From Akkermansiaceae bacterium (GTDB taxonomy: Bacteria; Verrucomicrobiota; Verrucomicrobiia; Verrucomicrobiales; Akkermansiaceae), in contig CAIRGO010000229.1 in NCBI GenBank assembly GCA_903878115.1, forward strand, positions 1-64,000: 64,000 nucleotides of DNA, read 5' to 3'. Below the pieces are notes generated by a model. The model saw only the letters and a list, made by a program, of their open reading frames with translations, ran no database searches and was not told the DNA's origin. This document shows, piece by piece, positions 1 through 64,000 of this stretch. The first letter of the stretch is position 1; every line of letters begins with the position of its first letter. The translations under genes and the position numbers were made by a program.

Positions 1-1104
1 GAGCACAAATGGATGGCCGAACACATGCTAATCACAGGCCTTCATTCGCCTGATGGCGAGGTCACTTATGTCGCCGCCGCATTCCCCTCTGCTTGTGGAA
101 AAACCAACATGGCGATGTTAGTCCCGCCCAAAGAATACCGCGATGCTGGGTGGAAAACTTCAGTCGTCGGTGATGACATCGCCTGGTTGTGGCCGCACGA
201 AGATGGCAAACTGCACGCGATCAATCCCGAAACCGGATTTTTTGGCGTAGCCCCTGGCACTTCCTACGATACCAACCAGATTGCGATGGAATCCATGCTT
301 GCTAATTCCATTTTCACCAATGTCGCGCTCACCGATGATGGCGATGTGTGGTGGGAGGGCATGACCAAAGAAGCACCCGCGCACCTGATCGATTGGACCG
401 GCCAAGACTGGTCGCCCGATTGCGGACGCACCTCATCTCATGCAAACTCTCGCTTCACCGCACCGGCCTCGCAGTGCCCTACCATCGACCCGAACTGGCA
501 AAATCCCGATGGCGTGCCGATCGATGCGATTATTTTTGGCGGACGTCGCGCGACTACTATGCCTCTAGTATTTCAAGCATTCAACTGGGGCCACGGCGTT
601 TACCTGGGCGCCACGATGGGTTCAGAAATGACCGCCGCTGCTGCGGGCACACTGGGCAAGGTTCGCCGCGACCCGATGGCGATGCTACCGTTCTGTGGGT
701 ATAACATGGGTGCCTATTTCAGTCATTGGTTAGAAATGCGCCGCTACCTTACGCATCTACCTCGTTTTTTCCATGTCAATTGGTTCCGCAAGAGCGAAGA
801 AGGAAAATTCCTCTGGCCCGGATTCGGCGAAAACATGCGCGTGCTCGAGTGGATCGTCCGTCGCTGCAAAGGCGAAGCCGCTGGACACGAAACGCAAATC
901 GGCTGGACCCCATCGTTCGAGGACTTTAATCACCAAGGTCTCGCAGGATTCGATGAAGCAAAGTTCAATCAATGCATGGCATTCGACCGCAAAGAATGGA
1001 AAGCCGAACTCGTCAGCCAGGCCGAATTTTTCATCGACCTCTACGATCACCTGCCAAAAGAATTACTCTTCCAACGCGAATTGTTAGCAGCACGCTTGGT
1101 CTAG
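1..1104 (+). CDS. pckG: phosphoenolpyruvate carboxykinase (GTP), C-terminal part (gene begins before window)
   Basis: ORF protein contains [14 protein letters not shown]-loop and [28 protein letters not shown], typical of GTP-dependent PEPCK; open at the left edge. Confidence 0.95.
555..570. repeat. TACTA-N6-TAGTA palindrome (TACTATGCCTCTAGTA)
   Basis: Exact match, inside pckG. Confidence 0.9.
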
Positions 1105-1120
1105 GCGATGGCCAAGCTTT

Positions 1121-1155
1121 GGAGAAGGGGTTACAAACCCCTTCTCCTTATTGCG
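1121..1155 (+). terminator. Rho-independent-like terminator after pckG
   Basis: Perfect 12-bp stem GGAGAAGGGGTT-ACA-AACCCCTTCTCC just after the pckG stop. Confidence 0.75.
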
Positions 1156-1336
1156 CCTAATCTAGTTATTATCAATCGCAACCAGCAATAGATTTTTTAC
1201 ATCTCCCCCCGCTGTCTTTCTTCGCGACTTCGTGGCTTCGTGTGAATATAAACTTTCAAAACTACGTGCAAGACCAACAACTAGTCACCCCAACAAACCA
1301 CTTGCATCAGCCTGTGATTTAGCTAGATTCATAGCC

Positions 1337-3337
1337 ATGCAAGATCATCACGCCAGACTAGCACTCACCTTGCTTATCGGCGTTTCACTGGGCGCGGCAA
1401 CTGGCTATTTCACAAATTTTTCACGATGCTCCACAGCTCCTGTCACGGAGACAATTCCCACCTTCGACGACGCTCAATTTGCCAAATCCGCTGATGTGGA
1501 TAGCCGCTTAATCCTTGCCCGACAGCTCCCTTCCGCCGATGCCGCGAAGTGTGCGAGTCTCGCAAAAGCAATGCTCACCAAAAGTGTTGTTTCTGTTAGT
1601 TATGTTGGAGACCCATTCGCTGTTCCGCCTTCTGAAGAAATCCGTAATGCGCCTTTGCCTGAGGTCGCGTGGGAGGGCTTATTCAAGCGCTGGATGCAAG
1701 TGGCCCCCCTGGCCGCGTGGGATTTTGTTGTGGCGCATCACAGTGAAGAATTACCCTTGCGTGAGTCAGCTCTCAAACAATGGGCGAGCATCGATACACT
1801 TGCCGCGGCTAGTGCTGCGGGTGACGATATCACAGAAGAGGAAAAAATGATCATCGTGCTCTCAAGCACAGAACACGACCCAGCAAGCGGTCTTGCGTTA
1901 GTCTTAAAGTGGACATTGAATTTAACCAAAGAAATTAGCGACCCATTTTCATCACTTGATAATTATATCGAAAATTTACTCACCTCCCTTGCGAAAAAAT
2001 CCCCAAGGCTAGCTTTAGAATGGTGCGAAGCAAATACACCCGATCGGCTCTCAGCCGTTTGCATCGGCTGGAGCCGGAATAATCCCGCCGCCTACTTGGA
2101 ATGGATCAAGTCCCGCCCTGTTAAGGAACAGCAGGACATTATGGTTGAACTCTGTGACCAACCAGACGTTACCGCATCTTACGTGCGCTATATCGCTACA
2201 TTAAGCAACGCCGAGCAAGTGAAAAATATCATTCTCGATGCGTTGGTCTACATCGCCAATCGCGATGAGACATTGTCGCAAGAGTTGATTGACGAACTGC
2301 TGCCGAATCCCACTGATCGTATGGTGGCGCGCGCAGACATCTGTGACAAACTGCGACAAATCGATCCACGCAAGGCAATGGATTTCATTCTCCCTTCCCT
2401 GCGCACTGCAATGCCTTTGTTTGAAATTCCTATCCGCCAAAATTGGGGATGTTTTGGTTCGGGATTCCCGACAACATCATCGCCCACTCCAGACTGCTCC
2501 TCCATGTCAAACGCATTCGGCTCCTACATCGAACTAGGACCCGCTGCTGGCGTTGGTAAAACCGAGGTCCTTCAGATGCTTGGTCAATTTCATCCTCAGT
2601 ATCTCCCTTGGATGTTGCAGGAAAATATCTATGGACTTTCTCAACTCCTAGGACCGCCGGCACAGTGGCTACAACCATTTGTGGCGAATGCGACCCGTGA
2701 AGAAATAGCTAATATAACAGATTCTTTCTATTACAAAACGACCGATCAGGCCTTGCAAGATGCCAAATCCCTAGCCCCTGGTGTGCTACGGGATACGATC
2801 ATCGAAAGCGCGGTTGAGATGATGCTGGATGCGGATACCCCCGTCGCGGAAGTCATGAATCAGATCAACAAACTCGGTAACAATCAGGTGGATCTTAGCG
2901 GAATTTATTTCGCCTGGATGGATAGCGATCCCGCCGCCGCGATGAAACATTTTGCTGAGGACAAAGACCATACACATTATGAGTGGGATAGTATGATCCG
3001 TAAGGGTCAGGAACAGTATTTTGAGCAAATTCAAACCATGGCTGAAAAATTGCCACCTGGAGAGTTGCGAAATGATGTAGCAAAATCACTCGGGACTAAG
3101 GCACTGGAAACAAATCACGACTACGTCACATCCATGTATTGGGCCACTGAAATCACAACAAAAGAACAGCGCTCCGAACAAATTCGTGACTTGTTAGATG
3201 ATTTGCAAAAAAATCGAACTGCCGCACAAAACAAAGATCTGATCGCTGGCATTCGCAGCAACATCGAAAATTCTTCGCTGAGTGCCTTAGAGAAAGCTCG
3301 CTGGTTGGAGCGAATCGAAACCGAAGTAGCACCATGA
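1337..3337 (+). CDS. hypothetical membrane-anchored repeat protein
   Basis: Long ORF; likely start at 1337 (MQDHHARLALTLLIGVSLGAATGYF, N-terminal TM); repeated W-x3-D/N-P-x-A-A units. Confidence 0.7.
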   Translation: MQDHHARLALTLLIGVSLGAATGYFTNFSRCSTAPVTETIPTFDDAQFAKSADVDSRLILARQLPSADAAKCASLAKAMLTKSVVSVSYVGDPFAVPPSEEIRNAPLPEVAWEGLFKRWMQVAPLAAWDFVVAHHSEELPLRESALKQWASIDTLAAASAAGDDITEEEKMIIVLSSTEHDPASGLALVLKWTLNLTKEISDPFSSLDNYIENLLTSLAKKSPRLALEWCEANTPDRLSAVCIGWSRNNPAAYLEWIKSRPVKEQQDIMVELCDQPDVTASYVRYIATLSNAEQVKNIILDALVYIANRDETLSQELIDELLPNPTDRMVARADICDKLRQIDPRKAMDFILPSLRTAMPLFEIPIRQNWGCFGSGFPTTSSPTPDCSSMSNAFGSYIELGPAAGVGKTEVLQMLGQFHPQYLPWMLQENIYGLSQLLGPPAQWLQPFVANATREEIANITDSFYYKTTDQALQDAKSLAPGVLRDTIIESAVEMMLDADTPVAEVMNQINKLGNNQVDLSGIYFAWMDSDPAAAMKHFAEDKDHTHYEWDSMIRKGQEQYFEQIQTMAEKLPPGELRNDVAKSLGTKALETNHDYVTSMYWATEITTKEQRSEQIRDLLDDLQKNRTAAQNKDLIAGIRSNIENSSLSALEKARWLERIETEVAP

Positions 3338-4680
3338 AAAAACTCCTGCTCTACTTTGTCATCGCATTTTTGTTAGGTTTTGTCGGATTCGCCATCATCA
3401 ACCGACAATCTTCGCATGTATCAACGTTGGCTCCTGCCACGACAGCGCGAAGCAACACAGGCAAGCACGTGGACGATTCGTTCAGTGAATATGAAAGCAT
3501 GATGCTCGATGACGAGGAAAAGACCACCATGCTCATCGGTCAAGCCAATGATCTCAATTCGCTATTAGGGCTAGCAGAAAAATTTTGGACTGACTCCGGA
3601 GAATACAATCGACTCGCTGATGAATCGAGTGATCTGATTCAAAAGATCGCCAAAATGTATCCCGCACAAGCGCTGCGCTATTACGCCACGCTGCCAAGCA
3701 ATGTGACCATGAATCAATTGATGTCGGAAGGCATCATCATTGCTTGGGTCCAATTGGATTTCTCTGCATGCCTTGCCTACCTCGATCATGACGAAAATTT
3801 ACCCATCAATAAATTTTGTGAAACCTGGTCAGAATTTGTTCGAAACAATCTCCGCGAAAAATCGGCGGAATCTGCCCTAGCCTTTGCCAAACTCAGTCGG
3901 GCAAAACAACAAGCACTGATGGAAAATTTTCGTAGTGACGATGAAATCGCGCTAGCGTTGCTGCCGGTGATCAATGATCCCGTGATGCTTGCCCAAGCGC
4001 AGCAAATGGTAGAGAAAGCGAAGGAATCTGCACAGCCCCAAGCAGCCGCTGATCCAGAAGTAAAAAAGGAGCAAGAAAGAATTGCTGCATTAGTAGAACA
4101 ATACAAAACAAGTAAACCCGAACCACAGCAAGTGACAAAAATTCTCGATGGATTGAAGTGGGAGAGCGATCGCAGCAAAATTTTCGATGTGATTCTCGAG
4201 CCATCGCTGGAAGAGCAAAACAACACACCATTGTGGTTAGCGCGCCTATCAGCGGTGTTAGCCAACGTAAACGAGCCTCCTCCTTACCCGCCAGATAAAA
4301 CCGGCAACGCCGGCTACGAGCATCAAGAAGAGCTAGAGTTATGGTTGCCAACCCAGTCACCGCAACTCCAACGCGCGTGGGCAGATAATCTGATCGACCA
4401 ACAATCACCTGAAGATGCGATGACTTGGATCGAGAATCTCAGCACCGCCTCACTGCGCAGTGATATGCGTGAACACGTAATTCAAACATGGACCGACAGC
4501 GATCCGCAAGAAGCGGCACAGTATATCGTTACAAAATCCACCACTGAGGAGCAAGGAGATCTACTACCGCAAGCCGTTTATGCATGGGCACTGAACGACT
4601 TTGCCTCCGCTCGAAAATGGCTAGAGGCACAAACCGATTCTCCCGCCAAAACGGCGGCCTTGAAGAAATTAGAAAAATAA
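3334..4680 (+). CDS. hypothetical membrane-anchored repeat protein, paralogue-like to upstream ORF
   Basis: ATGA overlap with upstream stop; N-terminal TM segment; same W/DP/AA units (TWTDSDPQEAAQYI, AWALNDFASARKWL). Confidence 0.75.
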   Translation: MKKLLLYFVIAFLLGFVGFAIINRQSSHVSTLAPATTARSNTGKHVDDSFSEYESMMLDDEEKTTMLIGQANDLNSLLGLAEKFWTDSGEYNRLADESSDLIQKIAKMYPAQALRYYATLPSNVTMNQLMSEGIIIAWVQLDFSACLAYLDHDENLPINKFCETWSEFVRNNLREKSAESALAFAKLSRAKQQALMENFRSDDEIALALLPVINDPVMLAQAQQMVEKAKESAQPQAAADPEVKKEQERIAALVEQYKTSKPEPQQVTKILDGLKWESDRSKIFDVILEPSLEEQNNTPLWLARLSAVLANVNEPPPYPPDKTGNAGYEHQEELELWLPTQSPQLQRAWADNLIDQQSPEDAMTWIENLSTASLRSDMREHVIQTWTDSDPQEAAQYIVTKSTTEEQGDLLPQAVYAWALNDFASARKWLEAQTDSPAKTAALKKLEK

Positions 4681-4731
4681 ATCTCTAAAAGCCTGATCAC
4701 TGCTCACTGATCACTCACAACTTCTCCCCAA

Positions 4732-5394
4732 TCACTTCACCAAATCTTTGATCGTGCGACGGTCGATATCTTTAATCAACCTCAGCATCGTATCCTCTTC
4801 GGCGCCGTCTTTTCCTGTCAATTTGACCATGCAATTGTCATCAAATGGCATATTGATCTCTAGGTTTTTTGCATCGAGTTTTTTGATCAACACATTTTCA
4901 CCACCAGCACGTTTGATTTCAAATCCTTGGGATTTGGCAATGTTGTCATTGGTATAAAGCCCACGCATCAGTTTGATGAACGATGATCCAAAATACACCT
5001 CTAACAGAATTTCTTGTTGTCCGGCTTTTTGCTTGTAGATTTTTTTGACGACCTTCCCTCCACCCATCAATGGCCCCACGTCCTCGGTCTTCATTTCTTC
5101 GGTGTCCCAGCCTTCTGGCGCATCAGGCAAGGTCGCGCCCATTTGCTCTGATTTCATTTTATCAAGAATTGCTTTGGCTTTTTCTAACGAAACCGCAGCC
5201 TCCGCAACTTTCCCCGCACGATAGTCCATCACCGACTGGCGCAATGCCTCTTCATACGGACTCGTTTTGCCGAGCTGAGCAGTGGCACTACCCATCGCAG
5301 CAAGGAATGACAGACAGAGAATCGCGAAACGCTTTTGAATATTCATGACGTCTAAGAAGTAGAGCAATTCCCAAATATTGCAAGGGAGAATCAT
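4732..5394 (-). CDS. hypothetical secreted protein
   Basis: ORF with signal peptide-like N-terminus MNIQKRFAILCLSFLAAMGSATAQ (likely start at 5346). Confidence 0.65.
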   Translation of the reverse strand: MILPCNIWELLYFLDVMNIQKRFAILCLSFLAAMGSATAQLGKTSPYEEALRQSVMDYRAGKVAEAAVSLEKAKAILDKMKSEQMGATLPDAPEGWDTEEMKTEDVGPLMGGGKVVKKIYKQKAGQQEILLEVYFGSSFIKLMRGLYTNDNIAKSQGFEIKRAGGENVLIKKLDAKNLEINMPFDDNCMVKLTGKDGAEEDTMLRLIKDIDRRTIKDLVK

Positions 5395-5463
5395 CGCGCG
5401 CCCGAAACGTTAGCTTGCCATCTCGATTTCATCTGATAGCTTAAGCGCTTACCAACTAACGTT

Positions 5464-6135
5464 ATGGACCTACTTACTACTCGTAAATCATTGATCGCTC
5501 GCCGTAGTTTCCTCTCGCGTAGTGCGATGGCAGCAGCTTTTTTCGCCGCACCGGGCGCGTTTGCTGAAGCGCTAGTGCAAACTCCTAAGCAGACAGAAGG
5601 TCCCTTTTATCCAGATCATCTGCCGCTCGATACCGACAATGATTTGATTATTCTCAACGCCAGCACCACACCAGCTATCGGCGATGTTACTTATCTGAGC
5701 GGCAGAATTCTCGATGCCTCTGGCGAACCAGTACGTGGTGCCGTAGTAGAAATTTGGCAATGTGACCATGAAGGCGCCTACTTACATAGCAAAGGCCAAA
5801 GCGGCGACAAAAGGGATACTAATTTCCAAGGGTTCGGTCGTTTTCTCACAGGCAGCAAAGGCGAATATTTGTTCCGCACGATCAAGCCCGTGAGTTACCC
5901 AGGCCGCTCACCGCACATTCATTTTAAAATCAAAGCAAAGGGCAAAGATCTGTTAGTCACGCAATGTTACATCAAGGGCGATGAACGCAATCTCAAAGAT
6001 ATTGTCTTCAAAAACATCAAAGATGAAAAAGCCCGCGCTTCGGTAGAGGTCGATTTCGCTCCGCTCAAAAATGCCAAAGCGGGTGAACTCGCTGCCGTTT
6101 TCGATATCGTGCTGGGCATGACTCCCGAGGGCTAA
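5464..6135 (+). CDS. intradiol ring-cleavage dioxygenase (protocatechuate 3,4-dioxygenase-like), Tat-exported
   Basis: TEGPFYPD, GAVVEIWQCDHEGAY, RSPHIHFKI motifs with Tyr/His metal ligands; Tat-like RRSFLSRSAMAAAFF N-terminus. Confidence 0.9.
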   Translation: MDLLTTRKSLIARRSFLSRSAMAAAFFAAPGAFAEALVQTPKQTEGPFYPDHLPLDTDNDLIILNASTTPAIGDVTYLSGRILDASGEPVRGAVVEIWQCDHEGAYLHSKGQSGDKRDTNFQGFGRFLTGSKGEYLFRTIKPVSYPGRSPHIHFKIKAKGKDLLVTQCYIKGDERNLKDIVFKNIKDEKARASVEVDFAPLKNAKAGELAAVFDIVLGMTPEG

Positions 6136-6240
6136 GGTTCCTTCTCTTGGATTCTTACGGTCATGTAGAACGCCGTAAAGAAATAACCTTTCCAAACATC
6201 GCCCCGCGTGTTTCTCTGGCGCGTGTCTGCTCCGGGAGAA

Positions 6241-7788
6241 ATGGTTGATATTATCTTGCCTCTGTCTATTTCAGAGGATCAATCGGCGTGGCGTAATGCC
6301 GTAGCGGAAAAACTCAAACTGCCTCTCAGTCGCATCAAGGATCTGAAAATGCGCAAGCATTCGATCGATGCCCGCCAGCGCACGATCAAGGTGCAGCTGC
6401 GCTTAGAAGTTGGCATTGATCATTTGCTCGATGCCGATGTGCATCCGGCATGGACTTGTCCGACGATCTCCCCAAACGCAAAAGTTGCGATCATCATTGG
6501 CTGCGGTCCTGCGGGGATGTTTGCCGCATTGCGCTGCCTAGAACGCGGGATCAAACCGATTGTGTTAGAGCGTGGCAAAGATGCCAGCGCGCGACGCTTC
6601 GATCTCGCCCCGCTACTGCGCGAAGGACGGGTGGTCGAGGACTCGAATTATTGCTTTGGTGAAGGCGGCGCTGGCACATTTTCTGATGGCAAACTTTATA
6701 CCCGCGCCACCAAACGCGGACCCGTGGCGACCATTTATGACATCCTCGTCGCGCACGGTGCTCCTGAAAAAATTCTCACCGACGCCCATCCTCACATCGG
6801 ATCAAATTTGCTGCCTAACCTAGTAAAAGCCATTCGCCATTCGATCATCGCAGCCGGCGGCGAAGTTCATTTCCAAAAGAAAGTCAGCGATCTGATCATC
6901 GACAATCACATCGTGCGCGGCGTGGTCTGTGCCGATGGTTCCAGCTTCGAGGCTGATTCGGTGGTCCTCGCCACGGGACATTCGGCGCGTGACATCTATC
7001 AATTGCTCGCACGAAAAAATATTCTGTTAGAGAAAAAAGCCTTTGCCGTTGGTGTCCGCATCGAGCACCCACAGGCATTGATCGATCAAGTGCAGTACCA
7101 CATTCCGCGTGGTGAAGAACGTCCGCGACAGTTGCCCGCCGCGCGCTATCGATTGGCGACCAAAATCGATGACCGTGGTGTGCATAGTTTTTGTATGTGC
7201 CCCGGTGGCTGGATCGTACCAGCTGCCACCGAGAATGATGAAGTCGTGGTCAATGGCATGAGCCTAGCGCGTCGTGATTCCCCCTTTGCCAACAGCGGCA
7301 TGGTGGTGACCGTAGAACCAGAAGACACGGCTCCTTTTGTCAAAGAGCACGGCATTCTTTCTGGCATTGCCTTTCAAAAAAATCTCGAATGCGTCGCTAA
7401 GCAATCGGGCGGTGGTGGACAAAAAGCTCCCGCGCAACGGGTCATGGATTTTCTGAGCGGTAAAATCTCGCGCGACCTTCCTGCCATGAGTTATTTCCCC
7501 GGTGCTACATCGGCACCACTGCATGAACTGATGCCACAGTGGATGGTGCGACGCATGCGCACCGGACTAAAATTGTTCGGCAATCAAATCCGCGGCTACA
7601 CTGGCAGCGATGGACTTTTGTTAGGCTTTGAAACCCGCACCAGTTCCCCGGTGCGCATTCCGCGCGATGAACACACCTTACAGCACCCGCAATTGGCGCG
7701 GTTTTTCCCCTGCGGCGAAGGGGCCGGCTACGCTGGCGGCATCGTCAGTGCTGCGCTCGATGGTTTAAAAATCGCCGATGCTTTGTGA
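6241..7788 (+). CDS. NAD(P)/FAD-dependent oxidoreductase (COG2509-like)
   Basis: GCGPAGMFAALRCLERG Rossmann motif, FGEGGAGTFSDGKLYTR, C-terminal FPCGEGAGYAGGIVSAALDGL. Confidence 0.88.
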   Translation: MVDIILPLSISEDQSAWRNAVAEKLKLPLSRIKDLKMRKHSIDARQRTIKVQLRLEVGIDHLLDADVHPAWTCPTISPNAKVAIIIGCGPAGMFAALRCLERGIKPIVLERGKDASARRFDLAPLLREGRVVEDSNYCFGEGGAGTFSDGKLYTRATKRGPVATIYDILVAHGAPEKILTDAHPHIGSNLLPNLVKAIRHSIIAAGGEVHFQKKVSDLIIDNHIVRGVVCADGSSFEADSVVLATGHSARDIYQLLARKNILLEKKAFAVGVRIEHPQALIDQVQYHIPRGEERPRQLPAARYRLATKIDDRGVHSFCMCPGGWIVPAATENDEVVVNGMSLARRDSPFANSGMVVTVEPEDTAPFVKEHGILSGIAFQKNLECVAKQSGGGGQKAPAQRVMDFLSGKISRDLPAMSYFPGATSAPLHELMPQWMVRRMRTGLKLFGNQIRGYTGSDGLLLGFETRTSSPVRIPRDEHTLQHPQLARFFPCGEGAGYAGGIVSAALDGLKIADAL

Positions 7789-7807
7789 TCGATGATAACG
7801 CTTTAAT

Positions 7808-7823
7808 TACTACAAAAATAGTA
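7808..7823. repeat. TACTA-N6-TAGTA palindrome (TACTACAAAAATAGTA)
   Basis: Exact match; dyad extends to AATTACTA/TAGTAATT; between convergent genes. Confidence 0.9.
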
Positions 7824-7826
7824 ATT

Positions 7827-8693
7827 CTACATCCCCACCGGATGCCAAGTCGTCTTGCTCTCGGTGAAATCACGGATCTGATACAGGCCTTGCGCGCTGT
7901 CGGCAAACCAATCGATGATATTTTCAGTGTTATGAAACTTCACTCGTTTCACATGTTCTGCCGCGCCTTGTTGTAAGATAATCCGCTCCGCTTTTGTCGC
8001 CACGGCAGCGATGCCGCGCAAATGCGCATGGGTGGAAAATGTGGGGATCATTTCACTGCGCTGACCAGTAAGAATATTCACCACCCCGCCTGGCAGGTCG
8101 CTAGTGGCCAGCATTTCCCCTAACAAAATCGCCGGATAAGGATGCACGCTCGATGCCGCTGCCACCACCGCATTGCCACTGCAAATGATCGGCAATACCA
8201 GAGAAATCAATCCAAGCAGCGGGCATTCATCGGGCGCGATCACGCCAATCACTCCCATCGCTTCGATCACGGTGAAATTAAAATGCGCCGAGGCCACAGG
8301 ATTCACACTACCTAATAGTGCCTGGTATTTATCGGTCCAGCCCGCGTAGTGAACGATGCGTTCGATGCTCGCCGCCACTTCTTTTTCCGCCTGTTTTTTG
8401 TTCGTGCCATCCAGTGCAATTGCCGCGACCATCTCCGCGCTGCGTGCTTCTAACATTTCTGCAAGACGATAAAGAATTTGCCCACGATTGTAGCCGCTGC
8501 GTTTCGCCCACTCCGCTCCTGCTTTCGCAGCCGCCTCCACAGCATTCCGCAAATCCTTACGTGTGCAGAGCGGCATGTTCGCAAAAAAATTGCCCTCCCC
8601 ATCATGCCAAGCACTCACTCGCCCACTCTCGGAGCGAATAAAAGCGCCACCCACATAACATTTCGGAGTCTTCGTGATAGGCAGTCGTGACAT
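7827..8693 (-). CDS. short aldehyde dehydrogenase-family protein lacking catalytic domain
   Basis: 288 aa; ALDH N-terminal/cofactor fold (IEAMGVIGVIAPDECPLLGLISLVLPIICSGNAVV, LPGGVVNILTG) but no catalytic-Cys segment. Confidence 0.75.
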   Translation of the reverse strand: MSRLPITKTPKCYVGGAFIRSESGRVSAWHDGEGNFFANMPLCTRKDLRNAVEAAAKAGAEWAKRSGYNRGQILYRLAEMLEARSAEMVAAIALDGTNKKQAEKEVAASIERIVHYAGWTDKYQALLGSVNPVASAHFNFTVIEAMGVIGVIAPDECPLLGLISLVLPIICSGNAVVAAASSVHPYPAILLGEMLATSDLPGGVVNILTGQRSEMIPTFSTHAHLRGIAAVATKAERIILQQGAAEHVKRVKFHNTENIIDWFADSAQGLYQIRDFTESKTTWHPVGM

Positions 8694-8844
8694 AAGTTAA
8701 GAATGTTGAACACGTGCATCGTGCATCAATTCACAACACTCCGCAAGTATTTCTATCCCAACTCACTGCTCACTTTCTAACTTCTTCACTATAATTCTGA
8801 TTCGCCTTTACAAGCTATGCTCCCGCATTCTACATCCGCGCGAA

Positions 8845-9243
8845 ATGTTTTCCCAAGATCCCATTGAATGGCCAGATGAAGTAGAAGTTTTGATCGATCA
8901 CCTCGAGAACGAATCAGCCGAGCGTGCTCTCAGCCGCGAAGAACGTGCACTGATGGATGTTTATGAAACCGTGCCCGTGTTAGAAAGTGAGGACTGCTTG
9001 CATGAGTTCTGGCAAAGTGCGGTAGATCACCAGCGCATCATCAATTCTTTTGATCTCATCGGTGCCACTACCCTCGTCGATCCGCTCAATGCCAGCCGTT
9101 GGTGCGGCACTCGTAGCCAAGAACGCGGCGGCTACAGTGAAACCGAAGCTGATTACCTTGCCACTATCGAAGAAGATGTCCCCACTGGCCTAGATGAACT
9201 CATCGACCTAGTGCTTGATTTTATCGAGGAAGAGCTTGGGTGA
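8845..9243 (+). CDS. hypothetical acidic protein
   Basis: Complete 132-aa ORF between flanking genes, no competing frame. Confidence 0.55.
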   Translation: MFSQDPIEWPDEVEVLIDHLENESAERALSREERALMDVYETVPVLESEDCLHEFWQSAVDHQRIINSFDLIGATTLVDPLNASRWCGTRSQERGGYSETEADYLATIEEDVPTGLDELIDLVLDFIEEELG

Positions 9244-9460
9244 AACGTTCTCTGGAAGTTGCTAAATAAAAGACAAAGATAGATGTCATGATCTCTTTGA
9301 TCATCAATTTCTTACAATTGCGATTGCAACTCAGATAACACTACCGAAAACTCTCCAAATACATTTTTTTAATGTGATTCATGATTCCAGATAATGTTTT
9401 CATCTGGTGTCATTCTTTCTGGCGCAACGACCTCCAAAGCCTCTTTTTCAGACTGTCCTC

Positions 9461-9584
9461 GGTGTCATTCTATTTGGCTCAATGCGATCGCACACAACGC
9501 CGTGGCGCGTCCCGTATCATTGGGAAATTCTCCGCAAAGAAAGTATACCACGCCCTGCGTTGCCGCAGACCGCTTGACAGGAGC
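9461..9584 (+). pseudogene. decayed fragment of chorismate-binding (pabB/menF-type) gene
   Basis: 9501-9584 matches 17430-17513 at about 90 percent; translated WRVPYHWEILRKESIPRPALPQTA-stop versus WRIPHHWEILSKENIPRPALPQIAW in the intact gene. Confidence 0.85.
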
Positions 9585-9590
9585 ATAGGC

Positions 9591-10643
9591 TCACCACGGC
9601 CTCTCCTGTTCGACATAAGCCGGCTCGTGACGGGCGTCGTCATAGTAGCGGTGGAAAACCGGGCAGGCGGAGCCGGACATCGGCGGCACCAACCACGACC
9701 AGTCGCCGGGAACCTTGCGGCCGCATTGTTCCTCTCTAGCCACATGCTGCATGAACTGAGCGGAGGCGGTGTGGTGATCGACGATGGCCACTCCCGCTTT
9801 TTGAAAGGAATGCAGCACGGCGCTGTTGATCTCCACCAGGGCGCGGTCCTTCCATAGGATGCTGCGCTTAGAACGATCAATCCCCATCCGCTCGGCGATG
9901 ATAGGCAGTAGATGGTAGCGACCCTCATCGCCGAAGTTGCGCGAGGCGATCTCAGTGCCCATGTAATGACCGCTGAAAGGCGCGGCGGTGAAACGGTGAC
10001 CGCCTCCCACCAGCGCCCGGTCAGAGACGGCGGGCACAGCATGCCATTTCAGTCCCAAGTCAGCAAACCAACTGAACTCGGGGTGCGATATCGGCACTTC
10101 CAGCACCGCGTGCCTAGGCAGTTCGAACCAGCGCGGCTTGTGGCCGGGGAAATCCACCACCAGAGGCAGCACGTCAAAGGCAGAGCGGTCGCGCGGTGGC
10201 TGCCAGCCCATCTCCATCACCCGTGCCGTGAACGCGACCTGATCCGGATCTCCGAGGACGCTGCCGTCCGCCGCGCGGTAACCAGCATAGCGGATGAGCT
10301 GAGTGTTCCAGAGGCGGATGCCTTTTTCTTCGGGATTTGCTGAGGCGAAAACCGTGACTACCGGCCGGATGCGACCGCCATTGGACGCGTATTCAAGGTG
10401 CGTCACGCAGGTCTCAAACACTTCGTCCGGGCTGTCGGCGGTGCGCGCATCGATTAGATGCAGGTTTTCCCAAAACAAGCGGCCGATGCAGCGCGCGTTG
10501 TTCCGCCAGGCCAGCCGGGCCATGCGTTCGAGTGCCTCCATCGTCAAAGCACCCTCCCCATCCCCAAGGCGTGGCGGTACAATGGCGGTGGACGCCGGAT
10601 CCGGAGGCATGAGAGGTGAATGAGGAGCCGGTGGCATTGTCAT
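9591..10643 (-). CDS. nos: nitric oxide synthase oxygenase domain protein
   Basis: Heme-thiolate motif WRNNARCIGRLFW, AAPFSGHYMGTEIASRN (substrate Glu), LWKDRALVEINSAVLHSFQKAGVAIVDHHTASAQFM, GDWSWLVPPMSGSACPVFHRYY; ORF extends to GTG at 10664. Confidence 0.95.
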   Translation of the reverse strand: MTMPPAPHSPLMPPDPASTAIVPPRLGDGEGALTMEALERMARLAWRNNARCIGRLFWENLHLIDARTADSPDEVFETCVTHLEYASNGGRIRPVVTVFASANPEEKGIRLWNTQLIRYAGYRAADGSVLGDPDQVAFTARVMEMGWQPPRDRSAFDVLPLVVDFPGHKPRWFELPRHAVLEVPISHPEFSWFADLGLKWHAVPAVSDRALVGGGHRFTAAPFSGHYMGTEIASRNFGDEGRYHLLPIIAERMGIDRSKRSILWKDRALVEINSAVLHSFQKAGVAIVDHHTASAQFMQHVAREEQCGRKVPGDWSWLVPPMSGSACPVFHRYYDDARHEPAYVEQERPW

Positions 10644-11239
10644 AAATGAAGGGCTGAACAGCACGCTAAGGTATAGGTATTACGCGGCGCTGTCGATGCA
10701 CACGCGGAACTGATGCTGATGTCGTTGTAGGGTAAAGCCCGCTGTAGCAGGGTAACTTCCGTGCTGGTAGCGTAGGTCGCTGAAGTCACAGCCGCTTGAT
10801 AATGAAAATACTCAATCTCAGGATCGATCCTCGCGTTGTAGGCACAGAAGATTTCCCGAGTAACTTTTTCTAATGATGTTCTTACTTTCACCGTCTTCGT
10901 TTACGTTTCAGTTCATATATTAAAGTCCCGCGTCGAGAGCATGCAGCACTGCCGTCGCCTGTCTGTGCATCAAGAATGCTGCTGGTGATGGCTTATTTTT
11001 TGTCGCTTCTCCAATGACGCTTGTCTGTTCCTTGGCGCATGAGTTGAGTTCTCGGAGGGTTGTTATTCTTAGTTTCTGGGTGTTCATAAAAAAGTTGGTT
11101 TCATTGAGGGGACTGAATAAAATGAGGCAAGAATCCCTCGGCCAAGACGACGAGGGAGGCGCAGAAGGAGCGGATGAATTTCATAACTTAGTGAGCAGCG
11201 ATTGGAAGTAGGCGAAAGATGGCTGCAACTGGTCGGTCG

Positions 11240-11468
11240 CTTCACCTGCGTCGCAACAATCTGTGCATCGCGACTGCGGAAATTAGGTTGATGGCCGCCG
11301 GCTCTGGCACCCTATTAGGTTCATTGTCGGAAGCTTTCGTCCCTTCGCTGTCAGTGAGGTGAGCTTGGAGAACTCGTCAAGTTCAGAGCCGGGTGTTTGA
11401 GCCGCTGCAGGCATGACGAAAAACAATGAGGCCAGAAGGGAGAAACACATCAGAACCCTTTTGGCCAT
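11240..11468 (-). pseudogene. PEP-CTERM protein remnant (signal peptide and sorting signal in different frames)
   Basis: MAKRVLMCFSLLASLFFVMPAAAQTPGSEL signal peptide at 11468; shifted frame reads ...DNEPNRVPEPAAINLISAVAMHRLLRRR-stop. Confidence 0.7.
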
Positions 11469-11617
11469 GACCGCCGACTTCTCCGCGCGGGCACCCATTT
11501 CCGGCATTTGTGTAGCCTGATTCAGACAACTGTGCACCTTGGTAAAACCAAGGTCCGGACGATCGCTGGAGGCGGAAATTAATAGAGCGTTGCACATACC
11601 TAGCAATCATGCACACA

Positions 11618-11683
11618 TCGCGGAAATCCGCATCGGGGTTTCTCCCTGAAAATGAGTAAGGGCGACCCTCACGGACGTGCGCC
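11618..11683 (-). promoter_or_regulatory. conserved double-dyad element, copy C1
   Basis: CGCATCGGGGTTTCTCCCTGAAAATGAGTAAGGGCGACCCTCACGGACGTGCG shared with C2 and C3; upstream of the PEP-CTERM remnant. Confidence 0.65.
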
Positions 11684-11721
11684 AAAATCCATGGACTAGC
11701 GTGGAACGATACTGTTTCGAA

Positions 11722-11805
11722 AGAGTTGAAGCCACCAAGCAGGTCAGATTCTGATCCCCCCCCCAGGGTCTCTGGAATTTTATCCTGCTTGGTGACTTCA
11801 ACTCT
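11722..11805. repeat. 22-bp inverted repeat (1 mismatch) with 40-nt spacer
   Basis: AGAGTTGAAGCCACCAAGCAGG ... CCTGCTTGGTGACTTCAACTCT; spacer contains TCAGATTCTGA and a C9 tract. Confidence 0.8.
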
Positions 11806-11925
11806 CCTAAATTTTTCTCGTCTGTCTTCCTCACAGCTGCGGGAAAAATACCGCCGCTTCATGAAACGCCACTGGAGAATGACATTCGTGAAACGTTGTT
11901 GTGAGGTGCGCAGTTTACTATGCAC

Positions 11926-11996
11926 TAATTCTAAGTATCGCGCATCGGGGTTTCACCTTGAAAATGAGTAAGGGTTACCCTTATGAGTGTGCGGCG
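11926..11996 (-). promoter_or_regulatory. conserved double-dyad element, copy C2
   Basis: CTAATTCTAAGTATCGCGCATCGGGGTTTCACCTTGAAAATGAGTAAGGGTTACCCTTATGAGTGTGCGGCG, directly after the response regulator stop. Confidence 0.65.
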
Positions 11997-12001
11997 TTTT
12001 C

Positions 12002-12688
12002 TCACCTCTTTTGTCCGGGCTCGGCAGGTCCCTCATTTTCCAGACGACCAGATTCCACCCAAAGTGTCGCAGCACGCAACAGCGCGGGCGCATGCGCGAG
12101 GAAGAGTTTGTCCTTCAAATGCTCACGATAAGTCTCGACGGTCTTGGGGCTGAGCTTGAGATACTTACCGATCTCTATCGTGCTCAGGCCACCACCTAGC
12201 AATTGGAATACTTGCAGTTCGCGGTCGGTCAGTTTTGCCAGATCAAGCGTTCGGGAAGCGGGGTCAGGAAAAATATTCTGTAGGAGCCTGACCGACATGC
12301 GGGGACTGAGGTGGATCCCCCCTCTCAGCACGGTCTCGATGGCAGTGAGCACGGCTTCGGTGGCCTCGGACTTCATCAGGTAGCCGCGGGCACCAGCCTT
12401 CAGGGAGCGGTGGGCATAGGTGTCTTCGTCAAACTGCGACAGGGCGATGATCCGGATTTGCGGATGCTCTCGTATCACCTCCGTAATCAGTTCGAGTCCC
12501 TCGCCATCGCCTAGGCGCAGGTCCATGAGAATCACATCGTGCGGCGTTTCCGCCATCACCTTCCGGGCTTCACGCACCGATCCAGCCTCGCCGCAACAGG
12601 TCACTCCTTCCTGTTGGTTGAGCCACTGGGCGAGGCCGCTGCGAAAGAAGGGGTGGTCTTCGACAATTAGAACGCGGATTTTTTTCAT
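12002..12688 (-). CDS. NarL/FixJ-family response regulator (intact copy)
   Basis: IRVLIVEDHPFFRSGL, VILMDLRLGDGEG receiver; LTDRELQVFQLLGGGLSTIEIGKYLKLSPKTVETYREHLKDKL LuxR-type HTH. Confidence 0.93.
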   Translation of the reverse strand: MKKIRVLIVEDHPFFRSGLAQWLNQQEGVTCCGEAGSVREARKVMAETPHDVILMDLRLGDGEGLELITEVIREHPQIRIIALSQFDEDTYAHRSLKAGARGYLMKSEATEAVLTAIETVLRGGIHLSPRMSVRLLQNIFPDPASRTLDLAKLTDRELQVFQLLGGGLSTIEIGKYLKLSPKTVETYREHLKDKLFLAHAPALLRAATLWVESGRLENEGPAEPGQKR

Positions 12689-12783
12689 GGGGCAGATTTT
12701 AGGTGTCCGGTAGTGGTGCCGGCGGTACGAAGAGGCAACTGGCAGATGACGGAGGTGCAGTCGGCGGAGTCGGATTGCATGGA
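12686..12783 (-). pseudogene. 3' stub of histidine kinase (duplicated end)
   Basis: Encodes MQSDSADCTSVICQLPLRTAGTTTGHLKSAP, matching the C-terminus of the kinase at 14094-16733. Confidence 0.85.
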
Positions 12784-12859
12784 ATTTGCTTTTAGGCTTG
12801 ATTGACTTGCATGCGAGAGTAAATGAGATAATCGAAGAGCGGGAAAAGGGGCTTGTGCC

Positions 12860-13624
12860 TCAAAGAAACTTTGGCAGAAAATAGGAGGTGATGGCGATAA
12901 CCGCACTCACGATCCCGATACTCAGAAGCCGTGGGATGAAATTATGATAATCCTGGCCCTTACATCCCTTCAAGACGAAAGAACTGATGAACAGTGAGAC
13001 CAACACGATGATCAAGGCGGACATATTGAACGGAAGATCCCCATGAAGCATTTTTTGTTTTCCGAACAGCATGGCCAACTGGAAACTGTAGTAGAGCTGC
13101 AGGGCGATCAGGAAGGTTAACCATGGTCCGAAGAATACCCATAGGTCCCTGAGCGTGTTGACAGACCAAGGGCTTTTGAAATTAATCTCCTCCTGCGTGA
13201 TTTGTGCCTTGGTCTTACCAGCGATGGCAATCGTTTCACGGCGGGTGCCGGCGCCCCCCTCAATCGAGGGGCTGAACGACGCCCTAGGCCGCATCATGGA
13301 TGCGGCCCGGAGCCTGACGTATTCCTGCCGGAACTCTGCGGAGTCGCGTTCTAGTGAAAGCAGCTTGTGGACCAGAAGTTCGTCCAGGGAGCCGCTTTCA
13401 AGCTCTTGGATGGCACGTCGGATCGCATGCGGAGGGGCCTCCAACGGAAGGACATGAACAGAGCTCTCATTTGCGGGAGAAGCGATCTTAATGGGTGTGT
13501 CTCGCGACAGCAGGAAATCATCGATAGATTGCAGGGGCTGATCGAATACGTCTTGTTCTACGTCTTGCCTAGGTTTTTCTGGAGAATAGGCTGCTTTTTT
13601 TTGGCTTATAGGATCTTCGCTCAT
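12860..13624 (-). CDS. hypothetical membrane protein
   Basis: ~254-aa ORF with C-terminal TM segments (WVFFGPWLTFLIALQLYYSF, ALIIVLVSLFISSFV, IVSAVIAITSYFL). Confidence 0.7.
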   Translation of the reverse strand: MSEDPISQKKAAYSPEKPRQDVEQDVFDQPLQSIDDFLLSRDTPIKIASPANESSVHVLPLEAPPHAIRRAIQELESGSLDELLVHKLLSLERDSAEFRQEYVRLRAASMMRPRASFSPSIEGGAGTRRETIAIAGKTKAQITQEEINFKSPWSVNTLRDLWVFFGPWLTFLIALQLYYSFQLAMLFGKQKMLHGDLPFNMSALIIVLVSLFISSFVLKGCKGQDYHNFIPRLLSIGIVSAVIAITSYFLPKFL

Positions 13625-13640
13625 CAAACTTTAGGTGCAT

Positions 13641-13669
13641 ATCGTATGCAAAATTTTAGCAAATGTCAA
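13641..13669 (-). promoter_or_regulatory. sigma70-type promoter
   Basis: Minus strand TTGACA-N17-TACGAT; ATG of the downstream ORF lies ~17 nt after the -10. Confidence 0.7.
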
Positions 13670-13689
13670 AATTTAAAAAAAATTTCCCA

Positions 13690-13760
13690 TATACCAATTC
13701 TAAGTATCGCGCATCGGGGTTTCACCTTGAAAACGAGTAAGGGTTACCCTTATGAGTGTG
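13690..13760 (-). promoter_or_regulatory. conserved double-dyad element, copy C3
   Basis: Near-identical to C2; lies just upstream of the TTGACA-N17-TACGAT promoter. Confidence 0.65.
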
Positions 13761-13770
13761 CGGCGCATTC

Positions 13771-14097
13771 TCACCTCTTATGTCGGGGCTCGGCAGGTCC
13801 CTCAGTTTCCAGACAACCAGATTCCACCCATAGCGTTGCAGCACGCAACAGCGCGGGCGTATGCGCGAGGGCGAGTTTGTCCTTCAAATGCTCACGATAA
13901 GTCTCGACGGCCTTGTGGCCAAGACTGAGATGTTTACCGATCTCCATGCTGCTGAGAGCACGAATACCTTCCTAACTTCGCACAACCATCCTGCCTCGAC
14001 TGAACAGAACAGCCCTGCCTGTAGGTTGATCCCACTGGGCAAGGCTGCTGCGAAAGAAAGTGTGGTGTTCGTTGATTAGAACGCGGATTTTTTTCAT
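13771..14097 (-). pseudogene. response regulator copy with ~360-bp internal deletion
   Basis: Starts MKKIRVLINEHHTFFRSSLAQW and ends VETYREHLKDKLALAHTPALLRAATLWVESG...EPRHKR-stop; phosphoacceptor region missing. Confidence 0.88.
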
Positions 14098-16733
14098 GGG
14101 GCAGATTTTAGGTTTCCTTTAGCAGTGACGGCAGCACGAAGAGGCAACTGGCAGATGACGGAGGTGCAGTCGGCGGAGTCGGATTGCATGGTGAGGGTGC
14201 CGCCGATATTGACGGCCCGATGGCGCATGATACGCAGGCCCATGCCACCAGCGCGCTCTGGAGCCGGACTCCAGGGTTTGCCGTCGTTAGAGATTCTCAG
14301 GATCAAGCTATTCGGCTCGTAGCGGACCGAAATACTAACAAGCCGGGCATTGCCATGCTGGATGGCGTTGCGCGTGGCTTCTTGGGCGATGCGGTAAAGT
14401 TGCATGCTTTGCTCAGGAGTGAGCGGAGGAAGCGCTGGCGCCACCTCTACCCGGCACACAATGCGGAAGGCGCTTTCCATTTCCTTGCCAAGCTGAGATA
14501 ATCCAGCTGCGAGTCCGCCGGCTTCCAGATCCACCGGGGCGAGCAGGCGGGCGAAATTCCGGACTAGATCAATGCCGTCATTGACCAGCCCGACCAGTTG
14601 CTGAGCGGTGGCCGCCTCAGGTATGGCGCGGCGTTCCAAAGTCTCCGCCAGCGACTTGAAACGGAAAGCAATACCGGCCAAATACGCGCCCAGATGATCG
14701 TGCAATTCATGGGCGATGCGCTCCTGCTCGTGGGAACTGATGCGCGCCACCTCCTGCTCCAGTTGCATGCGTTCGGAAACGTCCCGCATGGCGGCAGCAA
14801 GCCACGTACCGTCTTCCGTTTGCACCGGGCTGAGGCTCATTTCCAGAGGAAATTCCGAGCCATCCTTGCGCCGGCCCGGAAGGCTGGGTTTCTCACCCGC
14901 CTCGGGAAAACGGCCGTTCTTCACGAAGCTTCCGACCTGAAGCGCGGACGGCAGCAGAACTTCCAGTGATTGTCCCCGCAGCTCCGCAGGGGTCCAGCCA
15001 AACATTCGCTCTGCCTGATGGTTGGCCATTTGAATGATTCCCTCTGGATCCGTCATCACCAACGCGTCCGGCGCAAACTCAAACAAGTCCTGAAACTGCC
15101 GCCTGGAATGCTCGAGCTCCGCGGTACGCTCTGCGACCCGCCGCTCCAAGGTGGCGGAGTGCTCTTGAAGCGCCTCTAGGCGCTCGCGCTCTAAGCGAAT
15201 ATTCTGCTCCAATGCAGCCGCCAACTCGCCTGCCCTGACCTCCAGAACCAAATTCAATGCTTCGATCCGGTGTTGGTCGGCTTCTTTCTGCTTCGCGAAC
15301 TGGAAGCCCCGAATGATGGTGGCGTAGGTGGAGAGGAGCGGCTCAATTTCCTCGACCAAGGTCAGATCGTAGCCGCCCGGTCGATTAGACACGCCAACCA
15401 TGGCGATCATTTCCCCGCCCTGTTTGATGGGCACACCGAGGAAAGAGTTCATCGGGGGATGGCCAGGGGGCAGTCCACCCCGTCGGGGGTCCATAGCGGG
15501 CGAATTGGAGATCACCGTCTCGCCTGTGACAAGGACAGCTCCGAATAGGGTCTTGAGGTTGCGGAACTCCAAGCCCGTCGCCTTGTGTTTCTCATAAAAA
15601 GCCGACATCTCCTCGTTCCAAGAGATGTTGGTGATCGCGTGGGTCTTGAGGTAGGGCTGACCCTGCTCATCGCGGAGCACCTCTGCCACAAAGCCGTATT
15701 CACTGCCCGTGAATTTCAGCAGGAGCTGGAGCAGATCTTCAAAAGTCTCCGCTGCGTCGATCTTGCCTCTGCTGATATAACTGGATTGCAACCTCCCCAC
15801 CTCGCGAAGCAAATCACTGGCATGAGCGAGTTTGGACTCGGACTCCTTCAGCACGGAAACATCGCGGATGAACGCACTGAACTGCGTCTGCCCCGCCACC
15901 ATGACCTTGGCTATCGTCAACTCAACCGGAAACTCCGCCCCGTCGTGACGCAGGGCGCTCAGCTCAATTCGGCGGTTCAGCACCCTCGCCTCGCCCGTCT
16001 GGATCAAGTGCCGATGGCCGCGTTCGTGCGCCTCGCGGTAAGACGGAGGAATGATCACTTCCGACATTTTCCGGCCAATGACTTCGCCAGCATTCCAACC
16101 GAAAATCACTTCCGCTTGAGGATTCCAACTGGTAATGAGCCCGTCCAGATCCATGGTGACCACGGCATCCAGTGCCGAGTCGATGATCTGCTCGGTGCGC
16201 TCGTTGCTCTCACGCAACGCAGTTCTGCTCTGCGCTAAGTTGGCACGATCAATGCGGTACTCCAACTTCCGCATGAGCTGGCGCGCCAGCCGTGAGAGAC
16301 CGTCGCGCTGCTCGCTGGTAAGTATGCGCGGCACGCGGTCGATGACACAGAGCGTTCCAATGCGATGGCCGTCGGGGGTAATGAGCGGAGCCCCTGCGTA
16401 GAAGCGGATGTGCGGTTCTCCAGTGACCAGCGGGTTGGCGCAAAAGCGTTCATCTAGGCGAGCATCGGGAATTTCCATCAACTCCTCTCCCTGGATGGCA
16501 TGCTGGCAGAACGAGAGGTTCCGGTGGGTCTCACAAACCTCGAGGCCCACCCGGCTCTTGAACCACAGCCGCGCTCCATCCACCAGCGAAATGAGAGCGA
16601 TGGGTGTCTGGCAAATCAGTGAGGCGAGTTGCGTGAAGTCGTCGAATTCCGGTTCCGGCGGCGTGTCGAGGATGTCGCAGCGCTTGAGCGCTACGAGGCG
16701 ATTCCGCTCGTTGATGGATTCGGGTTCTTTCAC
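14094..16733 (-). CDS. GAF/PAS multi-sensor histidine kinase (HisKA_3-type)
   Basis: N-terminal GAF, two PAS segments (ALDAVVTMDLDGLITSWNPQAEVIFGW; APDALVMTDPEGIIQMANHQAERMFGW), HEQERIAHELHDHLG H-box, C-terminal ATPase GGMGLRIMRHRAVNIGG; GTG start. Confidence 0.92.
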   Translation of the reverse strand: MKEPESINERNRLVALKRCDILDTPPEPEFDDFTQLASLICQTPIALISLVDGARLWFKSRVGLEVCETHRNLSFCQHAIQGEELMEIPDARLDERFCANPLVTGEPHIRFYAGAPLITPDGHRIGTLCVIDRVPRILTSEQRDGLSRLARQLMRKLEYRIDRANLAQSRTALRESNERTEQIIDSALDAVVTMDLDGLITSWNPQAEVIFGWNAGEVIGRKMSEVIIPPSYREAHERGHRHLIQTGEARVLNRRIELSALRHDGAEFPVELTIAKVMVAGQTQFSAFIRDVSVLKESESKLAHASDLLREVGRLQSSYISRGKIDAAETFEDLLQLLLKFTGSEYGFVAEVLRDEQGQPYLKTHAITNISWNEEMSAFYEKHKATGLEFRNLKTLFGAVLVTGETVISNSPAMDPRRGGLPPGHPPMNSFLGVPIKQGGEMIAMVGVSNRPGGYDLTLVEEIEPLLSTYATIIRGFQFAKQKEADQHRIEALNLVLEVRAGELAAALEQNIRLERERLEALQEHSATLERRVAERTAELEHSRRQFQDLFEFAPDALVMTDPEGIIQMANHQAERMFGWTPAELRGQSLEVLLPSALQVGSFVKNGRFPEAGEKPSLPGRRKDGSEFPLEMSLSPVQTEDGTWLAAAMRDVSERMQLEQEVARISSHEQERIAHELHDHLGAYLAGIAFRFKSLAETLERRAIPEAATAQQLVGLVNDGIDLVRNFARLLAPVDLEAGGLAAGLSQLGKEMESAFRIVCRVEVAPALPPLTPEQSMQLYRIAQEATRNAIQHGNARLVSISVRYEPNSLILRISNDGKPWSPAPERAGGMGLRIMRHRAVNIGGTLTMQSDSADCTSVICQLPLRAAVTAKGNLKSAP

Positions 16734-16902
16734 AAGTCGCTAGAAGTATAGGCTATCATGTAGCCACCGATGGCGAAGTTCGCCTTGATCTCCAAATTCT
16801 GCGTCAGATTCGTGTCGGCACGTGGGTTGGCGGCGGCGAACCAGAGCTTCGCATTAAAGCCGATGATGGAGGAAGAAGATTTTTTCGAACGCGTTACCAT
16901 GT
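16734..16902 (-). pseudogene. short ORF/remnant overlapping the kinase GTG start
   Basis: MVTRSKKSSSSIIGFNAKLWFAAANPRADTNLTQNLEIKANFAIGGYMIAYTSSDL-stop; TGA overlaps GTG (GTGA). Confidence 0.35.
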
Positions 16903-17033
16903 AAGGGTTGAGGTATAATTATCAAATCTGCTAGAGTGAGTCAATGATATTCGGCAGAATGCGAAACAGGGTAATGTTTGCGGATCTGCATTTTGCGGTT
17001 GAGAATCGTTGTCGATATGCTTACTTCTTCGCA

Positions 17034-17195
17034 ATGAGGGTTCGTTATTTTATTTTGTTCGTTCTCAGCAGTGTGTTGCCCTCGTGTGTGACGCCGCAAA
17101 ACCGGCGGATGATCGATCCTGATGTAGATAAAGGTCGTAAAATAGCGACCGTGGTGGGGCGTTTCCTGTTGCCGTGCCCGCGAGAGATCGCCTGA
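17034..17195 (+). CDS. small putative lipoprotein
   Basis: MRVRYFILFVLSSVLPSCVTPQ... lipobox; 53 aa. Confidence 0.5.
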   Translation: MRVRYFILFVLSSVLPSCVTPQNRRMIDPDVDKGRKIATVVGRFLLPCPREIA

Positions 17196-17278
17196 AATCA
17201 CAAGATTTCTGAGGCTTGTCATTGCCTTGCTGAAAATGCTGGACGAATCGCATTTGCGGGGTGAACGTAGCGCACGAA

Positions 17279-18289
17279 ATGTCAGAAAACACGACAGAAC
17301 CAATTGCTTTTTTTGGGCTAGCTGATGGTAGCTTGTTGGTGGGCTATGGTCCTTTTTCCCATGTAGCGCTGCGCCCCGAAAATGGTGTCGCGTTTTACGT
17401 AAATGATTTTGCGCTATCGCACGAAAAGCCATGGCGCATCCCACATCATTGGGAAATTCTCAGCAAAGAAAATATACCACGCCCTGCGTTGCCGCAGATC
17501 GCTTGGCAGGCGCCTGATGCCAGTGGTTTCGCGCAAGTATTCCAAGACATTTCCCATGCGATCCGCCGTGGAGTGTTTGAAAAGACTGTGCCAGTGAGTG
17601 TCGAGCATGGTAAGTGTGCCGACGATGACATGCGCGATCTTGGTTGGGCATTCGCACGCGTGAGCAGTCCAAAAATTGCCTATGGCTGGCTTGATGCGAA
17701 ACAAGGCTTTGCCGGAGCCACTCCCGAATTGCTTTTTGATTTGCAAGGTTCCCTGTTAAAAACGATGGCTTTGGCAGGCACCGCGCGCAGCGAAGAGCGA
17801 GAAATTTTAGCTGTCGATGAAAAAGAAATCCGCGAGCATGAGTACGTAGCACAAAGCCTGATCGCCAAGCTGGCGGACATGGGCACACTGCAACGGCAAG
17901 AGCGCAGCATTCTCGACCTAGGTTCGATCGTGCATTTTCAAACGTTGCTCGAAGTTGCGTTGGATGAAACGCCGACGACCGAAGCACTGCTGCGCAAACT
18001 CCATCCCACACCAGCACTAGGGCCACTGCCGCGAACCAAGGAAACCATGGCAATGCTACTCGAATGGCGAAAATCGTTAGGTTGTCCCAATGAATTTGGC
18101 GCACCCTTTGGTCTCTTGCATGAAGGGAAATTCCGTGCTGTGGTTGCCATTCGCGGGATCTGGTGGGATGGCACACATGTGATGCTCCCTGCAGGTTGCG
18201 GCGTGATCGAGGCCAGCCGCGTGGTCAACGAATGGCGAGAACTACGGCTCAAACGCGAAGCCGTGAAACATGCCGCGGGACTGTTCTAA
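17279..18289 (+). CDS. chorismate-binding enzyme (aminodeoxychorismate/isochorismate synthase-type)
   Basis: KTMALAGTARSEE, DEKEIREHEYVAQSLIAKL, LHPTPALGPLPRTK, NEFGAPFGLLHEGK, PAGCGVIEAS motifs. Confidence 0.85.
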   Translation: MSENTTEPIAFFGLADGSLLVGYGPFSHVALRPENGVAFYVNDFALSHEKPWRIPHHWEILSKENIPRPALPQIAWQAPDASGFAQVFQDISHAIRRGVFEKTVPVSVEHGKCADDDMRDLGWAFARVSSPKIAYGWLDAKQGFAGATPELLFDLQGSLLKTMALAGTARSEEREILAVDEKEIREHEYVAQSLIAKLADMGTLQRQERSILDLGSIVHFQTLLEVALDETPTTEALLRKLHPTPALGPLPRTKETMAMLLEWRKSLGCPNEFGAPFGLLHEGKFRAVVAIRGIWWDGTHVMLPAGCGVIEASRVVNEWRELRLKREAVKHAAGLF

Positions 18290-18303
18290 AAGCGGGCTTG
18301 GCG

Positions 18304-19155
18304 TTACTTGGCGTTTTTTGGAGCGGTGATAAAATCGACGATGAGTTGCTGTACCTGATCCCCTAATTGACCAATGCGCCCACCGATGCTGCCGTGATCC
18401 CGATCCTTGACTTGCTGACCAGTGACTTCTTTCCTGCCCGCTTTTTTCCGCGCGGCGAGATACAACATGTTTTCCTCGACGCGCATTTCCATGTCTTTTT
18501 CTGCATACAAAATCAGCTGCGGAGGACAAGGTGCACTCGCATAGAATAATGGTGCCGCCTGATCTACTACAATCGTAGTATCTGATAAACCACGCTCCGC
18601 GCGGACAGTATAATGAGTGACCGTCTGACCACTCAGAGAAATGACTCCCGCAATTTCAGTGATTACTAGTTGGTGTGTCGCCAACCAACGTTGATCGGAG
18701 CCTAACATCAACACCAAATAACCACCGGCAGAATGACCGCCGAGAAATATTTTTTTCACCGAGCCACCGTAGTCCTGTGCATGTTGATGAACCCACTGAA
18801 ATGCTGCCGCGGCATCCTCAATGTATGCAGGATATTTCACCTGCGGGCTCAATCGATAATTCACCGTCACTACAATCACACCTCGCTGCGCCAACGCCCG
18901 CGCAGCGGCAACTGTTTCCTCAGAATCCTTGCTGCCACCAGTTAAACCGCCACCATGAAACCACAATAAGATCGGCAAATCGGTCGCACCTTTCGCTTGA
19001 TAAACATCGAGCTGGCAACGTGCCTTCATCGTTTCATCAGCGGTCGCTGTGGGACGATAGTTCACTTGCTTAGTCTCAATCAACTCCACCGCAGCAGACA
19101 GGGTGACTTGCGCTGCGATGATGACTGGCCACACTGCGCATGCGAAAATGTTCAT
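18304..19155 (-). CDS. alpha/beta hydrolase (carboxylesterase/lipase-like)
   Basis: LWFHGGGLTGGSK oxyanion motif, LGGHSAGGYLVLML nucleophile elbow, C-terminal DRDHGSIGG; signal-like start MNIFACAVWPVIIAAQ. Confidence 0.85.
   Translation of the reverse strand: MNIFACAVWPVIIAAQVTLSAAVELIETKQVNYRPTATADETMKARCQLDVYQAKGATDLPILLWFHGGGLTGGSKDSEETVAAARALAQRGVIVVTVNYRLSPQVKYPAYIEDAAAAFQWVHQHAQDYGGSVKKIFLGGHSAGGYLVLMLGSDQRWLATHQLVITEIAGVISLSGQTVTHYTVRAERGLSDTTIVVDQAAPLFYASAPCPPQLILYAEKDMEMRVEENMLYLAARKKAGRKEVTGQQVKDRDHGSIGGRIGQLGDQVQQLIVDFITAPKNAK
18565..18580. repeat. TACTA-N6-TAGTA palindrome (TACTACAATCGTAGTA)
   Basis: Exact match, inside alpha/beta hydrolase gene. Confidence 0.9.
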
Positions 19156-19249
19156 AAATCGATCAAACAAGCGATCTGCAAAAAAGCAATGATTTTTTCC
19201 CCTCTTGACCGCTGTCTCATTCACGCTTATTACATGGATGTACTCGCCT

Positions 19250-20227
19250 ATGTCTGCAATTCTTATTCGATCCTTCGGTAATCCATCATCGGTATTAGAA
19301 CTCGCAGAACCCGAGTATCGTCCGCTCAGCGCAGGAGAAGTGCGAATCAAGATTCTTGCCGCGCCGATCAATCCCGCCGACATAAATTGGATCGAGGGGA
19401 CTTATGGCACACGCCCGATTCTTCCCGAAACACCAGGGACAGAGGGCGTGGGCGAAATTATTGAAACGACCGACGAGCGATATCCCATCGGTCAACGCGT
19501 GATGTTGCTGGACTATGCGCATAGTTGGCAAGAGCAGCGAATCTGCGAGACCGCTAAGCTATTTCCTGTTCCTGCGGATGTGGATCCGCTGCAATTATCA
19601 ATGCTCAAGGTGAATCCTGCCACCGCCTGGTTGATGATTCATTCCTTCACCCAACTCGGCGGGAATGTTTGCTTGGTACAAAATGCCGCAAATTCTGCCG
19701 TCGGCCAGTGCGTGATTCAGATCGCCCGGGTGCTCGGCGTTACTACGATTAGCTTTTTACGAAATGCTGAGATGATTCCCGAGTTGATGCGCCTGGGAGC
19801 CGATGCCGTGTTCACTGATGATGACGCGGGTGTTGATGCCGCGCGACAATTCATCAGCGAACGTGGCTTACAAGTGCGCCTCGCATTGAATGCTGTAGGC
19901 GGCGATAGTGCGCTGCGTTTGTTGAACTTGCTATCACCCAATGGCATCCACGTCACCTATGGCGCGATGGGTCGCCGCCCGCTGACGATTCCTAACAAAT
20001 TTCTCATTTTTCAAGACATCCAGATCCGCGGATTTTGGCTAACTAATTGGTTAGCAAATGCCACAGAAGAAGAAATTCACGCCACCTATCAATCACTCGT
20101 AGAGTTGATGCAACGTCATGTCCTAAAGCAACCGATCGATTCCGTTTATCAGCTGTCCGATTATGCTAACGCGCTCGCTCGCCTCAACGATCCTACACGA
20201 CGCGGCAAAGTGCTTTTTTCTACCTGA
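19250..20227 (+). CDS. zinc-less MDR family oxidoreductase (trans-2-enoyl-CoA reductase/quinone oxidoreductase-like)
   Basis: NPADINWIEGTYG, PGTEGVGEI, NAANSAVGQCVIQIARVLG. Confidence 0.85.
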   Translation: MSAILIRSFGNPSSVLELAEPEYRPLSAGEVRIKILAAPINPADINWIEGTYGTRPILPETPGTEGVGEIIETTDERYPIGQRVMLLDYAHSWQEQRICETAKLFPVPADVDPLQLSMLKVNPATAWLMIHSFTQLGGNVCLVQNAANSAVGQCVIQIARVLGVTTISFLRNAEMIPELMRLGADAVFTDDDAGVDAARQFISERGLQVRLALNAVGGDSALRLLNLLSPNGIHVTYGAMGRRPLTIPNKFLIFQDIQIRGFWLTNWLANATEEEIHATYQSLVELMQRHVLKQPIDSVYQLSDYANALARLNDPTRRGKVLFST

Positions 20228-20237
20228 CGAAATACTT

Positions 20238-21919
20238 TCAAACACCAAGGAACAGTAAAGCAATTTGCACGATGAGAATTCTGCTAAGCATAGTCATCGG
20301 ATAGACATTTGCATATGCTAGAGAGGAGGAATCAGAGTTGGTTAATTTATTCGCAATCGCCAGCGCGGGTGGGCCAGTCATGTTGCCTGAAAGCATACCG
20401 CACATGGTGAGATAATTTATCTTTATTTGTTTGCGAGCAAAAATTCCAACCCACAATAGTGGCACCATCGTTGTAATGATACCCATAAGCATCCAAGAAA
20501 CACCTTGCTGTGAAAGCGCAGTTTCGACAAATTTCTCCCCAGCGCCCAAACCCACACAACCGAGAAAAAAAATCATGCACAACTCGCGAAATGCTGTATT
20601 AGCATTGATCGGCATGTGCACCAACAGCGGACCAATCCGACCCAAGCGGCCCATGATGATCGCCACAATCAATGGTCCACCAGCAAGACCGAATCTCAAT
20701 GGCACCGGAACCTATGACAAACTCCATGGATACAATCCTAACAATACACCCAATGTGACCCCAAGAAATATCGAGGCAAAACTCGTGGCGTTGAGTTGAT
20801 GAACAGAATTTCCCACCGCCTTTTCTGTGCGATTGATCGAAGCTTCATCACCCACTAAATTGAGCATATCGCCAAACTGCAAACGAATGCTTCCCACGGC
20901 AGTCATGATCAAATCCTGACGGCTTACCCGAGCAATCGTAACTCCAAATTGCCTTGCGATCCCTGAATCAGCAATCGTTTTCCCAATCATCTCCTTGTTG
21001 GTGACGATCACCCGCTTGCAAATCACATCGCCTGGTGCCTTATGCAAATCTTCTTTCACACGAACGCCTACGCTTATTTCCGAGCGCTTCAATTGATCTT
21101 CAAAACCAATCGCCAATACCACATCTCCGAGTTGTAAAATTGTTTCACTAGTCACAGTGGATACCTCTTGTTGACCAGCATGACGGATCCTTGATAATAT
21201 AACACCATTGCGACCAAGACCCGGCACATATTTCACCATGACGCCGGCACGATTAGGATTGTCAACGCGCATGGTGACGCTGATGCTGCTTGGTATTTGA
21301 CTCTGCAACTCGTTGGTAAAAAGCCGTTGTTCCTCCTGCACATTGATGCGAAACATCATGCGGAGTAGAACAAACGCCAAAATAATTCCCATGACCGCAA
21401 AAGGATAAGTGACCGCGTATGCCATTGATGCGATCGACGATTGCGCGGGGTCAATTTTGCTCAAGGCAATCATTTGCTGCGCCGCACCCAGCGATGGCGT
21501 ATTGGTCGTGGCACCAGTAAAAATTCCTGCCATCACAGCTGGTTTCCATCCCAACATCGTGCCGCCAACAAAAACAATCAGCGTGCCCAGTAAAATGACC
21601 GATAACGCCAAACCATTCAGTTTGATGCCATCTTTTTTTAATGAATTGAAAAATCCTGGGCCAGTAAAATTCCGACCGTAATGACGAATAATACAAGACC
21701 GAATTCTTTCAAAAATGCCAGTAATTCAGGCTCTAAGCGAAATCCGAAATGACCCAAAATGATACCGCTGAATAACATTCCCGCGACTCCTAATTTTAAG
21801 CCGAAAATACGGATCGATCCAATCAACAATCCGAGGGCTGCAGTAACCGCGATCACCTACAAAGGAACGGCATGCGGCGACACACTGCGGATCTATTCTA
21901 AAAGTATCTGCACAGCCAT
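20238..21919 (-). pseudogene. aspartate:alanine antiporter/YidE-like transporter with RCK (TrkA-C) domains, inactivated
   Basis: Consecutive ORFs encode one transporter; three in-frame TAG codons (21893-21895, 21857-21859, 20712-20714) plus one frameshift near 21650-21660. Confidence 0.82.
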
Positions 21920-21966
21920 GCGTGTCATGAAAGCACAATGCATGCAAACAATTTATCAATTTCCTT

Positions 21967-22197
21967 TTAACGAGAACGATGATCCCAGATATACCATCTC
22001 TCCACCTTAGTGCGGGCCCAGGGAGTTTTGCGCAGAAAGGTAAGGCTTGATTTGATGCTCGGATCTAACAAAAAACACCGAATTGGTATGCGTTCACCTA
22101 ATTTCTCAAAACCATGGCGATCTACCAAATCCTTCAGAATCACTTCTAAGGTAAGGCCGTGCAATGGATCGCGGGGGTGGCTAGGTGTGTCGCTCAT
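21967..22197 (-). CDS. VF530/DUF2132 family small protein
   Basis: [57 protein letters not shown]. Confidence 0.85.
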
Positions 22198-22198
22198 A

Positions 22199-24937
22199 TC
22201 AATCTTCGCGTGAAATTAGTGCATCCAGATCGTTTTCTAAGTTCTGCAAAATCTCTGAGTTAGTAATTTTTCCTCCACCTGGATAAGTAATATAGAGTGT
22301 ATCAACCGCCGCACCTTTTTCGGTGCAAATGCGTGCATGAACGGTATCGAGGTTATGAGAATTGATGGCATGAAAAAGATCATGCAATAAACCGATCCGG
22401 TCCAGCGCTTGAATTTCGATGGTCGTGCAAGTAGGATGCAAATCATTGCTAATGTAGGTGCGCACCGGAAATGCGATTCCGGTATCTGTTCTCGGCGCGA
22501 GAAAATTCACACGACGTTTCAAGTATTGTTCCGAATTGTATTCATCCGCGGTAAAGATTGCCTCAAATTTTTCGGTAAAGCGTTTTCTTACCTTCATATC
22601 CGCAATCGGCTCAAAGTTGGTGTTACAAACACGGAAAATGTCCAACACAATACCATCGGTACGAGTATAGAAATCAGCAGATAAAATATTGATTTGCTCA
22701 GCAGCAATAGCACAGCAAATTTTTTCTAACAAGTTTGGTCGGTTGCGCGTGGCGATGATAATTTCTGTGTATCCTTTTTCATTGTGATCAATCCACTTGA
22801 TGCAGTAGGAAGACGCCGAATGCTCACGCAGCATGTAATGTCTAACAGTTCTTACCTGAGTCACGATGTGCGACGGTGTTCTAAAACTAAACGCGGCCGT
22901 TGGCATGCGCTCAAAATGTTCACGAACCCATGGATGGTAATCATCGCGCATCATACCAATGACGGATTCTTGCAATTCAGTTTTCTGTTCTTCCATGGAT
23001 GCTTCGTAACCAGCTCTGCCTTCAAGCAAGAACCGCGTCGTTAACGAATGCAGCTGGCGCATTAACGACTCTTTCCACCCGGTCCAGGCATCGGGCGATG
23101 TTCCATTCGAGTCGGCAAAAGTAAACAGCAACAGAGCATCAAGATTTTCTCGGGTTTTCATCACCGCCGCGAACTCGGCAATCACTTCTGGGTCTTCAAT
23201 GTTTTTCGTCGTGGCAGTGCGCCAAAATGTAAGATGGTTATCGACGAGAAACATGATCATTGCCCGACGCGCTCCCGTAATTTGCAAGCGTTTGCACAAC
23301 TTCGTTGCGAGCATCGTCGAGCCGTCAATGTGCTCTCGCACATCTTCCGCCCGACCAGTGTCATGAAGAATCACCGCCAAATACAAAGCAAAAGGATCGG
23401 AAATATCGAGCAACAAGCGCCGATAAACTTCGATGCGTGGATTAGCGTCATCGCCCAATAAGGCATCAAGTTGATCGATGCAGCGAAGGGTGTGCTCGTC
23501 AGCGGTATAGCGATGGAAAAACTCATGCTGCACAAGGCAATCTAACGCATCAAATTCGGGCAAATATTTCCCGAGAAATCCCACACGATGCATGAGCCGC
23601 AAGGTGCGTGCAACATCTCCTTTTCTCTCCAAAATTGCTTGAAATGTTTCTCGATTGGCTTTCGAGTAACGAAAATTTCGATCCACCAAATCTGCGTGTT
23701 CTTTCACCATTTTCCGCATTGGTGGTGAGAGTTTCAATGTTCGCAATTGGCAATGCTGAAACAATCGCATCATACGATTCGGATCTGTCGTAAAGATATC
23801 GGATGATAGCGCGTAGATGCGACCGTCGCGTGCGGTAAATCCATCAAACTCCTCGGACTTTTTTTTGCGAAAGGTTAGAAATGAACGAATCCCTGAAGTG
23901 GCCGCTTGCTGTTCTTCGATTTGAAATATTTCCATCAACGATGTCGTATGCTGCCACAAATGACGTGTGTGCTGGTAGTAATCGCGCATGAATGCCTCGG
24001 TGCGACGTAAGATACTCTTTTGCGGATAATGAAATGAAGTAGCAACAATTCCTTGAAATCGCAGTGTTAAAATATCGCTCGATTTTCCCGTCTCGTAGTG
24101 CAGTTCATTGCGCACACGATGAAGAAAATCATAAGCCGCATTAATTTCACGATAGGCGGTATGTGTTAGGCTTTTTTCTTTTACTAAATCCGATAGATCG
24201 GTAATGCTTCGCTTCACGCGAGCGACCCACATGATGTTATGATAATCGCGCAATCCTCCGCAGGATTCCTTTACGTTAGGCTCTTGCAGAAATGGCGTTT
24301 TCCAATATTTCTCATGCCGCGCCCGTTGATCTTGTCTACGTAAATGCAGGAATTCTTTGGGGCTTTTTTGCACGCATTCTTTTTCAAAACGCAACTTGAA
24401 CTGTTGGAACAATTTTTTATCACCTACAATCAAACGACTATCCATCAATGCCGTTTTATTTTGTTGATCTTTGTTCGACTCGATAATGCATTCATTGATC
24501 GAACGAACTGATTGGCCCACTTTGAATCCCAAGTCCCACAATATGTAAAGAATGGCTTCGACCGCTTCCTTCGTAATGGGCGGAATTTTTGTGGATGCTT
24601 GAGGGATTAAAAATAAAAGGTCGATATCGGAACAAGGATTGAGAGCACCGCGCCCGTATCCGCCTGTGGCAACCAGAGACAAGGCCGGTTTAATCTTAAG
24701 AGGAAATAACACCGATTGATACGCGCAGATTAGTAGTATATCCAACAAATCTTTGCGTCGCCCCGCAACTTCTAAACCTCCTGCACCTTCTTTGTGCTCT
24801 TCTTTGATGATCTCTTCTTCGGGCTTTAAGAATTTTTTGAATAAAGCGATGCGCTCGTCAGGCGACAATAATCCCTCTAGCGCAGGAGCAAGGATCGTGT
24901 TCGCGCGCTGTTGAAGTTGATGGATGGATTCGCTCAT
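22199..24937 (-). CDS. glnD: [protein-PII] uridylyltransferase
   Basis: 912 aa; nucleotidyltransferase [21 protein letters not shown] domain [13 protein letters not shown]-terminal ACT domains. Confidence 0.93.
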
Positions 24938-25048
24938 GGATAGGCAGTAATTTTCTGATCAAAAATCACCGCCCACTCATGGAGCAACAGTTGTGGTGGG
25001 TCAAGCCATTCCTGTGTGCTTGCGCTTGATGATCGCATTGATTTCTTC

Positions 25049-26071
25049 TCATTCGCGCCACATTTCACAGGCATGAGCTGCAAATCCCGCGCCGAAGGCC
25101 GTGAGCCAGTAGCGTTGATCCGCCTGTTGTGAGATGAGACGCCGCTCTAAGGCATACATAACCGATGGACTACTCATATTTCCGTGTTCCTGCAGCACAT
25201 GACGCGTTTCGGTAAGAGAAAACGGTAGGACTTTTTCTAATTCTTCGATCACATCACGACCGCCAGAGTGGGCTAGTATTTGATTCGGTTCGGCTGTGCG
25301 CTTTGCATACAATTGTGCCACTGCCTCGGCGGCCAATTGGGGCACGCTCCGGTGCAATTGATTTTTCAATTTTCCCAGTTCATTCACAAAGCGAATTTTT
25401 TCACGGTGCTCGGGCATGTGAATGGTGGAAAAATTTCCTATCTCCCACTGATGGCGCTCACTAGTGCCCGACCAGATCGATGCCGAGGCACCATCACCAA
25501 ACAGGCATAAACTGATCAACACTCCAGGGTCGTCATTGACAAAAAATGCTGCCGAGCAAACTTCCACTGCAATCACGGCGACCTTTGCAGCAGGATTCGC
25601 TCGCAAGAATCCGTGTGCTGCACGAAGCGCAGGGATAGCCGCGCCACAACCAAGGCCTACGAGGTCGCAAAGATAGGCGTCACTGCGCAATCCGAGCTTT
25701 TCCGCGACATGTGAGGTCACGCCTGGACATAAATATCCCGTGCACGTGCAAACAAAAATCGCGTCCAATTCTGATGCCTCCAACTGCGCTTTTTCTAATA
25801 CCTTGCTGAGCGCTGAAGACGCCATGATGACTGATTGCTCTTCGTAATACTCATTGAGCTCTTGAGCGCCACGGGTGAACAGCCGACTGATATCCGCAAG
25901 CCCATAATGACGTTTCTGAATTCCAGAATTGCCTAGCATCACTTTTTCTAACAATGTTTTTGATCGCACATTTACCTCTTGATGCCATTCGCTTGACTGC
26001 ATGACGGTGAAGCAATCGTGTTGAGAATAGACGTGCGGCGGATTATAAGAAGCGATGGAGCAAAAGAACAT
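25049..26071 (-). CDS. type III polyketide synthase (chalcone/stilbene synthase family)
   Basis: [21 protein letters not shown] (Cys), [17 protein letters not shown] (His), [14 protein letters not shown] (Asn). Confidence 0.9.
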
Positions 26072-26074
26072 AAA

Positions 26075-27095
26075 TTAACGAGTGACTGAGTAAAGAAAAC
26101 GAAAGGGCAATAACTGATTGGTAGATAAAATTTCAAGTGGCCTACGTAAACTAGGCGCAAGGATCAATCGATGCATCCACTGAGAAAAAGTGAGCCGCCT
26201 CAAGAATCTGCGAAGTTGTAACTCATGCACGCTTTGCAAGGTCTGCTGCCACGATTGTTGATGATTCGCATATTGTTCTAGCGGACTAATCCCCATCTCT
26301 GCGGCTTGCAGTGCCATGCTCATGCCATTGCCGGTAAAGGGGGGAATGATGCTTTCCGAGTCGCCAATACCTAGCATCGACGTGGGCATTTGTTGACGGC
26401 CTAACTGAAAACCGGCCGTCGCGTGAAATGAGCCAACACGCCATTCGCAGTGTTCGATTTTATCTGCTAGCACATGCAAACCACATTGATGCAAATATCC
26501 CAACAAAAGTTCTTCTTGTTTGCCTTGTATATCTGATTGAATCCGAAATAGACCACAAAGATTCACCCATCCATCCTCGACCCGAGCAAGACCAGCGTAT
26601 CCGTGCTGACCGAGATGCATTTCTAATCCACTGCTCATCGTCAATCCCCGCACGTGCATTTTTAGCCCCAGCCATTGACCTTTCGCTGGCCGCCTACCTG
26701 CCGCCCACACCAAACCTTCTTTATCGGTAAATTGCTGCCGATTCGTTTCTTGAACAACCCCGCCGACAGCGCGTAAACGATCACAAAGCAACGCATCTAA
26801 CCGATACCGCGAGATCGCATATGCTGCGCTGGGCAAGCGGTATTGCCCCATCATCGTTGCTCCATTCCACCATGACACCAAATCATGGCGTGCGCATTGC
26901 TCCATGATATCAGCTATGCCTAACGCATCCAGCGTCTGTTGGCTCACCCCGGAAATAAATTCGCCACAAACACGATGACGCGGATACGATAACGCTTCAT
27001 GAACGATAACGGGAACATTTCTGTTACGTAAGGCAATCGCTAACGATAATCCGGATAAACCTCCTCCGACAATTTCGATTTGTTTTAGCGCTTGC
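26075..27095 (-). CDS. FAD-dependent monooxygenase/oxidoreductase (geranylgeranyl reductase-like)
   Basis: IEIVGGGLSGLSLAIALRNR FAD motif and LGIGDSESIIPPFTGNGMSMALQAAEMG. Confidence 0.85.
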
Positions 27096-27777
27096 ATAAA
27101 ATCGTCCGGCAAGCTCCTTTCCAATGTTCGATTTCCTCACAACTCCATTGTTGCGATGAAATCCCCAATAATTGCATAATTTCTCCTCTCCTAAAACCAG
27201 CATCAATACTGACATGCATATCATGACGAGTCACATCGTTGATGAACGGATGCATTAGTGCACCTAACAAATGTGGGGCTTTTCTGCGCAATGGCTCGTT
27301 GATGATCACTAGGGAAAAATGCGGTAGCCACGCGCTCAACCATGCTAATTTGCTATCATCAAAGTGATGTATAAAAAGATTCGCAATCAACGCCCCATAG
27401 CCCTGCGGCGGCGAGCATTGTGTAACATCGCCACTGCACCATTCCACTTTCTCGGGTAATTGTGCGGGACGCTCTAGCAGGTCATAAGCGCGAATATTTG
27501 CCTCAGGAAATTGCTGATGGATTTTCCTACACAAATCGCCATCCCCAGCACCAATTTCTACGATTCTTTTGTTGGTAAATTTATGTTCTTTCTTAAGTCG
27601 GTTGATAATCCATGATTCATTTCCCATCAAAAAATTGATTATCCGCAAATCAGATCGCGAGCGCATCGCCCGAGGATCGTTTGCCTGTAAAGCATCGAGC
27701 AGTTCTGGCTTCGCCAATCTAACCTTGTTATCTACCATTTGCGTTCGCGCTAAGATACCGGCAAAGCTCATTTTCAC
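27085..27777 (-). CDS. class I SAM-dependent methyltransferase
   Basis: VEIGAGDGDLCRKIHQQFPEANIRAYDL SAM motif; GTG start. Confidence 0.85.
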   Translation of the reverse strand: MKMSFAGILARTQMVDNKVRLAKPELLDALQANDPRAMRSRSDLRIINFLMGNESWIINRLKKEHKFTNKRIVEIGAGDGDLCRKIHQQFPEANIRAYDLLERPAQLPEKVEWCSGDVTQCSPPQGYGALIANLFIHHFDDSKLAWLSAWLPHFSLVIINEPLRRKAPHLLGALMHPFINDVTRHDMHVSIDAGFRRGEIMQLLGISSQQWSCEEIEHWKGACRTILCKR

Positions 27778-27810
27778 AATAGGTGATTAGAAAATAGATG
27801 TATTTAACTG

Positions 27811-29760
27811 CTAGTGCATTATTTTATGCTTCATAAAATACATTCGGCCATCCTCAGCGCCGCCGATAAAATCGGGTGTCCCATCATCATCAAAGTCTGC
27901 TGTCGTAGGGCTAACATCATGACCTTCGATATTTTTAGGATCGATCGCACCTAGGTTTTGAAACTTCCATTTCCCATTTTCCTGGGCCACTTGCCTCCAT
28001 AAATCAGCGTTTTTTGAATTCACTAACAAATCGAGGAAACCATCACCATCCCAATCGGTGAGGCACAATTTTCTTCTGCCGCTCTTCCCTGCTGATTGAT
28101 CGTTTAAACGTAGAGCTTGATTCTGTATATTAAGAAATGAGCGTTTTGGCGCTTGCAGAGTAAGGTCTTTATTCCTCTCAAAAAACGCGAGGTAACCTTC
28201 CTGATCAAGCATTACCAAGTCTAGCAATCCATCATGATTGATGTCATGCGCCACTGGTGTCGTGCGCCACTGCGTCATTAGTTTTTTACCATCTGGTTTA
28301 CGCCAACCCCAGGCCAATGCTGGCTGTGCGCCACTCCATTCTACTTCGATTGCTTGAGGCGCGCTGAGTTTGGCCACTTGTTTGGTGCCTGTGTTTTTGA
28401 GCCACATCACATCGCCAAAAATACTGTTATAAAGAATATCCAGCAAACCATCGTGATTCCAATCTACTACATTTATAGTAGTATATCCCCACTTCGCTTC
28501 TGCTGGACCCTGAATGCTGCCATTCGCTCCCGCCATGATGCGAAATGGTTTTCCTTCTACCAGCAAGCGCTTCGGCGCGTCCCACTTGATTGCTTCAACA
28601 CCACGACCACTTAAATTTTCAAAATACTCGATATAGCCAGCGCTATTCCCACTCAATAAATCGATATCGCCATCGGCATCCCAGTCCACAGCAAAGGGTG
28701 TGGCTAACGCACCACATTTCAACGTATCCGCCTGTTGTTGAAAATACACTGGCTGCAAAAATACTGGCGTGTCATTGACCAAAGTTCCCGTGTTTTCCAC
28801 AAATGCCACACGCCCGTCTTCGTCGCCAACAATAAGATCCGCGTCACCATCGTTATCCCAATCAAAAGCGATCGGCACAATCATTTGTAAATCCATCTTC
28901 ACTTCGCGTCCTTGTGGATCAATAATTTTTTTCCCCGCAGCATACAATGGTTCGGAGCTTGTATTACTATTTTCATAGTAGGTAAACCCATCCAAAAAAC
29001 TGCCACAGATAAGATCCAAATCATCATCCGCATCACAATTGACAAAGTTTGGTGAAGGACAACCAAACGTTTCGAGAGGTTTCCCATCAGCTAACATTTC
29101 ATACGGTTCACTATAGCTTTTATCAGAACGACCATAAAAAACATGAATCCTTCCGCGTAATGGTCCATTTGTCCAATGCCCGCTGGCATCCCATGCATTG
29201 TCCCATCCGTAATCACTCCAATCTTCTATCGCCACAATAAGATCTTCTCTACCATCACCATTAAAATCTGCATATCGCCACTGATTATGACGAATGCGCA
29301 ATGATGCTTTCTGTGTATTGAAATAATTTCCTTTGATCGGCAGGACTTGTTTTGTCTCAATGCCAGTTTTACAAAAATCTAAGTATTCGATACCTGGCGA
29401 AAGCACATGCATTTTGCCATCAACATAACTCGGCATGACATATGGAACCGTAGCGCTGATTCGTCGTGCCTTGGAAAAAATAGGCATTTTATTTTTCGAA
29501 GTAGCACCCGTGGTGTTTTCAAATAAATAGATGCCATTCGATGGCTTATCGGGGCATGAAACGATCAAATCATAATCACCATCGCCATCTGCATCACACG
29601 GTAATGGCCACGCCCATAAACCTACGCCCAAATCAACGACAAGTCCTGGATTATTATATTTCAATGGTTCTAGCGCGTAGTTTATGTGAGCTACGGTGCT
29701 GAACAACGAAACAAGTAAGAATTTCATATCTGCTGATGTGTATAATGCATTTCTTACCAT
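27811..29760 (-). CDS. secreted FG-GAP/VCBS repeat protein
   Basis: Repeated D-x-D-x-D-G-D-x-D-L units (PCDADGDGDYDLIV, DWDNDGDADLIVGDEDG, DFDDDGTPDFIGGAEDG). Confidence 0.88.
   Translation of the reverse strand: MVRNALYTSADMKFLLVSLFSTVAHINYALEPLKYNNPGLVVDLGVGLWAWPLPCDADGDGDYDLIVSCPDKPSNGIYLFENTTGATSKNKMPIFSKARRISATVPYVMPSYVDGKMHVLSPGIEYLDFCKTGIETKQVLPIKGNYFNTQKASLRIRHNQWRYADFNGDGREDLIVAIEDWSDYGWDNAWDASGHWTNGPLRGRIHVFYGRSDKSYSEPYEMLADGKPLETFGCPSPNFVNCDADDDLDLICGSFLDGFTYYENSNTSSEPLYAAGKKIIDPQGREVKMDLQMIVPIAFDWDNDGDADLIVGDEDGRVAFVENTGTLVNDTPVFLQPVYFQQQADTLKCGALATPFAVDWDADGDIDLLSGNSAGYIEYFENLSGRGVEAIKWDAPKRLLVEGKPFRIMAGANGSIQGPAEAKWGYTTINVVDWNHDGLLDILYNSIFGDVMWLKNTGTKQVAKLSAPQAIEVEWSGAQPALAWGWRKPDGKKLMTQWRTTPVAHDINHDGLLDLVMLDQEGYLAFFERNKDLTLQAPKRSFLNIQNQALRLNDQSAGKSGRRKLCLTDWDGDGFLDLLVNSKNADLWRQVAQENGKWKFQNLGAIDPKNIEGHDVSPTTADFDDDGTPDFIGGAEDGRMYFMKHKIMH
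28465..28480. repeat. TACTA-N6-TAGTA palindrome (TACTACATTTATAGTA)
   Basis: Exact match, inside FG-GAP protein gene. Confidence 0.9.
28965..28980. repeat. TACTA-N6-TAGTA palindrome (TACTATTTTCATAGTA)
   Basis: Exact match, inside FG-GAP protein gene, 500 bp from the previous site. Confidence 0.9.
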
Positions 29761-29856
29761 TATACAAATTCATCTTATGTCAGGAAATGATTTTTTCCCT
29801 TCGACTCTGCGCATTTTGGTTCTTGTCATCATCTAACATCTTATTACGATTTCACT

Positions 29857-30448
29857 TTGTCAGAGCAAGTTAATCCTTACGCTGCACCCATCATAAATGC
29901 GCCACCATCAAGCATCGGTCGTCCGCAAGAAGTTTTCATGCAAGGCGATCTGCTTATCGTCCCTAAAGTGTATACCTTTCCTGCCATTTGTTTGCGCACA
30001 AGCGTGACTGAAAATCTCAGCAAACCCATCAAACGAGCAGTGTCTTGGTATCATCCTGCTTGGGTATTGCTTATTCTTACAGGACTCATTATTTTTCTGA
30101 TCGTAGTATTGTGCATACAAAAAAGGATTACTGGTTTTCCAATTATCCATGGAAGCGAAACGAGCTAGAAGGAACAAGATCCTTATCGCATGGGGAACAT
30201 TTTTCTCATCCTTCGGTTTCTTTTTTCTTGCCGGTAAACTGGAGCAACCGTGGTTTGTTTTTGTCGGATGTCTAACCATCTTGGCAAGTTTGATCATGGG
30301 CGCTACATGGTGCCGATTGCTCGTGCCTACGAAAATTGATGAAAATTTCGTTTATTTACGCTTCAAAAACCAAGAACTGTTGAAGAAAATTTTCTTTACC
30401 TGCAATGCCACTAGAATATCTGTGGCACAACCGCCAGCTATTCCTTAG
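29857..30448 (+). pseudogene. hypothetical membrane protein split by a frameshift
   Basis: 29857-30168 (soluble + TM) and 30149-30448 (TM pair) overlap in different frames and read as one protein. Confidence 0.5.
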
Positions 30449-30456
30449 CTTTAATC

Positions 30457-33129
30457 TTACCGATTATTCACCAATTTTTCTCTGCGTTCACGTACAAGGC
30501 GAACGACGAGCGCTGTCCAACCTGTTTGATGCGAGGCACCCAAGCCTTCACCTGTTTCGGCATGGAAATACTCATGGAAGAGTAATAAATTTTGCCAATG
30601 AGGCACATCGCTGTATCGCGGGGCATCGCCGAAACACGGGCGATAGCCATTTGCTGCGGGGACGAATAATGAAATAAGACGATCGCATAAATCAATAGCG
30701 ATCTCTAACAAAGTTTTCATTTCTCCCGAACCTGTTGGATACTCGATGGTAAAGGAATCGCCATAGAAATAATAATATCGTTCAAGTGCTTCGATGATTA
30801 AAAAATTCGTCGGAAACCAAATTGGTCCGCGCCAATTCGAATTGCCTCCGAACATGTCAGTATTTGATTCTCCTGGCGTGTAGCGCACTTCATTACGCAT
30901 GCCGCCATGCTCAAAAACAAATGGCTCTTTATCGTGTGCTTTACTCATCGATCGAATTCCGAAAGGTGATAAAAATTCGTTAGGATGAAACATATGCGAG
31001 AGAGTTTTTCGCAAGCGTTCTTCTGTCGGCAATGCCAGCAAGCAGCGTCCAGGATTCTTAGTGCCACTGGCGCGACGAACTTTAATGTATTTCAAAAGGT
31101 CAGGACGATTGGTGAGAAACCAATCAAGACGTTTGCGAAAACCAGGAAGTGCATCAATCGTTTTTTGCTTCAACACTGTGACAGCACAAAGTGGCAACAA
31201 ACCAACCAGCGAACGAATACGCAGTGGAATCGGCTCAGAATGATCGATGATCAATTCATCGTAATAAAATCCATCTTGTTCATCCCACAGTCCAGATCCA
31301 CCAAGGCTATTGATCGCATCGGTAATGTTGACGTAGTGTTCGAAAAATTTCGATGCTATATCCTCGTATGCTGGTTTTACCAAGGCTAACTCTAACGAAA
31401 TCGATAGCATCGTTAAACAATACGATGCCATCCATGCAGTGCCATCAGCTTGATGCAAACGACCACCACCAGGTAATGCATGTGATCGGTCAAATACGCC
31501 GATGTTATCAAGCCCTAAGAATCCTCCACCGAATACATGACGACCTTCCGCGTCTTTGCGATTCACCCACCAAGTGAAATTGATCAGTAATTTTTGAAAA
31601 GCACGTTCTAAGAAAAGAATATCACGTTTGCCTTTTTGATCGGCAATTTTATACACTCGCCACACAGCCCATGCATGCACTGGTGGATTTACATCAGAAA
31701 AATTCCACTCATATGCGGGCAATTGTCCATTTGGATGCATATACCATTCGCGCAATAGCATTAGCAGTTGATTCTTAGCAAAGTCCGGATCGATTGCGGA
31801 AAATGGTATCATGTGAAATGCCGTGTCCCAGGCTGCAAACCATGGGTATTCCCACTTGTCGGGCATCGATAAAATATCACGTGCAAAAAAGTGGGCCCAA
31901 TCAGAATTGCGACCTTTCAATCGTCGAGTCGTTGGTGGTGGTCCATTTGGATCTCCTTTTAGCCAATCATCGACAACGTAGTGAAAAAATTGTTTGGTCC
32001 AAAGCAATCCCGCATATCCTTGCCGACAAATCATTTGTTCTGGCTCTGGTATGTTGTTAGGAATCACTGACGCATAAAATTCATCTGCTTCTTGTATGCG
32101 TGCGGTGATGGTTTCGTCAAATTGCTCAAATGCGGCGAGATAATTGTGTTCTTTTTCTGAACGTAAGCGGCAACGCACTACAATACTTTCGCCAGCGGGA
32201 ATCACAAAATGAAATAATCCGGCTGCTTTAGTGCCAATATTATCTGGATTTACTGCTTCTTTTTCTTTTTGAATCACATAACGGTGAAACGCATCTTTCA
32301 CATAAGGTTGAGGATTCTTCTCGCCTCCTAACGCGACGTGATTGCTATCATTTTCGGTAAATATCCATTCTACTTCGCCATGATTTCCTTGTGCTTCCAA
32401 ATAGAACCGATAAGTGCCTAAATTTTCATGAACAATGCGCAAAAAATCTTCCTCTCGATTTATCGTTGGTTTTTTAAGTGTTTCATCGCGTTCATTTTTC
32501 CAAGACCAAGTATTACGAAACCAAACTGTTGGCAAAATATAGATCGGCGCGGCCTCTGGTCCATGATTGGTTATGGTTAGACGCCATAACAAATCTTCGG
32601 AAGTGCGTTTTGCTACTTCTTGTAACACATCAAAGTATCTTCCTTCTTGAAAGATCCCCATATCGGCGAGTTCCATTTCTGGGCCATCTCGTCCGAGTTT
32701 TTGGTTCTCTTCAATGATCGCGGCGTAGGGATATGCCGCGTGTGGGTATTTATACAATGCTTTGGTGTAGGAGTGTGTAGGAGTCGCATCGAGATAGTAA
32801 TAACACTCTTTCACGTCTTCCCCGTGATTCCCTTCATTGCCGCCTAAGCCAAAAAGTCGTTCTTTCAAAATGCTATCATTTCCATTCCATAACGCAGGAG
32901 CAAAGCTAAGCAAGCCTTTGCGATCACACCAGCCCTGCAAGCCATCCTCACCCCAGCGGTATGCCCGCAAGCGCGCGTGATCATGAGGCACTGTAGCCCA
33001 GCTATTACCGTGATCAGAATCATCCTCTCGCACTGTTCCCCATTGTCGCTCACTAAGATACGAACCCCAACGCTTCCAATTTTTGGAGCGGTCGCGGTCT
33101 TCGTTCAATCTCTCGTGTTCTTTAGTCAT
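30457..33129 (-). CDS. GH63-type glucosidase
   Basis: 890 aa; ERQWGTVREDYS-like start, KWEYPWFAAWDTAFHMIPFSAIDPDFAKNQL, NSNWRGPIWFPTNFLIIEAL. Confidence 0.88.
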   Translation of the reverse strand: MTKEHERLNEDRDRSKNWKRWGSYLSERQWGTVREDDSDHGNSWATVPHDHARLRAYRWGEDGLQGWCDRKGLLSFAPALWNGNDSILKERLFGLGGNEGNHGEDVKECYYYLDATPTHSYTKALYKYPHAAYPYAAIIEENQKLGRDGPEMELADMGIFQEGRYFDVLQEVAKRTSEDLLWRLTITNHGPEAAPIYILPTVWFRNTWSWKNERDETLKKPTINREEDFLRIVHENLGTYRFYLEAQGNHGEVEWIFTENDSNHVALGGEKNPQPYVKDAFHRYVIQKEKEAVNPDNIGTKAAGLFHFVIPAGESIVVRCRLRSEKEHNYLAAFEQFDETITARIQEADEFYASVIPNNIPEPEQMICRQGYAGLLWTKQFFHYVVDDWLKGDPNGPPPTTRRLKGRNSDWAHFFARDILSMPDKWEYPWFAAWDTAFHMIPFSAIDPDFAKNQLLMLLREWYMHPNGQLPAYEWNFSDVNPPVHAWAVWRVYKIADQKGKRDILFLERAFQKLLINFTWWVNRKDAEGRHVFGGGFLGLDNIGVFDRSHALPGGGRLHQADGTAWMASYCLTMLSISLELALVKPAYEDIASKFFEHYVNITDAINSLGGSGLWDEQDGFYYDELIIDHSEPIPLRIRSLVGLLPLCAVTVLKQKTIDALPGFRKRLDWFLTNRPDLLKYIKVRRASGTKNPGRCLLALPTEERLRKTLSHMFHPNEFLSPFGIRSMSKAHDKEPFVFEHGGMRNEVRYTPGESNTDMFGGNSNWRGPIWFPTNFLIIEALERYYYFYGDSFTIEYPTGSGEMKTLLEIAIDLCDRLISLFVPAANGYRPCFGDAPRYSDVPHWQNLLLFHEYFHAETGEGLGASHQTGWTALVVRLVRERREKLVNNR

Positions 33130-33183
33130 CCAAAAGAAGGATAAGCAGAAAATATGCAGATTTGTTGAGAAGTGATGAAAAAA

Positions 33184-33537
33184 TCATCGTTGTAACCAAT
33201 CTCCCGATAAAATGATTGGTTTGTTAGGTTTCTCCCAAGCCGCCCAAATCCAAGCTTGTTGCGTGTGTCCTTGATCATCCGTTGCGTTCACGAGAACACG
33301 CTTGTATTCCTTGCCTTCGAATAGATCGAGTTCAGCTAGGATATCATCATCTACCATAAAAATTTCTCCGCGCACACTTGCTTCAGCTTCAGTGCTCAGA
33401 ACAATCGCCGGATACCAATCAATATGATACAAAACACCTTTCACCGAAGCATTTGCGATCCAGGTTGCGGCACGCATTCTATGATGTTGCGATCCATCAC
33501 GCCGAAGTGTGCCGTATACAAATATGCGATGTTTCAT
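33184..33537 (-). CDS. gamma-glutamylcyclotransferase/AIG2-like protein
   Basis: HRIFVYGTLRRDGSQHHRM and EIFMVDDDILAELDLFEGKEYKRV. Confidence 0.88.
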   Translation of the reverse strand: MKHRIFVYGTLRRDGSQHHRMRAATWIANASVKGVLYHIDWYPAIVLSTEAEASVRGEIFMVDDDILAELDLFEGKEYKRVLVNATDDQGHTQQAWIWAAWEKPNKPIILSGDWLQR

Positions 33538-33879
33538 CTGATATAAATTATACCTTATTTCCCATCAATGTCTTTTTGATTGTGAACAAGTAATGGGTTT
33601 TTGCGCATAACATGTGATTAGACAAATAACAACTTGATACGACTAGGGGTTTTATCAGTTATTACGAATTTCATCGTTACTCTTTCACAGGTTATTATTC
33701 ATGTGGAACTGCTTTCATGAAAGTGTAGAACTCTGTTTTTGCTGACTTGTTCACACGATGATGATGATGATATTTATTTATATTTAAAGATTCTCTTCTT
33801 AGAGCATGTGAGTAAATCTTTTGATACTTTCATTCTAACACTATTTCTAATTAGTAAAAACTTAGACACTTGCAGTTCA

Positions 33880-33916
33880 AAGAAAAACCGCTCGATCCAC
33901 AAGGGAAGGAGCGGTT
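33880..33916 (-). terminator. terminator downstream of rpmA
   Basis: AACCGCTC...GAGCGGTT stem followed on the minus strand by TTTTTC. Confidence 0.75.
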
Positions 33917-33936
33917 TGAAATGATTTGTTGACGTA

Positions 33937-34194
33937 TTAGTTTACTGCAGCGGCTGCTACAACGTTTACACGGCTACCACCTTTGTCGAATAGCACTTTG
34001 CCATCGCTTAGAGCGAAGAGCGTGTGGTCGCGGCCAATGCCTACATTTAGGCCTGGTGTCCAGCGGGTGCCGCGTTGACGGATGATGATGTTGCCAGCGA
34101 TGACTGCTTGGCTACCGAATTTTTTTACGCCGAGACGCTTGCTACGTGAGTCACGTCCGTTCTTAACTGATCCTTGTCCTTTCTTATGGGCCAT
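33937..34194 (-). CDS. rpmA: 50S ribosomal protein L27
   Basis: [52 protein letters not shown]. Confidence 0.98.
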
Positions 34195-34224
34195 AACGAG
34201 TAATGATGAGTGGTGAAAAAATGA

Positions 34225-34536
34225 TTAGGCTGAGATGCCGGTAATTTCGAGTTTAGTCAAATGACGACGGAAACCAATTTTCTTATGGAAACCTTTACGA
34301 CGTTTGAATTTGAAAGCCACGCCTTTTTCGCCGCGGAATTGCTCCACAACTTTAGCGGTGACACTAGCTCCTGCGACGAGGGGAGTACCCACGGTTACGG
34401 ATGATCCTTCGCCGACAAGTAGCACGTCGAAAGTTGTTTCGCTGCCAACATCGAGAGATAGTTTTTCTACATCGATCTTGTCGCCTTGTTGAACGCGGTA
34501 TTGTTTACCGCCTGTTTTTATGACTGCGTAGCCCAT
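34225..34536 (-). CDS. rplU: 50S ribosomal protein L21
   Basis: MGYAVIKTGGKQYRVQQGDKIDVEKL...FKRRKGFHKKIGFRRHLTKLEI. Confidence 0.97.
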   Translation of the reverse strand: MGYAVIKTGGKQYRVQQGDKIDVEKLSLDVGSETTFDVLLVGEGSSVTVGTPLVAGASVTAKVVEQFRGEKGVAFKFKRRKGFHKKIGFRRHLTKLEITGISA

Positions 34537-34683
34537 GGTATGAAGAGGTTGCCGCCGTTGCGGGCGGGCGCGAACTTCACCATAAATTTTGAGGTGTGGC
34601 AAGTTTTTTTTGAAAAAATATTTCTTTTTTGATTTTTACTTTTTCGTTGCCTTTTTTCCCCACTGATTGCAGCAATAGTGCTG

Positions 34684-35100
34684 ATGGAATGGTTGATTGA
34701 TGGCGTTGAACAAATGGAACACTTGGCGGAGGAATTGGCGAGTTCAATTCAATCTCCGGCTACTTGGGCATTGTTAGGTGATTTAGGCGCAGGCAAAACA
34801 CATTTTTCCAAAGGCTTTGCACGCGGTCTTGGATACGCTGGTGATGTCACTAGTCCTACATTTTCATTAGTCCAAGAATACCATGGAGGACGTTTGCCGA
34901 TCTTTCATTTTGATTGGTATCGGCTGAAAAGCGCGGCTGAAGTTCTGTCAATCGGATGGGATGATTACCTTGATCAGAAAGGTATTTTGTTAGTTGAATG
35001 GGCCAACCTATTTCCTGAATTATGGCCGAAACCAACCTTACAAGTGTCAATCGAAATTCTCGATTCTCGGCGTCTGGTGACGTTAAGAAACATCGATTAA
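34684..35100 (+). CDS. tsaE: tRNA threonylcarbamoyladenosine biosynthesis protein TsaE
   Basis: ALLGDLGAGKTHFSKGFARGLG, TSPTFSLVQEY, HFDWYRL. Confidence 0.94.
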   Translation: MEWLIDGVEQMEHLAEELASSIQSPATWALLGDLGAGKTHFSKGFARGLGYAGDVTSPTFSLVQEYHGGRLPIFHFDWYRLKSAAEVLSIGWDDYLDQKGILLVEWANLFPELWPKPTLQVSIEILDSRRLVTLRNID

Positions 35101-35225
35101 AAAACAGTGCGTCCGACACTTTGTAGTGTTCTGCTAGCTGTTCCTACCACGCTTTGCGCTAAACCGCATGAAGACATAAGGGTAACGATCGCTAATAATA
35201 TGATCCAAAGAGAGATTTTTTTCAT
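35097..35225 (-). CDS. small putative lipoprotein (42 aa)
   Basis: MKKISLWIILLAIVTLMSSCGLAQSVVGTASRTLQSVGRTVF; lipobox LMSSC; not in the supplied ORF track; stop overlaps the tsaE stop convergently. Confidence 0.6.
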   Translation of the reverse strand: MKKISLWIILLAIVTLMSSCGLAQSVVGTASRTLQSVGRTVF

Positions 35226-35240
35226 CGGCATTACCTTATT

Positions 35241-35894
35241 CTAAATGATGCGGCTGTCTAGATTAAATAACTGGCCAGAGGTATGGATCAATGAACGATG
35301 CAATAATAAAATCATCTGCGCAACCTGGTCTCCGGTAGTAAAGCGTTGCAAAGCATGTTCAGAAAGAACCGATTCTTTGCGTTTTTTATTGATATTCTTG
35401 GTCATTTGATTTTCCATAAACCCTGGCAAAATCGTATTCACGCGAATATTGGCTCGACCCCATTCTTTCGCGAGTGCTTTGGTCAAGCCGATAAGTCCCG
35501 CTTTTGCGCTTGCATAGGCAACTTGGCCTGCCGGAGGATGAAGCGCAGAATAACTAGAAATAAAAATCACATGTCCGCAGCGTTTCTTGAGCATGGATTT
35601 GGATGCTTCTTTCGCACAAAGTGCAGCGCCACGCAGATTCACCTGAATGATGTGATCCCATGTTTCTTCCGTTGTTTTCCCGAGCAATTGATCGTCTGTG
35701 CAACCAGCTGCGCAGATTAATAAATCGCAAGGATGTTGTCTGATGTATTTGACAATTTGTGAAGCGTTGGTCATATCCATCTCTCGACGAGATGGGAGGT
35801 AAATTTCCGCAGAGGAATCAATTTGTCGAAATAAAGAGGCGATGACTCTAGCAGTAGAGCCATCGCCTCCTGTGATCAATATGCGTTCGGGCAC
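35241..35894 (-). CDS. SDR-family oxidoreductase
   Basis: ILITGGDGSTARVIASLF and YASAKAGLIGLTKALAKEWG. Confidence 0.88.
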   Translation of the reverse strand: MPERILITGGDGSTARVIASLFRQIDSSAEIYLPSRREMDMTNASQIVKYIRQHPCDLLICAAGCTDDQLLGKTTEETWDHIIQVNLRGAALCAKEASKSMLKKRCGHVIFISSYSALHPPAGQVAYASAKAGLIGLTKALAKEWGRANIRVNTILPGFMENQMTKNINKKRKESVLSEHALQRFTTGDQVAQMILLLHRSLIHTSGQLFNLDSRII

Positions 35895-35901
35895 TGGATA
35901 T

Positions 35902-36453
35902 TTACTTTGTTTTCATTGCCGGTGCGATCACTACGGCATGCTCTTCATAAATTGCACGACCATTAGTGCTAGCGAGAATGTATTTTAAAATCGCGGTGGC
36001 TGGCAGATTATTAAGCTTCAGCGTGACGCGTGCATTTTTAAACTCTCCGTCCGGATCGCGAACGATGAAATTCGGGGTAAATTTTTTGTCCGTTTGTTTG
36101 TCGATGATGGCCGAGAGTGATTCTAGGCATTCGCTGAGCGATGCATCAGAATACTCGACCGCAGGAATGATGATTTTGTTGAGGGTAAACTCACGTTTTT
36201 TGGCAACGATGGCGTTTCGGTTTAGCATCAATTGTGTCAGTTGATACTTCGCATTGGGATTGTCTGGCTGGAGTTTAAGTGATGCGCGAAGGTATTGTTC
36301 ACCTTCGGAGGCATCGCCTTGCTCGATGGCGCTGAGGCCTTGTCGATAGAGCTGCTGTGCGTCGGCAGGCTTTGCTGGTGAAGCTACTTGCTGAGCGCTA
36401 ATGGGGGCGATACTACTTGCAATCATGATCATGGTAACGAGTGCGTGTTTCAT
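35902..36453 (-). CDS. secreted TPR-like hypothetical protein
   Basis: Signal peptide MKHALVTMIMIASSIAPISAQQ; AEQYLRASLKLQPDNPNAKYQLTQL-like TPR segment. Confidence 0.65.
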   Translation of the reverse strand: MKHALVTMIMIASSIAPISAQQVASPAKPADAQQLYRQGLSAIEQGDASEGEQYLRASLKLQPDNPNAKYQLTQLMLNRNAIVAKKREFTLNKIIIPAVEYSDASLSECLESLSAIIDKQTDKKFTPNFIVRDPDGEFKNARVTLKLNNLPATAILKYILASTNGRAIYEEHAVVIAPAMKTK

Positions 36454-36566
36454 ATATTCTGTGTTGTGTTTTTTGTACCTAGACGTCTTATGGCCCCTAG
36501 GCTAATCATAAGGTGCACTATTTTTCTGCTAGATGCAAGTCGGAAATTGGATAGACAAAAAAATTG

Positions 36567-38447
36567 CTATTCGGGCTGGGAGGTCACTTCTTTTTCTCGT
36601 TTTTCCATCCAAATGGCTAGCAATGCGATGTCTACTGGCGTGATGCCACTGATGCGACCTGCTTGCCCCAGTGTGAGTGGGCGAATTTGCTGGAAGCGTG
36701 CTTTTGCTTCCGCTTTCATACCGTGAATCATGGAGTAGTCGATCCATTCAGGAATGTGCTTTTGTTCCTGTCTGACCATGCGGTCGATCTGCAATTGTTG
36801 TCGCGCTAAGTGCCCCTCGTATTTGTATTCCGTCTCGATCAACGGCCACAATTCTTGATGATATTGCGCTAAAATTTCTGCGGGCAATTGCTCCCAGGTG
36901 TTTTCCATGCGACGCAGCCAGAGGTCCAGTTTGATACCATCGACATTGGTTTTTCGTACGAATGTCGCGGCGGATTCTAGCGCATCAATCTTCGCTTGTG
37001 TCCGCATCATACGCTCTTGTGTGACCAGTCCGATCTGATTTCCTAGGGGGGTTAATCGCAAATCCGCGTTGTCTTGGCGCAATAGCAAGCGATATTCAGC
37101 ACGGCTGGTGAACATGCGATAGGGTTCCGTGCAGCCACGGGTGACCAGGTCATCGATCATTACGCCCAAATATGCTTCGTCGCGCCCTAGGATGAATGGT
37201 GTTTTGCCCATCACCTTTAGTGCGGCATTGGTGCCTGCCATCAAACCTTGACCAGCGGCTTCTTCGTAACCTGATGTTCCATTGATTTGTCCAGCAAAGT
37301 ACAATCCTGACACCAGTTTGGTTTCCAGAGTAGGATAAAGCTGTGTTGGCGGGCAATAGTCGTATTCCACTGCATAGCCGGGGCGAAGGATTTCGCATTT
37401 TTCCAAACCAGGGATCGTGCGCAGAAACGCATACTGCACCTCGTAGGGTAATGACGTAGAAACGCCATTGATGTAGAACTCGTGCGTGTGACGGCCTTCT
37501 GGTTCGAGGAAAATTTGATGGCGTTCTTTTTCGGCAAAGCGAACGACTTTATCCTCGATCGATGGACAATAACGCGGCCCTACGCCCTCGATGATGCCGC
37601 AGTACATCGGTGATTGGTCCAGATTATTGCGGATAATATCGTGCGTGCTGGGGTTGGTGTAGGTGATGTAACACGGCATTTGTTCCACGTGGAACATCGG
37701 GTCTGCCCAGTGGTTGAGGGTGAAAATATCATCCCCTCCCCTGCCAATGGTGTCGTGAAGATAACTAAAATGGGAAATCGGAGTGTCGCCATTCTGCACT
37801 TCGCAGGACTTTAGATCGATCGAACGACCATTGAGTCGGCAAGGTGTCCCGGTTTTGAATCGAGCAACCTCGAATCCAAGGGTGCGCAGGCTATCGCTCA
37901 CGGTGGAAGTCGCATCACCCATGCGTCCGCCTTTTTCATTTTTTAGTCCTACGTGCATCAGTCCCCGCATGAAAGTACCTGCACTCAGCACCACAGATTT
38001 GGCACGAAATTGCATGCCCAACGAAGTGGTGATGCCGGTAATTTGATCGTTTTCTACAAGTAGTTCCGCTACGTTGCCTTGGTGCATGTCGAGATTTTCG
38101 GTCTGCTCCAGCAACCATTTCATGCGAAATTGGTAGGCTTTTTTGTCGCACTGCGCTCGTGGAGCTCTGACACTCGGACCCTTACTCGCATTGAGCATGC
38201 GCCATTGAATGGCGGTTGCATCGGTGTTCAGAGCCATCGCTCCGCCGAGCGCATCGATTTCCCGCACCATGTGACCTTTTGCCAATCCGCCAATCGCTGG
38301 GTTGCAGCTCATTTGCCCCACGGTGTCCAAATTCTGCGTTAAGATGGCGACTTGGCAGCCGAGCCTGGCCGCCGCTAGTGCTGCCTCGATTCCCGCGTGA
38401 CCGGCACCGATGACTAAGACATCATACTCTTTAGGATAAACAAACAT
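36567..38447 (-). CDS. mnmG: tRNA uridine-5-carboxymethylaminomethyl(34) synthesis enzyme MnmG
   Basis: [44 protein letters not shown]. Confidence 0.97.
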
Positions 38448-38532
38448 GTTTGGTAAGTGGGGCGGCAATCATAGCACAATGTCGGCTGATCGCCTATAGA
38501 ATTTTATCGACTCTTTGTTCCACGTGGAACAA

Positions 38533-38919
38533 TCATCGGTTCAATATGCCGTTTTTGCTTCTTGGCAATAGCTCATCGAGGGAGAAAACGATTTGTTCGG
38601 TTTTGTTGCAAAGCATGACGAGTGGAATATCGAACTCAGCCATGACCTGTCTGCAGGCACCACACGGAGAGATCGGTGTATCAGTGTCGGCGACACAGAC
38701 AATGCGGGTAATTTTTTTAGCCCCTGCGGCGATGGCAGAACCGATGGCCACACGTTCGGCACAGTTGGTCAGACCGTAGGAAAGATTTTCTACATTGCAG
38801 CCGCTAAAAATTCTTCCGTCATCGGTTTCGAGCGCGGCACCGACAAAAAAGCGAGAATAGGGTGCGTGGGCATTTTCGCGTGCTTTCCATGCGGCATCAA
38901 TGAGTGCAGACCAGTCCAT
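38533..38919 (-). CDS. cdd: cytidine deaminase
   Basis: YSRFFVGAALETDDGRIFSGCNVENLSYGLTNCAERVA, PCGACRQVMAEF; likely start 38919. Confidence 0.93.
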   Translation of the reverse strand: MDWSALIDAAWKARENAHAPYSRFFVGAALETDDGRIFSGCNVENLSYGLTNCAERVAIGSAIAAGAKKITRIVCVADTDTPISPCGACRQVMAEFDIPLVMLCNKTEQIVFSLDELLPRSKNGILNR

Positions 38920-39004
38920 GCGTGCGATGCTAGCACGAAATTTTCCCGAAGGAAATGAAGAAATTTCACTGGCAAAAAGTTTGTTTCTATGGCAAATAGT
39001 GCTC

Positions 39005-39574
39005 ATGCATCGTTGTTTATCAATTATCGCACTGGTTGCATTTCTCCTAGTGTTTCGTATGTCAGGAGCGCAGCTTGGGTGGATGAATTTCTCCCCTCTC
39101 CCTGCGATTTTACTTCTATCCATTGTTTGCCTCAAAGGCAACGATCGCTGGTTGGTGCCCGGATTGGCCTGGTTGATTTCGGATCCTTTGGTCAATCAAA
39201 TCCAAGGTTCACCGTTGTTAAGCTGGGATCATCTTGGCTTGGTGTTGGGAGTTCTCTCCATGCTGTCAATTGTGCCATGGATGAAGCGCAATTTTTCGCC
39301 GAGCAAAGGTTTAGTCGGGTGCCTAGGTGCCGCAGTAATCTTCTTCTTCGTGACCAATACGATTTCGTTTTTCAGCTTACCTGATTTGTATGCACGCACG
39401 TTTGCTGGCTTTGTTCAGGCGCAGTGGACTGGTCCTGTGGGGCTGGGTCCTACGTGGATTTTCTTACGTAATTCTTGCGCAGCAAATATTCTCTTTGGAT
39501 CAATATTTCTTCTTGCGATTCGTCCTTTTTCCGCTTATTTCGCGGTGCTGCATTCCGCTCGCTCACAAGGTTAA
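39005..39574 (+). CDS. DUF6580-like integral membrane protein
   Basis: Multi-TM protein with NFSPLPAILL, FVTNTISFF, LPDLYARTFAGFVQ. Confidence 0.65.
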   Translation: MHRCLSIIALVAFLLVFRMSGAQLGWMNFSPLPAILLLSIVCLKGNDRWLVPGLAWLISDPLVNQIQGSPLLSWDHLGLVLGVLSMLSIVPWMKRNFSPSKGLVGCLGAAVIFFFVTNTISFFSLPDLYARTFAGFVQAQWTGPVGLGPTWIFLRNSCAANILFGSIFLLAIRPFSAYFAVLHSARSQG

Positions 39575-39595
39575 CTTTACTTTTTTATCACACTT

Positions 39596-40678
39596 ATGTC
39601 TCTTGCCGATTCTCAATATGCTCGCTTAGATTTTGCCACATCGCCGATTAACCGCGCGCTGACAGCCGAACAAAAAATCGGACTTCTCACCCAGATGATG
39701 AGGATTCGTAAATTTGAACAAGCATCTCTCAAGTATTACAATGCTGGTCGCATCGGTGGTTTCCTTCACTTGTACATCGGGCAAGAATCCGTCGCCGTTG
39801 GCACCATTTCTCTTTGCACGCCGAATGACCATACCATCACGGCGTATCGCTGTCACGGTCACGGTTTGATGTCGGGCATGAATATGAACGAGTGCATGGC
39901 GGAACTTTTCGGTAAGGCGACTGGCTCAGCGAAAGGCAAGGGCGGATCGATGCACCTTTTTGCTCCCGATAAGAATTTCTGGGGTGGCCACGGGATTGTT
40001 GCTGGTCAGACTCCGCTGGGACTTGGTCTCGCTTACGGCTTAAAATACAAGGGCATTCCTGGTGTGGCTCTGTGCTATTTGGGCGATGGAGCGGTGAACC
40101 AAGGCGCTTTCCATGAATCACTGAATCTAGCCGCATTATTCGAATTACCAGTCATTTATGTGATTGAAAACAATGGTTATTCGATGGGCACCTCGCAAAA
40201 ACGCTCATCTGCGTATCGTGGTTGCCTTGCCCAGCGCGCTGAGGCTTACGATATGGAATGGGACCTTGTCGATGGATCAGACATTTACGAAGTGCGTGCC
40301 AAAACTCATATTGCGATGGAACGTGCGCGCACCGAATGCCGACCTACGATTTTAGAAATTTCCACCTATCGTTATTATGGTCATAGCGTGGCTGATGCGA
40401 ATGCGAAAAAATATCGTTCTCCTGAGGAAATCGAAAATTATAAAAACAATCACGATCCGATTTCTACATTCCGCACTCGATTGATCCAAGAGGGCGTCAT
40501 CACTGCAGAGCAGGCTGATGCCATTAATAAATTAGCGACAGAAGAAGCCGCTGCCGCTGTTGTATTTGCCGACCAATCCCCCGCCCCATCCATTGATGAT
40601 ATCATGAAGGATGTTTATTGGGAGGTGGACAATCAAACGGAAGCAGGTCGCACGGGTCGCCATTTTTTCAATGATTGA
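39596..40678 (+). CDS. pdhA: pyruvate dehydrogenase E1 component, alpha subunit
   Basis: GKGGSMHLF, LGDGAVNQGAFHESLNLAALFELPVIYVIENNGYSMGT, YRYYGHSVAD. Confidence 0.95.
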   Translation: MSLADSQYARLDFATSPINRALTAEQKIGLLTQMMRIRKFEQASLKYYNAGRIGGFLHLYIGQESVAVGTISLCTPNDHTITAYRCHGHGLMSGMNMNECMAELFGKATGSAKGKGGSMHLFAPDKNFWGGHGIVAGQTPLGLGLAYGLKYKGIPGVALCYLGDGAVNQGAFHESLNLAALFELPVIYVIENNGYSMGTSQKRSSAYRGCLAQRAEAYDMEWDLVDGSDIYEVRAKTHIAMERARTECRPTILEISTYRYYGHSVADANAKKYRSPEEIENYKNNHDPISTFRTRLIQEGVITAEQADAINKLATEEAAAAVVFADQSPAPSIDDIMKDVYWEVDNQTEAGRTGRHFFND

Positions 40679-40685
40679 TTTTTAT

Positions 40686-40701
40686 TACTATAAACATAGT
40701 A
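40686..40701. repeat. TACTA-N6-TAGTA palindrome (TACTATAAACATAGTA)
   Basis: Exact match, in the pdhA-pdhB intergenic gap. Confidence 0.9.
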
Positions 40702-40748
40702 TCAATTTCTAACAATTATATTTCATTCGTTAACACAGTAATTATTTT

Positions 40749-41732
40749 ATGCGCACATTATCATATCGAGAAGCACTTCGCGAAGGTCTAGATGAGGAAT
40801 TAGCCCGTGATGAAAACGTCGTTCTGATGGGCGAAGAAGTAGCCCAGTACAACGGTGCCTATAAAGTGACAGAAGGGTTATGGCAAAAATGGGGTGATAA
40901 ACGCATTGTTGACACGCCGATTTCGGAAGCAGGATTCATCGGTATGGGCATTGGCGCCTCGATGTTAGGCATTCGCCCGGTGATGGAATTGATGTTTTGG
41001 TCGTTTCATTCCGTTGCCTTTGACCAAATGGTCAACAATGCTGGCTGTGTGCGATACATGTCTGGTGGTTTGATCAATTGCCCGATTGTGGTGCGTGGTC
41101 CAGCCAACGGCGGCACGGGTGTGGGAGCGACTCATTCGCACATTCCTGAGGGACTTTTCGCGGCATTTCCGGGGATTAAAGTGGTGGCGCCTGCTACACC
41201 AGCAGATGTGAAAGGTCTTATCAAAGCGTCGATTCGCGACAACGATCCAGTGTTTTTCATGGAAAATACCTTGCTTTACGGAACGACTGGCCCTGTGCCA
41301 GATCTAGAAGACGGAGATCATGTGATTCCCTTGGGCCTAGCTGATTTGAAGCGTGAAGGTTCTGATCTTTCGCTGATTGCTCACGGTCGTTCGGTGCTTC
41401 ATGCCCTGGAAGCGGCAGAAATTTTGCAACGCGATCACGCCATTTCCTGTGATGTGTTAGATTTGCGCACTATTCGCCCTCTCGATCAAGACGCGATTCT
41501 GGCGACAGTGCGTAAAACACATCGTGCGGTGCTCGTGGACGAATCAAAAGCCTTTGGTGGTGTTTCCGCGATGGTGGCGACATTGATCCAGGATCATTGC
41601 TTTGATGACCTAGATGCCCCCGTGAAGCGTGTTTGCACTCTTGATGCGCCAGCAATTTATTCACCATTCGTAGAGAATGATCAGTTGCCAAATGCCAAGC
41701 GGATTGTTGCGCAGGTTCTGACCATTGCCTAA
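40749..41732 (+). CDS. pdhB: pyruvate dehydrogenase E1 component, beta subunit
   Basis: REALREGLDEELARDENVVLMGEEVAQYNGAYKVTEGL, RGPANGGTGVGATHSH. Confidence 0.96.
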   Translation: MRTLSYREALREGLDEELARDENVVLMGEEVAQYNGAYKVTEGLWQKWGDKRIVDTPISEAGFIGMGIGASMLGIRPVMELMFWSFHSVAFDQMVNNAGCVRYMSGGLINCPIVVRGPANGGTGVGATHSHIPEGLFAAFPGIKVVAPATPADVKGLIKASIRDNDPVFFMENTLLYGTTGPVPDLEDGDHVIPLGLADLKREGSDLSLIAHGRSVLHALEAAEILQRDHAISCDVLDLRTIRPLDQDAILATVRKTHRAVLVDESKAFGGVSAMVATLIQDHCFDDLDAPVKRVCTLDAPAIYSPFVENDQLPNAKRIVAQVLTIA

Positions 41733-41767
41733 TAAGTAAGAATTTTTTTGCAATAATCATTTTATCG

Positions 41768-41798
41768 TTGACCACCCTACCCTTCTATCGCTTATAAT
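41768..41798 (+). promoter_or_regulatory. sigma70-like promoter placing the TSS next to the ATG
   Basis: TTGACC-N19-TATAAT, -10 ending 9 nt before ATG at 41808. Confidence 0.5.
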
Positions 41799-41807
41799 CG
41801 CGCCGTT

Positions 41808-42191
41808 ATGAAAAGCCTTTTTCTCTCATCATTACTTGCTGTGACCGCTCTCGGTCTTTCTTCTTGCTGCTGCATGTTCGGCGGTCTTGGCAAAGCCGAA
41901 CACAAGACCGTTGAAAAACGTGTATGTGGTTATGACACTGTTACGAAAGAAGTGCAGGTTTCGTCGAAAGACGCGAAAGGCGGCATGCTCACCGAAACAG
42001 TGACAACCAAAGTTCCTCGTTATAAAAATGTGAAAGTCAAAGACAACGCTAGATGCGTGCGTTCTTATTGCCCTGGTCGCGGCACTTGTGGCAACACAAC
42101 AGAAACCACCATCAACATGGCAACAGACCAAGGTGGCGTGGGTAGTCCACATATCGGTCTTGTTCCAACGATGAGAGTTCTTGCTCCTTAA
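41808..42191 (+). CDS. putative lipoprotein
   Basis: MKSLFLSSLLAVTALGLSSCCCMFGG lipobox. Confidence 0.65.
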   Translation: MKSLFLSSLLAVTALGLSSCCCMFGGLGKAEHKTVEKRVCGYDTVTKEVQVSSKDAKGGMLTETVTTKVPRYKNVKVKDNARCVRSYCPGRGTCGNTTETTINMATDQGGVGSPHIGLVPTMRVLAP

Positions 42192-42215
42192 TTCTGCACA
42201 CCTCGTAATTTTTAT

Positions 42216-42249
42216 AAAGCGCGGTGAGGATCTCATCGCGCTTTTTTTC
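42216..42249 (+). terminator. Rho-independent terminator
   Basis: AAAGCGCGGTGAGGATCTCATCGCGCTTTTTTT. Confidence 0.8.
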
Positions 42250-42277
42250 TGGACGTTTTTTTCTACATCGAAACATC

Positions 42278-42901
42278 ATGCAAAAAGAACGATTCATCAT
42301 CATCATGGCCATAGCAGTAGTGATTTGCTTGGTGGAATCTAGCATTCGCCCTTATGATCGCCTCACTTGGGTAATGGAAGTAGCTCCGGTTCTGTTAGGC
42401 TTGCCTGTTCTTGTTTTTAGCTATCGAAAATACCCGCTAACTACGTTGGCCTATGTGTTGATTGCCGTTCATGCGATTGTGTTGATTTTTGGCGGAAAAT
42501 ATACTTACGCTCGTGTTCCCTTTGGATACTGGTTGCAAGAACTGTTAGGCACTGACCGCAATCCTTATGATAAAATAGGACATTTGATGCAGGGCCTCGT
42601 TCCAACTTTGCTTGCACGTGAAATCTTTGTGCGCAGCAAGACGATTTCTCTGAAATGGTTGATCAATCTCATTGCGCTTTGTGTGGCGATGACAATCAGC
42701 GCTTTTTATGAATTGATCGAATGGGCCGCGGCGTTGATGTTAGGACAAGGCGCAGACGAATTTTTGGGCCTTCAAGGCGATGAGTGGGACACGCAATCGG
42801 ATATGTTTTCTGCCAGCATCGGCGCTTTGATTGTTTGGATTATCTTATCAAAGTGGCATGATCGACAAATCAACGACAGGAGTGATTCGCGCGCGTGGTG
42901 A
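42278..42901 (+). CDS. DUF2238 membrane protein
   Basis: TM protein with RNPYDKIGHLMQGLVPTLLAREI, GQGADEFLGLQGDEWDTQSDMFSASIGA. Confidence 0.85.
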   Translation: MQKERFIIIMAIAVVICLVESSIRPYDRLTWVMEVAPVLLGLPVLVFSYRKYPLTTLAYVLIAVHAIVLIFGGKYTYARVPFGYWLQELLGTDRNPYDKIGHLMQGLVPTLLAREIFVRSKTISLKWLINLIALCVAMTISAFYELIEWAAALMLGQGADEFLGLQGDEWDTQSDMFSASIGALIVWIILSKWHDRQINDRSDSRAW

Positions 42902-43000
42902 AATTTTTTAATGAATTAAGACCCTAGGCGCAAAAAGTACTGGAATAATCTCATCTTATGGCGTATGAATTCGGCCGCTTCCAACAGATAACTTCACACC

Positions 43001-44317
43001 ATGGCTGTAAATATTGAAATGCCCAAACTCTCGGATACAATGACCGAGGGAACTCTTCTTAAATGGCACAAGAAGGTCGGAGACCGCATTGAAATTGGCG
43101 ATATCATCGCTGAGGTCGAAACCGACAAAGCAACCATGGAAATGGAGGCATTTGATGAGGGTATATTGACGTCGATCAATATCGAAGAGGGTGGAAAAGC
43201 TCCGATCAACTCCATCATTGCTGTACTTGATGGCAATGACGGCGTGGCAGCAGCAGCGGCAGCAACGCCAACCGCTGCAACGCCAACCGCTGCAGCACCA
43301 GTAGCTCAAGCGGTAGCCGCAGTTGCCGCAGTAGTCGCGCCAGTGGCTCATGCCTTGGGCGATCGCATCAAGTCTTCACCGCTAGCGCGTAAAGTCGCCG
43401 CATCGTTGCACGTGGATCTTTCTCAAATCACCGGCACTGGCCCAGGTGGTCGTATTGTTCGTGCTGATGTGGAATCCGCATCAGCTGCCCCTGCTGCTGC
43501 TGCCGCTCCTGCTCCTAGCAAACTTGGATCTGCCGCAGCCGCACTCGCAGCCGCCGCAAAAAATCGTGTTGCCTCCCCTGCTCCCAGCGCTCCAGCAGCC
43601 GTGGCGATTTTGCCAGTTGCCAAGGCAGACGATCAAATCATCGAGCTTTCTTCCCTGCGAAAAATCATCGCCTCTCGCCTGCTCACCTCGAAGCAAACCA
43701 TTCCTCATTTCTATCTGCACATCGAAGCTGATGCTGGACAATTGATGGGCTTGCGCAAACAAATCAACGATCAAGCTGCGGGAACTACGGGTAACAAATA
43801 TTCCGTAAATGATTTCATTATGAAAGCATTGATCAATGCTACCCAAGCGGTGCCTGCGATCAATTCTTCCTACGCGGGCGATCACATTGTGCGTTTTGGT
43901 TCGGTCGGATTGTCAGTGGCGATCGCGATCGAGGATGGCTTAGTAACACCTGTGGTGAAAAATGCTGAAACCAAGTCGTTGCTGCAAATTTCTCGCGAAG
44001 TAAAAGATTTCGCCGTGCGTGCGAAAGACCGCAAACTCCGCCCTGACGAGTTCGATGGCGGCACGATTACCATCTCCAATCTCGGCGCCTGGGGCATTGA
44101 ATCATTTGATGCCATCGTCAATCCACCGCAAGCTGCTATTTTATCAGTGGGCGCTGTGATCGATAAACCAATTGTGAAAAATGGACAAATCGTGATTGGT
44201 CAAATGATCAATCTTGGCCTCTCATGTGATCATCGCGTCGTCGATGGCGCCATCGCTGCGGCCTTCTTGAACGAAGTGAAAAAATTGATCGAAAGCCCCG
44301 CTTTGATGTTGGTCTGA
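43001..44317 (+). CDS. pdhC: dihydrolipoamide acetyltransferase (pyruvate dehydrogenase E2)
   Basis: Lipoyl ETDKATMEMEAFDEG; E3-binding domain; Ala/Pro linkers; catalytic SCDHRVVDGAIAAAFL. Confidence 0.95.
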   Translation: MAVNIEMPKLSDTMTEGTLLKWHKKVGDRIEIGDIIAEVETDKATMEMEAFDEGILTSINIEEGGKAPINSIIAVLDGNDGVAAAAAATPTAATPTAAAPVAQAVAAVAAVVAPVAHALGDRIKSSPLARKVAASLHVDLSQITGTGPGGRIVRADVESASAAPAAAAAPAPSKLGSAAAALAAAAKNRVASPAPSAPAAVAILPVAKADDQIIELSSLRKIIASRLLTSKQTIPHFYLHIEADAGQLMGLRKQINDQAAGTTGNKYSVNDFIMKALINATQAVPAINSSYAGDHIVRFGSVGLSVAIAIEDGLVTPVVKNAETKSLLQISREVKDFAVRAKDRKLRPDEFDGGTITISNLGAWGIESFDAIVNPPQAAILSVGAVIDKPIVKNGQIVIGQMINLGLSCDHRVVDGAIAAAFLNEVKKLIESPALMLV

Positions 44318-44346
44318 TCAGTATTTCCTTTCGTCAATTTTATCCC

Positions 44347-45348
44347 ATGACACGCTCGTATGTTTCGCTGCTAGCACTCAGTTTCGTTGGCGCTTTTCTG
44401 CTGTGTATTCTGAATTCGTGCGGCATTTCCGATCCTGTGACTCCGCCACCCGTTGCCGCAGGTTCCTTGCCACGCGTTTTGTTAGATAGCGGTAAACAAT
44501 TGCAATACCATCGCTCGATTCAGAGTGGCGTAGATACCTTTACGATACAAACAGGCAGTCGTTTATTACGTAAAGCGGGAAGCCCAGACATTGATCTCGT
44601 CGGTGCCATGCACGCGGCAGAACCTGCATATTATAAAAAATTGCAATCCGATCTGAACAAGGCAGATTTGGTGTTGTTTGAAGGTGTAGTTGACGAAAGT
44701 CAGCAGCAAGCCGAGGAAGCGATGTCGGATGCACAACGACAAAAAGCCTATCAAAAATCAGCCTACAGTCGATTGGCTGCCAGTCATGGCTTGGTGGCGC
44801 AACACACATCGATCAATTATGAAAGTTCTCGATTTCGCCGCTGCGATATGTCGGTGCAGCAAATGGATGCACTGTTGAAATCCGAAATGGCAAGTGGTGG
44901 ATCAGGAGCGAAAGCATCCACCGCAGCGGGCGAAGAATTTGCATCGGTGCGTAAAGTGCTTAGCGGCCAATCATGGGCGGCCAATGCGGTGATCGGGTTG
45001 ATTTCGATGAGCCCAGCACTGACGGCGCGCACGAGATTGATGTTGGTGGCGTCTGGTTCGGAGAGCAATGACGACGATTCATCGCTGCATCCCCGCTTAG
45101 AACAATTGATCCGCGAAGATCGGAACGCTTTCGTTATGAAAGAAGTCACCACGATCATGCGCAAGGAAAAAGGGCATCAACGCATTGCGATTTTCTACGG
45201 TGCAGCGCATCTTGCAGATTTACAAAAACGCTTTGCTGCGTTGGGTTATCGTCCGGTAGAATCGATTCGTTGGTACGACGCCGTGACCGCACACCCTTAT
45301 GCGGCGGGCATTACAGAAGATGAAGTAAAAGAAATTTTCACTCGATGA
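44347..45348 (+). CDS. TraB/GumN-like lipoprotein
   Basis: Lipobox ILNSCG; IDLVGAMHAAEPAYYKKL...DLVLFEGV; RIAIFYGAAHLADLQKRFAALGY. Confidence 0.65.
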   Translation: MTRSYVSLLALSFVGAFLLCILNSCGISDPVTPPPVAAGSLPRVLLDSGKQLQYHRSIQSGVDTFTIQTGSRLLRKAGSPDIDLVGAMHAAEPAYYKKLQSDLNKADLVLFEGVVDESQQQAEEAMSDAQRQKAYQKSAYSRLAASHGLVAQHTSINYESSRFRRCDMSVQQMDALLKSEMASGGSGAKASTAAGEEFASVRKVLSGQSWAANAVIGLISMSPALTARTRLMLVASGSESNDDDSSLHPRLEQLIREDRNAFVMKEVTTIMRKEKGHQRIAIFYGAAHLADLQKRFAALGYRPVESIRWYDAVTAHPYAAGITEDEVKEIFTR

Positions 45349-48331
45349 GCGCGTAGACTCCTTGATGGAGACCGATGGCGTAGCATTTTACCATGTTATT
45401 CGACACGCCTAATGCTTTTGCGGTGAGTGCACGATAGTGTAGCAATTGCTCACGATGTTTTTCTAACAAATCATTCGCAGTTGCGCCGACATCGGTTTTG
45501 TAATCGATAATTTCTACTGCTACAATCGTGTCATTGCTGCGTTCGATGTGCACGCGGTCCATGATGCCACGCACCAAAACACCATCGATCATCCCATCGA
45601 CGGGAATTTCTTTTTGACACACTATTGAGCGACCACCATGAGATAACAGCGACGCAATATCATGATTTTTTAATGCCGCAAGCACCACGGGGGGTAAGGC
45701 GGATAGATTTGTGGCATCATCGTCCAACCAAGTTATTTTTTCTAATAACGCATGAATCTCCGTTCCGCGCTGCATGGCGGCATAGTCTTTTGGCAGATTA
45801 TCCGAGTGTGATGCTTTTTTACTGCGATGACGCCTGATCGCATTGCCTAAGGTGATGGGTGACGCCTCAGATACTTCTTTCACAATCGTTTTAACACGAT
45901 CAAAACAAGCGAAACTCCCCTCTTCGAAAAGCAAGGTTCCCTCACCAGAGCAGGAGTCTTTGATCAAATTCGTTAGAGAATTGTTAGGTTCACTCGATTC
46001 TTTACTATCTAACAAAACATATAGGCCCTGTTTGGCTCGGGTGAGAGCCACATAGAGCACGCACATGGCTTCGTAGCATTGTGCCTCGCTCCATGTTTTT
46101 TCAGCTTCTTGCATGGCGATAATCATTTTCCTCGCCCACTGCGGAGGGCTTTGGCAGATCCAATCGGTGCCACGTGCGATGTCAAAATTTCCTGAGTTCG
46201 GAATTTTTTCTTTCGATATGATTGGCAGCAGAACGACATCAAAGCCTAGCCCTTTCGATTTGTGAATCGTCATGACTTGAATCTGCGCGGCACCAGGGCT
46301 TTGGCTAATTTCCATGCGCGCTAATGCTTCCGACGCGGCTTTTGCCGATCCTGTGCCGCTGGTATCAATTTCGTGCAGCTTTTGTATGATGTCTAACACG
46401 CGGCTTTTGGCAAAGGCAGAAAGTTGCGACCACTGATCTTCTAACAAAAAGTTGACCAATCCGCTATAGCCGTGTTCAGCAGCGTAATGATGAATTTTTA
46501 GCCAGTATGTTGCAGAAAATTTATCTAACAAAATTTGGTGAAGTCGAGACATTTTCACCGCTTCCTCGGCATAACGATCAGCGGGGTCAGCAAGCCAGCG
46601 AAATAATTGTGCCAGTGCGACACCGATCGGATGATCTTCGCATGGTTTTCTGTTTCCATCCTCGATGACATGAAAACCTTCTGCGCGTAAGTGGTCAGAA
46701 ATCGTTTGTACATCCTTCTTCGTCCGCAGCAGAATACCGCAGGATAGTTCTTTTTTGCCGATGCCGATTTCATGAAGAATTTCTACCATACGAGTAAGAT
46801 GGTTGTGGTCTTCTGTCGTTTCAATCGCCTCTACGCGAGCATGACCGCGCAATTCTTTTTTCGCGGCGATGTGGTCTTCCCATTGCCAAGCATAACCAGC
46901 GGCACCATAGAAATACTTTAAGCGATCAACGTTTCCGCATACTCGATTGACTAAGGATAAAACCTCAGTCGCCGAGCGATAGGACTCTGGCATGGTTTCC
47001 ACGCACATGTTTTGTTGATAGCGTTGATGGACTTCATCAAATAGCCTGACATCACCTCCACGCCAGCCGTAGATGGCTTGTTTTTTGTCACCTACTAAGA
47101 ATATAGTACCTTCATCATCGGTCGCGGCTTCGTCAATTAAGGGAAATAATCCCATCCAATCCGAGCGGCTTGTATCTTGGAACTCATCGAGTAACCAATG
47201 CGAGTATTTGGCATCGAGCCGGAAGTCGAGAGCCTCGCGCATCAGGCGTTTTTCTTCATGATTTGCCCAATCGTTCATTAACACCTTGATGTCACTAAAA
47301 TTGAACATGCCTTTGCTGCGCATGCGTCGGTCACAGACTTCATCGTAAATGACGATGACTTCACGTATCGCTTGTGTGAATTCGCAGGCATTCATCATTT
47401 CCGCACGCGCTGCACACAGCAAAGTCTCGCGGAAAATTGCAGCCGTGGCTTGCGGCATCACAAACTCTTTGTAAAGTGATAAGGTAATGTCAGACTCTAT
47501 GGGCAATGAACAAATATCTAACAATTGATCGGCAAGCTTACTACTAATTTTGCCAATCGTCCCACTGCCAACAGTGTGATTGGTAATGTTAGTGATGATT
47601 TTTTCTAGGCTGGGTCGCTGCCGTTTGTCATTGAAAGCAATATCTTCCATTGCGTTCATTAACAGAGCCTCAAAATGATTTTTTTGCTCATGCCACTGCA
47701 CCTGACTGCCGCCTTCAGCGAGTTCGATGGGCCCCCAGCGCATACGATCGGCATCATTGCGCCATTGTTCGTGCCAACTTTCTACATACGATTCTAATTC
47801 GCGCTGCACATTGACGGCCTCTCGCCCCATCAGGGATTTGCGGAACACTTGATAGAATTTTTCTGATTGTTCTGGCGTGAGATCATCGCGCAAGATGCCA
47901 CTTAGCATTTCTTCATGTATTTGCTTTAACGCCGCACCTTCGATCAACTGAAAATTCCCCGCCGAAACACCAAGCTCATGCGGAAATGATTTCACCACGC
48001 GCGAAAAAAATCCATCCATGGTCCCAAGGGTGATTCGCGGTAGAGATCGAATCAATTTTTCTAACACATCAGGAAAATTGACGGCTATCTGCAAATCATT
48101 CCGAATATTCTGAGCATAGTTCTTATCGAGACATGCCTTGGCAATTTTCGACAACACTTCGTCCGTAAACTCCCCTGCTGCCTTGCGTGTAAATGTCAGC
48201 GCGACAATCGTTTCAGGAGCCACACCTTTGGCAATAAATCCAAGAATCCTGTTGCTTAACTGATAAGTCTTTCCCGAGCCAGCAGAAGCTAAAACCATCA
48301 AGTTCGGTTCGAGAATTTTCATCAACAACAC
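45338..48331 (-). CDS. UvrD-family helicase/RecB-type nuclease (AddA-like)
   Basis: LASAGSGKTYQLSNRI Walker A, LLDEFQDTSRSDW, GDKKQAIYGWRGGD, C-terminal EIIDYKTD nuclease motif. Confidence 0.88.
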   Translation of the reverse strand: MLLMKILEPNLMVLASAGSGKTYQLSNRILGFIAKGVAPETIVALTFTRKAAGEFTDEVLSKIAKACLDKNYAQNIRNDLQIAVNFPDVLEKLIRSLPRITLGTMDGFFSRVVKSFPHELGVSAGNFQLIEGAALKQIHEEMLSGILRDDLTPEQSEKFYQVFRKSLMGREAVNVQRELESYVESWHEQWRNDADRMRWGPIELAEGGSQVQWHEQKNHFEALLMNAMEDIAFNDKRQRPSLEKIITNITNHTVGSGTIGKISSKLADQLLDICSLPIESDITLSLYKEFVMPQATAAIFRETLLCAARAEMMNACEFTQAIREVIVIYDEVCDRRMRSKGMFNFSDIKVLMNDWANHEEKRLMREALDFRLDAKYSHWLLDEFQDTSRSDWMGLFPLIDEAATDDEGTIFLVGDKKQAIYGWRGGDVRLFDEVHQRYQQNMCVETMPESYRSATEVLSLVNRVCGNVDRLKYFYGAAGYAWQWEDHIAAKKELRGHARVEAIETTEDHNHLTRMVEILHEIGIGKKELSCGILLRTKKDVQTISDHLRAEGFHVIEDGNRKPCEDHPIGVALAQLFRWLADPADRYAEEAVKMSRLHQILLDKFSATYWLKIHHYAAEHGYSGLVNFLLEDQWSQLSAFAKSRVLDIIQKLHEIDTSGTGSAKAASEALARMEISQSPGAAQIQVMTIHKSKGLGFDVVLLPIISKEKIPNSGNFDIARGTDWICQSPPQWARKMIIAMQEAEKTWSEAQCYEAMCVLYVALTRAKQGLYVLLDSKESSEPNNSLTNLIKDSCSGEGTLLFEEGSFACFDRVKTIVKEVSEASPITLGNAIRRHRSKKASHSDNLPKDYAAMQRGTEIHALLEKITWLDDDATNLSALPPVVLAALKNHDIASLLSHGGRSIVCQKEIPVDGMIDGVLVRGIMDRVHIERSNDTIVAVEIIDYKTDVGATANDLLEKHREQLLHYRALTAKALGVSNNMVKCYAIGLHQGVYALIE
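47093..47108. repeat. TACTA-N6-TAGTA palindrome (TACTAAGAATATAGTA)
   Basis: Exact match, inside the AddA-like gene. Confidence 0.9.
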
Positions 48332-48565
48332 CCTATCGGATGTTGACGGGAATACAACGACAAAACATGACTGGTTCGATACCGCAACATAGCCGCGGGG
48401 TGGGGCGGGGAAGTGATTGGGCCCTGAAAAACACGAATTCCCCTAAAAAAGCCAGTATTCAGGATTGCGTGACGGGGGGGCGTTGCGCATGATTGCTCGG
48501 CGAGGCACTGTCGAGCATTTTGTTGGAAAAATGCCCATCTTTTGCGCGTAGGATAAGCAAACAAA

Positions 48566-49663
48566 ATGACTGAGAAGCGTTTAAAAGTGGTAATTGCATG
48601 CGGCGGTACGGGTGGACATTTGTTTCCGGGGATCGCCGTAGCGGAAGAATTGCGGGCGCGTGGTCACGATCCCTTGTTGCTGATCTCGCAAAAAAATGTG
48701 GACCAAGAGGCATCGAAAAAATATGGCGACTTGGAATTTCTCGCGATTCCTGCCGTCGCAAAACCATCGACTTTATCTCCTAAAATGATTCCCTTTTTGT
48801 GGAAGTTATGGAGCACTGCTCGGTTGTGCAAAAAAATTCTGCGCGAACGCAATGCTGACATCGTCATTGGCATGGGTGGCTTCACCTCTCTGCCGCCGGT
48901 ATTTGCAGGAAGGCAATTAGGTTTGAAAACTTTTGTTCATGATTCGAATGCGTTGCCAGGTAAGGCAAATCGATTGACAGCAAAATTTTGCACGCAGGTA
49001 TTTGTCGGGATGAAAGAGGCGATACCATTTTTCCCTAGGCGTGAGGTAATTGTCACTGGCACACCGGTGCGAGGTGAAATGAAATGCTTGCCGAGTCGTG
49101 ATGATGCGGCGCGGAAGTTTGGACTGAATGCCACACAGCCAGTGTTAGTCGTGATGGGTGGCAGCCAAGGCGCACGTCGATTGAACGCGTTAGTCGCAGA
49201 GGCATTTGACCATTTTCCCACCGGCACGCAAGTTCTGCATGTGGCGGGCACACTGGATGAATCGCGGGTACGAGAGGCCGCAAATGGTCGCGCTGGTTAT
49301 ACGGTGCTGGGATTCTGTGATGATATGCCTGCTGTTTATGCCGTGGCCGATCTGGTGTTGTGTCGCTCGGGCGCTTCGAGCCTCACCGAATTAGCATACG
49401 CTGGTTTGGCATCGATCTTGGTGCCATTTCCTTACGCTGCAGATGACCATCAAACCAAAAATGCAGATGCCTTTGCCAATGCGGGTGCAGCGAAATTAGT
49501 GCAAGAGGCACAGCTCGATGGTGATAGCTTGGCGCGACTCGTGACAGAAATTTTAAACAACTACGATATTCATAGTAGCATGAAAAAAGCAGCAGCCGCT
49601 CTTGATGTGCCTGATGCTGCCGCAAGAGTTTGCCAGAACATGGAAGCGGCGATGAAGAAATGA
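48566..49663 (+). CDS. murG: UDP-N-acetylglucosamine transferase MurG
   Basis: ACGGTGGHLFPGIAVAEELRARGHD; VMGGSQGARRLN; LVLCRSGASSLTELAYAGLASILVPFPYAADDHQTKNA. Confidence 0.96.
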   Translation: MTEKRLKVVIACGGTGGHLFPGIAVAEELRARGHDPLLLISQKNVDQEASKKYGDLEFLAIPAVAKPSTLSPKMIPFLWKLWSTARLCKKILRERNADIVIGMGGFTSLPPVFAGRQLGLKTFVHDSNALPGKANRLTAKFCTQVFVGMKEAIPFFPRREVIVTGTPVRGEMKCLPSRDDAARKFGLNATQPVLVVMGGSQGARRLNALVAEAFDHFPTGTQVLHVAGTLDESRVREAANGRAGYTVLGFCDDMPAVYAVADLVLCRSGASSLTELAYAGLASILVPFPYAADDHQTKNADAFANAGAAKLVQEAQLDGDSLARLVTEILNNYDIHSSMKKAAAALDVPDAAARVCQNMEAAMKK

Positions 49664-49702
49664 ATTACGATAATTGTAGTAGATACATAGAAAGCAAAAC
49701 AA

Positions 49703-52006
49703 ATGGAAATTAAAGACTGGAGTAAACGTCTCACAGAAAACACACAACCGCTACGGGTGCATTTGATCGGCGTGGCAGGATCTGGCATGAGTGGACTGGC
49801 TTTATTGTTGATCGGCATGGGCCATCGGGTCAGCGGATCGGATCGAGTGACCAGTGCGGAAACTGAGCGACTGCAAGGAGTGGGTCTAGTATTTTCCTCA
49901 CCGCATACTGCAGCAGCGGTCAATGGAGTTGATTTGGTGGTTTACTCATCGGCCATTCGTCCAGAGAATCCTGCCTACGCAGAAGCCACAGCGTTGGGCA
50001 TTCCTTTACTGCGCAGAGCAGAATGCCTTGCGGCAATTTTGCATACGAAAAAGGGGATTGTCATCAGCGGCACGCACGGCAAAACCACGACTTCAGCAAT
50101 GACGTCTCATATCTTGCGCGAGGCTGGTTTGCGTCCATGCCACTACGTTGGTGCAGAAATACCTGTCTTAGGTGCGAACGCAAAGTGGGACGAAGAAGGG
50201 GAGTTCATGGTGGCAGAAGGCGATGAAAGCGATGGCACTCTAGCGCTCTATGAACCCGAATGCTCAATCGTGTTGAATGTAGAGGCTGAGCATCTCGACT
50301 ACTATCGAGATCTCGATCATATCTGTGAGGTTTTTACCAAATTGCTTGATCAAACTCGCGGGCGCATCGTTTATTGCAAGGAGTGTCCTGTCGCTACAAA
50401 GTTACAAATTGGTCGCGCGAATGCTGTTTCTTACGGTTGGAGTGATGCGAATTATGTGGCGGACGATGTCAGAGAATTGCGAGGATCTAGCGCGTTTCGT
50501 GTGTTGCGTGATGGGGAATTGTTAGGAAATATCGAACTGGGAATTCCTGGGCGACATAATATTTTAAATGCGTTAGGCGCTATTTCCTTAGCCGATGGAG
50601 TCGGTGCTAGCTTTCCACTTATAGCGCGTGCCCTATCAACATTTGCTGGAGCTAAGCGACGTTTTGAAACGAAATATTTGTCATCGCGCTACCGCATTGT
50701 AGATGATTACGGTCATCACCCAACCGAGCTTGCTGCCACGTTGCAAACAGCGCGATCGCTTAATCCACAACGGGTGGTGGTGCTTTTTCAACCGCATCGT
50801 TATTCGCGAACGCAGGCCTTGGCAGATGATTTTGGCAAAGTCCTACAAGCCGCCGATTTGGTGTTCATCACTGGTGTTTATGCAGCTAGCGAGAAACCAA
50901 TTCCCGGCATTAGCGGTCAAACATTGGTAGATGCGATGAAACGCCATGGTGATATCAAAGTTGTCTCTGTCCCAGATGTATCGATTGCTCACCACGAAGT
51001 AGGAAACGTGCTAGAAGCGGGGGACTTATTGATCACCTTAGGCGCGGGGAATGTTCATGAGGCGGGTACTCGCATCACTGATGATTTGAAAGCGTTAGAA
51101 GAAATACTGCGCTTAGCGCCTGATGGTGAAATCGATGGTCGCCTGTATGAGCCGATGCGTCGGCATACTACGATCTTAGTAGGTGGTCCTGCACAATTCT
51201 GGATTGAACCGCACACATTTCGTGCCTTTGCGGAGACGGTCAACTATTGCCGTGAGCGCGGTATTGCCGTTAGAGTAGTCGGCAGGGGATCAAATCTGTT
51301 AGTGCGTGATGGCGGCATTCGTGGCGTGGTGATTCATCCCACTGGCGGCGTGTTTTCCCAAGTGCGTGTGGAAAATGGATATGTAATTGCTGGTGCCGGA
51401 GCGCGATTGAAAAAAGTTGCCAGTGTGGCGCAAGCTGCCGGTTTTGGTGGATATGAGTGGATGGAAGGCATCCCTGGAAATATCGGCGGCGCCCTGCGCA
51501 TGAATGCTGGTGCCATGGGCATAGAAATGTTTGATCAAGTGGTCAGCGTTACCTTCCTCGATGAAGATGGAGAAATTCGCACGCGTTCTCGCGCAGAGAT
51601 TGAGGCAGGGTACCGTAATGTCGCGGAACTAAGACGCAATTTTGCGTTAGAATGCACTCTAGTTGGACCGCCCGATACCGCAGAAAATATCCAAAGCCGC
51701 TGGGATCTATCGCGGAATAAACGGCGTATCTCGCAGCCGATTGCCGCCAGTGCTGGGTGCATGTTTAAAAATCCGTCAGAAATTCCTGCTGGTAAGCTGG
51801 TGGATGAGCTAGGCATGAAGTCGGTGCATCACGGAAATGCCGCGGTGTCTGATGTGCATGGAAATTTTATCGTGAATCGCGGTGGTGCCAAGGCCGCCGA
51901 TGTACTTGGTCTCGTAGAAGAAATCCGCAGTAAAGCGCGAATCGATAGAGGTATCGAGATGGAGATGGAAGTTAAGGTAATTGGAGAAGACGAATACACA
52001 TTCTAA
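49703..52006 (+). CDS. murC/murB: MurC-MurB fusion (UDP-MurNAc-L-Ala ligase + UDP-MurNAc dehydrogenase)
   Basis: MurC: HLIGVAGSGMSGLALLL, SGTHGKTTTSAMTSHIL; MurB: VRVVGRGSNLLVRDGGIRGVVI, GIPGNIGGALRMNAGAMG, GCMFKNP. Confidence 0.95.
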   Translation: MEIKDWSKRLTENTQPLRVHLIGVAGSGMSGLALLLIGMGHRVSGSDRVTSAETERLQGVGLVFSSPHTAAAVNGVDLVVYSSAIRPENPAYAEATALGIPLLRRAECLAAILHTKKGIVISGTHGKTTTSAMTSHILREAGLRPCHYVGAEIPVLGANAKWDEEGEFMVAEGDESDGTLALYEPECSIVLNVEAEHLDYYRDLDHICEVFTKLLDQTRGRIVYCKECPVATKLQIGRANAVSYGWSDANYVADDVRELRGSSAFRVLRDGELLGNIELGIPGRHNILNALGAISLADGVGASFPLIARALSTFAGAKRRFETKYLSSRYRIVDDYGHHPTELAATLQTARSLNPQRVVVLFQPHRYSRTQALADDFGKVLQAADLVFITGVYAASEKPIPGISGQTLVDAMKRHGDIKVVSVPDVSIAHHEVGNVLEAGDLLITLGAGNVHEAGTRITDDLKALEEILRLAPDGEIDGRLYEPMRRHTTILVGGPAQFWIEPHTFRAFAETVNYCRERGIAVRVVGRGSNLLVRDGGIRGVVIHPTGGVFSQVRVENGYVIAGAGARLKKVASVAQAAGFGGYEWMEGIPGNIGGALRMNAGAMGIEMFDQVVSVTFLDEDGEIRTRSRAEIEAGYRNVAELRRNFALECTLVGPPDTAENIQSRWDLSRNKRRISQPIAASAGCMFKNPSEIPAGKLVDELGMKSVHHGNAAVSDVHGNFIVNRGGAKAADVLGLVEEIRSKARIDRGIEMEMEVKVIGEDEYTF
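51166..51181. repeat. TACTA-N6-TAGTA palindrome (TACTACGATCTTAGTA)
   Basis: Exact match, inside murC-murB at the domain junction. Confidence 0.9.
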
Positions 52007-52012
52007 CAAAAG

Positions 52013-52930
52013 ATGAACAAAGAATTATTAATCGCAGTATTGATGGGTGGTCCAGGATCGGAGCGCAAAGTGTCACTTGCCTCAGGAGCAGCCGTGGTGA
52101 AAGCGTTACGGGACATGGGTTGCAGAGCGGAAGCTGTGGATCTGACGGGTTACACGGTAGATCTGCCAGAAGGTACTGCTTTGGCATTTAATGTCATCCA
52201 TGGCACTTTTGGTGAAGACGGAACTTTACAACAACTGTTAGAAGATCAAGGAGTTCCCTACACTGGCGCTGGCGTGCAAAGCAGCCGTGTGGCATTTGAT
52301 AAAAATCTTGCGAAAGAAAAATTTCTTGCCGCTGGAGTGCCGACTCCTTTGGCAGAAATTATTGATGTCTCAGCTGGTGTGCGTTTGCCAACTATGCCCG
52401 TGCCATTTGTTGTAAAACCGCCACGTGAAGGATCAAGCGTGGGGGTTCACATTGTGCTCAAGCAAGAAGACGCTTTGTCGGCGATGGAAGATGCGGCGAA
52501 ATACGGTAACGATATTTTAGTAGAGCAGTACATCTCAGGCAAAGAACTCACGGTGGGCGTGCTTAATGGTGAGGCCTTGCCGATTGTGCACATCGCGCCG
52601 CGCAGTGGCTTTTACGACATGAGCAATAAGTATCCATGGATGAATGGTGGCGATGGCAGCGATTACTATTGCCCAGCTGATTTAGACGCGGAAACCACCC
52701 GCCGAGTCCAAGAAGCTGCTGTGGCAGCTCACAAATCGTTGGGGGTAGAAGTTTATTCCCGGGTCGATGTTTTGTTAGATTCGGACAATAATCCCTTTGT
52801 TTTAGAAGCAAATACCATACCTGGCATGACGGAAACGAGCTTGCTACCAAAGGCGGCGGCAGCAAAAGGTATCGCTTTTGGGGAATTATGTTTACGTATT
52901 GCTGATATTTCACTAAAGTTACGCGCATAA
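52013..52930 (+). CDS. ddl: D-alanine--D-alanine ligase
   Basis: LMGGPGSERKVSLASGAAVVKAL, HGTFGEDGTLQQLLEDQGVPYTGAG, LEANTIPGMTETSLLPKAA. Confidence 0.96.
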   Translation: MNKELLIAVLMGGPGSERKVSLASGAAVVKALRDMGCRAEAVDLTGYTVDLPEGTALAFNVIHGTFGEDGTLQQLLEDQGVPYTGAGVQSSRVAFDKNLAKEKFLAAGVPTPLAEIIDVSAGVRLPTMPVPFVVKPPREGSSVGVHIVLKQEDALSAMEDAAKYGNDILVEQYISGKELTVGVLNGEALPIVHIAPRSGFYDMSNKYPWMNGGDGSDYYCPADLDAETTRRVQEAAVAAHKSLGVEVYSRVDVLLDSDNNPFVLEANTIPGMTETSLLPKAAAAKGIAFGELCLRIADISLKLRA

Positions 52931-52931
52931 C

Positions 52932-53891
52932 ATGTCACGCCGCCGTACCAGTACATCTCGTTCCACTCAGCGCTCTCGAGTGCTGGAGACGCGGATATTG
53001 TCTGGACGCATTGTTTGGATCGGAATTCAGCGCTGGATTTGGAAATTGTTTAAGTTCTGCTTAATGGGAGGTGCCTGCTTTGGTGTCTGCTATGCTGCAT
53101 GGACATTTCTGCAGCGTTCTTACTTGGATAATCCAGAATACCAGTTGCGCGTTGTGCGATTGAATGCGAATACGGCGATGAATGAAGCAGAGGTGGTGGC
53201 TGTTGGTGGCATTTCACTCAACAGTAGTATTTTTGGGATTTCCTTGAGTGACGTAGAAGATCGTTTGATAGCGCGGCATGAAGTTGTATCGGCTACCGTA
53301 AAACGAGAGCTCCCCGCGACCATCGTGGTTGAAATTAAAGAGCGCCATCCATTTGCATGGATCGAATGCCCAGCAAAAAATATGATCGCGCGTGATGCCA
53401 AGCAAGGCTATGTGATTGATCACCAAGGATTTCTCTATGCTTGTCCAGCCATGCAGTATGAAGCATCGCTGGCCTTGCCGATTATTTCTATGAACGCAGA
53501 TGATGCCGAGTTGCTGATCGCTGGCACCACGATCGAAACGAAATCGCTGAAGCGATCACTTAACCTGTTAGATGTGGCCGCGAAGGTCAGTGGCTCTCCG
53601 CTGCCATGGATTAATCGAATCGCTCCTTATCAAAAATGGGGCTTCAAGGTATGGACACGCGATAATGTCGAGGCCGTGTTCGGGCTGGAAGATCACGAAC
53701 GACAAATGAATGATTTGCTGACATCGATGAAGTATGCATCTGGGAAAGGCATGCAAATTGGTTCGATTAATTTAATTCCCGAACGTAATTTTCCTGTGGT
53801 GTTGAGATCAGAAAATCAACCTAGCGCGAAACGTGTTTCACCCAATGTGCCCGCACAGAGAGCAGGGCGATCAACCACAGAGAGAAGATAG
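52932..53891 (+). CDS. ftsQ: cell division protein FtsQ-like (POTRA)
   Basis: Single N-terminal TM, POTRA-like VVSATVKRELPATIVVEIKERHPFAWI; between ddl and ftsA. Confidence 0.85.
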   Translation: MSRRRTSTSRSTQRSRVLETRILSGRIVWIGIQRWIWKLFKFCLMGGACFGVCYAAWTFLQRSYLDNPEYQLRVVRLNANTAMNEAEVVAVGGISLNSSIFGISLSDVEDRLIARHEVVSATVKRELPATIVVEIKERHPFAWIECPAKNMIARDAKQGYVIDHQGFLYACPAMQYEASLALPIISMNADDAELLIAGTTIETKSLKRSLNLLDVAAKVSGSPLPWINRIAPYQKWGFKVWTRDNVEAVFGLEDHERQMNDLLTSMKYASGKGMQIGSINLIPERNFPVVLRSENQPSAKRVSPNVPAQRAGRSTTERR

Positions 53892-53896
53892 GTGTT

Positions 53897-55099
53897 ATGG
53901 CGCGCGCAAAAATTCACGTCGGATTGGAAATTGGTACTAGCAAGATATGTGTCTTGGTAGGCGAGGTGAAGGTTGATGGCTCGATCAAAATTTTAGGACT
54001 CGGCACGAGCAAATCCGTTGGCGTGCGGAAAGGTGAAATATGTGATTTTGTCGATATCAAAGCCTGCATTCGTGATGCGTTAGTAAAAGCAGAAGATACC
54101 AGCGATGTAGAAATCGGCAGTGTTTATCTTTCGATCAGCGGTGGGCATATTTGTGGAGTGAATAATACCGGAACTTACCGGCTGCCTGATAATGAAAAAC
54201 AAATCCGCAGAGAGCATTTGGATGAGGCGATAGAGATTGCAAAAAATGTCGATATTTCCCCAGAACATGAATACCTGCACCACATCCTGCGCAGTTATCG
54301 CGTGGATGGTTTTGAACATACATCGAGTCCAGTGGGTTTGTTTGGCAAAACGCTAGAAGTGGATTTTCATGTGATTAGTGGCATCCGCACACGCATGCAG
54401 AATTGCATTAAGTGTGTAAGAGAAATGCATTTAGACATCGATGACATTGCCTTCGCGCCGATCGCAACAGCGCAATTTGCGTTAGATCGTGCGGCACGTG
54501 AACGCGGCGCCCTGTTGATTGATATCGGTGGCGGCACTACAGACTACGCTTTATATCTCGCAGGTTCTTTGGTTGCCTCTGGCTGCATACCAGTAGGCGG
54601 AGAACACATTACGAACGACATTCATCTACTAACAGGTCTACCATTTTCCAAGGCGGAAACCATAAAAATCAAAGAGGGCGATGTTTCTGGTGAGCAATCA
54701 CGCTCGGTAGGGGTGATCAAGATCATGGATGAAAAAGGATTTTCTCAGCAGGAAATCAAACGTGAAACCTTGAACGAAGTGATTCGTCAACGTCTGTTAG
54801 AAACTTTGCAATTGGTCTATAAACGGCTGCCTCCTGGATCGATCGAATTGATCGGCACAGGCGTTTTTCTCTCTGGTGGCACAAGTTCCATGCGTGGACT
54901 AAGCGAATTGACACATCAAATATTTGGTCGCGATATTTATCGTGCACAAGCGGCAGAAATCAGCGGCGTTCAAGCGAATTTCAAAGATCCGCAATTTGCC
55001 ACTGCGATTGGTTTGATACGTTACGCTCAGTTGGCAGATATTGAAAAACAAAATAAACCGCGTGGTTTTTTTGGTCGGTTTTGGCCTTTTGGTAAATAA
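53897..55099 (+). CDS. ftsA: cell division protein FtsA
   Basis: VGLEIGTSKICVLVGEV, LLIDIGGGTTDYALY, LSGGTSSMRGLSELTHQIF, C-terminal amphipathic GFFGRFWPFGK. Confidence 0.96.
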   Translation: MARAKIHVGLEIGTSKICVLVGEVKVDGSIKILGLGTSKSVGVRKGEICDFVDIKACIRDALVKAEDTSDVEIGSVYLSISGGHICGVNNTGTYRLPDNEKQIRREHLDEAIEIAKNVDISPEHEYLHHILRSYRVDGFEHTSSPVGLFGKTLEVDFHVISGIRTRMQNCIKCVREMHLDIDDIAFAPIATAQFALDRAARERGALLIDIGGGTTDYALYLAGSLVASGCIPVGGEHITNDIHLLTGLPFSKAETIKIKEGDVSGEQSRSVGVIKIMDEKGFSQQEIKRETLNEVIRQRLLETLQLVYKRLPPGSIELIGTGVFLSGGTSSMRGLSELTHQIFGRDIYRAQAAEISGVQANFKDPQFATAIGLIRYAQLADIEKQNKPRGFFGRFWPFGK

Positions 55100-55122
55100 T
55101 AACAATCACCTTTCATTTTTGT

Positions 55123-56628
55123 ATGATCGAATTCAATCAAGATAAACAAGACACTATTCCATCTTCGCTCGTAAAAATTATTGGCTTGGGTGGCGCGGGT
55201 GCAAATATGTTAGATCGCATTGCGCTCGATGGCATGGAAGGCGCAGAAATGTTGGCCCTGAATGCAGACATCCGCACTCTGGGTGGATCAGTGGCATCGG
55301 ATCGTATTCAATTAGGTCGCAATCTAACAAAAGGTCTTGGTACAGGCGGTGATCCGGACTTGGGGCAGAAGGTCATGCTCGAAGCGGAGAAAGAAGTGCG
55401 CGCTGCGATCAAAGGTCGTAAGATCGTGTTTCTTTGCGTAGGGCTAGGCGGCGGCACTGGTTCTGGTGGCGCGCCGATATTGACTCGCATTGCTCGTGAG
55501 GAAGGTGCTTTCTGTGTCGTATTTGCGACGATGCCTTTTCATTTTGAAGGTCTGCGTCGTCGAGAGCAGGCCGAAAGTTCGCTGAATGAACTCGCGGTAC
55601 TAAGCAATGCCTTGGTGGTATTTGATAACAATCGCATGGGCGAACTAGTACTAGCGAAGCAGGGGATTCACGAAGCCTTTTCCGCAGGTGACCGAATGAT
55701 TTCAGATAGCATCAAAGCGGTGATTCGTTTGGTGATTCGACCCGGTTTGATCCATGTGGGTCTTGATGAACTGATGACTGCGCTACGCACCACGCGCTCG
55801 CGTTGTCTTTTCGGTTCTGGTCTAGCGAGCGGTAAAGACAGAGCTGCTAAAGCTTTGGCGAATGCGCTTTCCAGTCCTTTGTTAGATAAAGGCGCTTTGT
55901 TAAAAGAAGCCGTTTCTGTGCTGGTGCATATCTGCGGTGGTGACGATTTGACACTTTATGAAATCGAACTACTGATGCAAAAGTTGATGAAATACGTGCC
56001 TGCGAAAGCACATGTATTATTCGGCGCTGCGATTGATTCGCAGATGAAAGATTCTCTGAGCATTACCTTGATTAGTGCTCTTCCCGAGGAAAAACTGCAA
56101 GTATCGTCAGAGGAAGACACCGAACAAAAACGCGAGATCATGGAGCCATCCGTTGGTTTCGGCTTTGAAGAAGAGGAGCCTGAACCAGAAATGGAATTGC
56201 TGCAAATTGCGTCTGCATTCGATGCCTTTGAAGAAGTAACGACTCCTGCTACAGCACAGATTGAGGAATGGATCGATGTCCAGCCAACTGCGACGGAAGA
56301 GGACCGACCCTTTGCAGAAGCAGAGGAAGAAGTAGAGGACGAGCTTAAAGATTTTTCGGCTGTGGTGGCTCCGCCCGTTTCTAGCATTTCACCTGCGGTT
56401 TCAGAGGCAGCAAAGGATTTACGCGAGGCGCTGCAAACTTCTACTGAAGCTGCTCAGGCAGCCGTGCCAGATTTAGGCGATTTGCTATCGAGCAATCGTC
56501 CTAAATTGGGTCAGAAGGATTTGTTGTTTGAGGAAGGAAATCGTGGAAGATTTTCGAAAACAGAACAAACCTTAGTCGATGGCGATGACCTAGATGTTCC
56601 ACCGTTTTTGCGTAATAAGAAAAAATAA
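55123..56628 (+). CDS. ftsZ: cell division protein FtsZ (divergent)
   Basis: KIIGLGGAGANMLDRI, VGLGGGTGSGGAPILTRIA, C-terminal DLDVPPFLRNKKK. Confidence 0.93.
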   Translation: MIEFNQDKQDTIPSSLVKIIGLGGAGANMLDRIALDGMEGAEMLALNADIRTLGGSVASDRIQLGRNLTKGLGTGGDPDLGQKVMLEAEKEVRAAIKGRKIVFLCVGLGGGTGSGGAPILTRIAREEGAFCVVFATMPFHFEGLRRREQAESSLNELAVLSNALVVFDNNRMGELVLAKQGIHEAFSAGDRMISDSIKAVIRLVIRPGLIHVGLDELMTALRTTRSRCLFGSGLASGKDRAAKALANALSSPLLDKGALLKEAVSVLVHICGGDDLTLYEIELLMQKLMKYVPAKAHVLFGAAIDSQMKDSLSITLISALPEEKLQVSSEEDTEQKREIMEPSVGFGFEEEEPEPEMELLQIASAFDAFEEVTTPATAQIEEWIDVQPTATEEDRPFAEAEEEVEDELKDFSAVVAPPVSSISPAVSEAAKDLREALQTSTEAAQAAVPDLGDLLSSNRPKLGQKDLLFEEGNRGRFSKTEQTLVDGDDLDVPPFLRNKKK

Positions 56629-56637
56629 TTCCAGCGC

Positions 56638-57228
56638 TTATTGGGGCAAGCCAAGTGTAATTTTGACGACTTCTTCTTCGATGGTTAAACTTTTGAGAAG
56701 CCAACTTGCTAATACTTGTTTCGTATCTTTTTCTGATAGAGTATAAACAGGAATCGAATTGATATAATCTTTGGATACTTGTCTGGCCAACTCTTTGGTG
56801 ATTTCTAGATACTTATCGGGAATTTTATCGATGTCGAGTCGTTCAAATTCGGCTTCTTTGAGCACAAATTGTTTTTTCTTATCGTTGTATGCAACTTTGC
56901 AGATGATGGTGGTGCCACCCTTGTAAGATTCACCCATTTTTCCGAGGCCGATGAAGACGTTTGCATCAAGCCCGATGCGAACTTTATCGGTGCCTTTGAT
57001 CAAGGTGGCCTGAGGATTGCTGAAGTTGATTTCAACGATCTTGAGGTATTTTTTGCTGCGCGGAAATTTTTTGCGTAACACATCATCAATCTGTGCTTGC
57101 GTAATTTTTATGTGCACTTGATGACTATAGTACTGACGAAAAATTACGGTACCCATGCCGATGACGACAACTACCAACAGCGCTAGGAAAATTGTGATTT
57201 TTGATGAGCGTGTCATGGCAAAGTACAA
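56638..57228 (-). CDS. DUF1439/YceB-like protein
   Basis: TM anchor then ITQAQIDDVLRKKFP..., IPVYTLSEKDTKQVLASWLLKSLTIEEEVVKITLG. Confidence 0.6.
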   Translation of the reverse strand: MYFAMTRSSKITIFLALLVVVVIGMGTVIFRQYYSHQVHIKITQAQIDDVLRKKFPRSKKYLKIVEINFSNPQATLIKGTDKVRIGLDANVFIGLGKMGESYKGGTTIICKVAYNDKKKQFVLKEAEFERLDIDKIPDKYLEITKELARQVSKDYINSIPVYTLSEKDTKQVLASWLLKSLTIEEEVVKITLGLPQ

Positions 57229-57229
57229 G

Positions 57230-57865
57230 TTAACTGATTCGCCGCACGTCTAACAATTGCACAGGTTCATCCAAGATGTGCTTTGGTTCGGCGGCGGTGA
57301 GAGAATCACGGGAGTTGAAGCCCCAGGTAACGGCAGCGCAATCGATACCAGCTTTGTGGCTAGCTTTGACGTCGCGGATCTCATCGCCGACGTAGAGCAT
57401 TTCTTCGTGCCTTAGAGAAAATGTTTTACGGATGGCGCGCAAATGTTTGGATTTTCCTGTTAGCTTAGAGGTGGATGAAACAAAGTTAAAACTCCCGCGC
57501 AATCCTTGAGTCTCTAAAAATAGATTGACGTTTTCGATAGAATTGGAAGTCAGAATTCCCATCGTTTGCGTGGTTTTTCGCAATTCAGGAATCATTTCTG
57601 CAATGCCGGGAATGATCGATATGTCACCAATTTGCTCGCGTAGAAGAGAAGTGCCTCGGGATAGCAACGAGGGCACACGGAATTTTGAAATAGAAAGATG
57701 GCTCAGCAATTCTTTGAGAGAAAAATTTCGTAACCCTGGTAATTCGTGCGGCTCAACGGTGCGCAGGCCGTAATCGGGTGCCATTTGGTTATAGATGCAG
57801 CGTGATAGTTCCAGTGTATCAGCAATGGTTCCATCGAAATCAAAGATAATGGCGCGATAGTGCAT
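57230..57865 (-). CDS. HAD-family hydrolase (phosphoglycolate phosphatase-like)
   Basis: AIIFDFDGTIADTLE, GILTSNSIENV, MLYVGDEIRDVKASHKAGIDCAAVTWGFNS. Confidence 0.9.
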   Translation of the reverse strand: MHYRAIIFDFDGTIADTLELSRCIYNQMAPDYGLRTVEPHELPGLRNFSLKELLSHLSISKFRVPSLLSRGTSLLREQIGDISIIPGIAEMIPELRKTTQTMGILTSNSIENVNLFLETQGLRGSFNFVSSTSKLTGKSKHLRAIRKTFSLRHEEMLYVGDEIRDVKASHKAGIDCAAVTWGFNSRDSLTAAEPKHILDEPVQLLDVRRIS

Positions 57866-57877
57866 GGTAGAAAAATG

Positions 57878-58648
57878 TTAGACGAGTGAGGTGGAGAATG
57901 CTTGATCAACTAATTGTTTTTGCAGCACGTGTTCGATAGAGCCGAAGGCGAGAGCTTTTTGATCAAGCAATAGCGCTTCATTGAACAGCAGGGGAACAGT
58001 GGCGAGATCGTGGTGCGAGGCAATGATCAAGCGGCCTTCGGTGGCGAGCTTTTCTAACAAAGCGCCGAGTCGCAATGAAGCATTGCGATCGAGGCCTGTG
58101 AATGGTTCATCAAGCAGTAATACGTGAGCCTCCTGTGCTACAGCGCGGGCGAGAAATGCCCGCTGTTGTTGTCCGCCTGAAAGTTCACGAATTTGACGAT
58201 GTTGTAATGCTTCTAGATCAAGTGCTTGCAGTGCTTGATCAACGGCAAGAGCATCGCTCGGTTGATAACTGCGCCACCAACCGGTTTGCGGATAGCGTCC
58301 CATTTCCACTAAACCACGGACGGTTATGGGAAAGGACCAATCGACTTCTTCTCGCTGCGGTAAGTAGGCGAATTCGCGCGACCACTTTTTCACGGGAGAA
58401 CCACGCCAGAGGATGCTGCCTGATTGACGTGGGAGCAGGCCAGCGATGGTTTTGAGCAATGTCGATTTTCCCGCTCCGTTCGGACCGATGAGGGCAACGC
58501 GAGTGCCACAAGAGGTGGCGAAAGAAATGGAATCTAAGGCGAGAATTTTCCGATAGGCCACGCTGAGATTCTCCACCACCAACTCATGGTGGTGATGATG
58601 GTGTGCGCAACAGTCGTGATGAACGTGATCGGTCATGGCAGTTCCCAA
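57878..58648 (-). CDS. metal-type ABC transporter ATP-binding protein with His-rich N-terminus
   Basis: HVHHDCCAHHHHHHE leader; GPNGAGKSTLLKTIAGL, YLPQREEVDWSFPITV, LSGGQQQRAFLARAVAQEAHVLLLDEPFTGLD. Confidence 0.9.
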   Translation of the reverse strand: MGTAMTDHVHHDCCAHHHHHHELVVENLSVAYRKILALDSISFATSCGTRVALIGPNGAGKSTLLKTIAGLLPRQSGSILWRGSPVKKWSREFAYLPQREEVDWSFPITVRGLVEMGRYPQTGWWRSYQPSDALAVDQALQALDLEALQHRQIRELSGGQQQRAFLARAVAQEAHVLLLDEPFTGLDRNASLRLGALLEKLATEGRLIIASHHDLATVPLLFNEALLLDQKALAFGSIEHVLQKQLVDQAFSTSLV

Positions 58649-59103
58649 ATGTCGTCAATGTGAGTGGAGGCGTCGAATACATGCGTTAGCGTGTCTTTTC
58701 CTGGGACATCGAGTCGCATTTTTGCAAAAAAATGTTGAGCATTTGAGATGCTTTGCCATTGAACCGAGAGATGGATGATTTCTGGTAAGGTATCGAGAAC
58801 GCCATTGATTTCCGTTTGTGACGTGGCAAATTTACCTTCATAGAGCAATGCGCCTTGCGGATCTCGGAGATTAATTTCCGTTGTGGGAGCAGAGAGGACA
58901 AGCGAGAAGGGGACTTTTTTCAATGTCGCATTTGGTGTGTCCGTCATCGTTGGCGGTCCATCTACCGGTTGTGGATTTCTCACGGCGGTGAGTTTCCACA
59001 GCAACAGCGCCGCAATGCCAAGGCAGCACGAAACCAAAATGGTGCGGATGATGGGAGAACCTCTCACGGCTGTATCCTTGCCTGATAACGCATGAGAACG
59101 CAA
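58633..59103 (-). CDS. hypothetical membrane-anchored protein
   Basis: N-terminal TM; overlaps the start of the ABC ATPase gene (operon-like). Confidence 0.6.
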   Translation of the reverse strand: MRSHALSGKDTAVRGSPIIRTILVSCCLGIAALLLWKLTAVRNPQPVDGPPTMTDTPNATLKKVPFSLVLSAPTTEINLRDPQGALLYEGKFATSQTEINGVLDTLPEIIHLSVQWQSISNAQHFFAKMRLDVPGKDTLTHVFDASTHIDDIWELP

Positions 59104-59195
59104 GCTTGATGAATCAGCAACTTTTTTGCCGACACAGGTAAAAAATTATTCGCTCAATGGTAAATCTGCGTTATAGGAAAATTGCGAGACGCAAC

Positions 59196-60722
59196 ATGAG
59201 AAATAAGAAAGTGATCATTGTAGGTGCCGGGCCTGGTGGATTGACCGCTGGGATGATCTTGGCATATCGTGGTTTTGACGTGACGATTTTGGAAAAACAG
59301 GCGTGCGTAGGTGGCAGAAATGCAGAATTGAAAGTAGGAGATTTCTCGTTCGATACGGGCCCAACTTTTTTGCATCAAAAATTTACTCTCGATGAAGTAT
59401 TCGCAGAGGCTGGTGCCAAGCCCGAGGATTACATGGATCTGAAATTGCTCGATCCGATGACGCGCTTGACTTGGGGTGATCTTTCGATGGAAACCACTAA
59501 CAACCGCACTCAGATGGAGGAAAATGTCGAAAAAGCATTTCCAGGTCATGGCGAAGGATACCGTCGTTTCATGGCCGATCATGCGGTGAAATTGGCTGCG
59601 ATTTATCCTTGCCTGCAACGTCCCTATCACCAGCTAAAATCTTTCCTCAGCGCTACATTAATGAAGGCGATTCCTTACGTTGCCACCGGGAAAAGTGTGG
59701 TCGATGTGTTAGAAAATTACTTTGCAGATGATCGCTTGAAGTTAGCGTTTACCTTTCAGGCGAAATACCTAGGCATGTCACCATGGCGCTGCCCGGCGCT
59801 GTTCAGCATTCTCTCGTACATCGAATACCGCTACGGGATCTATCACGTGCAAGGTGGTCTTTGCAAAATCTCCGAGGGCATGGCAAAAGTATTCGTCAAA
59901 AATGGCGGCAATTTGCGTCTCAATGCCGGAGTGAAAGAACTCAAGTTCACTGGTTCACAGGTCACGGGCGTGTTGTTAGAAAATGGGGAGTCACTCGACT
60001 GCGACGACATCATCATGAATGCCGATTATGCTCACGCGGTCACAAATTTACTTAATGGGAAATCACAGCCAGCAGAGCAAGTTGCAAAGAAAAAATTCTC
60101 CTGCTCTACGTTCATGCTCTATCTAGGCTTGGATAAAATTTACACGGAGGAACCACACCACCACATTATTTTTGCTGATAACTATCGTCACAATGTGGAA
60201 GACATTCAGAGCGAAAAAATTGTCTCCGATGACATGTCGGTCTATGTGCGGAATTCGTCGATCACCGACCCGCACGTTGCTCCTGCGGGGCAGTCGGGAA
60301 TCTACGTTTTGGTTCCCACGATCAATACTCGACATGGATTTGATTGGGAGGCCTACAAGCAAGAATACCGCGATAAAGTACTGGCTCGCATCGAGGCCAA
60401 GACTGGTATGAAAGACCTGCGTCAACACATCATTGCTGAACGCATTCTCACACCGCAAGATTGGCGTGACCAAGGCGATATTTTCATGGGTGCTACCTTT
60501 AATTTAGCCCACACGCTTGATCAAATGCTCTACCTCCGCCCACGCAATCTGATGGAGGGTTATGACAATCTCTATCTCGTTGGCGGTGGCACTCACCCCG
60601 GCAGCGGCCTGCCGACCATTTATGAAAGTGGTAGGTTATCTAGTAATTTGCTCTGCGATCGACACAAAGTCGCCTACGAACGAGTGGATATGGCACCAGA
60701 GTTTTTGAGCAATGCCGACTAA
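59196..60722 (+). CDS. phytoene desaturase family (CrtI/CrtN-type) oxidoreductase
   Basis: VIIVGAGPGGLTAGMILAYRGFDVTILEKQACVGGRN, FDTGPTFLH, NLYLVGGGTHPGSGLPTIYESG. Confidence 0.92.
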   Translation: MRNKKVIIVGAGPGGLTAGMILAYRGFDVTILEKQACVGGRNAELKVGDFSFDTGPTFLHQKFTLDEVFAEAGAKPEDYMDLKLLDPMTRLTWGDLSMETTNNRTQMEENVEKAFPGHGEGYRRFMADHAVKLAAIYPCLQRPYHQLKSFLSATLMKAIPYVATGKSVVDVLENYFADDRLKLAFTFQAKYLGMSPWRCPALFSILSYIEYRYGIYHVQGGLCKISEGMAKVFVKNGGNLRLNAGVKELKFTGSQVTGVLLENGESLDCDDIIMNADYAHAVTNLLNGKSQPAEQVAKKKFSCSTFMLYLGLDKIYTEEPHHHIIFADNYRHNVEDIQSEKIVSDDMSVYVRNSSITDPHVAPAGQSGIYVLVPTINTRHGFDWEAYKQEYRDKVLARIEAKTGMKDLRQHIIAERILTPQDWRDQGDIFMGATFNLAHTLDQMLYLRPRNLMEGYDNLYLVGGGTHPGSGLPTIYESGRLSSNLLCDRHKVAYERVDMAPEFLSNAD

Positions 60723-61688
60723 CTATTTTTTAGAGAGCTGACGAATCTTTACCGTCGATTCCTCGGCTTTTTTCTGGGCTTCTTCGAGGGCGAGGCCTTT
60801 GGGGACACCGGGGCGTTTGTGGCCGGTTTTTTGTAGCCACGCGAATTGTAGAATGCCGGATCTTTGTTTGATCAATCCGTGGATTTCTTTGCCTTGGGGG
60901 TAGTTGGCGAGCGATGATGCAAAATCAGTGGTGGTTTTTAGGTCGTCAGCTCCCGACGCCAGGAGGATGGTTTTTGCCATGAACCAGTGGCCGTTTTCAT
61001 CGGGATGGATGCCGTCGCTGCTAATGGTGAACGCGGGGTTTGCTTTGCGTTGATCGTCGAGGTATTGAGTCATTGGCCCATGAAGATCGATGACATTCCA
61101 GCTAGATTTTTTCTGCTCTAGCATCCACTCCGAGTAGGTCCCGAGAACGGCATTGTAATCAAATGGAAGTGCTCGTTTTTTCATATCATATATCGGCGGA
61201 GTGATGTGGACGATGGTCGCACCGCTGGAAACAACTGCATCGTGGAGTTTTTTCATGCCTTGCTGAAAAGCAGCGAAGCGTTGAGGATCGAGCGGCTCAT
61301 AGATGGCGCAATTCATGCCGTAACAGGCAAAAACGTAATCAGGTTTGATTTGCTCCAGCACTCGGGACAGTCGTTCATGCAAATCGGGGCGGGGGAATGA
61401 ACCGCCGGCGTGACCTTGCTCGGATAGTCCGGACACCGTTTCGCTGCTCAACCCGCAGTTGATCCATTCGATTTCGCGCTCGGGATGCCGAGTGGCAAAA
61501 TACGTTTGGATCATCACGCAATAACTACCCGCTTGGGTGATGCTGTCGCCAAGAAAAAGTACTTTTTTTACCTTGTCGGGCAGCGTTGCGGTTTTTTCTG
61601 CCGCGTCTGAAAATTGCCAACCGTAGCAGGAGAAGATAGCAAAAAATAGGCAAACAGAACGCAAATATGATGCTCTGAAAAGGTTCAT
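60723..61688 (-). CDS. secreted SGNH/GDSL hydrolase
   Basis: KVLFLGDSITQAGSYC block I, DGIHPDENGHWFMAK block V. Confidence 0.88.
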   Translation of the reverse strand: MNLFRASYLRSVCLFFAIFSCYGWQFSDAAEKTATLPDKVKKVLFLGDSITQAGSYCVMIQTYFATRHPEREIEWINCGLSSETVSGLSEQGHAGGSFPRPDLHERLSRVLEQIKPDYVFACYGMNCAIYEPLDPQRFAAFQQGMKKLHDAVVSSGATIVHITPPIYDMKKRALPFDYNAVLGTYSEWMLEQKKSSWNVIDLHGPMTQYLDDQRKANPAFTISSDGIHPDENGHWFMAKTILLASGADDLKTTTDFASSLANYPQGKEIHGLIKQRSGILQFAWLQKTGHKRPGVPKGLALEEAQKKAEESTVKIRQLSKK

Positions 61689-61847
61689 GGTGCCCAGCAT
61701 CATGGGCATTCACACTCATTTCGCAATGCTATTCTTAGGTCTAGCGAGGGATTTCTCAAATTATTTCCTAAAATTTCCTTGCGTTTCGCCAACGATGGCG
61801 TAAGAATTTGTTGCCGAAAATAGTATCTTTATCAACTAACTAAGGTT

Positions 61848-63602
61848 ATGCTTCCTGCCCACGCTCCATTCACTGAATCCACTCGCTCTCTCGTCAACGC
61901 CGCCCTTGTTGGCTTGGATGCAACTCAACGCGCATGGCTGTCCGGTTTTCTTGCCACGCCCGCAACTGAATTACCGCAAAAGCCTGCCACGAATGTAAAG
62001 GCGTTGATGTTATATGGCACGGAGTCTGGGAATTCAGAGAAACTAGCTGATCGCGCGGCAAAGGAAGCGAAGAAAAAGGGGATCTCTGCTACAGTGAAAA
62101 ACATGGCCGACCTATCACCATCCGATTTGAAAAAACATGCCAATGTATTGGTATTCGTCAGTACGTGGGGCGATGGCGAACCACCTGATGGGGCGACGAA
62201 ATTTTATAAGGAGTTCATGGCTCTCGAGGAAAAACTCACGAATGTAAATTTTTCCGTTTGCGCTTTGGGAGATACTTCTTACGAAAAATTCTGCCAAATT
62301 GGCAAAGACTTTGATGCCAAGCTCGAAGCATTAGACGCCAAACGATTGGTGCCACGTCAAGATTGCGATGTCGATTATGAAGACGCGTTCACCTCTTGGT
62401 TGACGGCGACGCTAGGCACGTTGGCTCCCGCGACAGTTGCGGTAGAAGCACCCGTTGTCGCTGTGGCTGTGGAAAGTTCCTATGGACTGAAAAATCCTTT
62501 TCCAGCAGAAGTCTTGGAAAATATCTTACTCAACGGCAAAGGCACCGCCAAAGAGACCATCCACGTTGAGCTATCTCTGGCTGGGTCAGGTCTGTCGTAT
62601 GAGCCAGGCGATGCACTAGCAGTGATTCCTTCCAATGCCGATGACGTAGTCGCGGCGCTGCTTAAAGCGGCGAAGCTGAAGGGCGATGAGGCCATTGAAA
62701 CTAAAGCTTCTGGGAAAAAATCACTGATCGAGGCGCTCACCGCAGATCTCGACATCACGGGACTTTCTCGTTCGGTGCTGACAAAACTTCAGGAGGCTAG
62801 TCCACACCCGAAATTAGCGGCATTGCTCGATGAAAATGCCAAGGAGCAACTCAAAGAATACAACTACGGCCGGGAAATCATTGACGCCATAAGCGATTTT
62901 GCACCCGATGGACTAGCGGCGCAGAGTCTCGCTAGTCTATTTCGCAAATTGCCACCGCGGCTTTATTCGATTGCCTCTAGCCCGCTAGCACATCCTGATG
63001 AAGTTCACCTAACGGTTGCCGCCGTCCGCTATCAAAGCCATGGCCGCGAGCGCAAAGGAGTAGCATCGACATTCCTTGCGGATCAGGGACATCCCGGTCA
63101 GTCTGTTAAAGTTTACACACACGCCAACAAAAACTTCCGCCTCCCAGCCAGCGGTGATACTCCTATCATCATGGTCGGGCCGGGAACTGGTGTGGCGCCA
63201 TTCCGCGCCTTTGTTGAGCATCGCGCAGAATTAGGCAATACCGGGAAAAACTGGTTATTCTTCGGTGATCAGCATTACATGTTCGATTTCCTCTATCAAC
63301 TTGAGTGGCAGGAGCATTTGAAAAACGGCACGCTTTCTCGTCTCGACGTTGCCTTTTCGCGCGACCAACCTGAGAAAATCTATGTGCAGCAGCGCATTGC
63401 TGAAAAGGGCAAAGACCTCTACGCTTGGCTGCAACAAGGCGCACATTTCTACGTCTGCGGCGATGCCTCGCGCATGGCCCATGATGTTCACGAAGCACTT
63501 ACGCAAATCTACATCACCCATGGCAAACTTACCCGCGAAGCAGCGGAAGCTGAACTAGAAGCCCTGAAAAAAGCAAAACGCTACCAGCGAGATGTTTATT
63601 GA
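61848..63602 (+). CDS. cysJ: sulfite reductase flavoprotein subunit (diflavin reductase)
   Basis: Flavodoxin YGTESGNSEKLADRAAKEAKK, RLYSIASSPLAHPDEVHLTV, GPGTGVAPFRAFVEHRAELG. Confidence 0.93.
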   Translation: MLPAHAPFTESTRSLVNAALVGLDATQRAWLSGFLATPATELPQKPATNVKALMLYGTESGNSEKLADRAAKEAKKKGISATVKNMADLSPSDLKKHANVLVFVSTWGDGEPPDGATKFYKEFMALEEKLTNVNFSVCALGDTSYEKFCQIGKDFDAKLEALDAKRLVPRQDCDVDYEDAFTSWLTATLGTLAPATVAVEAPVVAVAVESSYGLKNPFPAEVLENILLNGKGTAKETIHVELSLAGSGLSYEPGDALAVIPSNADDVVAALLKAAKLKGDEAIETKASGKKSLIEALTADLDITGLSRSVLTKLQEASPHPKLAALLDENAKEQLKEYNYGREIIDAISDFAPDGLAAQSLASLFRKLPPRLYSIASSPLAHPDEVHLTVAAVRYQSHGRERKGVASTFLADQGHPGQSVKVYTHANKNFRLPASGDTPIIMVGPGTGVAPFRAFVEHRAELGNTGKNWLFFGDQHYMFDFLYQLEWQEHLKNGTLSRLDVAFSRDQPEKIYVQQRIAEKGKDLYAWLQQGAHFYVCGDASRMAHDVHEALTQIYITHGKLTREAAEAELEALKKAKRYQRDVY

Positions 63603-63666
63603 GAAAATCTGACCGATCCGACCAATCAGTCTAATCCGACCGATCATTATACGAAGCAAAAAAGTC

Positions 63667-64000
63667 ATGTCCGAACAAAAATTAGCCGCCAACGAATACA
63701 TCAAGATCCGCTCGAATTATCTGCGCGGGAATTTGGCCGAAGAACTTGCCGATGTCTCTACCGGATCCATTTCCGAGGATAATCAACAACTCATTAAGTT
63801 TCACGGTTCCTATATGCAGGATGACCGCGATCTGCGTGCTGATCGTCGCAAGCATCGTCTCGAAAAAGCCTACTCGTTCATGATCCGCATCCGCGTTCCA
63901 GGAGGTGTTTCTACCCCCGCACAGTGGCTGGCAACAGATGAACTGTGCGAGAAGTATGGCAATCACGATTTTAAACTCACCACCCGCCAAGCTTACCAAC
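63667..64000 (+). CDS. cysI: sulfite reductase hemoprotein subunit, N-terminal part (runs off window)
   Basis: MSEQKLAANEYIKIRSNYLRG...LIKFHGSYMQDDRDLRADRRKHRLEKAYSFMIRIRVPGGVSTPAQW...FKLTTRQAYQ; not in ORF track because no stop in window. Confidence 0.9.
   Translation, partial: MSEQKLAANEYIKIRSNYLRGNLAEELADVSTGSISEDNQQLIKFHGSYMQDDRDLRADRRKHRLEKAYSFMIRIRVPGGVSTPAQWLATDELCEKYGNHDFKLTTRQAYQ

Follow-up and report, generated by a model that had tools for sequence, protein, structure and literature searches.

The locus described here raises the question of what a bacterial nitric oxide synthase (NOS) without a reductase domain may do in a verrucomicrobial genome, how it came to be there and which genes would control it. 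The window, by which the whole analysed stretch of 64,000 nucleotides is meant, belongs to a Verrucomicrobiales metagenome-assembled genome (MAG), and nearly all the genomes compared with it appear to be MAGs or unnamed assemblies.

The gene lies on the reverse strand, within an open reading frame at 9591-10664 that is translated into 357 amino acids with zero internal stops. This frame matches the Pfam profile NO_synthase (PF02898) from position 46 to 361 of 362, with E=1.6e-139 and 465 bits (cut-off 22.7), and its best relatives of solved structure are the NOS proteins of Geobacillus (2flq) and Bacillus subtilis, with E values of about 1e-110 to 1e-104. The full-length match and these structural relatives bear out the identification as NOS oxygenase that had been made in an earlier note on this DNA, and every motif quoted there is present. 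NO_synthase is the single Pfam domain of the frame; neither a reductase nor a globin is fused to it, and the absence of a fused or adjoining reductase is as the note had claimed. An AlphaFold2 model built with 13 sequences reached a pLDDT of 75.8, with low confidence in the region 313-336, and matches NOS oxygenase structures with E of about 1e-33. The gene drawn in the note stands, but the start does not, and the strand had been omitted: TTATGACNATGCC is kept in close relatives, and for this reason the ATG at 10643 is the likely start and the GTG at 10664 the less likely one. Initiation at 10643 results in a protein of 350 amino acids (9591..10643, reverse strand), which is also the length of the orthologues. 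It is the only NOS gene of the 4.4-Mb assembly.

All the heme, arginine and pterin residues tested are retained in this protein. Counting from the ATG at 10643, the heme-thiolate ligand in WRNNARCIGR is Cys52 (codon 10488..10490, reverse strand) and the substrate-binding glutamate in YMGTEI is Glu231 (codon 9951..9953, same strand). Both are invariant in an alignment of 13 sequences (A4), as are Trp46, Arg235, Asn236, Trp315, Trp317 and Phe330, and these eight residues are the known NOS contacts with heme, arginine and pterin. The loss of catalytic residues, which the earlier note had named as an argument against its own reading, is therefore not seen. Loss of the heme cysteine in other NOS clades was considered and discarded, this residue being present wherever it was checked. 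Judging from its residues, the enzyme should be active, and it is in itself an ordinary one of the known type I kind. It shares with the type I enzymes of B. subtilis, G. stearothermophilus and S. aureus the stand-alone oxygenase domain without reductase, the heme cysteine, the substrate glutamate, the pterin Trp/Arg/Phe set and the asparagine of bNOS type (Asn236), at about 50% identity. On the other hand, the gate residue is Val206, in a mammalian-like "PAV", where B. subtilis has isoleucine, and the FNGW segment near the substrate reads FSGH; in the main verrucomicrobial NOS group H, Y or F comes after FSG in this segment. A further difference is that in the window a two-component system is linked to the gene.

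Regarding the electron donor, other stand-alone bacterial NOS enzymes receive their electrons from general donors, and by analogy the likely source here would be the general redox proteins of the cell and not a reductase dedicated to NOS. The sole diflavin candidate pointed out previously, a CysJ-like protein encoded at 61848..63602 (forward strand), does carry the only Flavodoxin_1 domain of the whole 4.4-Mb assembly. Its role as a dedicated donor for NOS is possible but unlikely, because Flavodoxin_1 proteins of similar length are also present in NOS-negative members of the genus and no Flavodoxin_1 match was obtained in the NOS-positive genomes G050 and G056. For a type I bacterial NOS it is the usual case to come without a reductase, and according to a review most bNOS proteins are devoid of reductase domains (PMC9500659).

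The linked two-component system, overlooked in the earlier note, is encoded on the same strand as NOS. The response regulator (12002..12688, reverse strand) is of the NarL/VraR/DevR type, with the receiver plus GerE helix-turn-helix that define the NarL family by Pfam and PDB comparison, and it is 73-88% identical in relatives. The histidine kinase (14094..16733, reverse strand) has 879 amino acids arranged as GAF-PAS-GAF-PAS-HisKA_3-HATPase, its orthologues adjoin NOS in relatives, and no transmembrane domain was identified in it. Kinase, regulator and NOS are linked in 10 of the 14 rows of one NOS clade (support 99), namely the window, L018, G231, G056, G006, G002, G004, G060, G068 and G155, where G002, whose contig ends, was counted on its regulator. 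In the other four (L021, L022, L023 and G161, some of them short contigs) the pair is not near NOS. The linkage spans genomes of two families and shows two gene orders, kinase-regulator-NOS and, in genus g9, NOS-kinase-regulator. Most NOS genes of the host family are found without such a pair beside them. Conversely, the pair occurs without adjoining NOS: G009 carries kinase, regulator, a 255-aa frame, a second regulator and the motif described below on one contig and NOS on another, and G007, where a NOS gene was not found, shows regulator, motif and an amidohydrolase gene. The pair is thus able to exist independently of NOS, and its control over NOS would have to be inferred from the conserved linkage.

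Between the two genes of the pair there are two further features. A degraded second regulator copy (13683..14191, reverse strand), recognised by the repeats D1, D2 and D3, shares 77% identity with the intact regulator over residues 167-228 of the latter and has its own motif copy at 13710-13752. Next to it, a 255-aa frame with hydrophobic C-terminal stretches (12860..13627, reverse strand) is 49% identical to L221 13550-14296, and no known domain was found in it with Pfam and NCBIfam. Both features mirror the arrangement of G009, which retains two intact regulator copies. In two genomes, one of them G009, a member of the 255-aa family (window, L221 13550-14296 and L088 4720-5367) is placed between two copies of the response regulator, and in a third, G082, a member is located about 2.6 kb away from NOS.

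The first PAS domain of the kinase (PAS1, 15834..16241, reverse strand) resembles heme sensors. In phmmer searches it matches FixL (1d06, E=3e-16) and DosP (1v9y, E=6e-11), and His236 (codon 16026-16028) aligns with the heme histidine in the F-alpha helix of FixL and is invariant in all the orthologues covering that position. It should be considered that many non-heme PAS domains resemble FixL. The proximal heme histidine of FixL is His194 in Sinorhizobium meliloti (PMC10765370). At the column aligned with the distal arginine of FixL, which is close to the bound O2, there is an isoleucine in PAS1, Arg254/255 being placed just before, and the kinase reaches 109 bits with the NCBIfam FixL equivalog model, whose cut-off is 850. 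For these two reasons the kinase is described as a heme-PAS-like sensor and not as FixL. The AlphaFold2 model of PAS1 was unusable (pLDDT 53). As in FixL/FixJ and DosP, whose heme domains PAS1 matches with the proximal histidine aligned, the partner is a regulator of LuxR/NarL type; the window kinase differs from them in its additional GAF domains, second PAS and HisKA_3 core. PAS1 may be a heme-binding gas sensor, as predicted from its sequence.

The interval of 1.3 kb between regulator and NOS contains a repeated motif, AAGGGTnACCCTTACTCATTTTCAGGGnnAAACCCCGATGCG. The first copy (11941..11983, reverse strand) consists of the palindrome AAGGGTAACCCTTA plus CTCATTTTCAAGGTGAAACCCCGATGCG and directly follows the stop of the response regulator, and the second, GAGGGTCGCCCTTACTCATTTTCAGGGAGAAACCCCGATGCG (11629..11670, reverse strand), is a candidate operator. 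A third copy is the one behind the degraded regulator. A stricter form of the pattern has three matches in the window's own genome, all at the NOS locus; a looser form finds further copies elsewhere in a few genomes, and consequently a strictly NOS-specific motif is unsupported. In the listed genomes the reversed pattern, used as control, gave 3 matches against 20 for the real one. The motif is not a coding tail, since its nucleotides are conserved at loci that differ in reading frame. In the window it is placed about 1 kb away from the start of NOS, and copies adjoin the regulator genes in G009 and G007. The TACTCAT within it presumably corresponds, although weakly, to the NarL heptamer TACYYMT. 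Several other neighbours of the motif were observed. In the window's own genome (G000:C281, L216 2516-3214) a copy with 1 mismatch precedes a PEP-CTERM protein gene by about 85 nt, and at about 11100-11500 of the window a frameshifted PEP-CTERM-like remnant apparently lies between motif and NOS. The motif also precedes an amidohydrolase gene in L018 (11121-13157) and L222 (521-2539), 89% identical between the two genomes; this gene comes after NOS in L018 and after the regulator in the NOS-less G007.

The same interval contains an inverted repeat that would fold into a hairpin of 24 bp whose loop carries a G tract (11720..11807, reverse strand; z=-7.5). Across five genomes 98.3% of the cells are paired and 5 pairs show double changes, which, with five sequences, is modest evidence of covariation. 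The hairpin is single-copy in its own genome apart from one chance-level match, and no Rfam family matched it at the gathering thresholds.

The presence of NOS had been considered unusual for a verrucomicrobial host. This is not the case: the survey of related genomes that had been proposed in the earlier note shows the gene in 73 of the 244 genomes of the host family (30%), in 7 of 16 genera and always as a single copy, as well as in 15 of the 57 relatives examined, so that it is neither unusual nor ubiquitous. Other matches come from Actinomycetota and Chloroflexota, and plasmid-borne copies are found in haloarchaea, Nostoc, Deinococcus, Rhodococcus and alphaproteobacteria, among others; on the alphaproteobacterial plasmids L150 and L151, NOS overlaps an upstream radical-SAM gene. 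With the patterns used, none was found in viral contigs, and a search of the open-access literature returned no paper discussing verrucomicrobial NOS. In L077, L096, L098, L109, L114, L030 and L031 the gene adjoins housekeeping genes, either pheS or a class II aminoacyl-tRNA synthetase and an aspartokinase-type amino acid kinase that flank it, and this variety of neighbours implies many insertion places. Beside NOS in the window, the frame at 7827-8693 covers positions 3-233 of the 461 of an aldehyde dehydrogenase profile (about half) and is likely a truncated gene. The public label Akkermansia muciniphila of L017 and L018 looks unreliable; the content of L017 matches G056, which belongs to a family other than that of the window.

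The horizontal origin proposed in the earlier note holds when tested by composition, identity contrasts, tree conflict and the binning of two contigs. GlnD from the window was taken as species marker, since RpoB was not recovered in G000 (the window's own genome) and G006. The GlnD tree needs the minimum of changes for genus labels, whereas the NOS tree conflicts with it and scatters the genera (4 changes for g1, 11 for g13, 4 for g9 and 5 for g7), and AU tests on the NOS tree reject a single clade for genus g1 (p=8e-6), for genus g13 (5e-86) and for the family (4e-5). With respect to the window, NOS is 90% and GlnD 63% identical in G231, from another genus, and the values are 86% and 47% in G056, from another family; within the same genus they are 84% and 79% in G006 but 52% and 73% in G001. 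Mis-binning does not explain the contrast in G231 and G056, whose contigs carry flank genes of their own lineage (best other matches G219, 96%, and G036, 63%). The GC3 of NOS (0.72), kinase (0.70) and regulator (0.66) is above that of 15 other window genes (0.39-0.57) and of the 255-aa frame (0.61), and in G231 and G056 the same genes match those high-GC hosts. Recent acquisition from another phylum was discarded, as the closest NOS relatives of the window are all verrucomicrobial; the transfer that can be traced is accordingly within Verrucomicrobiales. Vertical descent within the host clade, accompanied by numerous losses, would agree with the wide occurrence of the gene (30% of the family genomes) and with the single large group that most verrucomicrobial NOS form in the tree. 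It is nonetheless extremely improbable in view of the rejected monophyly of genera and family, the identity and GC3 contrasts, and the one copy per genome, which disfavours the sorting of deep paralogues. A ubiquitous and vertically inherited gene, the other argument that the earlier note had named against its own reading, is therefore not what is observed. NOS is a gene repeatedly moved between species of this verrucomicrobial family, as far as trees and composition indicate, and the simplest reading is that NOS, kinase and regulator were acquired together from a high-GC verrucomicrobial donor, the identity of which is itself deduced.

Taking these data together, we consider it reasonably probable that the window encodes a competent type I NOS that was horizontally acquired with its histidine kinase and regulator, and that this sensing pair controls it through the motif. 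The enzyme, from its fold and residues, would oxidise L-arginine to citrulline and NO. From linkage and conservation, the cytosolic kinase would sense O2, NO or the redox state by means of its FixL/DosP-like PAS and phosphorylate the regulator, which in turn would act on NOS through the repeated motif of the regulator-NOS interval. A less likely explanation, although one to be taken seriously, is that NOS acts as in Bacillus and Staphylococcus, where low NO protects against oxidative stress and tunes respiration, and that the kinase-regulator pair is a co-travelling neighbour regulating amidohydrolase and PEP-CTERM genes. The pair lacking NOS beside it in G009, the amidohydrolase gene behind regulator and motif in G007, the motif copy ahead of a PEP-CTERM gene in the window's own genome and the many family NOS genes without the pair all agree with it, and so do the published roles of bNOS in stress and respiration (PMC9500659, PMC5539425). 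It accounts poorly, however, for a pair linked to NOS in two gene orders and two families, and for a hairpin conserved between regulator and NOS in five genomes. Rather unlikely is an extended form of the preferred reading, in which NOS, the heme-PAS two-component sensor and the RNA/DNA hairpin form a mobile cassette working as an O2/NO feedback circuit that includes PEP-CTERM genes via the motifs.

A biosynthetic role was also weighed. TxtD supplies NO for nitration in the thaxtomin pathway, and NOS from the window could similarly provide NO for nitration or nitrosation of a specialised metabolite. Natural products discovered by NOS guidance are known (PMC10831120, PMC7109123), and the NOS of such pathways (TxtD, RufN, PtnF) belongs to the same enzyme family and is likewise part of a linked gene set. 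In genus g16 (L082, L087, L092, L094, L097, L108 and L111) NOS is followed at near-constant distances by methyltransferase-like, FAD-oxidoreductase-like and type III PKS genes, a conserved run that is possibly an NO-using biosynthetic cluster. In contrast, biosynthetic partner genes were not found in the window, and there was no P450, PKS or NRPS among the neighbours scanned here and in the other members of this NOS clade, which makes this role very unlikely here.

The enzyme is of a known kind, and the mobile NOS-sensor module appears to be new. As a candidate for a bacterial NOS under dedicated transcriptional control, the locus is concrete and can be tested, and it raises the question whether a NOS-linked, heme-PAS-like kinase senses the substrate O2 or the product NO. 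If the wider cassette circuit were true, it would set both endogenous NO and PEP-CTERM surface-protein genes in Verrucomicrobia. Bacterial NOS is, in any case, common and horizontally mobile in this environmentally abundant phylum.
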